Part shown: in pieces, positions 1-64,000 of the stretch
How the letters are laid out: the number at the start of each line of letters is the position of its first letter
Position numbering within the stretch: position 1 is the stretch's first letter
Source of the DNA: Rhodopirellula baltica SH 1
Lineage (GTDB): Bacteria; Planctomycetota; Planctomycetia; Pirellulales; Pirellulaceae
Direction of reading: 5' to 3'
NCBI RefSeq assembly: GCF_000196115.1
Contig: NC_005027.1
Location: forward strand, 4,898,001-4,962,000
DNA: 64,000 bases
Made by a program: the position numbers and the translations under genes
The notes under the pieces: generated by a model
Database searches by the model: none
Seen by the model: only the letters and a program-made list of their open reading frames with translations
What the model was told of the DNA's origin: nothing

Positions 1-1233
1 GAAAAGCCGACCACTTGGCTTCCTTCATCGATTGTCATCTCGGATATCAACGCGGACGGCCTGCAGGATCTGATTGCCCTGGCGTATGCCGACAGCGAAG
101 AGATTTGGAAGAAGCCGCCGGTCAACGAAGAAGGCCGCCCCACTTACTTGATCGGACCGGCTAGTTTTGCAGGAGCCGCCAACCTCGCATTACTTGGGAC
201 TCCAACTGGTTGGGAAGACGGTTTTAATGAAATCCGTGCATCCGAAGAAACAGTGACCGACACATCGTTGGGAATCATTGTCGGACTGGATGTCGGAAAA
301 ACAATTGCTGGAAAGAATGCCTCAGACGTTCAGGTCAACTCAATCTTCGTTGGGAACGACCAGCAAAACGATCGTCTTTGGACGCATTCCAACGTCGCCC
401 AACACGGATGGGAGGAAACAGCGATGGTTCACGGTTGTGCGTTCGGAAGTTTTGGAAATCCGTCGGCATCAATGGGAATCGCCGCCGCTGATTTCAATCA
501 GGATGGGCAGGAGGATTTGCACATCACCAATTTCCAAGACGAACCGGCCTCGCTTTTCTACGGATGCCGCTCTGGATATCGGGACCATTCCATCGGAAGC
601 GGACTTCATCGGCATAGCTTCAATGTGCTTGGATTCGGCACCGCGGCGTTAGACTTTGACCTCAATGGTCTGCCTGATTTGATGGTGACCAACGGATACA
701 TCGATGATCCCGCCGAACAGACTCCACCGTATGAGCAACCCATGCAGTTGCTCGTTCGGCAGGACAAAAAATATCAGCTGCAACCGGTGTCTGATTCAAG
801 CGGCTATTGGTCGCGACCACATGTGGGCCGGGCAATGGCTCGATTGGATTTTGATGGCGATGGTCGCGATGACGTTGCCATCACCAATTTGAATGAAAAT
901 TCGGCGATCCTACTCAACCGCACGGAGACCGCTCATCATTGGATTCGCGTTTCCTTGGTAGGCAAAACATCCACTCGGAACGCCGTGGGTGCGGCAATCA
1001 AGGTGATAGGCAAGGATCGCACCTACACACATCGCGTGACCTCAGGGGATGGTTTCCTTTGCCGTGACGAACCGGAAATGACGATTGGTTTGGGACACCA
1101 AGAAGACAATGTCGATGTCGAAGTTCGGTGGCCAAACGGAACCCTTCAGCATTGGAACGACGTCGAGATCGATACGTCGTGGATGTTTCTCGAATCAGAA
1201 CCCTCGGCCTTCGAGATGCCAATCCACCAATAA
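1..1233 (+). CDS. FG-GAP/VCBS repeat protein with C-terminal ASPIC/UnbV domain, 5'-truncated
   Basis: The reading frame is open from base 1, so the start lies upstream of the window; 410 residues are visible. Calcium-binding FG-GAP/VCBS-type motifs recur: DINADGLQDLI at the very start, DFNQDGQEDL, DFDLNGLPDLM and DFDGDGRDDVAI. The last ~100 residues (from about HHWIRVSLVGKTSTRNAVG) match the ASPIC/UnbV domain, with a typical end WPNGTLQHWNDVE. Such proteins are secreted beta-propellers of the CRTAC1 type, common in planctomycetes; their substrate is generally unknown. It stands alone, with a DUF1559 gene converging on it from the other strand. The family call is firm; a cellular role cannot be read from the sequence. 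Confidence 0.85.
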   Translation, partial: EKPTTWLPSSIVISDINADGLQDLIALAYADSEEIWKKPPVNEEGRPTYLIGPASFAGAANLALLGTPTGWEDGFNEIRASEETVTDTSLGIIVGLDVGKTIAGKNASDVQVNSIFVGNDQQNDRLWTHSNVAQHGWEETAMVHGCAFGSFGNPSASMGIAAADFNQDGQEDLHITNFQDEPASLFYGCRSGYRDHSIGSGLHRHSFNVLGFGTAALDFDLNGLPDLMVTNGYIDDPAEQTPPYEQPMQLLVRQDKKYQLQPVSDSSGYWSRPHVGRAMARLDFDGDGRDDVAITNLNENSAILLNRTETAHHWIRVSLVGKTSTRNAVGAAIKVIGKDRTYTHRVTSGDGFLCRDEPEMTIGLGHQEDNVDVEVRWPNGTLQHWNDVEIDTSWMFLESEPSAFEMPIHQ

Positions 1234-1545
1234 CTGTTAACATTGCCTCCATGACAAGCTCATGACCTCCGCAACGTCATGATCCAAAACGAAGAACACT
1301 GGAACAGAAACCGCACCCGCACTTGAAATCAAAGCAGTCGCTACTTGGCTGATGATTCGAACGGCTCCAGCAGTTCAGTTGGCGGTGACCAATCCAGCGG
1401 AAAGACGAGACCATTAGGTGAAGGTCGTGGCGCATCACATTCTTTTCATCTTCGTCCGAGAGCGTGGAGCCACCTGAAGGGCATGTTGCTGCTTGACTGC
1501 ACCAACGCATGAAAGCACCAAGCAGCCAGGTCAATTGCGATTTAT
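1234..1545. other. Intergenic gap between convergent genes
   Basis: 312 bases between the stop codons of two convergent genes. I see no convincing coding frame and no strong hairpin with a T-tract. A short minus-strand frame across it has no recognisable composition or family. Confidence 0.5.
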
Positions 1546-2523
1546 TCACAAAATACCGTTGAACGACTCTCGCCCGTTGATGGAACCGATTGCCTTCCAA
1601 AGGTCAGGATCAATCTCGCGAGTTAACGCATGTACTGAACCATCAGCAAAGACAATTCCGAATGTCGACCGATGATTGCTTGAGGGCGAGTAAAGCCCAG
1701 AGACAGTCGAACCTCGATTTGTGCAGTTGGTTGCCAGATTGGGAATCGAATTTATGATTCGTGTGATACCAAGTGATCCGAAGAGCCATTCTGAACCAAG
1801 GCCTCTCGAACGTCGTTCAAGATACTCACTTGGATTTTCACCGATGACAATGCATTCACTCGTGAATGCGTCTAGCTCAGTTTCTACGTCGTATCGCTTG
1901 GACGTCTTGAATAGCGAAGTTTGCCATCCGTACGCTGGCTTGCTCTTCGGAGAAACGACCGGGGTGGTCGCACACTCGGTTATCACGGCAGTGTTGGACT
2001 GACCATCGGTGATGCTGGCCATTCGGATGAGCTTGCCATCCTCCGGTGTCCCAACGATGACTCCATTTTCGACGCCAGGCAAACCACCACCAGCGATGAA
2101 TAAGTAGTTGGTTGGTCCTGTCGCAGCGATTGTTCGCTGGTCAGGTGTCACTCGACTGGGGCACAGAAACACAGCCGGTGCAAATCTCAGTTCGGGAGCC
2201 TGATCGTGGAAAGAAGCGTCGAAGTTCATCTTTTCGAACAACGCACCTTCCTCGACTTGTGGCAGCAACCGGGCATGAGCGGAGATCCCGTCGAAACTTG
2301 TGCCGGGTGGAAACGATTTCCAGGTTGCTTCATAGGCTAGAAGTGCAAGACCAATCTGACGCAGGTTGTTGTTGCACGACGCGTTTCTGGCCGTCTCTCG
2401 GATCGGCATCACTGCCATCAATAGAAGTGCGGCGAGAACCCCAACAATGCCGATTGCGACCAGCACTTCCACGATCGTCATCCCGCAAGTTTGTCGGTTG
2501 ACATCATTTGTTTGGCTGGTCAT
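1546..2523 (-). CDS. DUF1559 type II pseudopilin-like protein
   Basis: 325 residues. The N-terminus carries a prepilin-type signal: a short polar leader ending in G15, then MTIVEVLVAIGIVGVLAALLL as the hydrophobic helix, then the RETARNASCNNNLRQIGLALLAYE segment characteristic of DUF1559 proteins. The C-terminus has the usual FADGSVHALTREID signature. Position +1 after the cleavage glycine is Met rather than the common Phe; Glu at +5 is kept. DUF1559 proteins are a large planctomycete-specific expansion, thought to be processed by prepilin peptidase and placed on the cell surface; individual functions are unknown. No secretion genes are adjacent, so it looks like one of many scattered copies. 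Confidence 0.9.
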   Translation of the reverse strand: MTSQTNDVNRQTCGMTIVEVLVAIGIVGVLAALLLMAVMPIRETARNASCNNNLRQIGLALLAYEATWKSFPPGTSFDGISAHARLLPQVEEGALFEKMNFDASFHDQAPELRFAPAVFLCPSRVTPDQRTIAATGPTNYLFIAGGGLPGVENGVIVGTPEDGKLIRMASITDGQSNTAVITECATTPVVSPKSKPAYGWQTSLFKTSKRYDVETELDAFTSECIVIGENPSEYLERRSRGLGSEWLFGSLGITRIINSIPNLATNCTNRGSTVSGLYSPSSNHRSTFGIVFADGSVHALTREIDPDLWKAIGSINGRESFNGIL

Positions 2524-2857
2524 CGCGGCGTTCTCGGAAAGGATCTACATGCCATTTTCTTGCATTCCTGCAAGGGCAACCCTCGTGCCACGTTCGCCTT
2601 GCATGGCTCATGGGGGTGGAAGTGTTCGGCAGCACTTCGCCCCCAAAGGGCAATTGGCAGCCCCAGAGGACTCTTCAGCGTGCATCGGACCTACAGTGAC
2701 GCTTTCAGCAAGCGATTTTGCTACATGTTGTCCTTGATCCTGCCCGCTGAAGGAACTGCCTGCATCCCTCGCATCAACGCATGTTTTGCGGGCAACTCCA
2801 AGCAAGGTTTCGCGGCTCGTCAAACAGGTACATGGAGGAACATCTAATCTTTCCAAC
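2524..2857. other. Intergenic gap upstream of the DUF1559 gene
   Basis: 334 bases between two minus-strand genes. It must hold the promoter of the DUF1559 gene, but I cannot point to a clear -35/-10 pair. Short overlapping frames on both strands show no family features. Confidence 0.45.
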
Positions 2858-3631
2858 CTACTTGCTCGAACGTTCGCCCCAGAGACGGCCGAGAAGGTCG
2901 TGCAGCGTGGGGTCGTGTTGTTTGAGCTCGGCTCGCACGAAAGGGAAGAAGTCGTTGCGATAGAAGTAAGCTTCCGTGCCTTCGGCGAAGTATTCCTTGT
3001 GGTTGCTCAGTCCGTAGTGGCGGACGTTTTGACCAGTGTACGACAAAACGTTTTCGTATCGCTTCGTCAATTTGGCTTCTTCGAACGCGGCGATGATTTC
3101 CGGTTGATCGAAGCCCAAGAATTGATCGTGGTAGGCATGCGCTAACTCATGCAAGATCACCGCGGGATGCTTCAGCATTTGCTCCTTTGACAGCAACTGA
3201 TCCGCTCGTGGAATGTGAACCTTCTTCGTCAGTCGCTCATCGTGCCCATTGCCCAGCAACCAACCGCGGCTAGGGTGATATTGCATGGCCGCCAAGCTCG
3301 GATGCTCTTTTTCGATCCAAATTTCAACCTGTTGCAACTTCGCAAGTGTTGCTGGACGGAGCAGAATCTGGATGCGTTGCAGATGGTTGGCAAGCATCGC
3401 CAGCGAGCGGTGTTCATTTCCGGAGGCACCGTCACCCGAAGCAGCTTCACCCAAAAGAACGGGTTCGATGTGCACCATCCAGCCTTCGATCTCACGTACA
3501 ACTGGATCGAAACGAGCGGGCGATCTGGCGGTGTCATCGTCTGCCAATGTCGGCGTCAGGACCGCCAAACAGAGAAATGAGAGACCAACCAGCCTCCCGG
3601 GTAAAAGCATTCGCGGGTCTTGGTTCATCAT
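2858..3631 (-). CDS. Secreted zinc metallopeptidase (HExxH, lethal-factor-like)
   Basis: 257 residues with an N-terminal signal peptide (hydrophobic stretch about 11-30, ending near TLADD). The zinc motif HELAHAYHDQ (H161, E162, H165) is followed about 50 residues later by NHKEYFAEGTEAYF, where E217 is the likely third zinc ligand. This HExxH plus EYFAE layout is that of the anthrax lethal factor/ATLF-type gluzincin catalytic domain, which is common in environmental bacteria without any toxin role. It probably acts outside the cytoplasm. The next gene downstream on the same strand is the DUF1559 gene; the redoxin-monooxygenase gene lies 28 bases upstream, so the two may be co-transcribed. Substrate unknown. 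Confidence 0.8.
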   Translation of the reverse strand: MMNQDPRMLLPGRLVGLSFLCLAVLTPTLADDDTARSPARFDPVVREIEGWMVHIEPVLLGEAASGDGASGNEHRSLAMLANHLQRIQILLRPATLAKLQQVEIWIEKEHPSLAAMQYHPSRGWLLGNGHDERLTKKVHIPRADQLLSKEQMLKHPAVILHELAHAYHDQFLGFDQPEIIAAFEEAKLTKRYENVLSYTGQNVRHYGLSNHKEYFAEGTEAYFYRNDFFPFVRAELKQHDPTLHDLLGRLWGERSSK

Positions 3632-3659
3632 TGGCTCTTCGAAGGTTCGACTGCCAAAG

Positions 3660-5453
3660 TCAGTCGGCCTTCACCACGTCCATGAAGCCGATCATCATTT
3701 CATTCCAACTTTGGTCGCCCCATCCAACGGTCTTGGAAGGATCGGGGTTGCTCAGATTGTATTCCGAGTTGTCAAAGACCGCGCGGCAGTGGACGACGGT
3801 CCCCCGAGGTAACTTTCGCGGTTCCTTCAAGATGTATTTCATCTGCCAGTTAAAATCATAAGCAGGAACGTCCAGCAAAATTTCTTCTTTGCCATCGGGG
3901 AAGTGCGCCGTGTAACGAAATGCTTTGCCACGCAGGTGCATGTGCGGTGTCATCCCAAGAAGCTCGACGTCCCTTCGCACGGTGTGCTTTGCCGTCACCA
4001 CGTGATCGGATTTGCCCGGCGGAATTCGAAACTTCGTTTCGACAGCGATGGCGCCTTCCAATTCTTTCTTGACGTTGGCTTTGTCGGTGAACTTGACCCC
4101 GATGTACGACAGGTCGCTTTGAGCAGTGCCGTTGGGCGTGTAGTGCATCTCAAACAACAGCTTGCTGCCGGCTTCCGCATGAATCGCGACACCGTCATCC
4201 AAATCAACCGGCGTACTGCCAGGAGCATACCCCACCAGCACCTTTCGAAGATCGATATCTCTGCCACCCGGTGGGATCACATAAACCAAAATGTGGTGAA
4301 CAACCGCTCGGTTTTGAGGGCGTGCTTCGCAAGCGACGACGTACTTGTCTTCGTCCCAACCCGGATCGATCACGAATCGTTGGTAGTCGACCACACCTTC
4401 GGCGGGCACATCAAACGGCTTGTCTCGCATCTGGATGATTTGATCAGGCTCGTCAATCTGCCACCCCGAGGTGAACACGGGCGGTTCAGGCAGGTCCGAT
4501 GGATCCCCCTCGGGCATCCCACCATCGACCCATTGTTCAATCGATTTTTTCTCTTGTTCGGACAACCTCGCGTCGTTTGCGAACTCGCCATGTGCCGGGT
4601 TGGCCGACCAAGGCGGCATACGATTGTTGCCGATCACTTCGAGGATCGTGTCTTCCCAACCTTGTGTGTCATCGTAGCTGGTCAGGGTGAACGGCGCGAT
4701 CTCGCCTTCCCGGTGACAAGTGACACATCGTGAATTGAAAATCGGAGCGATGTGTTTGGTGTAGGTAATCTCGCCCTGCTCAGCGACTTGTTTGGTTCGA
4801 CCAATGTGGCAACCAACGGCCTCCGTCTTCGGTTGCGAAATCGGTTTTCCGGCCAGCAGTTCTTCCACCGCGATGGCCAGATCAGAGCGAGTCTTTTTGT
4901 CGCGAGCGTAGCCGACTCCGTATTGGTCATCGATCCGGCCGTGGTAGCGAACGACGCGATTCGCATCGATCAAGAAAACCTCGGGGGTCCGTTCTGCTTT
5001 CATCGCATCGGCGACAACGTTGCCTTTGTCCTTCAGCATCGGAAAGGCGATTTCGTGACGATGCACGTAAGCTGCCAACTCGGTCAGGCTGTCTTGTTTG
5101 TTCGAGTTGATCCCGATGACCTGCAGGCCGCGATCGCCGAATTCCTCTTGAAGATCATTCAGCCGCGGACCATACAGTTTCGCCAATGGGCACTCCGTTC
5201 CGAGGAAAACAATGGCGGCGCATTCCTTGCCCTCGAAGTCAGTCAGCGATACGGGTTTGCCATAGGCGTTGGGCAGCGTGAACGTCGGCACCTGCTCTCC
5301 GACCGGAGACGCGTCCGAACCTTCGGATTGGCGCCCCGTCGCGGCGTTGGCCAACGGAATCCAAGCGTTTCCCAAAATCAGGCAAGCGACTGCGAAACAA
5401 ACCAAACGACGATGCATCAGAGACCTCGGACGGAAAGAATCAACGGGCACCAA
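3660..5453 (-). CDS. Redoxin - cytochrome c - copper type II monooxygenase-like fusion
   Basis: 597 residues, exported (hydrophobic segment 17-37); a start at Met13 (base 5417) would give a cleaner signal peptide. Domain 1 (about 50-200) is an AhpC/TSA-type redoxin with a single peroxidatic-type cysteine, GTEC88PLAK. Domain 2 holds a c-type haem motif C243-VT-C246-H247 in a 'sRCVTCHR...APFTL' context like planctomycete PSD1-type cytochromes. Domain 3 (about 340-595) resembles the copper type II ascorbate-dependent monooxygenase core (PHM/DBH): HH386-387 and H437 fit CuA, and H504-M-H506 with M586 or M587 fits CuB. All expected ligands are present. The three redox modules on one chain suggest an extracytoplasmic oxidase; the substrate is unknown. 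Confidence 0.85.
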   Translation of the reverse strand: MVPVDSFRPRSLMHRRLVCFAVACLILGNAWIPLANAATGRQSEGSDASPVGEQVPTFTLPNAYGKPVSLTDFEGKECAAIVFLGTECPLAKLYGPRLNDLQEEFGDRGLQVIGINSNKQDSLTELAAYVHRHEIAFPMLKDKGNVVADAMKAERTPEVFLIDANRVVRYHGRIDDQYGVGYARDKKTRSDLAIAVEELLAGKPISQPKTEAVGCHIGRTKQVAEQGEITYTKHIAPIFNSRCVTCHREGEIAPFTLTSYDDTQGWEDTILEVIGNNRMPPWSANPAHGEFANDARLSEQEKKSIEQWVDGGMPEGDPSDLPEPPVFTSGWQIDEPDQIIQMRDKPFDVPAEGVVDYQRFVIDPGWDEDKYVVACEARPQNRAVVHHILVYVIPPGGRDIDLRKVLVGYAPGSTPVDLDDGVAIHAEAGSKLLFEMHYTPNGTAQSDLSYIGVKFTDKANVKKELEGAIAVETKFRIPPGKSDHVVTAKHTVRRDVELLGMTPHMHLRGKAFRYTAHFPDGKEEILLDVPAYDFNWQMKYILKEPRKLPRGTVVHCRAVFDNSEYNLSNPDPSKTVGWGDQSWNEMMIGFMDVVKAD

Positions 5454-5634
5454 TAGTTTCGCTGAAATGCGGAGGGTGTGTCACCCGCAGTTCCGTGTCG
5501 AATTGTACGGGGAACCTCGTCCGCGTGCCGGGAAGGCCGATTTGGATGCCTTCGGGCGGAATGGAGGAGAATCCGAATTCTGGCGAATCGGGCCACGGGA
5601 TTTGTAAAACCCAATGCTCAAGACGCGGCGGAAA

Positions 5635-6627
5635 CTACGGCAATTCGAGTTCGCTCGACCATGGCTGGTTCTCACGATACCAGTCCACCGAGGCAGCGAG
5701 TCCCTCGTCCAGTTCCACTTTCGGTGTCCAGCCGATCAAGTCATTGGCTTTGCTGATGTCAGCCGACGTGATTTTGATATCTGCTTTGTGGAAGGTCTTG
5801 TGTTCAACCTTAGCTTTTTTGCCCAGCAAGTTCTCTAGTCGACCGATGATATCGTTCAAAGAGACCGGTGTCCCACCGCCGCCCAAGTTGATGACTTCAT
5901 AGCCAACGGGCTTCAGTGCCGCGATGGTTCCCGCAGCGATGTCAGACACATACGTAAAATCGCGAGACTGTTCGCCATCACCGAACAGTTCAATCGGCGT
6001 CCCTTCATCGATCCATTTGATGAATCGGAAAATGCACATGTCAGGACGTCCAGCGGGACCGTACACGGTGAAGTAACGGCAAACCGACACATCGATGTCG
6101 TACAAATGATGATACGAGTACGCCATCGCCTCGGCGGCCTTTTTACTGGCCGCGTAAGGTGAGATCGGAGTGTTGACGGGAAGCGTTTCAATGAATGGCA
6201 TCGGTTGACCAGCGTACAACGACGAGGTCGACGCGAGCACGTACTTCTTGACGCCGACTCGCTGCATTTGATCGAGCAAATTCAGACTGCCCATCGCGTT
6301 GGTCGTCATGTAAACGTGCGGGTTTTCCATGCTGTATCGCACGCCGGCACGAGCGGCCAAGTTCAGCACCGCATCAAATGAATTTTCATCGAAAATATGT
6401 TGCAAAGTCGATTGATCTTCGATGTCACCTCGCACAAAAGTGAACGCACCACCCTGGGAGGTCAGTTTCTCCAAACGGTGTTCTTTCAGTCGCACGTCGT
6501 AGTAGTCATTGACGTTGTCAATTCCGACCACGCGATGGCCCGCCGCCAGCAACTGCGAAGCGACTTCATTGGCGATGAAGCCAGCGCAGCCTGTGACCAG
6601 GAACGTTTTGGGAGACGAATCGGACAT
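5635..6627 (-). CDS. NAD-dependent nucleotide-sugar epimerase, UDP-glucuronate 4-epimerase-like
   Basis: 330 residues, an extended short-chain dehydrogenase. It has the Rossmann motif VTGCAGFIA near the N-terminus, the acidic NAD-ribose contact region GIDNVNDYYD, and the catalytic YAASK (Tyr-x-x-x-Lys) preceded by a Ser-rich strand ASTSSLY. The 'IDNxNDYYDxxLKxxR' segment is typical of UDP-glucuronate 4-epimerases (CapI/WbnB type), which supply UDP-galacturonate for surface polysaccharide. It is divergent from wecB across 111 bases, so the two probably share a control region, and an export system lies 5 kb on. The epimerase family is certain; the exact substrate is inferred. Confidence 0.88.
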   Translation of the reverse strand: MSDSSPKTFLVTGCAGFIANEVASQLLAAGHRVVGIDNVNDYYDVRLKEHRLEKLTSQGGAFTFVRGDIEDQSTLQHIFDENSFDAVLNLAARAGVRYSMENPHVYMTTNAMGSLNLLDQMQRVGVKKYVLASTSSLYAGQPMPFIETLPVNTPISPYAASKKAAEAMAYSYHHLYDIDVSVCRYFTVYGPAGRPDMCIFRFIKWIDEGTPIELFGDGEQSRDFTYVSDIAAGTIAALKPVGYEVINLGGGGTPVSLNDIIGRLENLLGKKAKVEHKTFHKADIKITSADISKANDLIGWTPKVELDEGLAASVDWYRENQPWSSELELP

Positions 6628-6738
6628 CGGTTCGGGGCTCTTGATTCAGGGGTCAGGAACGTGCACTGGGGATCGGCGGGGTTCGAACTATAGTGGGCCG
6701 CCAGTTGCACCATCCGATTTTGCCACGCAGTCTAGTCA
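6628..6738. promoter_or_regulatory. Divergent promoter region of epimerase and wecB
   Basis: 111 bases between two divergently transcribed nucleotide-sugar genes. A TATAGT hexamer at 6689-6694 could be a -10 box for wecB, but no good -35 element stands at the right distance. The region must hold both promoters by its position; the precise sites are not resolved. Confidence 0.35.
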
Positions 6739-7881
6739 ATGAAACGTCCCAAAATAGCCGTCTTCTTTGGAACCCGCCCCGAAGCCATCAAGGTCGCTCC
6801 CGTGATCAAACGACTTGCCGGTGACGAGCGATTTGAATTGCTGTCGGTTTCGACTGGACAACACCGCGAAATGCTGGATCAGGTGATCGACATTTTCGAT
6901 CTGCCAGTGCATCACGATTTGGGCGTGATGACGCCGGGGCAAACCCTGGCGGGCCTGTCCTCGAAACTGATCGCATCAATCGACCAAATTCTCGAAGCCG
7001 AACAGCCTGATTTTGCTCTCGTCCAAGGTGACACGACGACCGTCCTGATGGCCTCGCTAGCATGCTTTTACCGCCGCATCCCGACCGGCCACATCGAAGC
7101 TGGTCTGCGAACTGGCAACCTGGCCAGTCCATTCCCCGAAGAAGCCAACCGGGTGCTGGCTAGTCCCATCAGCATGTTGCACTTCGCACCGACATCGGTC
7201 AGCGAAGCCAATTTGCTAAACGAACGAATCGATCCCGCCAAGATCTTTGTGACGGGAAACACGGTGATCGATGCATTGCACCTGGAGGTCCAGCAGCAAT
7301 CGGATCCTGCGGTTGCAGCGAAGATCGACGAAGAGCTCGGGGCGGTCCTTCCAAGTGATTGGCGAGACAAAAGGTTTGTCTTGATCACCGGGCACCGACG
7401 CGAAAATTTTGGCGGTGGCTTCGATGAGATCTGCGGTGCGATTTCAGAATTGGCTGAGCGATTCCCGGACGTTCGATTTGTGTACCCGGTTCACTTGAAC
7501 CCCAACGTTTCGGGACCTGTTCAAAAGGCGTTGGGAGCATTTGACAACGTCCTGCTATTGCCACCTCAATCGTATCGCCCCTTCGTTGCTTTGATGCAAG
7601 CATGCGAATTGGTGCTGACCGACTCGGGCGGAGTGCAAGAAGAAGCCCCCGGACTTGGCAAACCCGTGTTGGTGATGCGAGATACAACCGAACGTCCCGA
7701 AGGCGTCGATGCGGGCACCGTTCGGTTAGTCGGCCCAGTTCGCAAGAATATTGTGGACGGCGTCAGTGAGCTGCTCAGCGACCGGGAAGCTTACGACCAA
7801 ATGGCTCGAGCGACGAACCCTTACGGGGATGGAACCGCATCGCAGAAGATCCTGGATGCGATTGCTCAGCACTACTGTTGA
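6739..7881 (+). CDS. wecB: UDP-N-acetylglucosamine 2-epimerase (non-hydrolysing)
   Basis: 380 residues, the usual length. It interconverts UDP-GlcNAc and UDP-ManNAc for polysaccharide synthesis in the cytoplasm. Seen: N-terminal IAVFFGTRPEAIKVAPVI, VQGDTTTVLMASLACFY, GHIEAGLRT, ITGHRRENFGGG, YPVHLNPNV, and the C-terminal nucleotide-binding stretch LTDSGGVQEEAPGLGKPVLVMRD...ERPEGVDAGT. The start ATG is preceded by only a weak ribosome-binding signal, as elsewhere in this window. Its last 10 bases overlap the 3' end of the opposite-strand lipoprotein gene. Together with the divergent epimerase it points to local supply of nucleotide sugars for the exported polysaccharide. Confidence 0.96.
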   Translation: MKRPKIAVFFGTRPEAIKVAPVIKRLAGDERFELLSVSTGQHREMLDQVIDIFDLPVHHDLGVMTPGQTLAGLSSKLIASIDQILEAEQPDFALVQGDTTTVLMASLACFYRRIPTGHIEAGLRTGNLASPFPEEANRVLASPISMLHFAPTSVSEANLLNERIDPAKIFVTGNTVIDALHLEVQQQSDPAVAAKIDEELGAVLPSDWRDKRFVLITGHRRENFGGGFDEICGAISELAERFPDVRFVYPVHLNPNVSGPVQKALGAFDNVLLLPPQSYRPFVALMQACELVLTDSGGVQEEAPGLGKPVLVMRDTTERPEGVDAGTVRLVGPVRKNIVDGVSELLSDREAYDQMARATNPYGDGTASQKILDAIAQHYC

Positions 7882-9278
7882 AGTGCCTTCGACAGTTCGG
7901 CTTCGTAAGCTTGATTGAGTTGTTTGTAGTCCGCTTGAATCTTCGCGGGCACATCCACGCCTGCGGCATCATCGGCCAGCGCCGCGATCACGTTGCCGAC
8001 TGAGCTTGCATTGACTTGTTGCTCCGTCAAAAGCACCGTTTGATCCGCATCGATCACCGCCGCGCTACCCGGCTTCAAACGCAGCAAACCAAAAACATCA
8101 TCAAGCGATTCTGAATCGAGTACCGTGACCGCGCCCGACCAGGCCGCCGACAACTCGCGACGGAATCCATCTTCTTCGGTGGCAACGACCCATTGAACAT
8201 GGGACAAATTGGATTGTCTTGATTGGGTGATCGCTGCCGCAATCAGGCGAGGCTCGTTCGCAGAGATCTCCTCTTCTTCCGACAGACGAAACAAAACAAC
8301 TTCGGTTGCATTGCCATCGGAACGAATGGATCGCATCGCATTGTTTGGCAAACGTCGCCCAAGAATGCTTGATGGTGGTGGCGGTGGAACGGGAACAAAC
8401 CGCGACACACGCTGTGGCGTGAACGGCGGTTGGAAATCAAATCGAGTCGCATCTCCGCTACCCGAATCGGGTGCGAACACGGCCTTCCGAAACTCCAACG
8501 TCAACGAACTTCGGTTCGTGTCCAATCCTTCCATCGTTGGAAGCGGCAACTCAACCCGTCGGATCACGCTGACCGTAGGATCGATCCAAAACACATAGGA
8601 CTTGCCTTCCGTTTCCGCTGCGATTCGTCGCATTTTTTGACCGGCAAAATTCGCGTCAGGCAGCCACTTCAGTTTTGCGGTGGGTTCGAAGATCCCGGAC
8701 ATCGGATCGCCCGCGAACAACCATTCTAATTGTGGCGGTGGACCAGCCAAACCAGCCGACAATTTCGACCGCAGCACCTCGTCGGCGAGCACACGATCCA
8801 AGTCCAATCGTTGGTTGACAGGTTTCTGCCAGACGTCAACCAACATCTGCGAATCAAAGTGACGCGTTTCGGGTTCGTCGAACCAGGCGTTCAATTCGAC
8901 CTGATTGGCCTGCGTTGCAGAACTGACACGCAATCGAACCGCATACGCCTGAACATCCAACTGGCTGCCAGTCCAACGCACCCGAAACGGAGCCCGCTGT
9001 TCCTGATTTCCACCTGAGAACAACTCCGAGGATGCGTCCGACATTGGGACCACGCGCAGCACCACTTCGCTGGTGTCTTGATAGCAAGAACTACCACGAT
9101 AACGAGCGAAGATCTGTCGCAGCCGATCGCGAGGTTCGCCACGTGCGATTACAAACTGCTGCGGTGTTGTCGCGACTTGTTCGGTCGTGGACGAAGAAGG
9201 GGAACATCCCATCATCCATGGGGTGACTCCCACGGCCACGCCGCATGCAAACATCCATTTGGCGAACTGTCGAATCAA
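7872..9278 (-). CDS. Hypothetical lipoprotein
   Basis: 468 residues. A type II signal peptide ends in WMMGC25SPSSS, so it should be lipid-anchored. The middle (about 50-330) is beta-rich, with a phrase 'LDRVLADEVLRSKLSAGLAGPPPQLEWLFAGDP' and a Pro-run (VPVPPPPPSS) near 290. The last 130 residues (ATEEDGFRRELSAAW...PGSAAVIDADQTVLL) look like a thioredoxin-type fold without the active cysteines, but this is only an impression. I recognise no named family. It follows the small CxxC gene by 4 bases and so is probably co-transcribed with it and with the DUF1559 gene upstream. It converges on wecB with a 10-base overlap. Confidence 0.7.
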   Translation of the reverse strand: MIRQFAKWMFACGVAVGVTPWMMGCSPSSSTTEQVATTPQQFVIARGEPRDRLRQIFARYRGSSCYQDTSEVVLRVVPMSDASSELFSGGNQEQRAPFRVRWTGSQLDVQAYAVRLRVSSATQANQVELNAWFDEPETRHFDSQMLVDVWQKPVNQRLDLDRVLADEVLRSKLSAGLAGPPPQLEWLFAGDPMSGIFEPTAKLKWLPDANFAGQKMRRIAAETEGKSYVFWIDPTVSVIRRVELPLPTMEGLDTNRSSLTLEFRKAVFAPDSGSGDATRFDFQPPFTPQRVSRFVPVPPPPPSSILGRRLPNNAMRSIRSDGNATEVVLFRLSEEEEISANEPRLIAAAITQSRQSNLSHVQWVVATEEDGFRRELSAAWSGAVTVLDSESLDDVFGLLRLKPGSAAVIDADQTVLLTEQQVNASSVGNVIAALADDAAGVDVPAKIQADYKQLNQAYEAELSKALQQ

Positions 9279-9282
9279 ACCG

Positions 9283-9516
9283 TTACGCTTTCGTGTCGCT
9301 CAGTGAATCCATTCGAACTGCTTTACACAACAACTTTTTGTCAGCCGCTGAGCGACCACATTTCCGGCAAACGAACTCGGCTGACCGAATTTGTTCCGCC
9401 AACAATGGCAAGGCGGCCGCGAGAGTGGACTTATCCCATTTGCAAATCGACTTCTTGGGCAGTTTCGATTGAGTCAAATTGAAATCAATGATCGTAGGTA
9501 GGAATTTCGCGACCAT
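9283..9516 (-). CDS. Small zinc-ribbon-like protein, 77 aa
   Basis: The 77-residue product is Lys-rich at the start ([13 protein letters not shown]) and has a cysteine pattern [22 protein letters not shown], i.e. CxxC plus a later Cys, which suggests a metal-binding knuckle or half zinc ribbon. Its start ATG lies 32 bases inside the end of the DUF1559 gene and its stop lies 4 bases before the lipoprotein start, so the three could form one transcript with translational coupling. No better ATG exists downstream; a start at an ATT near 9490 cannot be excluded. Function unknown. Support is positional and from the cysteine pattern only. Confidence 0.55.
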
Positions 9517-10450
9517 CGATCGACGCGGCCGCGCGGTGAATGTTGATGTCTTGAGTGTACGTCAACATTTTCACCGATCCATCCACCATCGCTGCATTCC
9601 AGCCATGCGGGTGGGCACTTCCAAAGTCGTGACACGACAAACAATTGTCGGGGGTGTCCAATGCCGGTTGCCGGGCCGCGAAACGGACATATGAGTGCGT
9701 GGTTGTCCCGATTCCTGTGTAACCGGCCAGAGGAGCCCGGTCGCCAAAGCAGTCCCCGGTGGTGTATTTCAGCGAATCCATCGCCTTTTCGCCGACCAAA
9801 TACGTGTGACTCAAACCGTCCCAAACTCGTGACAAGCGTGTTCTGCCGCCTAAACGCCAAACCCCGTCGTACTCGCTTTCGATGACTCGATGGTCCGCCT
9901 CGTTGACCGACGCGGGCCCACCGCACATGGCGTAATCCGTTCGTCCTCCGGTCTCTCCGTACCGACTGAGATACGGTTCTAGCAATGGATAAGCATCCGC
10001 GTCACGTCGGGTTGGGCAATGAAAAGTCGCGATCGCCGATTGGACGTGATGCTGCACTCGGTCAGTCGGCGTGATCGTTGTCGCGGCTCCGATCTTCGCC
10101 AGCGGCGGTGCCAAGTCAGCTTGCTCCATCAGCGCCATCGCTTGGACCAACCAATTGCCGCCATTGAACCGAGAGTCGTATTGCCGGCGGCTGTCAAAGT
10201 CGACCAAGAAGGGAGGGACTTCGCCCGAGTAGCCGGGAAGGTCGCGAAACATGGATTCGTAGTTCTGACACGCCAACGCAATTTGACGGATTCGATTGCG
10301 ACACTTGGTCTGGCGAGCCGCCTCACGAACGCTCTGGACCGCCGGCAAAAGCATTGCGATCAGAACGCCAATGATGGCGATCACCACCAACAATTCCACC
10401 AATGTGAATCCGCGACGGTTCACTCCGCCTTGCACAGTCCTCACGGTCAA
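9485..10450 (-). CDS. DUF1559 type II pseudopilin-like protein
   Basis: 321 residues. Textbook prepilin-like start: a charged leader ending NRRG, then [20 protein letters not shown] and the family segment [30 protein letters not shown]. The C-terminus carries the DUF1559 signature VDGSVKML, preceded by [13 protein letters not shown] cluster of four cysteines lies in the middle and C-terminal part (FHCPTRR, AMCGGP, GDCFG, NCLSCHD). It probably heads a three-gene minus-strand unit with the small CxxC protein and the lipoprotein. Processing by prepilin peptidase and a surface location are expected for the family; a specific role is unknown. Confidence 0.92.
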
Positions 10451-10867
10451 ACCTCAATCAATTGGATGGTTTGCGAGTCGTTTATCAACTACTTGGTTGA
10501 CAGCTTTGAGGACCGGAGAGCAAGTTCAAAGGCTTCAAAAATCATCCTCAGTGGAATGAGCCATGATTTGACGGGCGTCATCATCGAATCGCCCCTGTCA
10601 ATTCAGCCCGCAGTCCGAATATGCCGGTTGTGCGAATTTGCACCTGGATAACGGTCACGCGTGTTCGAAGCGTTGATTCCACCCACCGGTGGCGGCTCCG
10701 TGTACAGAAATTCCTGCGGGTTCGTCGATACGCCGGATAGCTGGACAATGTCGCCTGAATTTCGCTCGGATCGGATGCCGAACGAATGCTCCGCGACTCT
10801 TCAGCACGGTCCTCATGGACCTGGGACTTCAAGGATGAACTCCCCTCCGAAACACGCTGGGAATGCG
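10451..10867. other. Divergent intergenic region upstream of the polysaccharide export unit
   Basis: 417 bases between the DUF1559 gene (minus) and the secreted protein gene (plus). The plus frame is open back to 10661, but the extra N-terminal residues are low-quality coding (Pro/Gly/Ser-rich, no signal), so I treat it as leader. Promoters for both directions must be here; I could not pick a convincing pair. Confidence 0.45.
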
Positions 10868-12352
10868 ATGGATCGCAATATGAAGCCACGACATCTGACT
10901 GGTCGAGACCGCGCAGATCGAACCGCCAAGGAACGGTCTCGTCGCGGCTTGCTGGTCCGACGTGTCTCGTTGGCGGTCTTGATTGCGTCGATCTCAGCAT
11001 CGGCCCATGCCGGTGATTTGCCGACGGGACCAAACTCAAAACCCAGCCGAGTTTGGCAACCGCGCCCGTTGGCTCTTCCCCCTACATCTGAAACGGCACC
11101 GGCTTGGAAACCGCCCGCAGCCCAACCAGCCTTGGTTGCCCCTGCTCTTCCTCCGGTCACCATCATCATGAACACGCCGGTGCCGGCGGAAGAACCACCA
11201 ACAATCACGCGACGGCGCAAACTGGACGTGAGCGACAGCGCTACCGCATCGCTCGGACAATCACAGCAAGCGTTCACTCGGCCGATGCCCGCATCCGATC
11301 CGATCAATCACCACGCTCGCACGGCCGATTTGGCGCAATCAGCGGTCAACCAACTTCGAAGCGCACACTTCGCCGCACGCCGAGGCGCGTTTCATTCGGC
11401 CAAAGAGTCCGCGACGCAAACGCTTCGTATCATCGCCTCGCTGCGAGACTCGCAAACCGGAGGCAACCTGCACACGTCGCAGCTCAACGAAGCGATCACC
11501 GCGATACAGGAGTCGACTGACTTCACCGGTCGCTATGGCCCGGTCGATCAAGCCGCCTTGAATCGGTTGGTTGAAGTGCACCAAACACCGGCGCTTCATG
11601 GTGTGGACACATCGTCGTTGACTGCGGAACGTGCGATCGAGGCTTACCTCAATTACGCACGCCAACGCTGGGTCGAAGCCACCATTGGCGGTCCGCTCGC
11701 AGCGGAAGCCACCATGATTTTGGCGGATCTGGAATCAGCCACACTGACACCACAATCCAATTCCGATTTGACCGAATCACGCTCTCGATTACACGCGTCG
11801 GAACTGGCTTTGATGTACCGGCGTGCGGCGGTCGAAATCGGCCCCGACAATCCCCAAGCCACCGCCGAACTGGGACGCAACTTACTCAGCCGATCGATGC
11901 CCGCGATTGCGAAAGAGTTGTTGCTGCTGAGTGTGAAGCAGAAACCAACACGACAAAGCGTTGAAGATCTGATGCGAGCGGCCAGCCAATCAGGCGACGA
12001 TCAATTGGCGGCTGAATGTCAGCAACAACTCGCCTCGACAAACTTGCCCAGCGAACTGCCGGTTCAAGTGATGACGCCGTCGCAATTCGCGAAAACGCAT
12101 CAGCAGTTTGCAGCAACGAATCAACAGGCTGCGCAACAAAATTTCACTCAGTCAAACGTTGCGACCAGACAGGTGCCATCGCACGCTTATCCGCAGACAG
12201 CGTCACGTCCCATGCAGCGGAATTCGATTGACCAAGGCCAGCTGATTGTGCCGGCACCAAATGGTCGTGCGACTCAATCACGAATTGTTGATCCGTCAAT
12301 GCCCACCGCTCCCGCTCGTTCGACAACGCCCCGCAGTGGTCTGTTTTGGTAA
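10868..12352 (+). CDS. Secreted helical protein of the polysaccharide export unit, unknown family
   Basis: About 494 residues from ATG 10868; an ATG at 10835 with AAGG just before it is a possible alternative, and the frame stays open to 10661. I chose 10868 because a twin-arginine-like basic region and hydrophobic stretch (RRGLLVRRVSLAVLIASISASAHA) follow soon after as a signal peptide. A Pro-rich segment comes next, then a long Ala/Leu-rich helical region (about 150-370) with TPR-like pairs such as AALNRLVEVHQTPALHG and ATAELGRNLLSRSMPAIAKELLLLSVKQKP, and a Gln-rich tail. Its stop overlaps the frame of the next gene, encoding a Wza-like protein, which suggests a shared role in surface polysaccharide export. 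No named family recognised. Confidence 0.7.
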   Translation: MDRNMKPRHLTGRDRADRTAKERSRRGLLVRRVSLAVLIASISASAHAGDLPTGPNSKPSRVWQPRPLALPPTSETAPAWKPPAAQPALVAPALPPVTIIMNTPVPAEEPPTITRRRKLDVSDSATASLGQSQQAFTRPMPASDPINHHARTADLAQSAVNQLRSAHFAARRGAFHSAKESATQTLRIIASLRDSQTGGNLHTSQLNEAITAIQESTDFTGRYGPVDQAALNRLVEVHQTPALHGVDTSSLTAERAIEAYLNYARQRWVEATIGGPLAAEATMILADLESATLTPQSNSDLTESRSRLHASELALMYRRAAVEIGPDNPQATAELGRNLLSRSMPAIAKELLLLSVKQKPTRQSVEDLMRAASQSGDDQLAAECQQQLASTNLPSELPVQVMTPSQFAKTHQQFAATNQQAAQQNFTQSNVATRQVPSHAYPQTASRPMQRNSIDQGQLIVPAPNGRATQSRIVDPSMPTAPARSTTPRSGLFW

Positions 12353-12399
12353 TGCAAGCCAGCGCCCTCACCGTCCACCTGATTTCGATGGATCGTCCC

Positions 12400-14637
12400 A
12401 TGAAACCAACTCGTCTTCGATCGGCGTTTCGTCGCGTTTGCTTGGCAACCGGTTTGTTGCTGCCAATGATCTGCGTGGATGTTTTGTCCGTCGTGCCAAC
12501 GCACGCGCAAGAATTGGTCGCGCCGGGACAAGCGACTCCTGAAACCAACGCGCGGCCAACGGTCTTGGGTGGCAACACGGCCAAGTTGCCTGCGCCATCG
12601 TTCGCCATGGACGACCTGCCGGACAATCCACCGGTCAATGAAGACGAACTGCTCGAGGTCAACTCACTGCGGAACTATCGCCAGCGCTTGGAAGAGCACA
12701 ACTTGCGTGCCGAACAAGCCAAACTGGAGGCTCGCGCACGCTTCGAATCACGTTCTCGTGACTTGATCCCCGGCTTGCCATCCAACGCCGCACCCGCCGA
12801 ACCAACTGCGCCACGCAACAACGCGTTGCCCGAATCGATCCCGACTCCGGCACCGGCCAAACCGTCCACACCGCCGCCGGTTCCACCGGCATTGACGCCA
12901 CCGGCATCCCCGCCTCGCACGGTGAAGCCTTCCGTCAACCAGAAAACGGCGGAACAAGAGAAACTACTGGAACTGCCGCCACCGCTTCGCCCTCGTCAAC
13001 CTCAGACGGACCGAACGACACCCGCTCGTCCACAACGCTTGGGAGGCAACGCACCAGCCACGAACAACCAAGAGTTGCCTGAGTTTCGGCCGGTTCCAAA
13101 TCGCGAACGAACTCAAACACCCAAATCGAGCGAACAATCCAAACGTCTCAATGCGTTGAAGGACGAGGACACCGCGGTCGAATCAGCCAGCGATCTTGAA
13201 GCACCGCGCACCTCGCCTGCGCCGAAAGCTCGTTCGACTCAATCAACCAAACCGACAACTCCTCCGGCGAAACGCGCCGTCGATACGGAGCCGCCAAGAC
13301 GTGAAGCGGATCCCAAGAAGCCAGCGGATGATCCATCGGCAACTCGTTCACGTTCGGTGATCGATACCGAAACGATGGATTCGCGACAACACTCGACGAA
13401 CTCCAACCGCAGTGGATCTGCTTCGAGTCAGAACATGGGCACGCCCACATGGCCGGACTTGATGCAAGACGAAGTCACGCGTTGGCCATTGCCTGCCTCG
13501 TTCGCATCCCACGGTGGAGGTCCACTTTCGGGCCATCCCAGCTCAATCACGTGCTCAACTTGTGGCGGATGCGTCGACCGCAGTGGTGTTGGGGTGGAAC
13601 GGTTGAGCAAGACGCTCGGCGTTTGCACCGGCACTCGTCCCGCCTGCCAGTGCTGGCGTTGTCCTCAAAGCATGCCGTTCAACCTGTACGGCCCTGGCAA
13701 CTACGTCGGACCAGCACGTACAGCACCGATGCACGAATGCCGATTGCGTGGCGGAGACCAAGTTCAGTTGACGTTCCTGATCAAAACCGTGCGTTCGGTC
13801 GGTGCCTACCGCTTGGTTGTCGGTGATGAACTGCTGATCGAATCCGAAGCGGATGAAAAGCTGACTCGAGGAACGCTCGAACGCGGTTTGGAAATCCAAC
13901 CCGACGGAACGATCACGCTGCGTTTCATCGGCCAGATTCACGCCGCCGGCCAAACCATCGATCAGCTTCGCGAATTGTTGAACGAACGCTACAAGGAGTA
14001 CTACCCCGATCCGTCGATCGATGTGACTCCTGTCGCGACCGGCAACATCGCCCGACAAATTCGCGAGGCCATCAGCGGTTCCGAAGGGTTCAACCCTCAA
14101 CAAACCGTGCAAACGATCACGCCCGAAGGCACGCTCCGGCTGCCTCGTTTAGGAGCCGTTCCTGCACAAGGCCTGACGCTGAGCGAACTCAAACGCGAAA
14201 TCATCCTGCGATACGATTCGATGTCGGCTGGCTTGGATGTCGAAGTCGTCCTCGAGCAACAGGCTCCCCACTACGTTTATGTTCTGGGTGAAGTCACCAC
14301 GCCGGGCCGATTCGAAATCGACGCACCGACAACCGTGCTGGGCGGAATTGCGTTGGGCGGTGGCTATGTCCCCGGGGCAAACCTGCGTCAGGTCGTGATT
14401 TTCCGTCGCGGTCCGAACTGGGAATTGCTGTCCACGATGCTGGACCTGCGAGGTGCCATCATGGGCAAGGATTCTCGTCCAATCGACGAAATCTGGTTGC
14501 AGGACGGCGACGTGGTCATCATCCCCCCCAGCCCGATTCGGTTGTTTGACCGGTTCGTCAGCCAGGTCTTCACCGAGGGCGTCTATGGAATCGTGCCCTT
14601 CAGCGGGTTTGGGTTCTCGTTTGGTGACGGCAACTGA
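12400..14637 (+). CDS. Wza-like outer-membrane polysaccharide export protein
   Basis: About 745 residues from ATG 12400, chosen because the signal peptide (MKPTRLRSAFRRVCLATGLLL ... VVPTHAQ) starts there; the frame runs back to 12346, overlapping the gene before by 7 bases. After the signal comes about 330 residues of Pro/Thr/Arg-rich low-complexity linker, then a cysteine-rich knot (bases 13550-13680: CSTCGGC ... CTGTRPACQCWRC). The C-terminal ~290 residues are the conserved part: a polysaccharide-export domain (VVGDELLIESEADEKLTRGTLERG ... ITLRFIGQIHAAGQT) and SLBB-type beta-grasp regions (HYVYVLGEVTTPGRFE, LQDGDVVIIPPSPI). It should form the outer-membrane exit of a capsule or EPS exporter. 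Linker and Cys knot are unusual against the ~380-residue Wza. Confidence 0.85.
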   Translation: MKPTRLRSAFRRVCLATGLLLPMICVDVLSVVPTHAQELVAPGQATPETNARPTVLGGNTAKLPAPSFAMDDLPDNPPVNEDELLEVNSLRNYRQRLEEHNLRAEQAKLEARARFESRSRDLIPGLPSNAAPAEPTAPRNNALPESIPTPAPAKPSTPPPVPPALTPPASPPRTVKPSVNQKTAEQEKLLELPPPLRPRQPQTDRTTPARPQRLGGNAPATNNQELPEFRPVPNRERTQTPKSSEQSKRLNALKDEDTAVESASDLEAPRTSPAPKARSTQSTKPTTPPAKRAVDTEPPRREADPKKPADDPSATRSRSVIDTETMDSRQHSTNSNRSGSASSQNMGTPTWPDLMQDEVTRWPLPASFASHGGGPLSGHPSSITCSTCGGCVDRSGVGVERLSKTLGVCTGTRPACQCWRCPQSMPFNLYGPGNYVGPARTAPMHECRLRGGDQVQLTFLIKTVRSVGAYRLVVGDELLIESEADEKLTRGTLERGLEIQPDGTITLRFIGQIHAAGQTIDQLRELLNERYKEYYPDPSIDVTPVATGNIARQIREAISGSEGFNPQQTVQTITPEGTLRLPRLGAVPAQGLTLSELKREIILRYDSMSAGLDVEVVLEQQAPHYVYVLGEVTTPGRFEIDAPTTVLGGIALGGGYVPGANLRQVVIFRRGPNWELLSTMLDLRGAIMGKDSRPIDEIWLQDGDVVIIPPSPIRLFDRFVSQVFTEGVYGIVPFSGFGFSFGDGN

Positions 14638-14718
14638 TCGGTTTTCGAAAGTTGCTCCGGCGACTATTCTTTCGGGTACTCCACTCGGAACACTTTCAAC
14701 CGATTCCAGAGCCCTCTG

Positions 14719-16002
14719 ATGCACTATCAACCATTGCCGTTCGATCGCGACTTGATCGACCGAATCATCGAAGATCACCCCACGCCATTCGTCCTGTATC
14801 ACGAAGATGGGATCCGCGCGCGGGCTCGTGAATTGACCGATGCGTTTGCCTGGAACGAAGGGTTTCAGCAGTATTTCGCTGTCAAAGCCACCCCGAACCC
14901 GCACATCGTCGCGATGATGGCCGAGGAAGGCGGTGGGGCAGATTGCAGCAGCGTGGCCGAGTTGATCACCTGCGAACGATTGGGCATCACCGGCCAAGAC
15001 GTGATGTTCACGTCCAACAACACCACGATGGAAGAGTTTGAGATCGCCAACAAACTCGGCGCGATCATCAATCTCGATACCCCGCACCACATTGACCAAA
15101 TTGCTCAATTGAGCCCGTTGCCAGAAATGGTTTCGTTCCGATTCAATCCCGGACCGGAACGCCAGGGCAATGTGATCATCGGCGATCCCAAAGAAGCCAA
15201 GTTCGGTAGCACTCGCGAGCAACTCATGGATGGCTATCGCCGCTGTGCCGAACTCGGCATTTCGCGATTCGGTTTGCACGCGATGGTGGTCAGCAATGAA
15301 CTGAACATCGAAGCGTTGTTGCAAACCGCCGAAATGTTGTTTGAGCTCGCCGCCGAAATTCATCGCGAAACGGGCATCTCGGTCGAGTGCATCAACCTGG
15401 GTGGCGGGATCGGCGTGCCTTACCAGCCCGGCCAAGAACCTGTCGACTTGCCAGCGTTTGGCGATGGTGTTCGCAAGCTTTACGAATCGATTTTGGTTCC
15501 TGCTGGAATCGCTCCTGTGCGAATCCTGATGGAAAACGGTCGTGCGATGACCGGACCGTTTGGTTATCTGATCACCAAAGTCATCAATCAAAAATCGTCC
15601 TACAAAGACTACGTCGGCGTGGACGCTTGCATGAGCAACCTGATGCGTCCGGGCATGTACGGGGCTTACCATCACATCACCGTGATGGGCAAAGAGGACC
15701 AACCCGCTGATCGCACCGTCGACATTGTCGGATCGCTTTGCGAGAACAACGATAAATTCGCGATCGATCGCAAAATGCCCGCGACAGAAGTCGGTGACAT
15801 CGCGGTCATTCACGATGCCGGCGCTCACGGCCACAGCATGGGGTTCCAATACAACGGACGTCTTCGTTCCGCCGAGATCGTGTTCAACGACGCGGGTGAG
15901 TTCCGAGCGATCCGTCGCGCTGAAACCTTCGACGATTACTTCTGCACCGTCGACTTTGATTCCGTGAAAGTCGATCGCAAACAGTCAGCCACCGTTGGCT
16001 AA
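14719..16002 (+). CDS. lysA: Diaminopimelate decarboxylase
   Basis: 427 residues, normal for the family. A fold-type III PLP enzyme that makes L-lysine from meso-diaminopimelate. Seen: the PLP lysine in YFAVK56ATPNP, the specificity and phosphate region GGGADCSSVAEL, the Gly-rich loop CINLGGGIGVPY, the acceptor region ILMENGRAMTGPFG, the second active-site segment VDACMSNLMRPGMYGAYH (Cys at the place of the catalytic cysteine) and a C-terminal HDAGAHGHSMGFQYNGR. The sequence differs in detail from the Escherichia LysA, so a related PLP decarboxylase is a remote alternative. It follows the Wza-like gene by 81 bases on the same strand and precedes a ferredoxin gene. Confidence 0.9.
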   Translation: MHYQPLPFDRDLIDRIIEDHPTPFVLYHEDGIRARARELTDAFAWNEGFQQYFAVKATPNPHIVAMMAEEGGGADCSSVAELITCERLGITGQDVMFTSNNTTMEEFEIANKLGAIINLDTPHHIDQIAQLSPLPEMVSFRFNPGPERQGNVIIGDPKEAKFGSTREQLMDGYRRCAELGISRFGLHAMVVSNELNIEALLQTAEMLFELAAEIHRETGISVECINLGGGIGVPYQPGQEPVDLPAFGDGVRKLYESILVPAGIAPVRILMENGRAMTGPFGYLITKVINQKSSYKDYVGVDACMSNLMRPGMYGAYHHITVMGKEDQPADRTVDIVGSLCENNDKFAIDRKMPATEVGDIAVIHDAGAHGHSMGFQYNGRLRSAEIVFNDAGEFRAIRRAETFDDYFCTVDFDSVKVDRKQSATVG

Positions 16003-16074
16003 CCAACCGTTCGTCCGCCGGGCTTCTCAGCCCGGCGATTGATGTCTTTCCCCACCACTTCCAATCGAGTCTCC

Positions 16075-16437
16075 ATGCCTAAGCTCACCGTCGAAAACGT
16101 TGGTACCTTTGATGTCCCCGCTGGCAAACGTTTGGTCAAAGCGTTGGTCGAAGAAGCTGGCACGGATCAGTTGCACGCGTGCGGTGGCGTTTCCAGGTGC
16201 ACGACGTGCCGAGTGGAATTCGTGGAAGGGGAACCGGAACAGATCACTGCCGCCGAAAAAGAAACCCTTCGCGTTCGCGAAGTGACCGAGCCCGGTGTTC
16301 GGCTCAGTTGCCAAATCAATTGCGACCACGACATGACCGTTCGCGTGATCAGCCGACTCGAAGGCAGCGGCCGCAAAGACCAAGGCGGCGCGGTCGCCGA
16401 CGAGATCCAACCTGCTCCCGAGTGGACGACCAAGTAG
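16075..16437 (+). CDS. 2Fe-2S ferredoxin
   Basis: 120 residues from ATG 16075; the frame runs back to 16039 but the beta-grasp fold begins at MPKLTVENVGTF. The iron-sulfur ligands are ACGGVSRCTTCRV (Cys-x5-Cys-x2-Cys) and a fourth in RLSCQINC, the adrenodoxin/Isc-type spacing. The C-terminal ~25 residues are polar and probably flexible. It carries electrons in the cytoplasm; the partner reductase is not in the neighbourhood. It lies 72 bases after lysA on the same strand. The cluster-binding family is certain; the electron partner is unknown. Confidence 0.92.
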   Translation: MPKLTVENVGTFDVPAGKRLVKALVEEAGTDQLHACGGVSRCTTCRVEFVEGEPEQITAAEKETLRVREVTEPGVRLSCQINCDHDMTVRVISRLEGSGRKDQGGAVADEIQPAPEWTTK

Positions 16438-16454
16438 TCCGCTCAACAGTGGCA

Positions 16455-16612
16455 TAGGCCTCTGCCTGTGATTTTGTAACCCACAGGCAACGAAGCCTAT
16501 CGGGCTGTTGATTTAATGAGCCGTACCGCGTTAGCGGCGGTTAGTCAGACACCAACCGGGGCTAACGCCCATCGGCTAATTGTTGTCACTCGGTATACGA
16601 CTAAATCAACAG
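16455..16612. repeat. Palindromic repeat element between convergent genes
   Basis: Two hairpins in a 193-base gap. First, TAGGC and TGCCTGTG (16455-16470) pair with CACAGGCA and GCCTA (16482-16499). Second, CTGTTGATTTA (16505-16515) pairs exactly with TAAATCAACAG (16602-16612), enclosing GCGTTAGC (16528-16535) and GCTAACGC (16561-16568), also an exact match. This nested layout looks like a small non-autonomous (MITE- or REP-like) element; it may also end transcription from both sides. Copy number elsewhere in the genome cannot be judged from here. Confidence 0.6.
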
Positions 16613-16630
16613 GCTGCTGTGCCACAGACG

Positions 16631-18001
16631 CTAGCGAGCTTGTGGCGGGATGATGTCCGCGAAGGAGTCGATCTTGGCTTGTAGCTTGCTTCGGACCGCC
16701 TTTTGATCGTCGGTCAAGGATTGCAACGGAGCCTTTTCGTTGCGATCCATCTCAACGTCGAAGAACGAGCCATCGCCATACAGTTTGTAGCGTTGGTTGC
16801 GAGCAAATTCGCGAGCCTTCTTGGGACGTCCGTTTCGTTCATACCACATGAACATCGATTCGCGTCCCTGTCCCTCAGTGCCACCCAGCACCGGCAGAAA
16901 GCTCTGGCCATCGATTGGCAATTTCGCGGGAACTTCAGCACCCGCGACCTCACACATCGTCGGCAGAAAATCACTGAAATCGATGATTTGTGAGGTCACG
17001 CGTCCCGGCTGGATCACGCTTGGCCACTTGGCGATGCAAGTCACATGGTTGCCCGCGTCGACCATCTCGCCTTTTGCACCGACGACTTCGCCAAACCGCG
17101 TCTGGGTGACGATCGGTTTGTCGGTGCCATTGTCACCGGTGAAAATCAGCAACGTGTTTTCGCGAATTCCGAGCTCGCCCAACTTGCGATCGATGCGGCC
17201 GACGATCTTGTCCACGTAAGCCACCATGTCGCCGAAGTGTTCCGGTTGGCCTTTGTAAGTCTTCGAGCCGTGTGAAGTCGGATCCCAGTCTTCCGAATCA
17301 GGCGTGGGACAGAACGGACAATGAACCAGCGCCATGGGGTAATACGCCAGGAACGGCTGGTCACGATTCGTTTCCATGAAGTCGCAAAGGAAGTAAGCGA
17401 ATAGGTCGGAAGAGAACTCGCCTTCGTCGTAGTTCTCTTCTGTTCCATTTCGCTCGAGTCGCGGGTTGGGATAGCGGGTGTCCCGTTTCTGACTGTCCAT
17501 TCGTCCGCGAGTGTGTTGCCACAACAGCGACTCTTCGAATCCAAAGTGCTGTGGTGAATCCAGTTCGCTTCCCAGTTGCCACTTGCCCGCGATGCAGGTC
17601 CGGTATCCAGCGGATTTCAACAGATGAGCGAACGTGGTTTGTTTTCGGTCGAGCGTTCCAAACTTCACATAATTTCGCTTGTTGGTCATGCCGGTCATCA
17701 GCTTGACTCGCGACGGTGTGCAAATGGGCTGGGAGTAACAATGTTCGAACCGCAGGCCTTCGTTGGCGATCCGGTCGATGTTGGGCGTTTGATAGTCGAG
17801 CGCACCGTTGGCACCGATGCATTCAAACCCCATGTCATCCGCCATGATCAACACGATGTTGGGTCGGTCACTCGAGCGTTGCGGGGCGGGGTCTTGGGCC
17901 GCAACCGCCGCGACGAAGACCAAAGAGCAAATCCAGACGGCAAGCGTGGCCGATACGGTTCGCTTGAGCATCAGGTATTGTGAATCAGTGTTTTCGCTCA
18001 T
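16631..18001 (-). CDS. Secreted sulfatase (formylglycine-dependent)
   Basis: 456 residues with a signal peptide (hydrophobic stretch 17-35, cut near AVAAQ); a start at Met11 is also possible. It hydrolyses sulfate esters. Seen: the metal-binding start PNIVLIMADDMG (D55, D56), the formylglycine motif C94-TPSR in QPICTPSRVKLMTG, GKWQLG for the second signature, and FTGDNGTDKP for the distal metal ligands. Cys94 would be converted to formylglycine by a sulfatase-modifying enzyme, which is not in the window. Marine planctomycetes carry many such enzymes for algal sulfated polysaccharides. It probably forms a unit with the small membrane protein gene 21 bases upstream. Substrate unknown. Confidence 0.93.
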   Translation of the reverse strand: MSENTDSQYLMLKRTVSATLAVWICSLVFVAAVAAQDPAPQRSSDRPNIVLIMADDMGFECIGANGALDYQTPNIDRIANEGLRFEHCYSQPICTPSRVKLMTGMTNKRNYVKFGTLDRKQTTFAHLLKSAGYRTCIAGKWQLGSELDSPQHFGFEESLLWQHTRGRMDSQKRDTRYPNPRLERNGTEENYDEGEFSSDLFAYFLCDFMETNRDQPFLAYYPMALVHCPFCPTPDSEDWDPTSHGSKTYKGQPEHFGDMVAYVDKIVGRIDRKLGELGIRENTLLIFTGDNGTDKPIVTQTRFGEVVGAKGEMVDAGNHVTCIAKWPSVIQPGRVTSQIIDFSDFLPTMCEVAGAEVPAKLPIDGQSFLPVLGGTEGQGRESMFMWYERNGRPKKAREFARNQRYKLYGDGSFFDVEMDRNEKAPLQSLTDDQKAVRSKLQAKIDSFADIIPPQAR

Positions 18002-18022
18002 CGGTTGCTGCTCGGTTGGAGG

Positions 18023-18481
18023 TCACTTGCTTCGAAAGATTCGCATCACACCGGTCAAAAGTGCCAGTCCGCCGAGTGCAGGCGCGATGGCCAGCAGCAA
18101 CCGAGGCTGGGCGGCAACCACGACGATGCCGATCACGCCTGCGACCGCCAATCCAGGCGGCAGCCATCGAGCGGGTCGCTTCAACGAGTCCCAGGCCAGC
18201 CACAACGCTCCCAGGACCAATCCGACACGCAGCAGCGCCGCGGTGACAAAGGCATGAGTCGACGCCGAGCCGAGGGTTTCTTCGCCGATACCCGCAAAAT
18301 AGAACACTCCCCCCAAACAAAGCATGATGCCCGAAAGGATTCCAATGGCATTTCGCCGCCAGGATCGCTCGGGTGTCGAAGCGGAAGTGTCCACCGGTTC
18401 ACGTTTTTTCCCGCTCTCTTCACGCGAAGTTTCTACCGCTGCGGCGATTATCTTCAGTGCGATGCGTGAATAGTTTGGCAT
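18023..18481 (-). CDS. Small integral membrane protein, unknown family
   Basis: 152 residues from ATG 18481 (MPNYSRIALKI); the frame extends to 18592 but the extra part is poor coding. After a polar N-terminal tail of about 55 residues there are four hydrophobic segments, roughly at AIGILSGIMLCLGGVFYFAG, FVTAALLRVGLVLGALWLAW, LPPGLAVAGVIGIVVVAA and LLLAIAPALGGLALLTGVM, so a four-helix inner-membrane protein is likely. I recognise no family. It sits 21 bases upstream of the sulfatase gene on the same strand and may be co-transcribed with it, though nothing links the two by function. Confidence 0.65.
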   Translation of the reverse strand: MPNYSRIALKIIAAAVETSREESGKKREPVDTSASTPERSWRRNAIGILSGIMLCLGGVFYFAGIGEETLGSASTHAFVTAALLRVGLVLGALWLAWDSLKRPARWLPPGLAVAGVIGIVVVAAQPRLLLAIAPALGGLALLTGVMRIFRSK

Positions 18482-18634
18482 GGCCACTCTGGGCGGGATT
18501 CTCGGAGGAAAGCAATTCCTGGAGTATACTGACAATCCGCTGAAGGTGCCCCGGCAAACCGTTGTTGGCATCTCGGCATCGCCAATGTCCAACCTGAATC
18601 AGCTCCCCACCTCCCACAAAACTCAATCCATCGA

Positions 18635-19975
18635 ATGATGAAACCATCCTGGCTCACGTCCCTCAGTCGCAATTGCCCCCAATCATGGGCTTTTGCCTCG
18701 CTCTTCTGCGTCAGCATCTGCTGCGGGTCTGTCGCGACCGGCGATGACATGCCGAAACCCGCAAAGACCGAATCACAAGCCCCCGCGAACGAGATGCAAT
18801 CGCTCTTCGACGGCAAATCGCTCACCGGTTGGACCAACCCTTACGAATGGGGCAAGACCGAAGTGGTCGATGGCGAAATCCATCTGACCGCCGACAAGAA
18901 GTTCTTCTTGGTGACCGAGAAGATTTTTCAGGACTACGAGTTTGAGGGCGAAGTCAAACTTCCCGAAGGCAAGTCCAACAGTGGCTTCATGGCTCGTGGC
19001 CAAGTTTCACCGAACAAGGTCTTTGGCTATCAAGCGGAAGCGGACCCGACCGACCGTCGATGGTCGGGCGGTTTATACGACGAAGGTCGCCGGCAATGGC
19101 TCAATCCATTGTGGGAACAACCCGAAGCCCAAGCCGCGTTCGATCGCGATCGCTGGAACCGATATCGGATTCGCTGTGTCGGCAATCACTTGCAGTTCTT
19201 CATCAATGATGTGCCTACGACCGACTACTTTGACCCCGTTAATCTGAGCGGCCGAATCGGACTGCAGCACCACGGCGAAAAAGGCCAGACGTACCGCTTC
19301 CGTAATTTGAAGGTTCGCAACCTGGGCAGCCACGAGTGGAAGCCTTTGTTCGACGGCAAGTCATTGGACGGTTGGGAAACCGTCGGCGGTGGTACCTGGA
19401 CAGTGGTCGATGGAATCCTGCAAGGCCGCGCCAGCAGCGAAGCCAACGAACCCAACGGGATGCTGTACAGCAAGCATCCGATGACCGATGGAACCTATCG
19501 GATCGAGTATCGATTCAAAAAGGGCGACAGCGGCTTCTTTGTTCGCAGTGAGATCACCGAGAACAAACCGTTCGTCAAAGGCGTTCAGTGCGAAATTGAC
19601 AACTCCGATGAAGTTGGCGGCCTGTACCAAACGGGCGGAGCAGGGTGGTTGGTGCGTCCTCTGCATTACCTCGAAACGGGGTTCCCCAAAGACCGTCATG
19701 CCGTCGTCAATCGACACTGGAAACAAGCCCGGGAAGGTTTGCAACTCGACAAGAAACCTGTGGTTTCAGACGATGATGAAACGCCTTGGAACATGATGAC
19801 CGTCAGCGTTCATGGCAAACGCATCGTCGTTCACTTGAACGATTGTTTGGCTGTCGACCATGTGGTGGAAGACTTGGCTGATTCCGGAGTGATCGCCCTG
19901 CAACTGCACGGCAACCAAGACCTCGAAGTCGACTTCCGTAAAGTCGAAATGCTGGTCCCAACCAGCGAAGAGTAG
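18635..19975 (+). CDS. Secreted protein with two tandem DUF1080 (3-keto-disaccharide hydrolase) domains
   Basis: 446 residues with a signal peptide (about 1-36, ending SVATGDD). Two copies of the same beta-jelly-roll domain follow: copy 1 begins MQSLFDGKSLTGW and copy 2 begins WKPLFDGKSLDGWETVGGG; each continues with VVDGEI/VVDGIL and an F-S/DGFF/MARG-type core (NSGFMARGQ, DSGFFVRSE). DUF1080 is now linked to 3-keto-disaccharide hydrolysis and to planctomycete glycan use. Most members have one domain, so the tandem form is of some interest. It is divergent from the sulfatase pair. Enzyme activity is inferred from family only. Confidence 0.9.
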   Translation: MMKPSWLTSLSRNCPQSWAFASLFCVSICCGSVATGDDMPKPAKTESQAPANEMQSLFDGKSLTGWTNPYEWGKTEVVDGEIHLTADKKFFLVTEKIFQDYEFEGEVKLPEGKSNSGFMARGQVSPNKVFGYQAEADPTDRRWSGGLYDEGRRQWLNPLWEQPEAQAAFDRDRWNRYRIRCVGNHLQFFINDVPTTDYFDPVNLSGRIGLQHHGEKGQTYRFRNLKVRNLGSHEWKPLFDGKSLDGWETVGGGTWTVVDGILQGRASSEANEPNGMLYSKHPMTDGTYRIEYRFKKGDSGFFVRSEITENKPFVKGVQCEIDNSDEVGGLYQTGGAGWLVRPLHYLETGFPKDRHAVVNRHWKQAREGLQLDKKPVVSDDDETPWNMMTVSVHGKRIVVHLNDCLAVDHVVEDLADSGVIALQLHGNQDLEVDFRKVEMLVPTSEE

Positions 19976-19995
19976 AGCTCGGCAGAGTTAGCGAC

Positions 19996-20123
19996 GTAGG
20001 CCAGGTTCCACCTGGCGTTGGTGATTGGCCGTTGGATCCGCCCCGTCAAAAGAAGTCTGCAAGGCGATCACGCCTCGCTTCTGCCGAAGCATCGGCGCGG
20101 GTGCCAGGTGAGACCTGGCCTAC
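19996..20123. repeat. 128-bp palindromic repeat, copy A
   Basis: Starts GTAGGCCAGGT (19996-20006) and ends with its exact inverse ACCTGGCCTAC (20113-20123). Each end also folds locally: GCCAGGT-tcc-ACCTGGC (20000-20016) and GCCAGGT-gag-ACCTGGC (20103-20119). Same length and order as copy B 103 bases on. Typical of a small non-autonomous mobile element. Confidence 0.75.
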
Positions 20124-20138
20124 GTTGCCGAACTGGAT

Positions 20139-20172
20139 GAGCGATCGGAAAACCGATCGCTCGTTTTCGTTC
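20139..20172. terminator. Rho-independent-type terminator between convergent genes
   Basis: GAGCGATCGG (20139-20148), loop AAAA, CCGATCGCTC (20153-20162), then GTTTTCGTTC. A perfect 10-bp stem with a T-rich tail, between the DUF1080 gene and the HAD gene; its T-tract suits plus-strand transcription. Confidence 0.7.
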
Positions 20173-20226
20173 TGGCTAGTTCAAACCGCCCACGCCAAAT
20201 CAACCTAGCGTTCTGCCCTAGAACGC

Positions 20227-20354
20227 GTAGGGCAGGTTCTACCTGGCAATGGTAAATCGCCGCTGGATCTGCCCCGCCAGAAGAAGCCCGGGTTCCGCCA
20301 ACGCCTCGCGTCCACCGAAACATCAGAGCGTATGTCAGGTCAGACCTGACCTAC
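20227..20354. repeat. 128-bp palindromic repeat, copy B
   Basis: Starts GTAGGGCAGGTTCTACCTGGC and ends TCAGGTCAGACCTGACCTAC. It aligns to copy A without gaps over 128 bases, with most bases the same and several changes matched on the two arms, so the palindromic ends are largely kept despite drift. It ends 14 bases before the HAD gene stop. Confidence 0.72.
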
Positions 20355-20368
20355 TTCAAACCGAACCA

Positions 20369-21292
20369 TCACGCGTTGGCGGCGGCCCACGCGGCGAAGT
20401 TGGTGACGGTGTCGTCCTCGCGGTTGCCGACTGGCAGACTGCTCTCCACAAACTCGCTGACATCGCAAAGCTCAGCGATCGAGTCGACGATCACGTCGGG
20501 CCCGTAAGCGAATTGGCCTAGGTCTTCTTTGTTCGTGCCACCGGACAACGTCAGCACGGTTCGGTAGCCCATTTGGACGCCGCCCAGGATGTCGGTTTCC
20601 ATCGTGTCGCCCACCATCACAGTTTGGGACGTGGCTAGCTTCAGTTCCTTGCGAGCTGCTCGCATCATGATGGGACTGGGTTTCCCCACGCTAAAGGCTT
20701 TGCGTCCGGTGACCGCTTCGAGGTACGCGACGGTGGCTCCACACCCCGGTCGTGTGCCGTTCTTGGTTGGGCAACTGGGATCCAAGTTGGTGGCAATCAG
20801 CTTGGCACCACCAAGGATCATGTCGACCGCTGATTCCAGCGCATTGAGCGTGATCGTGCGTCCTTCGCCGACAACAACAAAGTCGGGCGAGTGATCCACG
20901 ATGGAGAATCCGTTTTGATGCATTGCCTGCAGCAGACCGCCTTCACCAATGATGTACGCGGTGCCATTGGGTTTCAGTTTGGCGAGGAACCTCGCCGTTG
21001 CCATCGCACAGGTAAATATGTGAGACTCTTCCACGAAAATCCCCATCCGATGGAGTTTGGTTTGAACGTCGCGCCGAGTCCTTTGGCTGTTGTTGGTCAA
21101 GAACAGGAAAGGAATGTCCTGACGAATCAATACGTCGATGAACTGATCGGCCCCTGGGATCAGTTCACTGCCGCGGTAGATGACGCCATCCATGTCGATC
21201 AAAAAGCCCGTTTTCATCAAATCACTGCAAGAGGTTCGGGAGTCGAAAACTTGATTGACAATGGTTTGCCAATCTTGAGATCTCATCCTCAA
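20369..21292 (-). CDS. NagD-like HAD-IIA family phosphatase
   Basis: 307 residues if started at 21292; a start at Met26 (21217, MKTGFLIDMDGV) gives 282 and is closer to the family's length. HAD motifs: I, FLIDMDGVIYRG with the Asp nucleophile; II, FLTNNSQRTR; III with Lys in SVGKPSPIM; IV, MVGDTMETDILGG. The C2-type cap lies between motifs II and III, as in NagD/AraL/pyridoxal phosphatase-like enzymes. It should dephosphorylate a small cytoplasmic metabolite, not identified. It stands alone, convergent with the DUF1080 gene. Confidence 0.9.
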   Translation of the reverse strand: MRMRSQDWQTIVNQVFDSRTSCSDLMKTGFLIDMDGVIYRGSELIPGADQFIDVLIRQDIPFLFLTNNSQRTRRDVQTKLHRMGIFVEESHIFTCAMATARFLAKLKPNGTAYIIGEGGLLQAMHQNGFSIVDHSPDFVVVGEGRTITLNALESAVDMILGGAKLIATNLDPSCPTKNGTRPGCGATVAYLEAVTGRKAFSVGKPSPIMMRAARKELKLATSQTVMVGDTMETDILGGVQMGYRTVLTLSGGTNKEDLGQFAYGPDVIVDSIAELCDVSEFVESSLPVGNREDDTVTNFAAWAAANA

Positions 21293-21455
21293 ACGCAGCT
21301 TTCATACCAATGATCTAACGGTAGATTCGTGCCCGCTGTATATCAGCACGGTCGGACGACCGAACACGTGCGTGAACCTTGAACACCCCCCTGCTCAATT
21401 CAACAGCACATTGCACTGGAATGAAAAAGCAGAGTGAATCGTCGAGCGATCCTGC

Positions 21456-24400
21456 TCACTTCACCTCAAGTGCATGGCTTTCGCTGTGGCTGTTGTACTG
21501 AGGTGCATACATCGATTCGATGCTTGCCATTCCAGTCTGATAGTTCCCGCGAAGCTGCACACGGCAGCGGGATTCCAACACATAGGTTCCCTTGGACAGG
21601 TAGCCAATGAAGAAATGCTCGGCCGCGTCTCGAGTGCTTTGGTAGTACCCCAACGCATCTTGCCGACGGTATTGGGACAGCACGTTGACTGGCTCGGTGC
21701 CGCTGCCGCGATGATCTCGAAGGTGCAAGAATTCCATGTCGCGATCACTGCGAATGATCAGTCTGGAGACCAGTTCATCGCCAACTCGAACGGGTTCGTC
21801 CCCAATAGGACGCAGCACGGGGCCGGAATCCGTCGCACGGACGACAAACAGTTGCTTTTCGATTTGCAATGGCGTCCCATCGTGCGGCGTGATGTTTTCG
21901 ATGTTCTCGAAGTACTGCCAGTGGACTCCGCCCCAAGCGATGCCTGAGGTGGTCTTCTTGACCTGAATCGATCCCATCTCAGGCGTGATCTCATCCGCCG
22001 AGAAACGATGCTGGTAGAAACCGGTGCCGGCTTCCACATTGCCCTTGGGGACTTCCTGTTGCCCCACCGCGATGTCGACGACTTCATCAGATGCCAGTTT
22101 GTCGGTGCCTCGCAGCAGCAACGCGTACACCGCATCGGCGGTGGATTTCGTGGTTTCCCAAGACTGAGTTTCTTTCTGACGCAGCAACCAAGCTTGGCAG
22201 AGTTCGACCCGCTGGAGATCGCCGGCGACTTCGTCGAGTACCTCAATCATCATGGCCTGCGTTTCAATGGGTGCTTGGTGCCACCACCAGCCTGAGTTGG
22301 CATCGTTCCAGTGCATGCCCTGCTCATCGACCACCGATCGTTCGATCAATGACGCGACGATTCCTTTGGCCTCATTGAGTCGCCCCAATCGGTGCAAGGC
22401 AATCGCTGCATGCCCTTGGCTCATTCGACTCGACAACGACAACCAATGTTCTGCGAGCTGGTTGGTCCAGTATTCAACCGCTTCCTTGTGCTCGGGTGCG
22501 GTCGGTTGATCCTTGTAGAAACTGCGGCCATACAACAGCATCGCGACCGTCGGCGAGACATGTGCCTTGCTGCGGTTTTCTGGCTTGATGCGTTCATAGA
22601 GCTTGGTCGCGTAAGCGTCCAAGTGCTTGAGCGCTTTCATCGCCACCTGCATGTCGACCTCGACGCCCAGATGTTGCAGTCGACCGAATCCTGTGACAAT
22701 CAGCATGGTGATGGTGTCGTTGGAAGGGCCACCATCAAACCAAGCGAAGCTGCCATCCTCTTTTTGCAGTTCGATCAAACGCCGCGTCAATCGGTCGGCT
22801 TGATCGTTGACACGATTGGTGTCAAACAAGATCCCAACGTTGCGACGTGCCTCCGATTCGGACTTGGATTGCAACACCCAAGGTGTTTCGGTGAGTGCGA
22901 TCGACTTCAGCTCTTCGTTCTGAGCCAGAGGGCTATCCAGCGTGACTCGACCCGCCGCGTCGGGTTGATTCCGCCACTGTTCAAACACACGCTGGATCCG
23001 AGGGTCAGACGTGGCGATGTGCCGAGCCAGCAAGTTCGCATACAAGCGATGGAACGTTTGCTCGCTGCATTCGTGGGGATATTCCATCAAGTACGGCAGT
23101 GCCATCACGGCGTACCAAGCCGGATTGGAAGTCATTTGAATGGTCAGCGATTCGCTCGACAGCGTGTCGCTATTTCCTTCTAACAACTTCGGCAGCTTGA
23201 AGGTTTTCGTTTCGGCACCGTCGATCGGCAGCGAAATGGATTCGTGCACCAAGACGCGACGAGTCAGAACCGGCAGGTAACCTTCTTCGCCATCGGACAA
23301 CCGTCCGGTCGAACCGACCGCCTTGTAGACCAAGTAACCAATGCCATCGGGCACTTGGATTCGCCAAGAGAACGTCTTGGACTGGCCGGCGGGAATTTCA
23401 AACGATTGCTTGGGCTGTGAATTGCCGACTTGGGCATCGACGGATTCACCGCTGGCCGCCGACGACAGGTTCAACGCCACCACGCCCGTTTGTGTTGCGG
23501 CGGATTGGTTGCTGACTTTGACTGTCAGTTCAATCTCGTCACCTTCCCGCAACGTTCGAGGCGGGTTGGGTTGAACCATCAAGTCTTTGCTGGTGACTGC
23601 AGTGCCCGAAATGGTTCCGGAGGCAAGGTTGGCACCGTGGGCGAATCCCAACAACTGCCAACGAGTCAATGCTTCAGGCATGGTGAACTTCATTTTCACC
23701 GCACCGTTTTCGTCCGCGATCAATTCGGGGAAGAAGAAAGCGGTCTCGTTCAGATTCTTTCGTGGCGGAATGCCGGACAGATCGATCTCGGGATCATTCG
23801 ATTCAGGAGGTGTGCCGTCCGATTCCTCACGCGATTCGACCTCGTTCTTTGCAACGTTAGCACCGAGCATGGCACGCCCGGCTTTCTTTTGCATCAGGGC
23901 CGACGCTGGTACCGCCCCATCAGCCATCATCATGTCGGATTCCGCAAAGGCCATCCCGCGTGCCATTGGCATGGGGCGTCCGTAGAATTGGTTCAACTGC
24001 AATTCAGAAACCCAATCGGGATAACTCAGTTCGCCGCCGGGATAGCCACGGTGTGACCACATGACGACCGTTGTCAAACCTTGCCATCCGTTGTTCAAAT
24101 ACGGGCTTCGCGTGCTTCGGTCTCGATAGAAGACGTTGAAGCCGGTCGCGAAACGATGCTTCGCGAAAACGTCGAGCGAGGCGTCGTAAAGCGTTGCCAC
24201 CATTTCCATGATGGAATCCTGCTGGGCCTTGGTCGATTCATCCACCACCTTGGGTTCGATGACCGCGGTCCAAGTTTCTTCCGCACCGGGTTTGAGTTTG
24301 GAAACGAAACGTTCCCAGCGGATCGACCAATCTTTGTTCGTCCAGGGAACGTTGACGATCTGTTGATGCAAATGCAGCCGGTTCTCGTGAACCATCATCA

Positions 24401-27400
24401 CGCGGACAACAAAGCCACCTCGCATCGATTCATCGATCGCTTGTGTGATCTCGATTTGAGTCTTGTCGCCGGAGGTCCAGTATTGCTGCAAGATCTCGCC
24501 GCGATGCTCGACTTCCACCAAGGCCTTGGCGTCCTCGTAGCCGCTACCCCAAACCGCGGTGAATGTTTCGCCTGGTTCCCACTGCGATTGAGGCATCACA
24601 AATAGGCTGGCGATCGGCAGACCGAGTTGATCCGCTTTGGGATCAAACACTCGCAGCGGCAACAAGGCCGAGACCGAGTTGCCGGCTGAATCGACGGCCG
24701 ACAAGACCGCTCGGTAGTGCCCCTTGGGAAGCGACACTTCCCACGAACCATGTCCATTGGCATCGGTTTGCAAAGTCTTTGAGGACTGCAATTCATCCAG
24801 CGGCCATGAATTTGGATCCTCGGGACGAACTCGTTTCGCTTCGCCATCCGCATCCGCTGGCAGCGGTTGATAAGCTCCCCATCGCGGTTGCGGAACGACT
24901 TCGGGAGCCTTCAGCGACCAGACTTCGATTTTGACTTCAGCGGCTTGTGCTTCGCCATCGAGCGAGGTTGTGTGAACCTGAATGTCGACCGGATCTTGTT
25001 CTGTCAGCCAATCGGGACGAGCGACGCTCATTCGAGCTGACATCGTCGTGTAACCCGCCGTGACCGTGCGTTTATCCGAGCGAGTTTCGCCGGTGGTGTC
25101 GACCACGTCAGCGGTGATCACGTATCGGAACGTGGGCTCGCTGTCTCGATCAACCGATGCGTCAGGTACGGCATCGAACGAAACATCAAAACGTCCCAGT
25201 TCATCCGTGGTTGTTTCGCCTTGCACGATCGTTTGTGGTTCGGCGGGAGGCGTTGGAATCCACCAGCATCGCCATCCCCACCAAATCGGATATTGGACTT
25301 GTCGTACGACCGTGTAGCGAACGGTTGCGTCGTTGATCGCGGCGCCGGTGTAGGCGGTCGCGCGACCGGAGACCGTCACGGATTCTTCCAGTCGGACCGG
25401 ATCTTTGGGAGCATCCAGTGTGACTTCGAATTTGGGACGTTTGTACTCTTCCACACGAACGGTGGCGGTGCCTCGCGGGAACTCTCGAACGACCAATCCC
25501 ATTTGGCCGGTCAACCCCGACGTCGGCAGATGAAAACTGCCGTGACAACTGCCGCGTTCGTTGGTGGTCAAGTCCAACGTTTCGACGACTTGGTTGTTGG
25601 GGTCAAGCAGTTGAACCTGCAACGATTTGCGATTGTGAGTTTCGTACAGGTTTTTTGATTGGTCGTACGTCGTTGCGATCGCTTTGAAGCGAAGCGTTTG
25701 CCCCGGTCGGTAGATCGCTCGGTCGGTGAAGAACACCGTGCGACCGCTGAGTTGATTCGAAGTTCGCGTGGGACGAATGGAATGATGCTGCTGGGCCGGA
25801 AGGCGATCCTTGCCGTTTTGAGCCAGCAACAACAGGTTGTTCAGGTTGGCCCCCTTCTTCGCTTTCAACTCGAAGCGACCGTTTTGATCTGTGGTCAGCG
25901 ACGGCAGCGACCGGTATCGGTAGCCATTGTTGAAATTGTTTCGCCGCTGGCCATCGTTGACCCAGGTCCAAACGGCAACGGTGGCCTGCGGAATGGGTTC
26001 GCCGGTGTTGGAATCCAGCACGTGGCCATCGAGTGTGCCTTGGTTCCATCGCCCGTCGGTGACAAGTGCCAATTCACTCACCCAAACCTGTTTGCCCGCC
26101 AGGTAATTCTCTTTCCAAACGAAGTCTTTGTTGACGCTGGCGATCAGCATGTAGCTTCCCTTTGCCAGGTCTTTGGGGACATCGATTCGGTGAACGCTGG
26201 TTTTGAAATCGGCGGTTTTTTTCAAGTCGACCGACCACTGCTGCACGGCGGGTTCTTCGCCAAACTTCCTCAACCAATCGTGCTCGTTGTTCTGAACCAT
26301 TTGCCCTGAACTGAGCAGTTGGTCAAAGCTCATTGGAACCAGTCGGAAGTGCACCTGGGTGATGTTCTTGTAGCTGATTTCGATTTCGGCTTGAGCGGAC
26401 TCGGCCAGAGCCGGGTTCCAAACACGTTCGGTCGCGATGTTGAGCTGGGGGGCTTCGATCTGTTCGATCAACGCGGCACATTGGCGACCGCCAAAACTAT
26501 CTGGATGAGCTGCTACGGCTGCCTTGGCAATTTGATGAGCTCGAACGAATTCTTCCTGTCCCATTTCTTTTTGCGCGAGCTGGAAACTTGCTCGGGTGCT
26601 GATCGGATGGTTTGCGTTCTCACTGAGGAAACGCTGCATCGCGGTTTGTGAGCGTTCGTCTTTGGTCGTGCCAACTGCGTTCTGTTCCGCGAAACGCAAT
26701 CGGTTCCAGTTCGCGTCCAAGAAAGCGTCTTGTTGTTCGTCAGCTTTGGATTGACGGAATTGAACCCAATCCTGCATCAATTCCGTGGCTCGGCGAAGCG
26801 GCGATTCAAGATCGGTTTCCGGGATCTGCCAAGCGAGGAAATCGGCGACGGGATCCGAGATTGGCGAGTTCGCTTCCAATTCGAAACGCTCGATCGGTCC
26901 GCTGTAGATCGAATGGGCGTCGACGAAGTGGTCGATTGCTTGGTTGACCAAGAAGTCATAGACCGTCGGGCGATAAGACTCGGGGGCGTTGCCTTCCGTG
27001 ATCAATCGCTGGATCGATGTCAGTTCGGTTGTTTGAAGCGTTTCAGCGTTTTCCAAAGCTTGATCGAACAGCCCACCGGCGTGGCGAATGATCCGCTGGG
27101 CACTCCACGTTTTCAGGTCATCCGCTGACTTGATCGGCGTCGTGTCGTCCTCGCGAGTTTCGATCTCGGTGCGGTTTTGGAAACGCCATTGGTTTTGTTG
27201 CTGATACGAATAGAACCAACTGGCCAGCACCGCCTGCAGCAGCGGTTTGGCGGCCTCCGGTGCGGCAGCCAAGTCTTCCTGAAGATGCAGGATCCGGTCT
27301 TCCGCACCGCCTCCATCGAGTTGACCTCGCAGGGAGGCTCGCATCCCCATGGCCAAGATCGCGTCATCGTGGTCTTCTTCGGCGATCGCAGCGGGTACGA

Positions 27401-27596
27401 TGGCGTCGTAGTGTTTGATCGCGGTTTTTGGCAGCCCTTTTTCCAACGCTTCTTTCGCGGCGTCAAATTGCTGTTTCCTCCACGAGGCATCTTGTTTGGG
27501 TTCAGCGGCCATGGAGAGTCTCAGGGGTAAATAGAGCAACCCGAGCAACAGACTCAGAACAACAACGACGTAAGTCACGGTACGAAATTGCCGCAT
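21456..27596 (-). CDS. Alpha-2-macroglobulin family protein (bacterial, giant)
   Basis: 2046 residues. An N-terminal hydrophobic segment (about 8-30) exports and perhaps anchors it. Helical region up to about 380, then a series of MG-type beta-sandwich domains, including a carboxypeptidase-regulatory-like segment LDGHVLDSNTGEPIPQATV and YRPGQTLRFKAIATTYD typical of MG2/MG3. The bait-like region around AMLGANVAKNEVESREESDGTPPE precedes the A2M signature (FFFPELIADENGAVKMKF). The thioester motif is CSEQ (C1510, in YPHECSEQTFHR), which fits the CxEQ pattern of bacterial A2Ms, followed by the alpha-alpha barrel. A good GAGGTGAT ribosome site precedes the ATG. It is likely a periplasmic protease trap. 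No pbpC partner is adjacent. Confidence 0.92.
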   Translation of the reverse strand: MRQFRTVTYVVVVLSLLLGLLYLPLRLSMAAEPKQDASWRKQQFDAAKEALEKGLPKTAIKHYDAIVPAAIAEEDHDDAILAMGMRASLRGQLDGGGAEDRILHLQEDLAAAPEAAKPLLQAVLASWFYSYQQQNQWRFQNRTEIETREDDTTPIKSADDLKTWSAQRIIRHAGGLFDQALENAETLQTTELTSIQRLITEGNAPESYRPTVYDFLVNQAIDHFVDAHSIYSGPIERFELEANSPISDPVADFLAWQIPETDLESPLRRATELMQDWVQFRQSKADEQQDAFLDANWNRLRFAEQNAVGTTKDERSQTAMQRFLSENANHPISTRASFQLAQKEMGQEEFVRAHQIAKAAVAAHPDSFGGRQCAALIEQIEAPQLNIATERVWNPALAESAQAEIEISYKNITQVHFRLVPMSFDQLLSSGQMVQNNEHDWLRKFGEEPAVQQWSVDLKKTADFKTSVHRIDVPKDLAKGSYMLIASVNKDFVWKENYLAGKQVWVSELALVTDGRWNQGTLDGHVLDSNTGEPIPQATVAVWTWVNDGQRRNNFNNGYRYRSLPSLTTDQNGRFELKAKKGANLNNLLLLAQNGKDRLPAQQHHSIRPTRTSNQLSGRTVFFTDRAIYRPGQTLRFKAIATTYDQSKNLYETHNRKSLQVQLLDPNNQVVETLDLTTNERGSCHGSFHLPTSGLTGQMGLVVREFPRGTATVRVEEYKRPKFEVTLDAPKDPVRLEESVTVSGRATAYTGAAINDATVRYTVVRQVQYPIWWGWRCWWIPTPPAEPQTIVQGETTTDELGRFDVSFDAVPDASVDRDSEPTFRYVITADVVDTTGETRSDKRTVTAGYTTMSARMSVARPDWLTEQDPVDIQVHTTSLDGEAQAAEVKIEVWSLKAPEVVPQPRWGAYQPLPADADGEAKRVRPEDPNSWPLDELQSSKTLQTDANGHGSWEVSLPKGHYRAVLSAVDSAGNSVSALLPLRVFDPKADQLGLPIASLFVMPQSQWEPGETFTAVWGSGYEDAKALVEVEHRGEILQQYWTSGDKTQIEITQAIDESMRGGFVVRVMMVHENRLHLHQQIVNVPWTNKDWSIRWERFVSKLKPGAEETWTAVIEPKVVDESTKAQQDSIMEMVATLYDASLDVFAKHRFATGFNVFYRDRSTRSPYLNNGWQGLTTVVMWSHRGYPGGELSYPDWVSELQLNQFYGRPMPMARGMAFAESDMMMADGAVPASALMQKKAGRAMLGANVAKNEVESREESDGTPPESNDPEIDLSGIPPRKNLNETAFFFPELIADENGAVKMKFTMPEALTRWQLLGFAHGANLASGTISGTAVTSKDLMVQPNPPRTLREGDEIELTVKVSNQSAATQTGVVALNLSSAASGESVDAQVGNSQPKQSFEIPAGQSKTFSWRIQVPDGIGYLVYKAVGSTGRLSDGEEGYLPVLTRRVLVHESISLPIDGAETKTFKLPKLLEGNSDTLSSESLTIQMTSNPAWYAVMALPYLMEYPHECSEQTFHRLYANLLARHIATSDPRIQRVFEQWRNQPDAAGRVTLDSPLAQNEELKSIALTETPWVLQSKSESEARRNVGILFDTNRVNDQADRLTRRLIELQKEDGSFAWFDGGPSNDTITMLIVTGFGRLQHLGVEVDMQVAMKALKHLDAYATKLYERIKPENRSKAHVSPTVAMLLYGRSFYKDQPTAPEHKEAVEYWTNQLAEHWLSLSSRMSQGHAAIALHRLGRLNEAKGIVASLIERSVVDEQGMHWNDANSGWWWHQAPIETQAMMIEVLDEVAGDLQRVELCQAWLLRQKETQSWETTKSTADAVYALLLRGTDKLASDEVVDIAVGQQEVPKGNVEAGTGFYQHRFSADEITPEMGSIQVKKTTSGIAWGGVHWQYFENIENITPHDGTPLQIEKQLFVVRATDSGPVLRPIGDEPVRVGDELVSRLIIRSDRDMEFLHLRDHRGSGTEPVNVLSQYRRQDALGYYQSTRDAAEHFFIGYLSKGTYVLESRCRVQLRGNYQTGMASIESMYAPQYNSHSESHALEVK

Positions 27597-27660
27597 AGCG
27601 GATCACCTCAAGAAGCTGCAAAGAAAAGACACTGCCACTCAGGGTAACGATTGAACGAGC

Positions 27661-28506
27661 ATGTTATTAGGCGGAAATTTTTGGATCGTCGCATGGTTCT
27701 TTTTAGCCGCCCTGGTGTACAGCAGCGCAGGCTTCGGCGGAGGGTCCACGTACACCGCGTTGCTAGTGCTCAACGATGTTGATCATCGCGTTTTGCCGAT
27801 GCTCTCATTGGCCTGCAATTTTTTGGTGGTTTCGGGCGCCTGCCTGCGTTTCACGCAACAACAGCAAATGCCTTGGTCACGATGTGTCCCTCTGGTGGTT
27901 GGTTCCGTTCCAATGGCCTGGGTCGGCGGATCGGTTCCCCTGGACCGGGATGTGTTTGTGCCTCTTTTGTCGGGCACGCTGATCGTCGCTGGTGTGTTGC
28001 TCTTGCTGGGCGGCCGAAGGAATCGCGAGGTGGATGCTGCAGCAGTGCAGGATGGATCCAAGCAGCCTGCGCTCGCGAATCAGCCTTGCACCATTTCAAT
28101 GAAACTCGGGTGGAGATTCGATGTGATTTGGCAGACGATCCTGGGCGCTGGGTTGGGGTTGCTCGCGGGACTGGTTGGCATCGGAGGAGGCATTTTTTTG
28201 TCGCCCGTGCTGCATCTGACTCGTTGGAGTCACGCTCGCGACATCGCCGCGACCAGTTCGTTGTTCATCCTGGTCAACTCGTTGGCGGGATTGGTCGGCC
28301 AAGCCAGCAAGCATGGTTGGTCAGTCAGCCAAATCATGACGGAGTTTCAAACGCATGCTCCGTGGTGGCCGTGGTTGTTTGTCAGTGTCTTGATCGGAGG
28401 CCAGATCGGAAACCGAGCCGCGGCGAGTTGGTTGTCCCACCTCACTCTCCGCCGAATCACCGCCGTGATCGTGCTGGCGGCGGGCATTCGCCTGGGCTGG
28501 ATGTAG
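27661..28506 (+). CDS. TauE/SafE family (DUF81) membrane permease
   Basis: 281 residues with seven to eight hydrophobic helices. The two-fold family repeat shows as AALVYSSAGFGGGSTYTALLVL in the first half and AGLLAGLVGIGGGIFLSPVL in the second half, the characteristic GFGGG/GIGGG pair. The family exports sulfite, sulfoacetate or other organosulfur anions across the inner membrane; the substrate is not readable here. It is divergent from the A2M gene (64 bases) and converges on a cysteine desulfurase gene, giving a loose sulfur theme that may be chance. Confidence 0.88.
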   Translation: MLLGGNFWIVAWFFLAALVYSSAGFGGGSTYTALLVLNDVDHRVLPMLSLACNFLVVSGACLRFTQQQQMPWSRCVPLVVGSVPMAWVGGSVPLDRDVFVPLLSGTLIVAGVLLLLGGRRNREVDAAAVQDGSKQPALANQPCTISMKLGWRFDVIWQTILGAGLGLLAGLVGIGGGIFLSPVLHLTRWSHARDIAATSSLFILVNSLAGLVGQASKHGWSVSQIMTEFQTHAPWWPWLFVSVLIGGQIGNRAAASWLSHLTLRRITAVIVLAAGIRLGWM

Positions 28507-28524
28507 GCAAAAGTGGGATAGGTT

Positions 28525-29712
28525 TCAACCAACCAACTTCTGGTGCGATGCGATCAGTTGATCTGCGGCGGAGTTGATTTCGTCGGCTGTGTTGAATCGC
28601 CCGACACCGAACCGAACGCTTCGGCGAGCTTCCGATTCGGTCAGCCCCATCGCCAGAAGCACGTGACTGGGAAGAGCCTCGGTGCTGCTGCACGCCGATC
28701 CACTGCTGAATGCGACTTCCGGAGTGGCGGCCATCCAGGCTTCGCCTTCCACATCCCGCAAACGCACGTTCAGATTGCCTGGTAAACGAACCGACGAATC
28801 GTCATGCCAATTGGCACCATTGAGTTGCAAACCATCAATCGATTCGTGCAGGCGTCCCCAAAGCAATTCACGCAGTGTAAGAATCCGCGAGGTATCGCTT
28901 TCCATTTCATCGATCGCGATTCGCAGTGCCGTTGCCATTGCGACGATGCTGGCGGGATTGAGCGTTCCACCACGAAGCCCTCGTTGTTGGCCACCGCCGA
29001 CGATTTGGGGACGCAGTCGCACGCGTCGGTTGCCGTTGCCAACGACCAGGAAACCAGTGCTTTTAGGCCCATAGAATTTGTGTGCCGACGCGGTCAGCAA
29101 ATCAACGTCCGACGCGAGCGCGTCCACCGGCAATCGCCCGACCGCTTGGGTCGCATCGCAGTGCAGCAGTGCGCCTGCTTCGTGAGTGATTTCCGCGATC
29201 GTTTTGATCGGCGCGACAGAGCCAATTTCATTGTTTGCCCACATGATCGAAACCAACGCGGTCTGATTGTTGACCGCGGCACGCAACTGAACCAAGTCGA
29301 CTTGTCCGGCCGAGGGATGATCGTGTGGATGGACTCCGACGCGAATGATTTCGATGGGCTGACCGCCGGCAGAAAGCTGCTTGGACAAATCGTCCGCCAC
29401 TTCCAAAACCGCTGGATGTTCGGTTTCGCAAACAACCACTTGGTGTCGTTTACAACGCGGGTGCATCAGCACACCTCGTATGGCCAGGTTGATGCTCTCG
29501 GTGGCGCCAGACGTGATGACAACGCTTTCGCGGGGAGCATTCAGGATTGCCGCCATGGAATCGATCGATTGGTCAATCGCTCGGCGAACTTCACGTCCGG
29601 CTTCGTGAGAATCACTGTGCGGGTTGCCAAAGTGCTGCGTCAGATAGGGCAACATTGCTTCCACGACGCGAGGGTCGCAAGGCGTCGTCGCATGATGGTC
29701 GAGATAGATCAT
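28525..29712 (-). CDS. Cysteine desulfurase (NifS/IscS family)
   Basis: 395 residues. A PLP enzyme moving sulfur from cysteine to iron-sulfur assembly or tRNA thiolation. Seen: N-terminal IYLDHHATTPCDP, FGNPHSDSHEAGR, ITSGATESINLAIRG, the PLP lysine in TASAHKFYGPKSTGFL, RGGTLNPASI, and the persulfide cysteine in FSSGSACSS. The SGSAC active loop of the IscS/NifS group is short enough to act with a scaffold, but no iscU or fdx lies next to it. It is convergent with the TauE/SafE gene and precedes the EEP-like gene, separated by 26 bases, on the same strand. Naming it iscS or nifS would go beyond the evidence. Confidence 0.94.
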   Translation of the reverse strand: MIYLDHHATTPCDPRVVEAMLPYLTQHFGNPHSDSHEAGREVRRAIDQSIDSMAAILNAPRESVVITSGATESINLAIRGVLMHPRCKRHQVVVCETEHPAVLEVADDLSKQLSAGGQPIEIIRVGVHPHDHPSAGQVDLVQLRAAVNNQTALVSIMWANNEIGSVAPIKTIAEITHEAGALLHCDATQAVGRLPVDALASDVDLLTASAHKFYGPKSTGFLVVGNGNRRVRLRPQIVGGGQQRGLRGGTLNPASIVAMATALRIAIDEMESDTSRILTLRELLWGRLHESIDGLQLNGANWHDDSSVRLPGNLNVRLRDVEGEAWMAATPEVAFSSGSACSSTEALPSHVLLAMGLTESEARRSVRFGVGRFNTADEINSAADQLIASHQKLVG

Positions 29713-29738
29713 CGGAAACCGCGGTTTGGAATCGTCAG

Positions 29739-30980
29739 CTAGCGAAGCGTTTTGCCGCTTGGAAGCGACGCTTGTTGCACAACGGCTTGATCCAAGGTTG
29801 CTTGATTTGCAATCGGGGATCCCTCCAGTGCCGAGAACTCTGCGTACACCGGCAAGTAACTGGACACGGTTTGTGCTTCGGAAAGGCTGAGATTGTACAC
29901 ACGCAAGAAGTCATAGACCCCGCCGCGACCGATCGCTTCGGCAGTTGATTTGAAATCAAACACGATGTTCTCGGTTTGATGTCGGCCAAAGATATCGGTG
30001 GGCGTGCTGGACACCGCGGCACGGACCGAGCGTCCTGCGATTGTGGGCAACAGATACGCATCGTCGGCCTGGAACAATCCCATCATCAGGATGTCGTCTT
30101 CGCCGCGGCCATCGTCTCGGATGGAATCGAACAGCTGCCCCAGCAAAGCGACTTCACTGGGAGCACGTCCCAAATCGATTCTCACATTGGCAACCGTGAA
30201 CGTCCACGCCCGCGATGCACTCGGTTGGGCCGCACGAAACCATGCCACCAACGGGTCATACAGCATTTGCTGGTCCGGATCAGCGACCGTGTAGGTTTGG
30301 GTTCGATCCACGCGAATGCGATCAGGACGGAACAAAATCACCATCTGCTCGCCGCGTTCGGCGGGACCGGTTGGTCCACCTAGCACGTAGTCGTAGACCG
30401 GACCTCCATTGCCGAGCGAGCTTTCATTGATCGCATCGACCATTCGTGGAACGAGATCTTGGTGCACAGACGAAACCTGTTGTAACGCGACCATGTCGAA
30501 CTGACGAACGACGCGAATCAAATTCATTCGGCAAATATTGCTGGCCAACTTCGTCGGGCCAAATCCGTCCAGCGACCATGAGGCGATGCGAAGATTCTTG
30601 AACTGAGCAGGACGCTTTGCAGAGATCTGCTCGGCCGGCGCAGAACCATTGCCGTCGTAAACCGGATTCCCCCAGGCACGATCAGCCGTCGACGGGCCCG
30701 ATCGCAACATGTCGCTGGGACTGTAGATCACCGGGTCGGCCTCGATGGGATTGCCCGATTCGTCGACCGGCCAGTCCAACGATTCGCGTGCGTCGGTGGA
30801 AGAAGTGAACGTGAATGGATCGTCGAGTTTCTCCCAGGCGAATTCCGCCTTGGGTTTGATCGCGACTCCGTCCAATCCGTCGATGTTGTAATGTTTGAAG
30901 AAGTACCATCCCCCGCCGATCAACAACACGACGATCAAAGCCATTTGAATCGGATGGCCTTTCTCGGGTGCATCGGACAT
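29739..30980 (-). CDS. Membrane-anchored EEP (endonuclease/exonuclease/phosphatase)-fold protein, active site degenerate
   Basis: 413 residues from ATG 30980 (MSDAPEKGHPIQ); the frame reaches 31148 but the added part is poor coding. One transmembrane helix (IQMALIVVLLIGGGWYFF) near the N-terminus, then a linker, then an EEP-like domain. The fold landmarks line up, yet catalytic residues are changed: LRIASWSLDGFG (Asn to Ser), VALQQV (Glu of LQE to Gln), VANVRIDL (His to Arg), ILMMGLFQADD (GDFN to GLFQ) and SSYLPVYAEF (SDH to SSY). A pseudoenzyme, perhaps binding DNA or a phosphoester without cutting it, is the best reading. It is upstream of the cysteine desulfurase on the same strand. Confidence 0.75.
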   Translation of the reverse strand: MSDAPEKGHPIQMALIVVLLIGGGWYFFKHYNIDGLDGVAIKPKAEFAWEKLDDPFTFTSSTDARESLDWPVDESGNPIEADPVIYSPSDMLRSGPSTADRAWGNPVYDGNGSAPAEQISAKRPAQFKNLRIASWSLDGFGPTKLASNICRMNLIRVVRQFDMVALQQVSSVHQDLVPRMVDAINESSLGNGGPVYDYVLGGPTGPAERGEQMVILFRPDRIRVDRTQTYTVADPDQQMLYDPLVAWFRAAQPSASRAWTFTVANVRIDLGRAPSEVALLGQLFDSIRDDGRGEDDILMMGLFQADDAYLLPTIAGRSVRAAVSSTPTDIFGRHQTENIVFDFKSTAEAIGRGGVYDFLRVYNLSLSEAQTVSSYLPVYAEFSALEGSPIANQATLDQAVVQQASLPSGKTLR

Positions 30981-31310
30981 GACTGCCTCCGGGACTTTTG
31001 GGGCGGATGTGGGGCGAAAAACGTACTTCAGGGCATGCTTCTGTTCGTGGCGAACCAATTCAATCGGCCACCATCGTTTTGAATCGGCGCCCACATCGTT
31101 GCAGCCCAAAAAAAGGACACTGATCCCCCCCTCCCTCACAACCGGCAAACTTCCTGGGGTGCTGGTCGAGACATTGCCCAGAAACCTTGGTCAATCTTCG
31201 ATCCCGAAGGAGCCAAACACGCGTTACGCGGCTGACACTGTGCGATCGGCTCGTTATTCTGGTTGCTCGTACCGTCCCAGCTTTTTCTATCAAGTGGTTG
31301 AAACGTTCCC

Positions 31311-32618
31311 GTGAGCGACATCATTCCCGTCGAAGTTCCTACCGTTGGCGAGTCGATCAGCGAAGTGCAAATCGGCAATTGGCTCAAACAAGAAGGCGAC
31401 TGGGTCAAAAGCGGCGAAGACCTCGTCGAAATTGAAACGGAAAAAGCGTCGGTGCAAATCCCCGCTCCCGCCAGCGGATACTTGCAGTCGATCACCAAAC
31501 AATCCGACGAATTCGCAGAAGTCGGCCAACAAATCGCCTCGATCCAAGTCGCTGAACAACCCGCTGGCGGCGACGGCGGATCCTCCAACGGCGGTTCGGC
31601 TCCCGCAGCCGGAAACACCGCTTCGGCACCGGCCCCGACGGCATCAGCACCGGCACCATCCAGTCCAGCCAAGAGCGGCGGCGGATTTGTCATGCCAGCT
31701 GCACAGCGATTGCTCGACGAACACAAGCTGGACGCATCGCAAGTTCCCGCGACCGGCCCCGGTGGTCGGTTGTTGAAGGAAGACGTGCTGGCCTACATCC
31801 GCAACGGATCTTCGCGACCCGCGCCCGCCGCACCACCGGCTGCTCCCGCCGCACCAGTTGCTCCGACACAGCAAATGTCTTCACCAGAAACGGCATCGCT
31901 GATGACCAGCGGTGGTTACCGGTCCGAAGAAGTCAAACCGATGAGCATGCTGCGTCGCACAATCGCGTCGCGGCTCGTCCAGGCTCAGCAAACCGCCGCT
32001 TTGTTGACCACATTCAATGAGATCAACATGGCACCCGTCATGGCGATCCGCAGCAAATACAAAGATGCTTTCGCGAAGAAACATGGCGTCAAGCTTGGCT
32101 TCATGTCGTTCTTTGCAAAAGCGACCGTCGAAGCCCTCCGTCGTTATCCCGCCGTCAACGCGGAAATCCGCGGCGACTCGATGGTCTATCGCAACTACCA
32201 AGACATCGGCATCGCAATCGGCGGTGGCAAAGGCTTGGTCGTTCCGGTCCTTCGCAACGTGGAACGCATGTCGTTTGCCGAAGTCGAAGGCAGCATTGCC
32301 GAGTACGCTCGTCTGGCCGGCGAAAACCGATTGCAACCAAGCGACTTGATGGGTGGCACGTTCACGATCAGCAATGGTGGCATCTACGGATCGCTGCTCA
32401 GCACTCCAATCGTCAACCCACCACAAAGCGGCATCTTGGGTCTGCACTCGATCCAAGAACGCCCCGTCGCGGAAGATGGCCAAGTTGTCATCCGCCCAAT
32501 GATGTACGTGGCGCTTACTTACGATCACCGCATCGTTGACGGTCGCGAAGCGGTTGGCTTCTTGGTCGCGATCAAAGAAACGATCGAAGATCCAGCTCGA
32601 TTGTTCTTGGAAGTCTGA
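31311..32618 (+). CDS. sucB: 2-oxoglutarate dehydrogenase E2 (dihydrolipoyllysine succinyltransferase)
   Basis: 435 residues, the usual size for a one-lipoyl E2. Order: lipoyl domain 1-80 with the lipoylated lysine K45 in [12 protein letters not shown]; an Ala/Pro linker; the E1/E3-binding domain about 125-162 ([17 protein letters not shown]...[12 protein letters not shown]); a second Ala/Pro linker; and the catalytic domain from about 200 with the active-site [13 protein letters not shown] (His and Asp) and the C-terminal [24 protein letters not shown] is typical of SucB rather than AceF. It transfers the succinyl group to CoA in the TCA cycle. Neither E1 (sucA) nor E3 (lpd) is adjacent. Confidence 0.94.
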
Positions 32619-32705
32619 TCAGGCCGCGGGCTTCATCCAGCTCGCACGCTCGATGGAAGGTTTCCCTCGGTTCCTGCCATGGCAACCGGACCTAACGGCC
32701 GTCGC

Positions 32706-33395
32706 TTACTTTTGAAGTCGTTTCACGACTTCGGTGTGGCCGTTGCTGCTAGCAAAGTCAATTGCGGTTTCGCCGTCGATGTCGGCTTTGGTTGGATCGG
32801 CTCCCGCCTCGAGCAACAACTCGACCACCGCCATTTGACCTTCCGCCGCTGCGAACATCAGCGGTGAAAAGTGTTCTTCGCTGTCGACCAAGTCCACCGC
32901 CGCACCGGCGTCGAGCAATAGCTTGACCGTTTCTGCATTGTCAGCGGTCGAGGCATACATCAGTGCGGTACGACCAAACGAATCTCGATGGTCAACTTCG
33001 ACCTCCTGAGACAAAAACCATTCGACCACCGGTGTGTGACCGTCGAACGCAGCCATTTGCATTGCCGTGCGTTGATGCTCGTCCATCGCCGAAACATCCA
33101 CGCCCTGCCCCGCGAGTCGCTTGACACCAGCCAAGTCACCGATCATCGCGGCTTCACGAAACTTGTCTTCGGGTGACTTCTCGGGAAGCGGAACATCTTC
33201 CGAAGTGGCCATGCCTTCGGGAGCCTGAGGTGCCAGCACATCTTCTCGCTCACGCCGCGGGAAATCCTCCGGTGACAACCGCTTGGATTCGCACCCTGAA
33301 AGTCCAATGGCCGAACCGAGGATCAAGACGCTCAAGACCGAGGACCGGCGAACGGAAACGCGACGCGTTTGAAGGGAAGAGTATTGCATGGCCAT
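32706..33395 (-). CDS. Ankyrin-repeat lipoprotein
   Basis: 229 residues. A type II signal peptide, SVLSVLILGSAIGLSGC34ES, should attach it to a membrane by lipid. A charged linker leads to about four ankyrin repeats (about 75-228), each with the helix-turn-helix pattern: DKFREAAMIGDLAGVKRLAG, RTAMQMAAFDGHTPVVEWFL, RTALMYASTADNAETVKLLL, FSPLMFAAAEGQMAVVELLL, and a closing ETAIDFASSNGHTEVVKRL. It would bind proteins outside the cytoplasm. No partner is suggested by the neighbours; nnrE lies upstream on the same strand after 32 bases. Confidence 0.9.
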   Translation of the reverse strand: MAMQYSSLQTRRVSVRRSSVLSVLILGSAIGLSGCESKRLSPEDFPRREREDVLAPQAPEGMATSEDVPLPEKSPEDKFREAAMIGDLAGVKRLAGQGVDVSAMDEHQRTAMQMAAFDGHTPVVEWFLSQEVEVDHRDSFGRTALMYASTADNAETVKLLLDAGAAVDLVDSEEHFSPLMFAAAEGQMAVVELLLEAGADPTKADIDGETAIDFASSNGHTEVVKRLQK

Positions 33396-33427
33396 AACAT
33401 AGTCTCAGCGACTGTGGCCGGCCACGC

Positions 33428-34162
33428 TCACACGCTGAATTGGCGCAGTAGCTCAAGCGGCACGCCGATTGAAATCACGTGAACTTCGCCAGTGAAACGG
33501 GCAGCGCCCAACTTCTCAAAACCGACCTTGGGTGCGGCAAACGTCAGCGTGTGATCGGCCCGAAACGTCGTCTCGCCCGTTTCTCCCGTGTCGCCGTTCA
33601 TTCCCGTTGGAATGTCCAAAGCGATTCGAATTGCGGAGCTCGCGTTGGCTGCTTCCACCACCTCAGCGTAGCGTCCTCGAAGCGGTGGCTTGGCGCCGGT
33701 GCCCAGCAGGCCATCAACCACGATATCTGTTGCCGGCAAACGTCCAGCTTCGACAGCTTCTCCGACAACCTGAATCTTGATTCCCGCCGCCTCCGCGATC
33801 TTTGCTTGGATGGCGGCGTCGCCTTGCAATTCGTTCGTCGCTGCCATCGCCAGAATCATCACTTCGCGTCCGGCCAACTGCAAATGCCGAGCGATCGTGA
33901 ATCCATCGCCACCGTTGTTGCCTTTGCCGCAAAGAATCAGCACGTTGCCCTCAGGCGCGAGCTCCTCAATGAGTTCGGCTGCGCCACGCCCCGCATTTTC
34001 CATCAGGATGATGCCGGGCATTTGGAATTGCTCCATCGCCAAAGAATCAATTTCGCGTATTCGCTGGCACGTCATCGGCGGCAACTGCAATACCGGTTTC
34101 ATCATCACATCCATCAAATTTCGAACGAAGCCAGGACGGGCCGAAAGAACTTCGGGACTCAT
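33428..34162 (-). CDS. nnrE: NAD(P)H-hydrate epimerase
   Basis: 244 residues from ATG 34162; the frame is open to 34402 but the extra stretch is His/Arg/Ser-rich and not family-like. Starts inside (Met-Met at 34100-34105) are also possible. It epimerises damaged NAD(P)H hydrate (NAXE/YjeF N-terminal domain). Seen: GIILMENAGRGAAELI, VLILCGKGNNGGDGFTIARHL with the phosphate-binding GNNGGDG, VDGLLGTGAKPPLRG, ALDIPTGMNGDTG, and the end of the fold TLTFAAPKVGF. The C-terminal dehydratase domain (NnrD) of the bifunctional form is absent here. It is divergent from the FmdB gene. Confidence 0.92.
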   Translation of the reverse strand: MSPEVLSARPGFVRNLMDVMMKPVLQLPPMTCQRIREIDSLAMEQFQMPGIILMENAGRGAAELIEELAPEGNVLILCGKGNNGGDGFTIARHLQLAGREVMILAMAATNELQGDAAIQAKIAEAAGIKIQVVGEAVEAGRLPATDIVVDGLLGTGAKPPLRGRYAEVVEAANASSAIRIALDIPTGMNGDTGETGETTFRADHTLTFAAPKVGFEKLGAARFTGEVHVISIGVPLELLRQFSV

Positions 34163-34290
34163 CCGGGATACAAAATACCGCTTCTTCGACCATTCCCAGT
34201 GGCCTGAACGCCTTCCTTGAGAAACAATGGGGCTGTGGGCGTGGTGCCCACCGTTTTCTCCTTGGATTGTGTTCCTCTCGGATACCGAAG

Positions 34291-34521
34291 ATGCCTCTGT
34301 ACGAATACGAATGCAAGTCGTGTGATGATGTGGTTGAGATCCTGGTTCGATCGCCAGGCGAAGAAGTGTCCTGCCCCAAGTGCAGCAACGCTGAACTGAC
34401 ACGTGTCCTCAGCGTCCCGTCGGCTCCCTCAATGAGCGGCGGCAGTTCGAGCCTGCCGATGGCTGGCGGCGGCGAAGCATGCGGTGCCCCGCGATGCTGC
34501 GGTGGCGGTTGCCAAATGTAG
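34291..34521 (+). CDS. FmdB/FmdB-like zinc ribbon regulatory protein
   Basis: 76 residues. Start at 34291 (MPLYEYECKSC), the invariant beginning of the FmdB zinc ribbon family; the frame continues a few codons upstream without support. Zinc ligands: ECKSC (CxxC) and SCPKC (CxxC). After it come Ser/Gly-rich stretches and a Cys-rich tail, ACGAPRCCGGGCQM, as in many family members. Function in most bacteria is unknown; the name comes from a putative regulator of the formamidase gene fmdA. Divergent from nnrE. Confidence 0.9.
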   Translation: MPLYEYECKSCDDVVEILVRSPGEEVSCPKCSNAELTRVLSVPSAPSMSGGSSSLPMAGGGEACGAPRCCGGGCQM

Positions 34522-34685
34522 CGTGGCTGAAAAGCTTCTTTTTGCGAGCTGCATGAATTCTCAAACGGGGCGTGGAATCGTTTACAATCCACGCCCCCAT
34601 CTGACGCTTTTTGTAGATGCCTGATTGGTGCCCGTCCTTTTCCGAGGCATTTCCTGCGGCGTCCCTTCCAGCCAGGAGAGTTTTC

Positions 34686-36044
34686 ATGAGCCGCCTTCAA
34701 CGATTGCGCGCCGTCGCACTCATCCCCGCCCTCCTTTCCACCGGCTTCGCCTCGTTCGCGAGTGTTGATGAAGCGGTTGCGAAAGAGGATCGAGAAACGA
34801 TCGTTCGCAATGATCGTGAACGTGTCCTGGCGACCGGTTACTGGATCTACAACGATCTGAATGCCGCTTACGAACAAGCCCGCCAGACCGGCAAGCCGAT
34901 CCTGGTCGTCTTGCGTTGCTTGCCCTGCGAAGAATGCGTCAAGTTGGACGATGACTTGGTCGAAAGCGACCCGGAACTAAAGCGTCTGCTCGATCAGTAC
35001 ATTCGCGTTCGTGTTGTCGGCACCAACGGACTGGATCTGAACGTTTTCCAATATGACACGGACCAGTCCTTCGCGGTTTTCATGCTCAATGCTGACAAAA
35101 CAGTCTACGGCCGCTTTGGGACGCGGTCACACCGCACCGAATGGCTGGGTGATGTTTCTTTGGAAGGAATGGCAGCGGCGCTTCGGGAGAGCTTGAAACT
35201 GCACAAAGCCTATCCTGCCAATCGTAAATCACTGGCGGGCAAAACCGGTGCCCCATTGGAATTCGCTTCGCCGGAAAAGTACCCCACACTGACAGACCGC
35301 CCCGACCATCTCGACTATTCAGGTCAAGTCACGAAGAGCTGCATCCATTGCCATCAAATTGGCGAAGCCCGGCGCGACTACTACTGGCAAAAAGGCCAAT
35401 CGATCCCCGAAGAGGTTCTGCACCCTTACCCGCACCCGAAATCGATTGGGTTGGTGCTCGACGCAAGATTCCCTGCTCGAGTGAAAAGCGTTGCCAAGGA
35501 TTCCGCCGCCGCGAAAGCCGGTTTTCAGGTGGGCGATGATTTACTGAGCATCCAATCACAACCGCTGGTATCGATGGCAGACGTGCAGTGGGCATTGAAT
35601 CAAATTCCTGCCAAAGGCGCCGAGGTGGACGTCCAAACCAAACGCGGCGACCAAACGCAGACCATCACGTTGTCGTTGCCCGAAGGCTGGCGGCGATGGG
35701 ACGATCCGTCGTGGCGAGTATCGTCTTGGATGATGCGGCGGATCGCCGGTGGGGGAATGCGTTTACTCCCTCTGGACGAAAGTGAGCGTCAGAAACTAGA
35801 TTTGCGATCGCCGATGGCACTTCGAGTCGCCAACGTCGGCAAGTACGGGCTCCACGCGACCGCTCACAAAGCCGGCGTGCGGGTGGATGACATCTTGATC
35901 GAGTTCGACGGCCAATCGGATTTGATTCGCGAAGCGGATGTCTTTGATCACGTCAACGAGAAGTTTCGCCCGGGCGATCGAGTCCAGATGAAGTTCCTTC
36001 GCGATGGCCGCGAACGAACAGTCGAAATTCCAATCCAGAAGTGA
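34686..36044 (+). CDS. Exported thioredoxin-like - cytochrome c - double PDZ protein
   Basis: 452 residues from ATG 34686, fixed by a strong AGGAGAG ribosome site at 34673-34680. Signal peptide about 1-33. Thioredoxin-like domain 40-185 with C78-LP-C81-EE-C84 (three cysteines where CxxC is normal) inside a 'GKPILVVLRCLPCEEC' context. A haem-type motif C219-IH-C222-H223 follows (TKSCIHCHQIG). Two PDZ domains end the protein: about 245-335 (GLVLDARFPARVKSVAKDSAAAKAGF) and about 375-452 (LRVANVGKYGLHATAHKAGVRVDD). The combination suggests a periplasmic redox protein whose PDZ domains dock a partner. The partner is unknown; the gene stands alone and has its own terminator. Confidence 0.87.
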   Translation: MSRLQRLRAVALIPALLSTGFASFASVDEAVAKEDRETIVRNDRERVLATGYWIYNDLNAAYEQARQTGKPILVVLRCLPCEECVKLDDDLVESDPELKRLLDQYIRVRVVGTNGLDLNVFQYDTDQSFAVFMLNADKTVYGRFGTRSHRTEWLGDVSLEGMAAALRESLKLHKAYPANRKSLAGKTGAPLEFASPEKYPTLTDRPDHLDYSGQVTKSCIHCHQIGEARRDYYWQKGQSIPEEVLHPYPHPKSIGLVLDARFPARVKSVAKDSAAAKAGFQVGDDLLSIQSQPLVSMADVQWALNQIPAKGAEVDVQTKRGDQTQTITLSLPEGWRRWDDPSWRVSSWMMRRIAGGGMRLLPLDESERQKLDLRSPMALRVANVGKYGLHATAHKAGVRVDDILIEFDGQSDLIREADVFDHVNEKFRPGDRVQMKFLRDGRERTVEIPIQK

Positions 36045-36078
36045 CCCGATTGATCCCATCGGGCCAACCACCTGCCCC

Positions 36079-36100
36079 GCGGCACGGACGCCGCTTTTTT
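36079..36100 (+). terminator. Short hairpin terminator after the thioredoxin-cytochrome-PDZ gene
   Basis: GCGGC (36079-36083), loop ACGGAC, GCCGC (36090-36094), then TTTTTT. A weak 5-bp stem, but with a clean T-tract 35 bases past the stop codon. Confidence 0.5.
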
Positions 36101-36678
36101 ATTTTCTTTCGGCAGTCGCAGACGCTTGCCTTCGGTTTGTGACTGCCCTGAATCAAGCAAGACGGTGCGTTCCGCTACAAACTCGCGCTCCGTCGCCCTT
36201 GAATCTGGACGGCCGGTCTTTTTCTCTCGCCGTGACAACTGCAACCGAACTGGCATCGCAGGCTGCTGATTCCTGCAAATGGCTCTTGATCGACATCGAT
36301 TAAGGAGCGACTGACATCCGTGGCCGCCGGGTTACTTCCCGACATGACCGCAGCATCGACACTGTGCTGATTTGCTTGCATTGATCGCAGGAACGCCCAC
36401 CGTGGTTGGAAACTGCTGCCAAAGACTGCAAGACGGAACCGAAGACGAACAATGATTCGGTTCATCTCGCTCGAAATGCATGCCCCATCCAGCCGGGCTG
36501 CTTGCAATGCTAGCAAACGACGCGTGGGTGCACTTCGACTCACGCCAGTCGAGGAAAATGGCGTCCATCGGCGCCGGCCCGTCGCAGAAATGGAAGTCAA
36601 TCTTGTGCTGCCGATCGCTCCCTGAGTAGATTCCGAGATTGCTTAGCAAAATCTTCAGTCAGCAAAAACTACGATCAC
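36101..36678. other. Long gap before the glycan island
   Basis: 578 bases without a convincing gene. A 141-codon minus-strand frame exists but is Arg/Ser-rich with no family features. The region must hold the promoter of the island's first gene; I could not resolve it. Confidence 0.45.
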
Positions 36679-38592
36679 ATGAACCACTCAGCTTCGCGTC
36701 GGAAGGTGGACGACCTATTCAGTGCAACGGCACATCGTGCACGCAAGTTGAGTCGTCGCCTCAGTCTCAAAAGACTCGCACGAAACGTCTGGCCTTCAAA
36801 ACGTAGAAAAGGTGTCCGACGGTTCGCGGATCCTTCGCTCGGTCGTCAGGGATTATTCCAAGCCCTGAACGACCGCAACGTCAATTATGTCGTCTTGCGT
36901 TGGTTCGAAAATGTACCCGAATGGCCCGAAGGGGAAGACATCGATCTGTTGATTGATGTCGCTGACCTGCACTTGGCGGATGATCTATTTGTCACCAATA
37001 GCCGAGAAATCCCTTGCGACGTCTACGGTACTGGACCAGCCAAAAACGCATGTTGGAAAGGTTTGTCGTACTACCCTCCCTACCTTGCTGAAGAGATCAT
37101 CCAATCTCGAACCTTCCACCGGGACCTCTGCTACATCCCGAACGAAGAGCATTACTTCCTATCGCTGGCGTACCATGCGCTCTACCACAAGGGCAACGCA
37201 TCGGGTTTGCCGTGGGACGACAATGAGGCAACTCAGCGACAGGGCAAACAAAACAGCGACCACGACTACGCTGACCGCTTGCGGGCAGCCGCCCCAGCAA
37301 AGTTCCAAAACACATCGATGACGATGGAAGGTTTGGAGCGCCTGTTGACGAGCCAATCTTGGAATCCACCGGTGGATACATTGCGACGATATGCGTCACT
37401 CCGTCCGGAACTGGCCCAATTCCTTCCACCTGCGATCGACAACCAACATGGCGAACTCATCGTTGTGCTGTTTCGACAATCCGCAGTCGACAACCAGATT
37501 TTGGACGAAGCCATTTCGCTATTCCGCCAAAAGCATCGCCTAGAAGTCATTGGCCAACATGAGCTTTCCGCTGAAGCTGCCCAGCTAGCTTCAAAACACA
37601 TCCGAGGCGGGAATTGGGATGAAGGCCCGTTCCCGCAGTCCGGTGGATTACCTGCCGTTGCATTGGCGTTGTTTGATTTTCACCCAATCGAACCCACGCC
37701 CGCTGAAAAGGAACAGTACCCCTACATACAAAACCGTCGTGTACTGTTCAAAAAGGAAATCCGACGACTGCTTAACAAGCGATTGCCCAAAACGCAGTGG
37801 AGCAATTGTGTGCATTCCAGCGATGACGAACTCGAAGGCCTGGAATACCTTGAAATCATCGACTCGTCGTTTCACACAGAAGTACAAAATCATGTCGACC
37901 ACTTGCGTCGCAGCTACAAAACACCTGAACCAGTCATTCGATCGCTTCGCAAACCCGCCAACCGTTCGAAAACGGAACTCATCCAGTGGAACGGGCAAGA
38001 AGCCGTCCGAAAAACATTTCGCCCCAGTTTCAAACGGTTCTGCGATCGCGAAATATTCATCTACCAAACCTTGGGACCTCAATTACACACGGTCCCGGAA
38101 GTACTGGAATTCAGCGACTACAGCTTCGTGCTTCCAAAGTATGAAAATTGCTTGGCCAACTTGTCTCTTCGCAAACAAGGCAAACTGCTGAAACCTTACG
38201 CGAGCCAAGTTCTCGAATTGCTTCGAGCAACATTCGCGTTGAAACGCGTCATCATCGATTTCCATCCAGGCAATTTGATCCTGACACCAGGAGGCGATCT
38301 CTATTTCGTCGACTTTGAATTCACTCAGCCTCTTTCGGATTGGCCGAACTCATTCATGCAGTCGCCGGACCTCGTCGGTTTGCCATCCGGTTTCTCCGGG
38401 GACCGTCCCAGCAATTTGCCGCAGAACGGTTACACCTATGACGATTTCTGGAAGCCCATCTTCCAGTGCAGCTTAGAGACGCTCATCAAGCAATGCAAAA
38501 TTGACACTTCATCCGCTGTCATGGAGAAACTGTCGATCACTGATTTCAAGTCAGGCGAGCAATCCACTTCATCGCTCCGCGAAGCCGGCTAG
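36679..38592 (+). CDS. Three-domain glycan island protein: nucleotidyltransferase-like, NDPK-like, APH/LPS kinase-like
   Basis: 637 residues. N-terminal part (about 55-210): YVVLRWFENVPEWPEGEDIDLLIDV has the hDhDh of the nucleotidyltransferase fold (D87, D89). Middle (about 257-396): ELIVVLFRQSAVDNQILDEAISLF, then NRRVLFKKEIRRLLNKRLPKT and N376-CV-H379-SSD, the active-site signature of nucleoside diphosphate kinase (NxxHGSD). C-terminal (about 430-600): RKTF (K445), IIDFHPGNLIL (D527, N532) and FVDFE (D545), the catalytic loop and metal site of the APH/Kdo-kinase superfamily. It probably phosphorylates or otherwise activates a glycan or its precursor; this is inferred. The IS element begins at the last base of its TAG stop. 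Confidence 0.75.
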   Translation: MNHSASRRKVDDLFSATAHRARKLSRRLSLKRLARNVWPSKRRKGVRRFADPSLGRQGLFQALNDRNVNYVVLRWFENVPEWPEGEDIDLLIDVADLHLADDLFVTNSREIPCDVYGTGPAKNACWKGLSYYPPYLAEEIIQSRTFHRDLCYIPNEEHYFLSLAYHALYHKGNASGLPWDDNEATQRQGKQNSDHDYADRLRAAAPAKFQNTSMTMEGLERLLTSQSWNPPVDTLRRYASLRPELAQFLPPAIDNQHGELIVVLFRQSAVDNQILDEAISLFRQKHRLEVIGQHELSAEAAQLASKHIRGGNWDEGPFPQSGGLPAVALALFDFHPIEPTPAEKEQYPYIQNRRVLFKKEIRRLLNKRLPKTQWSNCVHSSDDELEGLEYLEIIDSSFHTEVQNHVDHLRRSYKTPEPVIRSLRKPANRSKTELIQWNGQEAVRKTFRPSFKRFCDREIFIYQTLGPQLHTVPEVLEFSDYSFVLPKYENCLANLSLRKQGKLLKPYASQVLELLRATFALKRVIIDFHPGNLILTPGGDLYFVDFEFTQPLSDWPNSFMQSPDLVGLPSGFSGDRPSNLPQNGYTYDDFWKPIFQCSLETLIKQCKIDTSSAVMEKLSITDFKSGEQSTSSLREAG

Positions 38593-38599
38593 AGTCATT

Positions 38600-38623
38600 G
38601 GGACGTTCGATTTACAACTTGCG
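38600..38623 (+). repeat. Left terminal inverted repeat of the IS
   Basis: Begins GGGACGTTCGATTTACAACT; matches the reverse complement of 39948-39971 over all 24 bases. The outward extension GAGTCA-tt matches GAGTCA-ga at the right end. Confidence 0.93.
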
Positions 38624-38723
38624 GAACTGCTTTGCTAGCATTGCATTCGGCTGAAATCGCCTGCTCGTTACAATGGGGTTATCGAATGGACTGAAAGGAT
38701 CTTTGACTTTGAAGGAGTGTGTC

Positions 38724-38996
38724 ATGACACTTGCAATGGAACACCACTTCGACCAAACGGTCGAATCCCAGATGCGAAACTTTTTTCGGACTCTCGGCGA
38801 GAAGGATCGTCGACGCTACGCAGCGATCGAAGCCAGGAAGCTTCCTTTCGGAGGCATCCGCTACATCGCCAAAGTACTTGGCTGCTGTGAGAACACGATC
38901 GCAAGTGGCATCAAAGAGCTGGAGAGCCTTGCTGATGGTGATCCCCTGGAAGGACGCCAGCGAGTCGAAGGAGGTGGCCGCCCAAAAAAGAACTGA
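38724..38996 (+). CDS. Transposase ORF1 (N-terminal, DNA-binding part), ISAzo13 type
   Basis: 90 residues, start at ATG 38724 because AAGGAG stands at 38712-38717 seven bases before it; the frame also has an ATG at 38673. Family phrases: RRRYAAIEARKLPFGGIRYIAKVLGCCENTIASGIKELE, a helix-turn-helix that should bind the IS ends, and the basic end EGGGRPKKN. It stops at TGA 38994-38996. If the ribosome slips back one base at A AAA AAG (38984-38990) translation continues in ORF2, giving a 405-residue protein, the normal size for this family. Alone, ORF1 might act as a regulator or competitor, as OrfA does in IS3 elements (inference). Confidence 0.9.
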   Translation: MTLAMEHHFDQTVESQMRNFFRTLGEKDRRRYAAIEARKLPFGGIRYIAKVLGCCENTIASGIKELESLADGDPLEGRQRVEGGGRPKKN

Positions 38997-39029
38997 GCTG
39001 TCCGTCACTCATGAATGAGTTGCGGGCAG
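38968..39029 (+). promoter_or_regulatory. Programmed -1 frameshift signal
   Basis: Three parts in order: AAGGAGGT (38968-38975), a Shine-Dalgarno-like stimulator; the slippery heptamer A AAA AAG (38984-38990), in the ORF1 frame as CCA AAA AAG; and, after 7 bases, a stem-loop 38998-39012 / 39015-39029 (15 pairs, two or three of them G-U, one mismatch). ORF2 is in the -1 frame and open through the site. The order and spacing match the dnaX and IS3-family signals. Confidence 0.85.
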
Positions 39030-39940
39030 TGATCCAAGACAATACTGCCGGTAGTCCCACCGTGCCTGGCTTGAAGTGGACGCATCTGTCGGTCGCTGAG
39101 ATTGTCAGAGAATTGTTCCAGCGAGGAATCAAGGTTGCAAACGAAGTGGTTTCTCGTTTGCTCGGCGAGATGGGGTTCAAGACTCGCCAGCAGGTGAAAT
39201 CAAAAACCAAGGCGCCAAGTCGCGACCGTGACGAGCAGTTTGAAAAGATCGAGAAGTCCATCGAGGACTACAAAAACACGGGAGATCCTGTGTTTAGCAT
39301 TGATAGCAAACGAAAGGAATCGCTGGGTGAAGTCCACCGTAGCGGCGACGTGATTGCCAATCAGGCAGCGGAAGTTCTCGACCATGATCTACCAGCTTAC
39401 CGTGATGGCGAAGTCACACCGCATGGGATCTACGACGTGCAAGAAAACACGGGGCACGTGACAGTGACCACAGGTAGCGACACCGGTGAATTCGCGGTGG
39501 CATCGTTTCAAAGGTACTGGGAAGAAGTTGGTTCGGTCCAGCACGCCTCGGCCAAGCGAATTCTCCTCTTGTGTGATTGTGGTGGCAGCAACAGCTACCG
39601 TTCAAACACGCTCAAGCACCATCTTCAGGAACTGTCCAATGAACTCGGGTTGCCGATTCAGGTGGCCCACTATCCGGTTCATTGCTCGAAATACAATCCG
39701 ATTGAACGGCGAGAGTTTAGCCACGTCGAACGAGCGTTTTCAGGCCGAATTTTTTCAACAGCCTCGGACGTAGCAGAGGCTGCTGAATCAACATCCACCC
39801 AGACCGGGTTGAACGTCACCACAGCAGAACTCCCCGAATTCCAGCCTGTTCGCAAGAGCGGGAAAAGAGTGCCGAAACCACCGAACGTGGAATACGACAA
39901 AGATCTCCCCGACTACAACTACACGTTCAACCCACAGTAG
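38990..39940 (+). CDS. Transposase ORF2 (catalytic DDE part), made by -1 frameshift
   Basis: The frame is open from before 38942 to TAG 39938-39940; an ATG at 39011 would give 309 residues, but the frameshift fusion is the likely product. The DDE triad is complete: D98 in FSIDSKRKE, D189 in LLLCDCGGSNSYR and E232 in KYNPIERREF (numbered from 39011). Other family marks: LKWTHLSVAEIVREL, SRLLGEMGFKTRQQ, GDTGEFAVASFQRYW-type context and the C-terminal DYNYTFNPQ. No internal stops, so the element could be active. This matches the 'Rhodopirellula transposase' DDE domain of ISAzo13 elements. Confidence 0.9.
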   Translation, partial: ELSCPSLMNELRAVIQDNTAGSPTVPGLKWTHLSVAEIVRELFQRGIKVANEVVSRLLGEMGFKTRQQVKSKTKAPSRDRDEQFEKIEKSIEDYKNTGDPVFSIDSKRKESLGEVHRSGDVIANQAAEVLDHDLPAYRDGEVTPHGIYDVQENTGHVTVTTGSDTGEFAVASFQRYWEEVGSVQHASAKRILLLCDCGGSNSYRSNTLKHHLQELSNELGLPIQVAHYPVHCSKYNPIERREFSHVERAFSGRIFSTASDVAEAAESTSTQTGLNVTTAELPEFQPVRKSGKRVPKPPNVEYDKDLPDYNYTFNPQ

Positions 39941-39947
39941 TTGAATA

Positions 39948-39971
39948 CGCAAGTTGTAAATCGAACGTCCC
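39948..39971 (-). repeat. Right terminal inverted repeat of the IS
   Basis: 24 bases, ending AACGTCCC, exact inverse of the left repeat. It starts 7 bases after the transposase stop codon. Confidence 0.93.
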
Positions 39972-40101
39972 TCTGACTCCAACGCCCACCCGAGAAAGAG
40001 ATGTTCCGATCGACGTTGAGCCGGCGGAACACTCTTGGCCCGTGTTCCGTCATATCAACGACGCCACAACATTCGGAAACAGGCCATCTCGACCAAGGCA
40101 C

Positions 40102-40141
40102 GCGAGACGGTCCATTTCACATCGTCTCGCGAGCGTTTTTA
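40102..40141 (+). terminator. Terminator stranded downstream of the IS
   Basis: CGCGAGACG (40102-40110) pairs with CGTCTCGCG (40124-40132), a perfect 9-bp stem, followed by AGCGTTTTT. It may have been the terminator of the three-domain gene before the IS came in. Confidence 0.6.
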
Positions 40142-40257
40142 AAACTGATGTCAAGTTGGTTAAGAATAGATAAAACGGCAAAGCCTACATTGCTACTCAG
40201 ATGGGACAGTCCTACGATTCGCGTAGCAACAAATCCCTCTGACTGAATCGGTCCCAA

Positions 40258-41232
40258 ATGATTAGCAAGTGCAATGTTGGCACGACGCTCCAGCCAACGT
40301 TGGCCACGCTGGAAACAAGCTTTTCTCCAGAGTGTCCTCCACTCCAAAAATCCAATCTGACCACCCCTGCCAATCCCTCAGCCCCCTCCCCTGCACTTTC
40401 CTATTCCGAAAAAGAATCGGCAGGACGACGGTTAGTGCGACTACCTAAGGCGATCCTCCACAAGCTGACTGGTGGAAGAATCGCTCAGGCGTGCTTGAAT
40501 CGGAATGCAATCATTTCTCAAAGAATGATGGGCATCGGAGCAGGTGCTGGAGTACTAAACAGTGGGGAGGCCGCGGTATTCCCATTGCTACCCCGACAAT
40601 CGAGTGAACCTTTGGTTGTATTCGACGTGGGTTCGAATCGCGGACAGTTTTTGAACCTGGCACGTAAATCTTTGGCAGGCAGAGACTTCCACATCCATTG
40701 CTTTGAACCTGGCCGGAAGACTTTTGAATCACTTTCAAGTCAGGCGACTGATTCGAGGGTCACTCTCAACAACGTCGCGGTGGGAAATTGCGAAGAATCT
40801 CGCACACTGTATTACGACCGATGCGGGTCGGGCATGGCGTCACTGACCAAGCGGGAACTCAAACATCGAGGCATCCAGTTTGACCAATTCGAAGAAGTCT
40901 CTGTAACCACGATTGACCGCTACTGCGAAACGCACGGCATCCAAGGCATTGACTTGCTCAAATTGGACATCGAGGGGCATGAGTTAGATGCACTCAAGGG
41001 AGCCGAAAAAACATTCAGCCAGAACGCGATCCGGTTTGTCACGTTTGAAATGGGCGGTTGCAACATCGACACGCGAACTTTCTTCCGCGACTTCTGGAAC
41101 TTCTTCACGGATCAGAAAATGACGTTGCATCGAATCACTCCATCCGGGAGCCTGATTGAAATTCGTCGTTACAAGGAAACTCACGAACAGTTTCGCACCA
41201 CGAACTTCGTTGCCATTCGCCAAGATCGTTGA
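40258..41232 (+). CDS. FkbM family methyltransferase
   Basis: 324 residues. An N-terminal Ser/Pro/Thr-rich stretch of about 55 residues precedes the domain; a later start is possible. SAM-binding motif I is VVFDVGSNRGQFLNLA, followed by the acidic motif HIHCFEPGRKTFE, NNVAVGN and the FkbM signature VTTIDRYCE...IDLLKLDIEGHELDALKGA. FkbM enzymes O-methylate sugars or polyketides; in a glycan island, sugar methylation is the likely job. First gene after the IS, and a new promoter may be needed for it. It is one of three FkbM genes here. Confidence 0.88.
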   Translation: MISKCNVGTTLQPTLATLETSFSPECPPLQKSNLTTPANPSAPSPALSYSEKESAGRRLVRLPKAILHKLTGGRIAQACLNRNAIISQRMMGIGAGAGVLNSGEAAVFPLLPRQSSEPLVVFDVGSNRGQFLNLARKSLAGRDFHIHCFEPGRKTFESLSSQATDSRVTLNNVAVGNCEESRTLYYDRCGSGMASLTKRELKHRGIQFDQFEEVSVTTIDRYCETHGIQGIDLLKLDIEGHELDALKGAEKTFSQNAIRFVTFEMGGCNIDTRTFFRDFWNFFTDQKMTLHRITPSGSLIEIRRYKETHEQFRTTNFVAIRQDR

Positions 41233-41359
41233 AACGCGAGCGATCCAAGCTTGGCGAGTCCTTCAAAAATGGCGAGTCAATCTTGCCGTCTGACTCGACA
41301 ATTCGGTACGAACGAGTGTTCCACTACCTCGCCAGGGGCACTCAGCGGATCGAAACAGC

Positions 41360-42193
41360 ATGGCAATACCGACGAAACCTCGAATCAGCGTGATCATCAC
41401 GACATTCAATGCCCCGGACGAGCTCTGGCTTGTACTGGTTGGCTACCAGATGCAGACAGAACGTGATTTCGAGATTCTGATCGCTGACGACGGATCCGAT
41501 TCGAGAACGGCCGCCGTAGTCGAACGGTTCCGAAACTCTTGCGACATCGAAACTCATCATGTCTGGCATGAGAACGATGGCTTTCGCAAATGTGAAATCC
41601 TCAATCGCGCCATTGAGCAGGCCAATAGTGACTACTTGCTCTTCACCGACGGTGATTGCATCCCCAGACCAGATTTTCTTGCAGTCCATCTGCGTGAAGC
41701 TGAACCAAAACGATTTCTTTCAGGCACCTACAACAATTTGCCGGAATCGTTCAAAGGGTTGATTACCGAAGCCAATGTTCGGTCCGGTCTCGCATTCCGC
41801 CTCAAATGGCTTCGCACGAACGGCCTCCCGTTCAGTTCGAAGTGTCTCCGCCTGGTACGCAACAAGACCTTCACTTCGGTTATGAACCGCCTCACCACAA
41901 CCCGGCCAACCTGGAATGGGTGCAACGTATCAGGCTGGAAATCAGATATCGAAGCTGTCAACGGATACGATGAACGAATGCGTTACGGAGGCCTGGATCG
42001 CGAAATCGGCTTGCGGATGAACAACCTAGGAATTCGCGGGAAGCAGATTCGATTCAAAGCCATTTGCTTGCACGTCGACCACCCGCGGGGTTACATGAAT
42101 GACGAAGACCTTCAAAGGAACCTGTCTATTCGCAATGACACGATCCGCAGCAAGCTGACGCGAACACCCTATGGCATTCGGCGAGCCGCGTAA
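41360..42193 (+). CDS. GT2 family glycosyltransferase
   Basis: 277 residues, soluble or peripheral. GT-A fold: start ISVIITTFNAPDELWLVL, nucleotide-binding ILIADDGS, donor/metal DXD region LLFTDGDCIPRPD, and a C-terminal acceptor part WNGCNVSGWKSDIEAVNGYDERMRYGGLDREIG, close to the chondroitin-synthase-like group where the ED-type acid (GLDRE) is catalytic. It adds one sugar to the repeating unit; donor unknown. Its stop TAA shares one base with the next ATG (TAATG), so translation is coupled with the fucosyltransferase gene. Confidence 0.9.
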   Translation: MAIPTKPRISVIITTFNAPDELWLVLVGYQMQTERDFEILIADDGSDSRTAAVVERFRNSCDIETHHVWHENDGFRKCEILNRAIEQANSDYLLFTDGDCIPRPDFLAVHLREAEPKRFLSGTYNNLPESFKGLITEANVRSGLAFRLKWLRTNGLPFSSKCLRLVRNKTFTSVMNRLTTTRPTWNGCNVSGWKSDIEAVNGYDERMRYGGLDREIGLRMNNLGIRGKQIRFKAICLHVDHPRGYMNDEDLQRNLSIRNDTIRSKLTRTPYGIRRAA

Positions 42194-43143
42194 TGGCCAC
42201 ATCAGCTCACCTCCATCTTTCCGATGAGAAGCAGACCCTCGACTCCAAGGCAAGCGATCGAGATTGCGCGACGACAGAAGCAAGCGCATCGGACAAGACT
42301 TGCACGATATCGATCAGTGGCGGGCTCGGCAATCAAATGCTGCAATACGCTGCGGGCCGAGCACTTTCGATTCACCATGACTGCTCGCTTCAACTCGACT
42401 TGAAATTCTATTCCAGCAAGCGGCATCGATCCTATGAGCTCGATGCGTTCCCGATTCAAGCACATCGATCGATCAAGCCTAGTTTTTTCAGCCAGATCCT
42501 AAGCAAGATCCAAAGCGAATCGAAACACGTCCCAACCTATCAAGAACAATCGAAACGGTTTGATCCGGCTTTCTTCAACACGGAACCGCCGGTCAAGATT
42601 CGCGGCTATTTCTTCTCGGAGAAATACTTCTCGCCATACGCCGATCAGATTCGGACTGAATTGACGCCTCCCATTCCACCGGACCAACCCGCTCGCGACA
42701 TGGCGATTCGGCTGAAGGAATGCGTGTCGACTTCTCTGCATGTCCGCCGAGGCGACTATGTAACCAATGCAAACGCACGGCAGCGATTTTGGTGCTGCAC
42801 CAGTGAATACTTCGAAGCCGCGATAGAGCGACTCCCCACAGACTCGACTGTATTTGTCTTCTCCGATGACATTGAATGGGCCAAGCAAAACATTCGTTCA
42901 TCTCGGACGACCGTTTATGTCAACGATGAACTAAAGAAAGCCGGCTCTCCGGAAACGGGTTTGAGAGACTTGTGGCTGATGACCCACGCAAAGTCTCACA
43001 TCATCGCAAATTCTTCATTCAGTTGGTGGGGTGCGTGGCTCGCAAACTCTGAAGCGAACTTGACGATAGCCCCTAAAAAGTGGTTTAACGACCCTGAGAT
43101 TGATGACTCCGACATTGTCCCATCAAGTTGGCATCGAATTTAA
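42193..43143 (+). CDS. GT11 alpha-1,2-fucosyltransferase-like glycosyltransferase
   Basis: 316 residues. After a polar start (~32 residues) come the GT11 marks: SISGGLGNQMLQYAAGRALS, the HVRRGDYV motif binding GDP-fucose, FVFSDDIEWAK and the C-terminal IIANSSFSWWGAWLAN. The family transfers L-fucose from GDP-fucose, usually alpha-1,2, onto galactose in surface glycans. Overlaps the preceding glycosyltransferase gene by one base. Enzymes making GDP-fucose (gmd, fcl) are not in the window. The family call is firm; linkage is inferred. Confidence 0.92.
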   Translation: MATSAHLHLSDEKQTLDSKASDRDCATTEASASDKTCTISISGGLGNQMLQYAAGRALSIHHDCSLQLDLKFYSSKRHRSYELDAFPIQAHRSIKPSFFSQILSKIQSESKHVPTYQEQSKRFDPAFFNTEPPVKIRGYFFSEKYFSPYADQIRTELTPPIPPDQPARDMAIRLKECVSTSLHVRRGDYVTNANARQRFWCCTSEYFEAAIERLPTDSTVFVFSDDIEWAKQNIRSSRTTVYVNDELKKAGSPETGLRDLWLMTHAKSHIIANSSFSWWGAWLANSEANLTIAPKKWFNDPEIDDSDIVPSSWHRI

Positions 43144-43208
43144 GCGGCTACCGCAATGAAGATATCCAACTCCGGCACGTGCTTTTTCTCACGATCGGTC
43201 TGAAATAA

Positions 43209-43904
43209 ATGTTCAACTACCTGCTAAAATATGCTCGCCGCAAAACGGACCCGATTTCGCTGCTTCAACAGCTAACAAAGGGTAGCAGCGAATATCGCAC
43301 TCTCGTTCACGTTGGTGCTCACCTGGGCCAAGAACGAACAAACTACGAGTCCAAAGGCTATCAGAAGATACTTTGGATCGAAGGTTCTGAAGAAATACAC
43401 GCAAAGCTGGCTGACTCACTTCGCCAACACGACGGCCCTGCTGAACACAGCACCGCATGTGCCTTGCTGAGCGATCGCGATGGAGAGGAAATTGGCCTTC
43501 GATGTTTTAGCAATAACGGCATGTCGAATTCCATCTTTGCCCCTGCGGAACAGCTAACGAGTCGGTGGCCTACGGTAAAAGAAACCGGCGAAATCGAGAT
43601 GCAACGCTCCGTCAGCCTCGATCGCCTTTTGGCGAATACTCCATTCGCCAACGACTGCGACGTTTTAGTTGTGGATGTCCAAGGTGCCGAACTACTCGTC
43701 CTCAAAGGCGGACTAACGACACTGAGTCGCGTCAAAGCGGTTGTCTGCGAAGTATCCACCGTGCCCTATTACGAGGGTGGCGTGCTGTTCAAAGAGTTGA
43801 ACCAGTTCATGGAATCCCATGGATTCCATGCAATGTCCACGCCTCGTCGTCATGGCGACATGCTCTTCATGCCAAAAGCGGCTCAAAGCAAACTAGCTGC
43901 TTAG
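43209..43904 (+). CDS. FkbM family methyltransferase
   Basis: 231 residues. SAM motif I LVHVGAHLGQERTNYESKG, acidic residue LWIEGSEEIHAKL, then the FkbM part VSLDRLLANTPFANDCDVLVVDVQGAELLVLKGG and VVCEVSTVPYYEGG. Shorter than its two neighbours at the N-terminus. Same strand, 65 bases after the fucosyltransferase. It probably methylates a sugar hydroxyl of the same glycan; the exact position is unknown. Confidence 0.88.
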   Translation: MFNYLLKYARRKTDPISLLQQLTKGSSEYRTLVHVGAHLGQERTNYESKGYQKILWIEGSEEIHAKLADSLRQHDGPAEHSTACALLSDRDGEEIGLRCFSNNGMSNSIFAPAEQLTSRWPTVKETGEIEMQRSVSLDRLLANTPFANDCDVLVVDVQGAELLVLKGGLTTLSRVKAVVCEVSTVPYYEGGVLFKELNQFMESHGFHAMSTPRRHGDMLFMPKAAQSKLAA

Positions 43905-43958
43905 CATCGCAACTTCACCTCATATACGCCCTCAGCTACTCGATCTCGGAACACTCCC

Positions 43959-44762
43959 ATGGCGAATCAAATCAAACAGCTAAAACAGACCTGGCGGCTT
44001 TGCAGCTCGGTGGCAAACGCTTTCAAAGGCAAGATTCGCACGACACTCGGCATTCGCAAGCCAACCAAGACATGCCAGATCCCCGAACTCAAACGCATTG
44101 TCGACGAAACGTTTCCCGAAGACGAACGCGGTGTGTTTGTAGAAGTTGGTGCATATGACGGCGAACGATTCTCCAACACATCATGGCTTGCTGATGCCGG
44201 ATGGCGGGGTTTGTATGTCGAACCGTCCAAGCAATTTTCACGGTGGTGCCGCCTCCGTCATATGCTCAACCGAGTGACCGTCCTCAATGTCGCCGCAGGA
44301 AACGAGAACACCAGCGCAACGCTTCAGCAAATCGGATCGCTCAGCACCATGAGCCAAGCGACGTTCGAAGAGTACGATCGAATCGATTGGGCCAAGCAAC
44401 AAATTGCCAAAGAGTGCAAACAACAGCAAACAGAAGTTCTCAAACTCGACAAAATCCTTGCAGACCAAAAGATCCCAGAGGCATTTGATGTTCTCGTCGT
44501 TGATGTTGAAGGTTACGAAGAGAACGTCTTTTCTGGCTTCTCCCTCGCTCAATGGAAACCGAAGCTGATCATCGTCGAACTGTGCGACATCCACCCTGAC
44601 TTCCAAGACAACTTGGAACTCGTCGAGTCAGCGGGCCGTGTTCGCCAAACGATTCTGGCGGCAGGGTATCGAGAAAAATACAGCGACAGTATCAACACGG
44701 TCTTTGAAGTTGACGCTGCGTCACCGTGCAGCGAATCGAAAGACAGCCGAATCGCAGCCTAG
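43959..44762 (+). CDS. FkbM family methyltransferase
   Basis: 267 residues. SAM motif GVFVEVGAYDGERFSNTSWLADAGWRGLYVEPSKQF is the version typical of FkbM genes in capsule loci, followed by VLNVAAGNENTSATL and the FkbM signature EVLKLDKILADQKIPEAFDVLVVDVEGYEENVFSGF. Third FkbM gene in 4.5 kb, but the three are clearly diverged from each other, so they are not recent duplicates and probably methylate different positions or sugars. Last plus-strand gene of the island, 110 bases before a convergent glycosyltransferase. Confidence 0.88.
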   Translation: MANQIKQLKQTWRLCSSVANAFKGKIRTTLGIRKPTKTCQIPELKRIVDETFPEDERGVFVEVGAYDGERFSNTSWLADAGWRGLYVEPSKQFSRWCRLRHMLNRVTVLNVAAGNENTSATLQQIGSLSTMSQATFEEYDRIDWAKQQIAKECKQQQTEVLKLDKILADQKIPEAFDVLVVDVEGYEENVFSGFSLAQWKPKLIIVELCDIHPDFQDNLELVESAGRVRQTILAAGYREKYSDSINTVFEVDAASPCSESKDSRIAA

Positions 44763-44872
44763 CAAGGCTTGGCGAGTCGACCTGAACCGATGTCCGAATA
44801 CAAGCGGCACACTCTTTTCGGACATTGGGACCAAACGGCGTACTCTCTACAACGCGTCTGCTTTGCTCAACC

Positions 44873-45853
44873 TCAGCTGGTGACGAGATCCCAGTTGGCT
44901 GAGGCTTTAACTGCTTCGGTAATTGAGACGTCTGTGAAGCTACTTAGAATCGCTGCGTCACGAGCGTTCTGAAGACGATCCTTTGTTGAGACGATTGCTT
45001 TGAAGCGTCGCCAAACCGACGGGGATACTGAACGTTGCAACTCTGCAACACATAAAGTCGATGCTCGATCCGACTCAACCGTCTTCAATCGCTTTGCGTA
45101 GCGGCTGTTCGGATTTTGGTCGAGCTCGTAGTTCCCAAAGCCATGGTCTGGCTTCAGGTACTTCAAATGCCAGTAAAGAAAGCCGACGAACTTGCGAGGC
45201 AGGTTTCCACGATGAAAACGTTCGAAGCGACGATCGTGTGTGAAATAGGTTTCTTCGCTAACCGGAAAGAAACCAATATCGCCCCCACCCGAAATTGAAT
45301 CATCCAAGGGCACCGATAAATCGCCGTTCTCATTCAACAGAAGATTGGGCCCGGAGAAACAATGCATTTCATTGAACGCCGAACCGAGCATTCGTATCGA
45401 GTCCGTCACTTCTTTTGTTGCTTGTCCAATCGCAAGATGATCGTCATCTAGCTTCGTAGCAACCTGATAACGGGTAGCCGCGAGCGAAAAATTGTAATAG
45501 TTCACCAAGCTGTTCGGCGAATCACCGGGAGTTTCAATGTGCCCGGTGCTGCCCGGTGGATATACCCGGTCGGTGTAGTGAATCACCCGCAGTTTTTCTT
45601 CACCAAACTCCGCCTGCAAGCTTTCTAGTATCTCCACCGAACGATCAGTGCATTGATTGTGCACTGCAACGATCTCATCAAAGTAGGAGATATGGCTGCG
45701 GATCGTGGCTTCCAAAAATGCCTCACCATTGCGAATCCGCATAAATGCGGAGATCCCCGGCAAACGGCCAGTGACATTCAAGTGATCTCGTTCGAAACGA
45801 TAGCCTGAAACGGTCGCCCCCAGACTACTTATCGGTGTTTTAGTATCACGCAA
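44873..45853 (-). CDS. GT2-like glycosyltransferase
   Basis: 326 residues. The GT-A start ISAFMRIRNGEAFLEATIRSHISYFDEIVAVHNQCTDRS is like GT2/GT92-type enzymes acting on 'FDEI' lines, and VATKLDDDHLAIG carries the DXD metal site. A later SGGGDIGFFPVSEETYF and HLKYLKPDHGFGNYE region is of no family I know. It is on the minus strand and converges on the methyltransferase genes, so it has its own promoter. Likely transfers a sugar of the same surface glycan; donor and linkage unknown. Confidence 0.78.
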   Translation of the reverse strand: MRDTKTPISSLGATVSGYRFERDHLNVTGRLPGISAFMRIRNGEAFLEATIRSHISYFDEIVAVHNQCTDRSVEILESLQAEFGEEKLRVIHYTDRVYPPGSTGHIETPGDSPNSLVNYYNFSLAATRYQVATKLDDDHLAIGQATKEVTDSIRMLGSAFNEMHCFSGPNLLLNENGDLSVPLDDSISGGGDIGFFPVSEETYFTHDRRFERFHRGNLPRKFVGFLYWHLKYLKPDHGFGNYELDQNPNSRYAKRLKTVESDRASTLCVAELQRSVSPSVWRRFKAIVSTKDRLQNARDAAILSSFTDVSITEAVKASANWDLVTS

Positions 45854-45962
45854 ACTTCAATACCGCATACATGTTAACGCTGAGAGATGCCATACCGTCG
45901 AACAGAGACTTCGTGCCGAATCCGCTGACGATGGTGACCACGTGTGACTAAATAATGAACGA

Positions 45963-46036
45963 GAAATAAGTGCCAGGTACCTTTTGTGCGAAGCACCCCA
46001 TGGTCTTTCCGGCAAAAGGCACCTGACACTTATTTC
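45963..46036. repeat. REP-like palindromic repeat
   Basis: GAAATAAGTGCCAGGTACCTTTT (first 20 bases shown by positions 45963-45982) pairs with the inverse at 46014-46036; 21 of 23 positions match, with a 28-base loop. The arm GTGYCAGGTRCC is of the kind found in REP elements spread by IS200-like RAYT transposases, but no such gene is near. Lies between two minus-strand genes. Confidence 0.65.
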
Positions 46037-46046
46037 CCAACCGTTC

Positions 46047-47081
46047 TTAAGCCGCCTTGGCGAACGCGGGCGTTTGAAGTTGATCGATCCATTGGCACAC
46101 GTGTTCGACACCGATCCGGTTGATGGCTTCCCGTCGTGGTGATCCACCGCGAGAATTGGCTTCGATCGCCATTGCGTGTTGCTGGTACGGACCGCGTGCG
46201 GAAGGCGACTCGGCTCCGTTGTGTGGACCATACAAACCAACCACGTTAGCACCAGCAGCGACCGAAGCATGCAACATCGGCGTGTCCTCCGCGATCACCA
46301 CTCGGACCAATGGACTGAGTGCTGCGGACAATGATAGCGTCATGTCGGGTGCCAGCGAAGCGGCGTCCCCGGCGCAGGCTACGATCTGCTCTGCCTTCAA
46401 TCGTTCTTCGAATGTTCGCCAAGTCACGATAGAGTGCATTTGAAACCGGTCCGCCAAATAGCGAGCCGTCGCTGCATAGCGATCAAACATCCATCCGACC
46501 GAAGACGAGACTCTTCCGGAGTCCATCATGACCAGATCTTGCCCGGCCCAGCGGTGGCGGTATCGCATCGCCCAACGGTGATCGGCGGACTCCACTGGCC
46601 AGTCAAAGCTGGCTTGCGGACGATCGATCGCGAGCGGTGCCAGAAGTTCCAACCGACGATCGACCACGTGGTGAAACACAGGTGTCACTAATTCATTGAG
46701 TAGACGGCGTCTTGGTGCGAATCGTGGCATCGTGTCCCAGCCAATCCGGCGTGCGGCGGCCGACAACTGACAAACGAAAGCGGACACAAACGACTCGTCG
46801 CAATCAATTGCCACGTCGAATGACTGCGCATTCAACTTTTGTTTGACGCTGCGAATGCCTCGTGGCGACCGATTCCAGCGGGTCGGCAGTTCAACGACTT
46901 CATCGATTGCAGAATGCTGCTCCAAGAAGTCCGCTTTTTCGACGCCGACCGCAATCGTGACATGCGAATCGGGGAAATACTCTTTCAGCGAACAAGCGAC
47001 CGGCAGCGTCAAAATGCAGTCAGACAGATCACCCGTTTGGCTGAGCAGAATCCGCATGGGAGAAGATGACTCAAGAGACAT
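46047..47081 (-). CDS. Glycosyltransferase family 9 (heptosyltransferase-like)
   Basis: 344 residues from ATG 47081; MRILLSQTGDLSDCILTLPV is the GT9 start, a few residues in. GT-B fold: N-terminal half with CDESFVSAFVCQLSAAARRIGW, C-terminal half with VVIAEDTPMLHASVAAGANVVGLYGPHN, the nucleotide-sugar binding loop (TxPxHxAxxxGxPxVxLfGp type, here EDTPMLHASVAAG). GT9 enzymes add heptose or related sugars to LPS core. It ends 10 bases from the REP-like repeat and follows the big secreted protein gene by 57 bases on the same strand. Confidence 0.88.
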   Translation of the reverse strand: MSLESSSPMRILLSQTGDLSDCILTLPVACSLKEYFPDSHVTIAVGVEKADFLEQHSAIDEVVELPTRWNRSPRGIRSVKQKLNAQSFDVAIDCDESFVSAFVCQLSAAARRIGWDTMPRFAPRRRLLNELVTPVFHHVVDRRLELLAPLAIDRPQASFDWPVESADHRWAMRYRHRWAGQDLVMMDSGRVSSSVGWMFDRYAATARYLADRFQMHSIVTWRTFEERLKAEQIVACAGDAASLAPDMTLSLSAALSPLVRVVIAEDTPMLHASVAAGANVVGLYGPHNGAESPSARGPYQQHAMAIEANSRGGSPRREAINRIGVEHVCQWIDQLQTPAFAKAA

Positions 47082-47138
47082 AATCAAAATCAGTTGGAAA
47101 GCAGAATTCGTGATCAACGCGTTCGACGCGAAACGCCA

Positions 47139-49460
47139 CTATCGACTGGAAATGGAACGGAACGCACGAATGCGAGCCCGCGGGGCCAACCCCCGAGTGT
47201 CCACCGGTTGATCGAGCACGTAACTGCCGACATTGCCGGCTTGGTCCGTGGCATCGATCCGCAAATAGATCTGACGTGGCAATTGAGGGTCCGCAGGCCA
47301 AACGTAGTCGCCCAGGTTTCGCAGACCTGCGGCGATGGTTGTCCAAGGACCTTCAGGTGTATCACTAAAGGAAAGCGTGATTGGACGCGACATCAAATAT
47401 TGATCTTGGCACCGATACGCGATCACCAACGACCCGGCGCGGTCGGCCTCTCCGTAGCGAGCACCGGTGATGCTGACCTCGGGTTCGGTCTGGTCGACTA
47501 CCACCACGATATCGGGTGCATCACCGCTCAGCGGTCGCGGGCTGGTCAAACCGTTCGCTGCAACGACCACGATTTGAAATCCAAAAATCCCTTCGCCGTT
47601 GGTTTCAATATCAAAAGGACTGGCTTTGTCGGGGTCAGTTCCCCAACGATTCCAAGTGATGCCGCCGTCTGTGGTTCCGTAAAGCTCGATTGCTTCCACG
47701 CCACGACCACCAATCGCCTCGATTTCAAAATCCAAGCTGAATCGATTGCTGTCGCTGTGACGGATCACGGAGCGTTCCGCCAATCGCTTCAAGTCCAGTG
47801 TTTCACGCGGATCCAGTGTTGTGCGTTCCATCGTTGCGGAACTGGCCCTTTGCGACTCGTATCGCATCTCAGTTGGTGTTTCCGCTGAGCGCCCACTTGG
47901 CTGATTTCCCGCTGAACCACCGAGCGACTGCGAGTCGCGACTTTTGCGATCTCCGGTGATTGGCGACCAAGGCGACTGCACAGGTTCTTTGGAATTCTGA
48001 ATCTTGTCGACCGGCGAAGTCGGCTCGGGAGCATTCAGTTGCGACGGCGCATTGGTGTTCAAACCTGCCGGTGCAGGAATGGACTCAGGCAGGGACGGCC
48101 CTACATGAAACGGCGTCTCGGGTTCCGCCGACGATGAACCACCTGGTGTTCCCAGCGTTGGCGACTGTGCCAGTGGCGTTTGCGAGCCTGGCGGCTGAGC
48201 TTGAGAACTGGGGACCTGAGGACTGGTCTCCTGAGGACGGGGCAACTGAGAGCTGGGTAATTGTGGCGTCCCGATGGCCGGCGAAGGCCCCTGCGTCTGC
48301 GGTGCGGGTGCATCGAGCGGTCGCATCGCTTCGGCGGGAGTCTGCGGACGCGACGGTGCGGGCAACGATTCCGCTTCCGGCGTTGCAATGTTCTCAATGC
48401 TTCGCCCCGCTCCCATTGCCGACTGGTGTGGCTGCTGCCCGGATGCATTTTCAACGACAGGTCCATTGGGCTCGGACATCATCCCGGATGGCAATGGCAA
48501 CATTTCGGGACCTTGCGACGCTGCCTTGCTGCTTCCAGCGGGCGCCTGGCCCGGCAAATCACCAAACCCCTGAAAGATCCCTTGCCCAAACGAGGGACCG
48601 TATCCATTGGGTCCCGATGCAAATCGCGTGGTGGGCTTGGATGCGACCCGCGGTTTTTGGACCAGCTCACTGACGATGGTTTCGTTGCCAGCCTGATCGA
48701 GAGCACGCAGACGCAACGATAATTGTTTCCAATCGTCCTTCGGATGCAGTTGCAACCTTCCGGTATTTCCTTCTCGTTCGACCGTGGCGACTTCCCATCG
48801 ACGAGTCGTATCGGTGACGTAGTGAACGGTCAGCTGGCGAGTTTCTGTTGCATCACGAATTGTGAACTTCGCAACAACGCGGCCATCGGCGTCGGAATCC
48901 GCTTCCAGATCGATTTGCGGTCCTTGCGTATCAACCACGACTTTCAACTCAGGAACAATTGGTCCCGGTGGAAATGGCCGACCATTGGCGTCCACCGTAC
49001 GGGTGGCGAACCAAAACGTCCCTTCGCCGGATTCCCGAATGTGAAACTGCCGAGCGTCCGGCGGCTGCCGATCCAACAACTTCCACTGCCCGGGGGCAAT
49101 TGCCACCGATGTCCGGGCACCGGCTTGGGTGTATGGGTTCTGCTGAGGCAATGGCCCCGATTGCGTCGCCGGGACGTTCTCGCGAGATGTTTCCGTCTGA
49201 TCCGCCGGATTGGGTTGGTTTGCGGGAACCGCCACGTACAATTGCACCTCGACGGGCGCTGTTCCTGCTGTCGCAATGTTGAACGGGATCTGGAACGAGT
49301 CCGAATTCATGATCACATCGGCAACTTCTTGTGCCGAGGTGGCACGCGAATCCGCGACCGTGCCACCGGCCAATCCTGCCGTCACCATTGCCGCAACCAA
49401 TGCCCGCCGAAACGCGGTGGAGCGACGAATCAAACGACTTTGGTGCTGGTCAAATCGCAT
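47139..49460 (-). CDS. Large secreted protein with Ig-like beta-sandwich domains and Pro/Gln-rich linker
   Basis: 773 residues from ATG 49460; the frame continues upstream into mnmG on the other strand but that part is a shadow. Signal peptide: basic start then TAFRRALVAAMVTAGLAGGTVADS. Two beta-rich halves: about 45-250 (VEVQLYVAVPANQ, FWFATRTVDANGRPFPPG, LRALDQAGNETIVS) and about 560-770 (VEAIELYGTTDGGITWNRWG, IDATDQAGNVGSYVLDQPVDT), which look like FN3/Ig-type folds, joined by ~300 residues rich in Pro, Gln and Ser. Proteins of this build are frequent in planctomycetes; function unknown. It is divergent from mnmG by 72 bases. Confidence 0.8.
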   Translation of the reverse strand: MRFDQHQSRLIRRSTAFRRALVAAMVTAGLAGGTVADSRATSAQEVADVIMNSDSFQIPFNIATAGTAPVEVQLYVAVPANQPNPADQTETSRENVPATQSGPLPQQNPYTQAGARTSVAIAPGQWKLLDRQPPDARQFHIRESGEGTFWFATRTVDANGRPFPPGPIVPELKVVVDTQGPQIDLEADSDADGRVVAKFTIRDATETRQLTVHYVTDTTRRWEVATVEREGNTGRLQLHPKDDWKQLSLRLRALDQAGNETIVSELVQKPRVASKPTTRFASGPNGYGPSFGQGIFQGFGDLPGQAPAGSSKAASQGPEMLPLPSGMMSEPNGPVVENASGQQPHQSAMGAGRSIENIATPEAESLPAPSRPQTPAEAMRPLDAPAPQTQGPSPAIGTPQLPSSQLPRPQETSPQVPSSQAQPPGSQTPLAQSPTLGTPGGSSSAEPETPFHVGPSLPESIPAPAGLNTNAPSQLNAPEPTSPVDKIQNSKEPVQSPWSPITGDRKSRDSQSLGGSAGNQPSGRSAETPTEMRYESQRASSATMERTTLDPRETLDLKRLAERSVIRHSDSNRFSLDFEIEAIGGRGVEAIELYGTTDGGITWNRWGTDPDKASPFDIETNGEGIFGFQIVVVAANGLTSPRPLSGDAPDIVVVVDQTEPEVSITGARYGEADRAGSLVIAYRCQDQYLMSRPITLSFSDTPEGPWTTIAAGLRNLGDYVWPADPQLPRQIYLRIDATDQAGNVGSYVLDQPVDTRGLAPRARIRAFRSISSR

Positions 49461-49532
49461 GGTTTGGTCAAAATTTGGGTTGGCGTGAATTCGTTTGGCG
49501 TCAACTCGAGCGTCACCGCGCATTGACAATCC

Positions 49533-51536
49533 GTGTTTCGAACATCGGCGTTTCCCGACTGTGGACTTCAACCATTGACCGCTAACAATCCTCAAAATCG
49601 CTACGACTACGATGTCGTCGTTATCGGAGCCGGTCACGCGGGAACAGAAGCCGCCGCCGCTGCAGCACGTCTGGGTGCGAAAACCGCACTCCTGACGACC
49701 AACCTGGATACGGTTGGGCAAATGTCCTGCAACCCAGCGATCGGCGGCGTGGCGAAAGGTCAAATCGTTCGCGAAGTCGACGCACTGGGCGGCCTGATGG
49801 GCGAAGCGATCGACGCAACAGGGATCCAGTTTCGGATGCTCAACCGCCGCAAAGGACCGGCGATGCACAGCCCGCGTGCTCAGGCGGACAAAAAGGCCTA
49901 TCAAAACTTCATCAAATATCGGATTGAAACCCAAGACAATTTGGACCTCCGGCAAGAAACCGTCGAGGACCTGATCACCGAACCGATCGCCGATGGACAG
50001 GACCGCTTGGCAAACCAACGGGTGATTGGTGTGCGAGTTCGCGGAGATGCGGTTTACCACGCGCCGACCGTGATTCTGACGACCGGGACGTTCTTGCAAG
50101 CGATCATGCACACGGGCAAATCGCAATCCGCGGGAGGACGAGCGGGAGAAGGAACCACGGCCGGACTCAGCGGCGCGCTGAAAGGCATGGGTTTCACGCT
50201 GGATCGATTCAAGACCGGAACGCCGCCACGACTCAACGCTCGAACAATCGATTACTCGGGATTGGAAGAGCAACCCGGTGACGATGACCCGCAACCATTC
50301 AGCTATCTCAATGACGCGATCAGCTCACCACAGATGGCTTGCCACATCGCTCATACCAACGAACGTGTGCATGACTTGATCCGAGCGAACTTGGATCGGG
50401 CTCCGATGTACAGCGGCCAAATCGATTCTCGCGGCCCGCGATACTGTCCATCGATCGAAGACAAAGTGGTCCGCTTCGCCGACAAATCCAGCCACCAGCT
50501 GTTCTTGGAACCGGAAGGCCGACAAACTTGTGAGGTCTACGTCAACGGGATCTCAACCAGCCTGCCCCGAGACGTTCAAGACGCGATGTTCCGCTGCATT
50601 CCAGGTTTGGAAAAGGCCGCGATCATGCGTTACGGCTATGCGGTTGAGTACGACTACTGCCCGCCGACTCAGTTGTGGCCACACCTCGAATCCAAATCCG
50701 TCTCGGGGCTGTTCTTTGCCGGCCAAATCAACGGCACCACCGGATACGAAGAAGCCGCCGGACAAGGCTTGATCGCGGGCCTGAACGCAGCGAGAACGGC
50801 TGCGTCCAAGACGCCATGGGTACCCTCTCGGCAAGACGCTTACATTGGCGTGCTCGTTGATGACTTGGTGACCAGCGGCACCGACGAGCCTTACCGAATG
50901 TTCACCAGCCGAGCCGAATATCGGCTGCTGCTGCGACAGGACAATGCCGACCGCCGCCTCACGGCTCAAGCTGATGAACTGGGCCTGATCGATGCCGCGC
51001 GACGCGAACGATTCCATCGAAAGCTCGCCGAGATTGAACGCGGGACCGAGTTGCTGCAACAAGCCAAGTTCCAACCCGAAACGGGCCCGACGGTTCGCGG
51101 CGACGTCTATCTGCGTCGACCAGAGGTGACCTGGAACGTGATCGCTGAACAAGTCCCTGAGTTGGCGGGCATCGGACGAGAAGCAGCCGAACAGTGTTCA
51201 ATCGACATCAAGTACGCGGGCTACATCGACCGCCAACAAGCCGAAGTTCACAAGCAATCGCGACACGCCGAAAAGTCGATCCCAGTTTCGTTTGACTACG
51301 ACAAGATCGGACCGCTTCGTAACGAAGCCAAAGAAAAGCTGACCAAGGTTCGTCCGTTGAACTTGGGCCAGGCCAAACGAATCAGCGGAATCACTCCGGC
51401 GGACTTGGCATTGGTCCTTGCCCACCTCGAGAACAACTCGCTCTCTCAAACTAAATCGTCTGCGTCTGTTGACAAACGTGCGTCATCCGACAACGAATCT
51501 TCTCGACCAACCTCCTCTGCTTCGGATTCCCTTTGA
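49533..51536 (+). CDS. mnmG: tRNA uridine-5-carboxymethylaminomethyl synthase, FAD subunit
   Basis: 667 residues from GTG 49533; a TTG at 49575 is an alternative as the family core starts at [18 protein letters not shown]. It modifies the wobble uridine (cmnm5U34) with MnmE. Seen: FAD Rossmann motif [121 protein letters not shown] and the C-terminal tRNA-binding part [19 protein letters not shown]. The end is extended by a ~35-residue Ser-rich tail. It overlaps the next gene by 4 bases. mnmE is not in the window. Confidence 0.97.
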
Positions 51537-52621
51537 CCGACGATCCAAACTCGCAAAGCCGCAACGAACAAAGTTCCTTTGCAATGATGTGCTGCGCCCA
51601 CGGCGCTGAGACTTTGGTCAAAGAACAGATTGCCAATGAAGGCTGGCGGCTCGCATTTTCGCGTCCCGGTTTTGTCACTGCCAAGCACGATCAACCCAAG
51701 CGGCCACCAACCGGAGTCTTCATTCGAACTGCGGCACGTTCGCTGGGATCAGCCAAGAACGATCATTCATCAGTGATGATTCAGAAACTGCAGCAAGCCA
51801 TTGCGGCCGAAACGGTGCCATTTGATCAACTGCACGTTTGGCCCCGAGACCGCACTGCAATCGGGCGTTTCGATTTCGAACCTGGCATCGACGAAGTTTC
51901 CGCCGCCGTTGCCGATGAAATCTGGTCCGCTCTTCACGATGGTTCGGCTTCCAATGGTCCCGGGCTGACTTGTGCGCGACCCAATCAGATCGCTGAAAAC
52001 GGCCAGCGAATTCTGGACGTGGTTTTGGTTGATCCGTCGCAGTGGTTCTTTGGCACTCATGAAGCCACCACGCTGCCGACGCGCTGGCCCGGCGGAGTCC
52101 AACCGATCGAACCGGCCTACGAACCCATTTCCCGGGCCTACTTCAAGGCCGCCGAATCGGTCGCATGGAGCGGCTTTGACATGCGACCAGGCGATTTGGC
52201 GGTCGAAGTCGGCAGTGCCCCCGGCGGGGCTTGCGGTCGCCTTTTGGAGTTGGGGATGCAAGTCATCGGTGTGGATCCAGCCGACATGGATCCTCGAATC
52301 GCTGACCACCCGCGATTCATTCACTACCCCGCTCGCGCCGGCGACCTTCCCCGCCGAGTCTTCCGCGGAGCCAAGTGGTTGCTGGTCGACTCCACGGTGA
52401 AACCAGACGCGACGCTCAGCACAGTCCGAAACATGGTCGACAGTCGCGAAACCAGTTTTCGCGGTCTGCTAATCACGATGAAACTCGGCGAATACGAGAA
52501 CGCGGCTCACCTGGAACGATGGTGCAACTTCATTCGTACTTGGGGAGTCGAGCGTTTGGAAGTCCGTCAACTCGCTCGTAACCGATGCGAAGTCTGCGCA
52601 GCCGTCACGCTCCCAGCCTGA
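51533..52621 (+). CDS. RlmM-like / FtsJ-type rRNA 2'-O-methyltransferase
   Basis: 362 residues from TTG 51533, overlapping the mnmG stop (TTGA); a first ATG comes at 51584, so the exact start is unsure. Rossmann methyltransferase: SAM motif [20 protein letters not shown], then [10 protein letters not shown]. The K-D-K-E residues of 2'-O-methyltransferases can be traced: K in [10 protein letters not shown] in WLLVDSTV, K in [12 protein letters not shown] in ARNRCEVCA. The N-terminal part (about 15-130) would be the THUMP-like or substrate domain. RlmM makes Cm2498 of 23S rRNA; the target here is inferred. Overlap with mnmG suggests shared translation control. Confidence 0.85.
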
Positions 52622-52665
52622 TCAGACCGGATCACTACGGCGTTCCGCAGTGGACACTTTCGCAA

Positions 52666-53058
52666 TCAACGGATTTCGTCGTAGATAACCCGTTCGCCCA
52701 GCCAAACTCGAAAGCGCCGGATCGCAAGGGTGCGGGAGAACTCAATTTCTCCGTGAATTGTTTGGCTTGAGTCAGCGGCGGATTGCGGATCCGCTTCAGC
52801 GGTCAGTTTCTCAGGCAATTCGAACCGAAACCGAGAGTGGATACGAAGCCAGCTGATTCTGAACCAGCAGGGCACCCTATTGATCGTGATGACCTGCCTG
52901 AACCACCACCCGTTGTATACAAACGTTCCCTGAAACGGCTTTTCGAACCGAATTTCGCGGTACAGGAACGAACGTCGATGAAGTGTCGCGTACTTTGAGA
53001 ACACGCCTTTTTCGAGCGAGCTTTGCGTAGAAACGCTGTAAGGGTTGAGCTGAGCCAA
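52666..53058 (-). CDS. Small beta-rich hypothetical protein
   Basis: 130 residues. Beta-strand pattern with many aromatic residues (FVYNGWWFRQVITINRVPCWFRISWLRIHSRFRFELP) and a regular closing RRFRVWLGERVIYDE. The codon use and the length of the open frame support a gene; I know of no named family. No signal peptide is visible. It is convergent with the rRNA methyltransferase gene and divergent from the secreted Gly-rich protein gene. Function unknown. Confidence 0.55.
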   Translation of the reverse strand: MAQLNPYSVSTQSSLEKGVFSKYATLHRRSFLYREIRFEKPFQGTFVYNGWWFRQVITINRVPCWFRISWLRIHSRFRFELPEKLTAEADPQSAADSSQTIHGEIEFSRTLAIRRFRVWLGERVIYDEIR

Positions 53059-53283
53059 TTCACGTATCTTTCATACAACAAATCTTGTCCTTGCCCCTCA
53101 TCCTGCCTACACTTCGTTCGCACAACTTACCCAATCTCCCACAAATTTGATTTTCTCGGTGATTTTGCCGTGACTTCTGGGGGGATTCGGACAAAACTGT
53201 TGGACGTCTGAGCACGAAATCCATTTCGACTCGGACCAGATTTGTATTTTAGGCAATTGAGACACCCTAACCAGAGACACACC

Positions 53284-54522
53284 ATGAAACGCTTTGCTGC
53301 CTTTGCCGGCATGCTTGCGATGACGATGACCATCGCCGTCGCTCAAGACTCGAACGTCAAACTGAATGATCACCTGACTGTTCCTCAATGGGTCAACCCA
53401 GCCGTTGCCGGCGAACTGACCGGTCGTTTGATTCTTCCTTCAACGGATGGATCATCAGAAACGATCGCGGACGCAACCATCGTTTTGACCGACGCATCGG
53501 GAAAAACCTTGCGTTCGAAGAGCAATGAAGAAGGTGACTTCACTTTCACCGGTGTCGCTCCTGGCGTCTACGCTCTTTCCGCTCGTGCAGATGGTGCCTT
53601 CGCATGCTGTGCGATGCACGTTGTCAGTGACGACATGGCCTCTTCAGAGATGTATCCCAAGACCGCTGAAATCGCTGCTGCTGGCATCGACTACTCGATT
53701 ATCAAATCGTCGATCATTCGCTACTTGCCACCAGCTGGCAAAGACAGCCTGACTTCGATCGCAAACGCCGACCTGAAGGGAATCTCGAGCCAAGTTGTTG
53801 GTGAGAACCTCTTCCGCGTTGCACAATCCAACGGTGGCATGAAGGGCCGCATCCACATGGCTGGTGCCGAAGGCCGCAGCCTCACCGATGCCGGACTCTT
53901 GAACATCTTCCTGATTCAGGATGGCGAAACAGTTGACCGAGTTGTCAGCAATCGCGACGGATCGTTCGAATTCGCTGGTGTTGAACCCGGTGAATACTCG
54001 ATCTTGGCAATCGGCCTATCGGGCTTGGGTATGGCAGGTTTCGAATTGGTTGACGAAGCAACTGCTAACGCAGAAACCGCTTTGACAAACGCCAATGGCG
54101 AAACCTTCGTCGGCTTCGGACACAACAATGCTTGCTGCTGCTGTTGCCCTCAATTCTCGATGCAAGTTGCTCCGTTGCCAATGGCGATCGAAGCTTGCAA
54201 CGAAGTTGTGATCAGTGAATCAATCGTCGTTGAAGAAACCATCGTCGATGACGGCATGATCGTCGAAGACGGCTTCGGAACCGCAGTGGATGCCTTTGGC
54301 AACCCTGTCGACGCGTTTGGTAACCCAATCGGTGGCGGCGGATTCGCTGGTGGTGGCGGAAGCTACGGCGGTGGATTTGGTGGCGGCGGAGGCGGTGGCT
54401 TCGGCGGCGGACTGGGCGGCATCGCTTCGCTCGCAGGCTTGGGCATCATCGCTGCATCGCTTGATGACGACGACAACGACAACGTCTTCCCACCACAACC
54501 TGCCAGCCCAATCGTTCCCTGA
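53284..54522 (+). CDS. Secreted Gly-rich protein with carboxypeptidase-regulatory-like domains
   Basis: 412 residues from ATG 53284; upstream codons lack support. Signal peptide MKRFAAFAGMLAMTMTIAVAQ. Two SdrD/CNA-B-like beta-sandwiches: about 30-120 (GRLILPSTDGSSETIADATIVLTDASGKTL... GDFTFTGVAPGVYALSA) and about 185-265 (GRIHMAGAEGRSLTDAGLLNIFLIQ...GSFEFAGVEPGEYSILAI). A six-cysteine patch (NNACCCCCPQF) comes next, then acidic VEETIVDDGMIVEDG, a repeat DAFGNPVDAFGNPI and a Gly-rich tail. Likely a surface-matrix or cell wall protein of the planctomycete type; function unknown. A strong terminator follows. Confidence 0.82.
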   Translation: MKRFAAFAGMLAMTMTIAVAQDSNVKLNDHLTVPQWVNPAVAGELTGRLILPSTDGSSETIADATIVLTDASGKTLRSKSNEEGDFTFTGVAPGVYALSARADGAFACCAMHVVSDDMASSEMYPKTAEIAAAGIDYSIIKSSIIRYLPPAGKDSLTSIANADLKGISSQVVGENLFRVAQSNGGMKGRIHMAGAEGRSLTDAGLLNIFLIQDGETVDRVVSNRDGSFEFAGVEPGEYSILAIGLSGLGMAGFELVDEATANAETALTNANGETFVGFGHNNACCCCCPQFSMQVAPLPMAIEACNEVVISESIVVEETIVDDGMIVEDGFGTAVDAFGNPVDAFGNPIGGGGFAGGGGSYGGGFGGGGGGGFGGGLGGIASLAGLGIIAASLDDDDNDNVFPPQPASPIVP

Positions 54523-54553
54523 TCGAACTCGTTCGATTCGGACTCACTCAAAA

Positions 54554-54587
54554 GGTCGCGGGACCGTCTCAACCCGCGGCCTTTTTT
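54554..54587 (+). terminator. Rho-independent terminator
   Basis: GGTCGCGGG (54554-54562) pairs with CCCGCGGCC (54573-54581) with one G-U, loop of 10, then TTTTTT (54582-54587). It ends the Gly-rich protein gene. Confidence 0.88.
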
Positions 54588-54684
54588 CGTGCGCCGATCG
54601 TCGGCGGCTTCCCTTTCTGGCATAATGCTGGAAACTCTAACCTTCCCTTCCCCTCCTCTCGCCCCATTCCCACCTGAGGACCCT

Positions 54685-55827
54685 ATGAGTCTTGTTGAAG
54701 GTGCTCCCGCTCCAATCAATCCCGAAGTCCAAGCCGCCGCGGCGAAGGCACTCGATCAGCTCAATGAACACACGCTGAAAACCGTGCACTGGCATTTCAG
54801 TGATGACACGGGATCTCCGTTCTGGTTGGAAAAAAAAGCGGAACTCAACTTCGACCCGCTCACAGATGTGAAGTCGTTTGACGATCTGAAGAAGTTCCCC
54901 CACTTCGAAGACGAGTGGTTGCGTGGCGGGCCGATCAATCGCTGGGTTCCCAAAGGCCATGCTGGCAAACCCGTCTATGTTTTTGAAACCGGAGGCACAA
55001 CCGGAATTCCGAAGAGCCGGATGGTGATCGAAGACCACTGGAAAGACTACGAGCTCTTCAGCGACACCCTGCCGGACGAACACTTCCCCAAAGGTTCGAA
55101 TTGGCTGATGCTCGGCCCAAGTGGTCCACGTCGCCTGCGCTTGGCGGTGGAGCACCTTGCACAGCACCGCGGTGGGATCTGTTTCTGCATCGACCTTGAC
55201 CCTCGTTGGGTGGTGAAGTTGATCAAGAAAGGTTGGATGGATCACCTGGAAGAGTACAAAAAGCACTGCGTTGATCAGGCCGTCACGATTTTGACTGCTG
55301 GCCACGATGTGAAGTGCATGTTTGCGACTCCGAAATTGCTGGAATCGCTCGGCGAAGCTTTGGAAGAAAAAGGGACGTCGTTGGCGGAGGTCGGGATCAA
55401 AGGGATATTTTCTGGCGGCACGGAGTTCACCCCTCAGTGGACTCGATTCGCCGTGGAAGAAATGCTCGGCGGACCACCTGAAGAAGGCGGCGTGTTCATG
55501 ACGCCCACCTACGGCAACACGTTGATGGGATTGGCATGCAGCAAACCCATCACAGCAACAGATGGGTACAAGATCAGTTACTACGCACCGCAACCACGCG
55601 CGGTCACCGAGGTCGTTCAGTTTGACGACTACAACGCGAAAGTCGGCTACGGAGAAACGGGGCGTGTGAAGCTTTACACGCTGACGGATGAATTCTTTGT
55701 CCCCGGATTCATGGAACGCGACGAAGGTGAACGCGAACAACCATTTGAAACCTATCCCTGGGATGGGGTCAGCGGCGTGCGTCCGTTCCACGAACTGGCG
55801 AGCGCCACAACGGTCGGCGTTTATTGA
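54685..55827 (+). CDS. Adenylate-forming acid-activating enzyme (LuxE / phenylacetate-CoA ligase-like)
   Basis: 380 residues from ATG 54685, with GAGGA at 54676-54680 before it; the frame reaches 54589 but without support. The ATP loop is VFETGGTTGIPKSRMV, typical of the ANL enzymes and of LuxE. Later GIKGIFSGGTEFTPQW and MTPTYGNTLMG hold the adenine and ribose site, and GRVKLYTLTDEFFVPGFMERDEG closes the domain; the small C-terminal lid of true CoA ligases is missing. LuxE-like proteins activate fatty acids for reduction. The next gene, 65 bases on, encodes an aldehyde dehydrogenase-like protein, so they probably work together. Confidence 0.8.
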   Translation: MSLVEGAPAPINPEVQAAAAKALDQLNEHTLKTVHWHFSDDTGSPFWLEKKAELNFDPLTDVKSFDDLKKFPHFEDEWLRGGPINRWVPKGHAGKPVYVFETGGTTGIPKSRMVIEDHWKDYELFSDTLPDEHFPKGSNWLMLGPSGPRRLRLAVEHLAQHRGGICFCIDLDPRWVVKLIKKGWMDHLEEYKKHCVDQAVTILTAGHDVKCMFATPKLLESLGEALEEKGTSLAEVGIKGIFSGGTEFTPQWTRFAVEEMLGGPPEEGGVFMTPTYGNTLMGLACSKPITATDGYKISYYAPQPRAVTEVVQFDDYNAKVGYGETGRVKLYTLTDEFFVPGFMERDEGEREQPFETYPWDGVSGVRPFHELASATTVGVY

Positions 55828-55891
55828 TTGACGCTGCCGCTTGGCTCCTCGACATCACCCTCGTTCCACCTTTGATTTCATCTCGACTTCC

Positions 55892-57331
55892 ATGATCACA
55901 CTGAATCCGCTTCGTTGGGGCAAACAATACGAGTCCCTCGATTTCAACGACGTCGTTCACTTTGACACGGGCGAACCAATCGCTCGCATTGGAACAGTCG
56001 GCGGGGGTATCGTCGGCCGCGACCTGCGAGTGGCTCACAAGGCCCGCGAAGCACTGCTCGAAGTTCCAACCAGCGAACTGTTGCAGATGTGCCGCAAGGC
56101 AGCCGAGCTGTTCGAGAAAGAAACTCTGCCGGTCGGTGATTCGCAACAAACCGTTGACGACTTCATCCACCAGCAGTCCGCCAGCACGGGATTGCCCGAG
56201 CACATGTGTCGGTCCAACATGTCGAAGAACAGTTTCGTGCTTAGCAACATGGAACAGATTCTGGACTGCCTAACACGTGGTTTGGTCCTATCGATCTTGT
56301 CCAAGGGCTACGGAGAAGAAGGGCGTGGCGTCACCGTCAGCTACCAAGCTCAGACACCAATTCTCGGCGCGATCCTTCCGAACAACTCGCCGGGAGTCCA
56401 CACGCTTTGGCTACCAGCGATTCCGATGCAAATCGGATTGGCACTCAAACCAGGTTCGCAAGAGCCATGGACGCCATACCGAATGGTCTCTGCTTTCATC
56501 GAAGCAGGCGTCCCCTCGGCCGCATTTGGTTTGTACCCCGGCGGTCACGACGCAGGCGGAGCGATCATGGCAAAGACCGCACGCAGCATGATCTTCGGCA
56601 GTGCACAAACAATCGCACAGCACGCGGGCAATCCAAAGGTCCAACCTCACGGCCCCGGGTTCTCCAAAATCTTGCTTGGCGACGACATCGTCGACGACTG
56701 GGAAATGTTCTTGGATGTCATGGTGGAAAGCGTGCTGAGCAATTCCGGCCGCAGTTGCATCAACTGCTCTGGCATTTGGGCGAGTCGTCACACCCGAGAA
56801 ATTGCCGCCGCAATCGCCGAACGAATTGGCCCAGTCGATGTACGCCCACCGAGCGACCCGGACGCCCAATTGGCTGCATTCACGGTCCCTGCCATGGCGA
56901 CCGGAACTTACGCCATGGTTCAACAAGATTTGGCCGAGAGCGGTGTGACAGACATGACCGCTGAATATGGCGAGAAGCTGATCGAACGCGAGCACTGCGC
57001 CTATCTGCGTCCGATGGTCGTCCACGCGGATTCACCCGACCGAGGTGTCGCTGCAAAGGAATACATGTTCCCATTCGTCAGTGTCGTTGAATGCCCGCAG
57101 GACCAAATGCTTTCTCGCATCGGCACCAGCCTGATCGGAACAGTGATCACCTCGGACGAGAAGTTCATTCAAGACGCATCACGTTGCGTGGACATCGACC
57201 GACTGAACATTGGCCCGTTGCCGACCAATCGCTTGAATTGGTTGCAACCGCACGAAGGCAACATCATCGAGTTCCTATTCACCAACCGTGCGTATCAAAT
57301 CGAACCGATGCCAGCGACCGCCAGCGTCTGA
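55892..57331 (+). CDS. Aldehyde dehydrogenase superfamily protein, acyl reductase-like
   Basis: 479 residues from ATG 55892 (MITLNPLRWG). ALDH fold with NAD site APILGAILPNNSPG-type TPILGAILPNNSPGVHTLWL, the catalytic cysteine in NSGRSCINCSG, and C-terminal KEYMFPFVSVVE. The region that normally holds the general base Glu (ELGGK) reads QPHGPGFSKILLGDD, with no Glu. That loss is known from acyl-CoA reductases and acylating ALDHs, so reduction of an activated acid to aldehyde is the favoured reading. The upstream acid-activating gene fits the same idea (LuxE/LuxC-like). Substrate unknown. A terminator follows at 57380. Confidence 0.82.
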   Translation: MITLNPLRWGKQYESLDFNDVVHFDTGEPIARIGTVGGGIVGRDLRVAHKAREALLEVPTSELLQMCRKAAELFEKETLPVGDSQQTVDDFIHQQSASTGLPEHMCRSNMSKNSFVLSNMEQILDCLTRGLVLSILSKGYGEEGRGVTVSYQAQTPILGAILPNNSPGVHTLWLPAIPMQIGLALKPGSQEPWTPYRMVSAFIEAGVPSAAFGLYPGGHDAGGAIMAKTARSMIFGSAQTIAQHAGNPKVQPHGPGFSKILLGDDIVDDWEMFLDVMVESVLSNSGRSCINCSGIWASRHTREIAAAIAERIGPVDVRPPSDPDAQLAAFTVPAMATGTYAMVQQDLAESGVTDMTAEYGEKLIEREHCAYLRPMVVHADSPDRGVAAKEYMFPFVSVVECPQDQMLSRIGTSLIGTVITSDEKFIQDASRCVDIDRLNIGPLPTNRLNWLQPHEGNIIEFLFTNRAYQIEPMPATASV

Positions 57332-57674
57332 CCCACATCAGACATGATCAGAGTCGCCCGGACTCACCACCAATATCCAAACGCCGTGAAAGCAACCTGC
57401 TTTCACGGCGTTTTTTCTTTGCTGCCCAATGTCGAATCGCGTATGCGTGGTGCCTTCACCCTCATTCGCGGGACGACGAAGGACGGATTGAATCGATTGT
57501 TCCGGTTCCGCTGGCGTGTTGCGGAAACACCTCAAGAATCAGGCGGTCGTTGCAGCCTGTCCACAAACGTGACCTACCTTTCAGCAGACCAATTTCGATC
57601 GTCAGCACGGTTTTCGGTCGGCGAGCACAATCGCCTGAGCGAACGGTCCACTGAAACCGCGGGGTACGCCAAAC
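57332..57674. other. Gap between ALDH gene and flagellar operon
   Basis: 343 bases. Holds the terminator below and, toward its end, the promoter of the flagellar operon, which I could not define by consensus. No coding frame with family features. Confidence 0.45.
57380..57416 (+). terminator. Rho-independent terminator
   Basis: AACGCCGTGAAAGC (57380-57393), loop AACCT, exact inverse GCTTTCACGGCGTT (57399-57412), then TTTTC. A perfect 14-bp stem after the aldehyde dehydrogenase gene. Confidence 0.92.
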
Positions 57675-57920
57675 ATGATCAAGCTCACTCGACTCGACGG
57701 CGAAGCCTTCGTCCTGAACGCCGAACTGATTCGATACGTTGAACGACGCGGCGACACATTCGTCACGCTGACCAACGGTGAACGCCTGGCAGTCAAAGAA
57801 ACGATGGACGAGGTCGTCGACCGATCCATCGCCTACCAACAGCGCAAACATTTCTTGCCGCCGATGCCAGCCGTGCTTCAGTCAGCACCAACGGATTCCA
57901 TCCCTCACACGACTTCCTAG
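57675..57920 (+). CDS. flbD: Flagellar protein FlbD
   Basis: 81 residues; FlbD proteins are 60-90. MIKLTRLDGEAFVLNAELIRYVE and DTFVTLTNGERLAVKETMDEVVDRSIAYQ match the family closely. FlbD is a small cytoplasmic protein often first in the motA-motB part of flagellar operons; its molecular role is unclear. It starts the operon flbD-motA-motB-fliL-fliN-fliO, with motA following after 18 bases. Confidence 0.93.
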   Translation: MIKLTRLDGEAFVLNAELIRYVERRGDTFVTLTNGERLAVKETMDEVVDRSIAYQQRKHFLPPMPAVLQSAPTDSIPHTTS

Positions 57921-57938
57921 TTCGAAGAAACCAATCCA

Positions 57939-58700
57939 ATGGACATCGCCAGTCTGCTCGGTCTGATCTTCGCGATCGGCTTGATCCTCGTCTCCATCCT
58001 ACTCGGTAACGCACCCTTCTCAGCCTTCATCGACATCCCGTCGGGCTTGGTGGTGGTGGGCGGTGCATTCGCGGCTGCCTTGATCTGCTTCCCAATGGGA
58101 TCGATCCTGAAGAGCCCGATCATCGCGCTCAAAGTGATCCTAAACAAAGGCGAAGATCGTCTGGCTTTGATCAAATCAATCGTGGAACTCGCAGAGATTG
58201 CACGACGTGATGGATTGCTGGCTTTGGAATCAAAGATCGGCGAGATCAACAACTCGCTTGTGAAGACCGGACTGCAAATGGCAGTTGACGGAACGGCACC
58301 CGAGATCGTGGAAGAAGTCCTTCGCACCGAAGTCGCTGGGATGGCGATGCGTCACCGCGAAGGGAAATCCATCATGGACCAACTCGGTCGATTCGCTCCC
58401 GCGTACGGAATGATCGGGACCCTGATGGGACTGATCATGATGCTCCAAGACATGTCTGATCCTTCGGGCATTGGAGCCGGTATGGCGGTCGCACTGATCA
58501 CAACGCTCTACGGAGCCATCGTCGCCAATGTGTTCTTCAGTCCTTTCGCTGAAAAGCTGGGCCTGATGAGCCGCAACGAACAACTCAGTATGGAAATCGC
58601 CATCCGTGGTGTCATGGCCATTCAGTCTGGCGAAAGCCCACGAGCGATTGACCAGAAACTGCAGACCTATCTTCCAGCCAAACAAAGGGAACTGCAGTAA
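57939..58700 (+). CDS. motA: Flagellar motor stator protein MotA
   Basis: 253 residues. Four membrane helices: two near the start (IASLLGLIFAIGLILVSILLG and IPSGLVVVGGAFAAALICFP) and two after the cytoplasmic loop (APAYGMIGTLMGLIMMLQDM and GAGMAVALITTLYGAIVANVFF). The cytoplasmic loop contains the RDGLLALESKI motif and EVLRTEVAGMAMRHREG, the conserved charged residues that meet FliG. With MotB it forms the proton or sodium channel of the stator. Its TAA stop shares one base with the motB ATG (TAATG). Confidence 0.96.
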   Translation: MDIASLLGLIFAIGLILVSILLGNAPFSAFIDIPSGLVVVGGAFAAALICFPMGSILKSPIIALKVILNKGEDRLALIKSIVELAEIARRDGLLALESKIGEINNSLVKTGLQMAVDGTAPEIVEEVLRTEVAGMAMRHREGKSIMDQLGRFAPAYGMIGTLMGLIMMLQDMSDPSGIGAGMAVALITTLYGAIVANVFFSPFAEKLGLMSRNEQLSMEIAIRGVMAIQSGESPRAIDQKLQTYLPAKQRELQ

Positions 58701-59455
58701 TGGACGATGAACCAGAAGAAATCGGCATTCCAGAATGGGTTGTCACGTTCGGCGACATGATGAGTCTGCTTTTGACGTTCTTCATCATGTTGGTCTCGCT
58801 CAGTGAGATCAAAGAAGAAGAAACGTATCAAGCTCTCGTCGATTCGATGCAGCAACAGTTTGGCTACAAACGCACTCTCGAAGCGTTGGCACCAGGCGAT
58901 GCGAAACCTCGCTCGATGGAATTCTCCGTTCTCTCCACGACCGGTCGAGCCAAGAAAAAGGACACTGCCCGAGGCGGCGTTCCTGAGAAAGCTCCAATTG
59001 GTGAAGAGCATCACGTTCGTATCGTTCGACCGGGTCACATGACCGCGGTGGGCAGCGTTGTGTTCTTTGAAGTCGGCAGTGATCTGCTGACTCCCGCCAG
59101 CCAACGCATTTTGGAACAAACGGCACAGCAACTTCGTGGCAAACCACAACGCATCGAAGTCCGCGGTCACGTTTCGGCAGAGTATGCCGCTCGTACCGTT
59201 GGAACGGATGAGGCAATGTTGCTGGCCATTCGACGCGCCGCTGCCGTCAAACGCTACTTGGTTTCAAAGCAAGGGATCGCCTCGGACCGTTTTCGAGTCT
59301 CCTCAGCCGAAGCAACCGAACCAATCACTCGGAACGCAACGATCACCAAATTCGGCAACGACTCGCGTGTCGAAGTGTTCCTGCTCGATGAAACAGTGGA
59401 GGACCCCAAAGGAACCTCTGATTCCGACTCCAACGACCAAAGTCCTCAGGCTTAA
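58700..59455 (+). CDS. motB: Flagellar motor stator protein MotB
   Basis: 251 residues. A single membrane helix follows a short cytoplasmic start: WVVTFGD19MMSLLLTFFIMLV, with D19 as the ion-carrying aspartate. The C-terminal periplasmic OmpA-like domain (about 120-235) has VVFFEVGSDLLTPASQRILEQ and IEVRGHVSAEY, the peptidoglycan-binding region; the usual NxxLSxxRA helix is changed to TVGTDEAMLLAIRRAAAV, which keeps the RA pair. Shares one base with motA; fliL follows after 9 bases. Confidence 0.95.
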   Translation: MDDEPEEIGIPEWVVTFGDMMSLLLTFFIMLVSLSEIKEEETYQALVDSMQQQFGYKRTLEALAPGDAKPRSMEFSVLSTTGRAKKKDTARGGVPEKAPIGEEHHVRIVRPGHMTAVGSVVFFEVGSDLLTPASQRILEQTAQQLRGKPQRIEVRGHVSAEYAARTVGTDEAMLLAIRRAAAVKRYLVSKQGIASDRFRVSSAEATEPITRNATITKFGNDSRVEVFLLDETVEDPKGTSDSDSNDQSPQA

Positions 59456-59464
59456 GACAATCCG

Positions 59465-60022
59465 ATGGCCGACGAAAACAAAACCGACGACAAACCTGAA
59501 CTCGATGATGCTCCGGCAAAACCTCGCAGCAACACCAGTCTGATCGTTCTGTTCGTGGGAATGGTGGTCGTCCTCGAAACGGGAATGTTCTTCTTCCTCG
59601 TCCCAAGTGCAGAACAGGTCAGCGCTCTCGCTGAAGCGGAACTGATCCAATCGGTTCAAGAAGGGGCCGAGAAGGCTGAACAGGAACAATCCGATGAAAA
59701 TCAAGAAATTGAATTTGATCTGGGCGCGTTCGGTGAGACCTTCAGTCCCATCGAAACCGAACGGTCTTTCCGAGTGGAATTGAAGCTCTATGGGCTGATT
59801 CGCAAGAAAAACCGCGAAAAGATGGCGAAGGAGTTCGACGCCAAAAACGGCCGTCTTCGCCATGCGATCCGAATGAAGATCCGAAATAGCGAACTGAATG
59901 AGCTCACCGAAAACCAATTGGGCTTGCTACAGCGTCGAATTTTGACGACATGTAACCATCTTCTGGACGAAGATCTACTGCTGGGTGTCGGGTTTCACGA
60001 ATTCCAGCTGATCGAGGAGTGA
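59465..60022 (+). CDS. fliL: Flagellar basal body protein FliL
   Basis: 185 residues. A charged cytoplasmic start, then one helix (TSLIVLFVGMVVVLETGMFFFLV), then an acidic linker and a stomatin-like periplasmic domain (about 85-185) with FRVELKLYGLIRKKNREKMAKEF and ILTTCNHLLDEDLLLGVGFHEFQL. FliL surrounds the stator units and helps at high load. Divergent in sequence, as FliL usually is; position after motB supports the call. fliN follows after 16 bases, with no fliM between. Confidence 0.85.
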   Translation: MADENKTDDKPELDDAPAKPRSNTSLIVLFVGMVVVLETGMFFFLVPSAEQVSALAEAELIQSVQEGAEKAEQEQSDENQEIEFDLGAFGETFSPIETERSFRVELKLYGLIRKKNREKMAKEFDAKNGRLRHAIRMKIRNSELNELTENQLGLLQRRILTTCNHLLDEDLLLGVGFHEFQLIEE

Positions 60023-60038
60023 CACGGAGTGCACGATC

Positions 60039-60464
60039 GTGAGCGAGACGGAGAATCAAACGGAATCCAGCGAACAACTCAATACAGATGATATTGAGGC
60101 GTTGCTCAATGAAGCATCGCAGTCCCTCGCTGCCGCAACCGGCGACAAAGAATCCACCGAACGCGATGTGCCGCGACCGTTCGCCCTTGGCGATCTCTCG
60201 CCGAATTCGCTTGGTGAAGCTGCCCACGACGTTGATCTTCTCGGCGAAGTCGAGATGGATCTTCGCATCGAATTGGGACGCACTCAAATGCGACTCGAAG
60301 AAGTCCTGCGTCTGCGTGCAGGCAGCGTCGTTGCTCTCGACAAACTAGCCGGTGACCCCGTCGACATTTACGTCAACGGCCGACTGATCGCTCGCGGCGA
60401 AGTCTTGGTCATGAACGACAACTTCTGCGTGCGAGTGACTGAATTGGTCGGAGCCTCCTCATGA
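60039..60464 (+). CDS. fliN: Flagellar motor switch protein FliN
   Basis: 141 residues from GTG 60039. The N-terminus is polar and acidic (QLNTDDIEALLNEAS, an element also found at the start of FliM and FliY for CheY binding). The C-terminal SpoA domain (about 65-138) has DVDLLGEVEMDLRIELGRTQMRLEEVLRLRAGSVVALDKLAGDPVDIYVNGRLIARGEV (positions about 65-120), typical FliN. It forms the C-ring with FliM and FliG. Its TGA overlaps the fliO ATG by 4 bases (ATGA). Confidence 0.95.
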   Translation: MSETENQTESSEQLNTDDIEALLNEASQSLAAATGDKESTERDVPRPFALGDLSPNSLGEAAHDVDLLGEVEMDLRIELGRTQMRLEEVLRLRAGSVVALDKLAGDPVDIYVNGRLIARGEVLVMNDNFCVRVTELVGASS

Positions 60465-61162
60465 TCCGCCTCGCCACCGTAACGAATCGACATTTGTGGT
60501 TGGCGTTGATCGCCATTGTCTGCCTTGGCGAAACTGCCGTCGCGGATCAAAGCTATCTGAGCGACACGCTTTCAACGCACAACGTTTCACCTGAACCACC
60601 CAAAGTCGTCGGGCGAGGCTTCCCCGCTCTCTCGATGCGTCCGGAAGAGCAAGAATCTTCCGCCTACCAATTGCCATCTGATGGCCAGACATCAGGACTC
60701 GAACTCAACCCTGATGGCGAATCTTCGCGTTCGAAAACCATCGCTCCCCTGGTCACGGTTGGATCGAGCCTCGCAATCGTTCTCGCGTTGTTCTGTGGCT
60801 TGGTATGGGTCAGCCGTCGGTTCGGCGGCGGTTCCGCCGCTTCCAAACCGCTTTCAGCCGCTACTCTCAGCCCACTCGGGCACATCATGCTCGACCCCCG
60901 AACCAAACTGCTGCTCGTCAAATGCGGCCGACGGGTGCTCGTGCTCAGCCAAACATCCACCGGCGTGACACCAATCTCGGAAGTCACCGACCCAGACGAA
61001 GTTCGTGAATTGATCGCAAGTTGCTCCGGCGAAGCTCGTGCCGTCTTTGAACAAACGATGCGTCAAATCGAACGTGAACCGGTCGCCTCGGGATTCGTTG
61101 AACGTCCCGCCGCTTCCGAACCGGCCCCTTCTAAACCACGTCGACTGTTTGCTTCGGCGTAG
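60461..61162 (+). CDS. fliO: FliO-like flagellar export apparatus protein
   Basis: 233 residues. Signal-like start (HLWLALIAIVCLGETAVADQ), a periplasmic stretch of about 60, one helix (LVTVGSSLAIVLALFCGLVWVSRRFG), then the FliO core LSPLGHIMLDPRTKLLLVKCGRRVLVLSQTSTGVTPISE, the strand set that FliO shares across bacteria. FliO helps FliP assemble in the type III export gate. Its last 32 bases overlap the 3' end of the photolyase fusion gene on the other strand. fliP does not follow in the window, so the operon is cut short compared with most bacteria. Confidence 0.9.
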   Translation: MIRLATVTNRHLWLALIAIVCLGETAVADQSYLSDTLSTHNVSPEPPKVVGRGFPALSMRPEEQESSAYQLPSDGQTSGLELNPDGESSRSKTIAPLVTVGSSLAIVLALFCGLVWVSRRFGGGSAASKPLSAATLSPLGHIMLDPRTKLLLVKCGRRVLVLSQTSTGVTPISEVTDPDEVRELIASCSGEARAVFEQTMRQIEREPVASGFVERPAASEPAPSKPRRLFASA

Positions 61163-63644
61163 GTGCGCGAACCAAACCGTTTCGATCCGCAGCAGCACGG
61201 TCAATCGTCGCGTGCCGCAAGATGGCTCCTGCCATCGCCATCCCACTCAGGAAGGCACCTTCGACCCGCGGCCCGCCACACCAATCACCGCAGGCTCCCA
61301 GTCCGGTGGTTCGATCCCACAAACAATCGTTGCCCAAAGGCGATACAGGATTCGCGTAGCGCCAACGATGTGCCTGGCTCTCGATCACTCGATGAAAACG
61401 TTGCCCCGTCGCCTGCTCCAGTGCAAGAAGCAACTCTTTCGCAACCCAATCAGCAGGCCGTTGCAAGTGCTCCTGCGACCAATCCGTCGACGCGTGCAAC
61501 ACCCATGAACTGAGTGGTTCATCTGTTCGAGTACGACCTGGCTTCGCATCGTTTCGTGCAATCCATGAAAGCGGACCTTCGTTGATAAAAGCACCCACGT
61601 ATCCAAGGTCAGACAAACCTTCGCCGCGAACCATCACGGACCAACACGGCAACATCTCGACCTGTTTTGCGGTGGCTTCCAGATCCGAATGCCCTGCCAA
61701 CAATGACGCTGCTTGGGCAGGTGGACAATTCATGATCACGCGATCGAATTCACCACTATCAACTTCGTTTGCTTGCGCACCGGAGGAATTGCCACCGGCA
61801 TTCTCGATCTGCAGCTTCCAACGTTCTCCGACTTGATGCAACGAACCAACGGTGGTTTGCAACCGAACATCGAGGTCGGCTGCCAAGTGTTTGCCAATCG
61901 CACTCATGCCAGGAACACCTACATACCGAGGCGTTCCGCACTTTTCCTCCACAACCTTCCCGCCGGGCTGCAGTTCCACGATCGGCTGAAGCCAAGGCTC
62001 GACCAACCCCTGTTGGATCCAACTCCTCACGTGTCTGGCGAATCGATCATCACGAACGGTGAAGTACTGAGCTCCATGGTCGAATCCCCCACCCGAATCG
62101 CTACGTCGCGTCGCCAATCGGCCGCCAACGCCGCGTGATTTTTCAAACACCTGAACGTCCAATCCATGATCCTGCAGGGTGCGTGCGGCGACCAGCCCGG
62201 CCAACCCCGCACCCACGATCGCAACTCGCGGCAATCCTGCTGCGACCGGACGGTTGATCCATTCGGCAACCTGAGGCTGATCGATGCGTTTGCCCTGCTC
62301 TTCGATGGTACGTGAACGCACCTTGCCATAAATCGGTTGTTCTGGTTCAGAAGGACGATCGAACTGACCAAAGGACCACAGAATTCCGCTGTAGCTGATT
62401 GGGCTTCGCCCATCGATCGCATACCGATGGTTCAAGTCAATGCACTGAGCGAGTGCCTGACAGGGTTGCGATGTCATTGCCAAAAAAGCTTTGCCCCAAG
62501 TCATCCGCAGATTGTGATGCAACTCTCCGTGTCTCAGCAGACTCCTCTGCGCCAGGTTCCACAACGATTGCGACGACTTCCCGCGTGCAAGTGTCTCCCA
62601 ATCCAAGACTTCGTCTCGAGAATCCTCAGCATGTTTCTCGAGCGTCTCGCGTGACCATTTCGGCAGCACGGCCATGGTGTCGAGGTCTTCCACATGCTCC
62701 AGACAAAATCGGAACACCATTTCACGCCATACAACGAGTTCGTCGACGTACTTCCTCGCTCCCATCGCAGCGGCTTCTCGTGCGATGCGAAATGGGCTGA
62801 TCATCCCGTAATGCAAGTAACCGCTTAAACGACTGACACCCAACGGATCGTCGGGATGATTGCGTTGCCTGGAGTACTGAGTCAAAGACTTTTCACGAAA
62901 ACGATCCCAACGAGCGTAGCCAGCCCGCATGCCCCCGGGCGTATCCGCGACCGGGCCGACCGAATGATCGACTTTGCACTGGCTGATCAATTCAGCCAAG
63001 TCGACATCCTGCAGATCAATCGGGGCGAACCCCAATGGCCCGGTGAACTTCGCTGGCAGCAGGTTAGCTGGCAATTCTTCGTACGGACGAGACAGACGAT
63101 TCTCGAGCTCACTTTGAATCAATCGTCGAAACTCAAACGCTCGCGTCGGGACGGCATCGACAGACTGAGATGGCACAATGCAACTCGTGTCGACCAACAT
63201 GATCGGTGTTGTCACCAAACTACGCAGCCGCTCGACCCAACATGCTATTGGTGCAACAGGCATTTCCTCACTGACCAACACCGCAGCCCGGCGGCACAAA
63301 TCCCTCAGGTGTGGCCCACGCTGCCCATGACGCTCCAAGTGAAACGCGTAGGTAATCCCCCGTGCCTGCAATTCTCGCTGAACGTCTCGGGCACCCTGCA
63401 TGATAAACGCGTGATGGCGATCTGACGCGTAGGGATATTTTTCAGACAACCCGTGATAAACCAACAGTGGCAAACCGGTTTTGTGAGCCATCCAAATCGC
63501 CGCGTCCAATGCTGGATTTTCATGCCCCCGCAAAGCGTTATGCATCCAGTACAGCACCATCTCACCTGGCGGGTGATCGGTTTGATTGGGTGCAACCACC
63601 CAACGCCGGCGCTCAGCCAAAGATGCGGGGATCATTTGATCCAC
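61131..63644 (-). CDS. Class II DNA photolyase fused to renalase-like FAD oxidoreductase
   Basis: 837 residues. Residues about 25-447 are a class II CPD photolyase: VLYWMHNALRGHENPALDAAIWMA, YPYASDRHHAFIMQGARDV, the FAD-binding half with LSGYLHYGMISP, SLWNLAQRSLLRHGELHHNLRMTWGK, and the class II signature LNHRYAIDGRSPISYSGILWSFG. Residues about 472-815 are a flavin oxidoreductase of the renalase/COG3380 kind: VAIVGAGLAGLVAARTL (478-483 dinucleotide motif), EKSRGVGGRLATRR, FDHGAQYFTVRD. Both halves look intact. The flavin part could supply reduced FAD or act on its own; unknown. Converges on fliO with a 32-base overlap. Confidence 0.92.
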   Translation of the reverse strand: MDQMIPASLAERRRWVVAPNQTDHPPGEMVLYWMHNALRGHENPALDAAIWMAHKTGLPLLVYHGLSEKYPYASDRHHAFIMQGARDVQRELQARGITYAFHLERHGQRGPHLRDLCRRAAVLVSEEMPVAPIACWVERLRSLVTTPIMLVDTSCIVPSQSVDAVPTRAFEFRRLIQSELENRLSRPYEELPANLLPAKFTGPLGFAPIDLQDVDLAELISQCKVDHSVGPVADTPGGMRAGYARWDRFREKSLTQYSRQRNHPDDPLGVSRLSGYLHYGMISPFRIAREAAAMGARKYVDELVVWREMVFRFCLEHVEDLDTMAVLPKWSRETLEKHAEDSRDEVLDWETLARGKSSQSLWNLAQRSLLRHGELHHNLRMTWGKAFLAMTSQPCQALAQCIDLNHRYAIDGRSPISYSGILWSFGQFDRPSEPEQPIYGKVRSRTIEEQGKRIDQPQVAEWINRPVAAGLPRVAIVGAGLAGLVAARTLQDHGLDVQVFEKSRGVGGRLATRRSDSGGGFDHGAQYFTVRDDRFARHVRSWIQQGLVEPWLQPIVELQPGGKVVEEKCGTPRYVGVPGMSAIGKHLAADLDVRLQTTVGSLHQVGERWKLQIENAGGNSSGAQANEVDSGEFDRVIMNCPPAQAASLLAGHSDLEATAKQVEMLPCWSVMVRGEGLSDLGYVGAFINEGPLSWIARNDAKPGRTRTDEPLSSWVLHASTDWSQEHLQRPADWVAKELLLALEQATGQRFHRVIESQAHRWRYANPVSPLGNDCLWDRTTGLGACGDWCGGPRVEGAFLSGMAMAGAILRHATIDRAAADRNGLVRAPTPKQTVDVV

Positions 63645-63731
63645 AATGGTTTACTCCAGAAAAAATGGGTCGGTCGATTCAATACGGTAGACGCACGGCA
63701 AACGAAGGCACTCAGCCTCCAATCACCCTGG

Positions 63732-64000
63732 CTACCGGATCATTTGACGGGCCAGCCAACCTCGCTTCAATTCCTTTGGAACGCTCAGCTCCTCTGTCCC
63801 CCTCGCGACCAATGATTCCAACACTGAGTTGGCTGCCAATTGCCCACTGATCGCCGCTCCTTCCATCGTCGCCGGCCATCCCGTCGCAACTGCATCTCCC
63901 GCCAAATGAAGCCCCGGACAAGACGTCTTCGATGCGGGCCGCCGCACCTGAGTCTCTGGACTAACGGAAAAAACGGCATGCGGATCGGTCACAACACGGC
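63732..64000 (-). CDS. C-terminal end of an HpnE-like FAD-dependent amine oxidase (hydroxysqualene dehydroxylase type)
   Basis: The minus-strand frame is open to the window edge, so only the last ~89 residues are visible. The pattern RRPASKTSCPGLHLAGDAVATGWPATMEGA followed by AISGQLAANSVL is the C-terminal FAD-binding motif of amine oxidase/phytoene desaturase-like proteins, with 'GWPATMEGA' pointing to HpnE, which acts in squalene/hopanoid synthesis. It lies 87 bases upstream of the photolyase fusion on the same strand. A carotenoid desaturase is an alternative. The start is outside the window. Confidence 0.8.
   Translation of the reverse strand, partial: RVVTDPHAVFSVSPETQVRRPASKTSCPGLHLAGDAVATGWPATMEGAAISGQLAANSVLESLVARGTEELSVPKELKRGWLARQMIR

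Follow-up and report, generated by a model that had tools for sequence, protein, structure and literature searches.

Predicted programmed recoding of an ISAzo13-family transposase in Rhodopirellula baltica and in related elements that share its split

Known recoding cassettes and the junction in Rhodopirellula baltica

The frameshift cassette of the dnaX gene of Escherichia coli is composed of a Shine–Dalgarno (SD)-like motif, the slippery heptamer A AAA AAG and a stem-loop, and the same order of elements occurs in IS911 and other members of the IS3 family. The SD-like motif and stem-loop of IS911 are described in part of PMC4066793, and the dnaX cassette in part of PMC5009743. Among insertion sequences (ISs), the families IS1, IS3, IS5 and IS630 are listed as decoding with a frameshift in that part of PMC5009743, to which part of PMC3711429 adds an IS1182-type cluster, and for IS630 recoding in both directions is known (PMC3711429 and PMC5009743, each in part).

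The order found in IS911 and dnaX is also present at the junction of two open reading frames (ORFs) of an IS in the window, by which we mean the whole stretch of 64,000 nucleotides of R. baltica SH 1 that was analysed. As in IS911 and the IS3 family, the first ORF represents the DNA-binding half of the transposase and the second ORF the catalytic half. The first ORF (38724–38996, forward strand), identified from the frames and from profile matches, encodes the helix-turn-helix (HTH) half of 90 amino acids, ending with KKN at the stop codon TGA 38994–38996, and is preceded by AAGGAG at 38712–38717 on the same strand, 6 nt before ATG 38724, which is likely its ribosome-binding site. The catalytic ORF (38942–39940, forward strand), which encodes the DDE half, lies in the −1 frame, is open from 38942 so that it overlaps the first ORF by 55 nt, and would be used from 38990 to its stop at 39938–39940. 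A −1 shift at the heptamer gives a protein of 405 residues and 45.3 kDa from ATG 38724, as compared to 10.2 kDa for the first ORF alone, with KK-ELSCPSLMNELR as the predicted peptide across the junction. Both the open −1 frame and the length of the fusion had been given in a preliminary description of the locus, and both were borne out.

The joined protein scores 371.6 bits against NF033519, the profile of ISAzo13 transposases (cut-off 200), over positions 3–386 of 387, and the coverage by its halves is complementary, 3–69 by the first ORF and 73–386 by the catalytic half, which alone reaches 303 bits; the earlier assignment of both halves to one ISAzo13 transposase thus holds. The catalytic half also matches PF07592 over its entire length (375.2 bits, positions 1–308 of 308; cut-off 26.9), and the first ORF scores 24.5 bits with Pfam HTH_36, slightly below the cut-off of 25. 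Residues D194, D285 and E328 of the joined protein are candidates for what we take to be the catalytic triad.

All three signals lie on the forward strand. The heptamer A AAA AAG (38984–38990) is in phase with the first ORF (ccA AAA AAG AAC TGA), and 8 nt upstream of it is the SD-like motif AAGGAGGT (38968–38975), a possible 5′ stimulator that also encodes EGGG; both are present as originally described. The likely 3′ stimulator is a stem-loop at 38997–39030 with 14 pairs, one 1×1 mismatch and a 4-nt loop. The preliminary description had placed a 15-pair stem at 38998–39029 after 7 bases; the hairpin and its single mismatch stand, but the number of pairs was slightly off, because the fold has 14 (13, with −17.8 kcal/mol, if segment 38998–39029 is folded alone), and the spacer between heptamer and stem is 6–7 nt, which is inside the range of 4–10 nt for stimulatory structures. 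The minimum-energy fold of the 45-nt stretch that holds the stem-loop has −20.3 kcal/mol. Folding of a 101-nt context is unexceptional (z −0.43), though the same hairpin is present in it. Since none of 2000 synonymous-codon shuffles of the catalytic frame matched its energy, codon choice does not account for the hairpin.

Counting both strands, the 64 kb contain A6G eight times, and the copy at 38984 is the only one that an SD-like motif precedes by no more than 20 nt. Such a motif lies upstream of 0.69% of 11620 sampled window positions, and a hairpin of −17.8 kcal/mol or better downstream of 0.24% of a quarter of these positions, which gives about 1e-4 chance cassettes per window as a product of rates that ignores the coding of GGGR, by which the SD-like motif is favoured. 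In a −1 signal such a motif is optional, and this one deserves less weight because its sequence encodes the conserved GGGR of the linker. Its duplex with the 16S rRNA tail is predicted at −12.5 kcal/mol for an assumed tail that may differ from that of the host; a search of the host's own genome with RF00177 and two conserved patterns gave no match to 16S rRNA or its anti-SD sequence.

The insertion sequence and its copies

The ISAzo13-family element measures 1372 bp (38600–39971, forward strand), its ends being set by five near-identical copies, and is bounded by terminal inverted repeats of 24 bp (left, 38600–38623, forward strand; right, 39948–39971, reverse strand) that agree in 24 of 24 bases. 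Four of the copies lie outside the window, in a host genome that consists of a single contig of 7,145,576 bp. The five copies differ at ten positions, nine of them coding with four synonymous changes, and none is in the frameshift region; the same junction and cassette are found in all five, which are too alike for a paired-change test of the stem. When the host genome was searched with the joined protein, only these five elements were obtained, each as two pieces, and PF07592 recovered the same five. Neither search detected an unsplit relative or another ISAzo13 source or helper in this genome, and a strongly diverged transposase source may be present elsewhere in it. A scan of 38500–40100 yielded no promoter and no terminator.

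Each of the five copies has a target duplication of 1 bp. A duplication of 3 bp is typical of the ISAzo13 family, without defining it, and a related split IS in another genome has 3-bp TAA/TTA duplications in nine of nine copies and no palindrome. In R. baltica all five copies are inserted into a perfect palindrome, at the centre of its 3-nt loop, with stems of 6, 5, 6, 8 and 7; the arms that flank the window's copy are at 38592–38599 and 39972–39979, the left one starting at the final stop-codon base of the ORF at 36679–38592. Of 20,000 random window sites, 1.8% reached a stem of 5 when 16 registers were allowed, and the target chosen by the IS looks like a hairpin loop.

Related elements and their split

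Relatives were collected from 241 genomes of the same family (matches in 55 with the protein and in 64 with PF07592), 391 genomes of the phylum (59 with matches), 397 genomes of the class that were searched with a related catalytic domain (96 with matches) and plasmid records, of which 158 had a match and 12 of these were examined; a scan of genome contigs produced three relatives. The loci are mostly the best among the matches listed, and the proportions of split and single elements are therefore no census. A full-length profile built from 22 single-ORF proteins was used for a six-frame search of 189 loci, of which 169 covered at least 330 of its 400 columns and 92 were distinct, i.e. shared at most half of their 15-mers. 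The linker was left out of the alignment for the tree of 89 rows, from which L114 and L119, with a second break besides the linker split, were omitted for their short catalytic pieces, and L125 for its very long branch. One row (L189) was reassigned to single by hand, the linker limits (columns 70–92) were chosen after the breaks had been seen, and the Fisher tests on split and A-run counts ignore descent.

The tree contains two related groups, one with 8 rows (support 98/94) and the other with 34 (95/94), that together consist of Planctomycetota plus one Methylomonas plasmid, and a third clade of 44 rows (100/99). The nearest element to that of the window is L026, at a distance of about 1.8 changes per column; its run is weak, an A5 followed by CCCC, and lies slightly earlier than the window's heptamer. 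Among the best matches listed, 37 of the 42 distinct elements of the two groups are split in the same linker between the HTH and DDE halves, as compared to two of the 44 in the third clade and three of all 47 rows outside the two groups. The remaining five are the intact single ORFs L024, L080, L157 and L170, and L103, which is single with a stop, carries an A7 run and looks, from its sequence, like a decayed split element even though it was counted as not split. Of the 37 split elements, 36 have at the linker a run of at least five A's, often followed by G's, the exception being L155 with A4G7; among the four intact single ORFs one has such a run, and over all rows it occurs in 39 of 40 split elements and in 7 of 39 single ones. 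Frame breaks found in the two groups are all within the linker, although the dropped L114 and L119 have a second break; ten elements outside the groups are broken only away from the linker. The element of the Methylomonas plasmid requires a +1 shift at an A8 run. An ISAzo13 element on a Microvirga plasmid (L138) has a +1 break at an A9 run, away from the linker and inside the catalytic domain, around profile column 188.

In single-contig genomes split elements were present in at least nine, at least five and at least three copies, and the copies did not differ in their run. For twelve selected pairs of relatives, some sharing rows, mismatches at codon positions 1, 2 and 3 numbered 183, 104 and 417 before the run in the frame of the first ORF, and 214, 150 and 563 in the catalytic frame after it, an excess at the third position in both; in these pairs both halves evolve as coding sequence, each in its own frame. 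With the split at one place in so many relatives, the element looks like a case of real, shared control of jumping rather than of a broken gene. The proposal that the halves are meant to be joined is upheld by the arrangement common to the five copies, by the lack of another ISAzo13 element among the search results for the genome and by the split in 37 of 42 relatives. The preliminary description had named closely related unsplit copies free of A6G as a sign of a one-off mutation. Among the relatives covered, single ORFs without a long A-run do exist, and they include the two best-scoring ones among the matches listed, L024 and L025 (43–44% identity), but only four of the 42 are intact single ORFs.

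The stimulators of the window's element and 41 other split elements were compared to those of 30 single-ORF rows, five single rows being skipped. Only the window's element (1 of 42 split elements) had both SD pairing at −9 kcal/mol or stronger and a downstream fold of z ≤ −1.5. Pairing averaged −5.0 kcal/mol in the other 41 and −7.2 kcal/mol in the 30 single-ORF elements, and the value of −9 or better was reached by one of the 41 (L074) as compared to nine of the 30, in which a stimulator would have nothing to act on. Downstream folding did not differ between the 41 and the 30: z was ≤ −1.5 in three split rows (L168, L128 and L082) and four single rows, and a hairpin of −17.8 kcal/mol or better right after the run was detected in none of the 41 and in one of the 30. 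Of the conservation expected in planctomycete relatives, the place of the split (37 of 42) and the A-run (36 of 37) were recovered, but the combination of SD pairing and fold was not (1 of 42), and the three-part cassette is not supported as a conserved feature. The stimulators rest on one lineage, since only the window's element combines both. An SD-like motif plus hairpin as a family-wide trait was sought among the relatives and not found.

Upstream hairpins with z under −1.5 were present in 4 of 23 elements with AmGn runs, 1 of 17 with An runs and 2 of 30 single rows. In L162, L166, L168 and L169 strong hairpins end within a few bases upstream of the AmGn run. Upstream hairpins have been reported for slippage in a Roseiflexus IS630 element, and the likeness in 4 of 23 AmGn relatives is suggestive only. 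GCTAGC occurs 5–25 nt after the run in the far-diverged elements L021, L038, L045, L079, L082, L110–L114, L117 and L180; it encodes Ala-Ser in the catalytic frame, and in several +1 elements contains the TAG stop of the first ORF.

Ribosome, polymerase and the known systems

Recoding of one kind or the other, by ribosome or polymerase, is highly probable at the window's junction, and the sequence makes programmed −1 ribosomal frameshifting the probable way in which its transposase is made. It is very improbable that the element has simply decayed from a single ORF by a one-off frameshift mutation: the single-ORF state of L024 and L025 and the scattered frame breaks of the third clade are in line with decay, but the same split is kept by five copies in a genome in which no helper was found, split copies of relatives are multiple and have unchanged runs, and most elements of the two groups are split in the linker. 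One-off mutation was rejected on account of the multiple copies and of the place of the split, which is shared with relatives. Equally improbable is the production of two separate proteins that pair up, with the catalytic half starting at ATG 39011 after TGA 38996. This ATG, 15 nt past the stop, opens an ORF of 309 amino acids with nearly the whole catalytic domain; however, it is inside the stem-loop and has no SD-like motif directly before it, the coverage of NF033519 by the two halves is complementary, and family members outside the two groups have both halves in one ORF.

A more serious alternative, though still an unlikely one for the window's element, is transcriptional slippage, in which an extra base, or the loss of two, introduced by the polymerase at A6G would bring both halves in frame in some of the mRNA. 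Part of PMC3711429 reads a mixture of shift directions as pointing to transcriptional realignment, and part of PMC5009743 states that no IS elements with +1 ribosomal frameshifting had been identified. Among the 37 split elements of the two groups, with their A5–A9 or AmGn linker runs, the shift needed is −1 in 27 and +1 in 10; A7G, A6G4 and A6G5 each serve both directions, and so does GTCCGAAAAAAGGGGCGG (18 nt), which is present in two of the 92 elements: read in one and the same phase, it stands before a −1 junction in L113 but before a +1 junction in L180. Elements like these, identical in motif and phase yet opposite in the direction required, offer a clean test of polymerase versus ribosome slippage. 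XmYn is a slippage pattern, with T5C5 of the Roseiflexus IS630 element as a known site (PMC6211511, in part), and this pattern and the mixed direction match the relatives. The mixed directions and AmGn runs suggest that many of them probably reach the joined frame by RNA-polymerase slippage on An or AmGn, whereas a sizeable share of the −1 sites, in which an A AAA AAR phase is also kept, could work at the ribosome. The mixed directions speak for the relatives, not for the window's element alone. Its run, A6 with one G, falls short of seven A/T or XmYn, a length or pattern that many relatives have; slippage in IS1447 needed seven A's, and six or fewer gave no product (PMC6211511, in part), although in some organisms slippage may occur on shorter runs (PMC1088944, in part). 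Moreover, a hairpin 3′ of the run would not yet have been made when the polymerase slips. In ribosomal signals the structure generally starts 5–8 nt downstream (PMC4066793, in part). Judged by sequence, A6G is a short run for the polymerase to slip on, and the 5′ and 3′ elements of the window's junction are of the ribosomal kind. Because of the strong SD-like motif and the significant downstream fold, ribosomal −1 frameshifting is the best reading for this element.

According to this frameshifting mechanism, ribosomes would start at ATG 38724 and translate the HTH half, after which most would end at TGA 38994 and release the 10.2-kDa protein. The downstream stem-loop would make some of them pause at A AAA AAG, pairing of the SD-like motif with the 16S tail would probably help slipping, and a backward slip of one base would lead to the 45.3-kDa transposase. 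We infer from the sequence the slipping, its site at the ribosome and not the polymerase, its frequency and the role of the short protein; the arrangement would limit transposase output and provide a DNA-binding by-product.

Programmed recoding of the ISAzo13 transposase, common among related planctomycete elements, is well supported by the sequences compared, and within this wider predicted recoding the three-part cassette appears as a local version. It can be envisaged, with slightly less than even confidence, that most of the branch slips at RNA polymerase and that the window's lineage switched to a ribosomal cassette of the dnaX/IS911 kind. Members that use the polymerase could drift between +1 and −1, since they slip on An or AmGn runs. 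If the switch is true, a single transposon family would show changes from one recoding machinery to another within the same handful of codons. Switching between recoding machineries is also reported for dnaX homologues. Split elements lend themselves to annotation as a pseudogene or as a pair of genes, and the number of active copies may therefore be underestimated.

A literature search on Rhodopirellula and programmed frameshifting found nothing, and one on ISAzo13 and frameshifting brought up a comparison of mycobacterial genomes. The word frameshift is absent from the main text of PMC9208149, which belongs to the ISAzo13 literature, as far as the part covered extends; neither ISAzo13 nor Rhodopirellula is named in the parts covered of PMC3711429, PMC5009743 and PMC4066793, nor Rhodopirellula in that of PMC1088944. 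The recoding mechanisms are known from other IS families and, within the literature searched, are novel for ISAzo13; an earlier description may be present in ISfinder.

With respect to known systems, the window's transposase shares its cassette with the IS3 family but is itself of the ISAzo13 family (NF033519, PF07592), and frameshifting is in this case predicted from sequence. The IS630 profile NF033545 scores 65.2 bits with the fusion, under its cut-off of 100 and far below the ISAzo13 score. Single-ORF ISAzo13 elements from Planctomycetota, Rhizobium, Mesorhizobium, Streptomyces, Rhodococcus and Anabaena match the same profile end to end and mostly have the same GGGR-type linker, but with one uninterrupted frame through it. 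Many split ISAzo13 relatives, with A7–A9 or AmGn runs and both shift directions, resemble IS1447, of the IS3 family, and the Roseiflexus IS630 element, for which transcriptional realignment is described (PMC6211511, in part), whereas the window's element differs from these two in having A6G only, plus an SD-like motif and a 3′ stem-loop. ISAzo13 would join IS1, IS3, IS5, IS630 and the IS1182-type cluster as a user of frameshifting.
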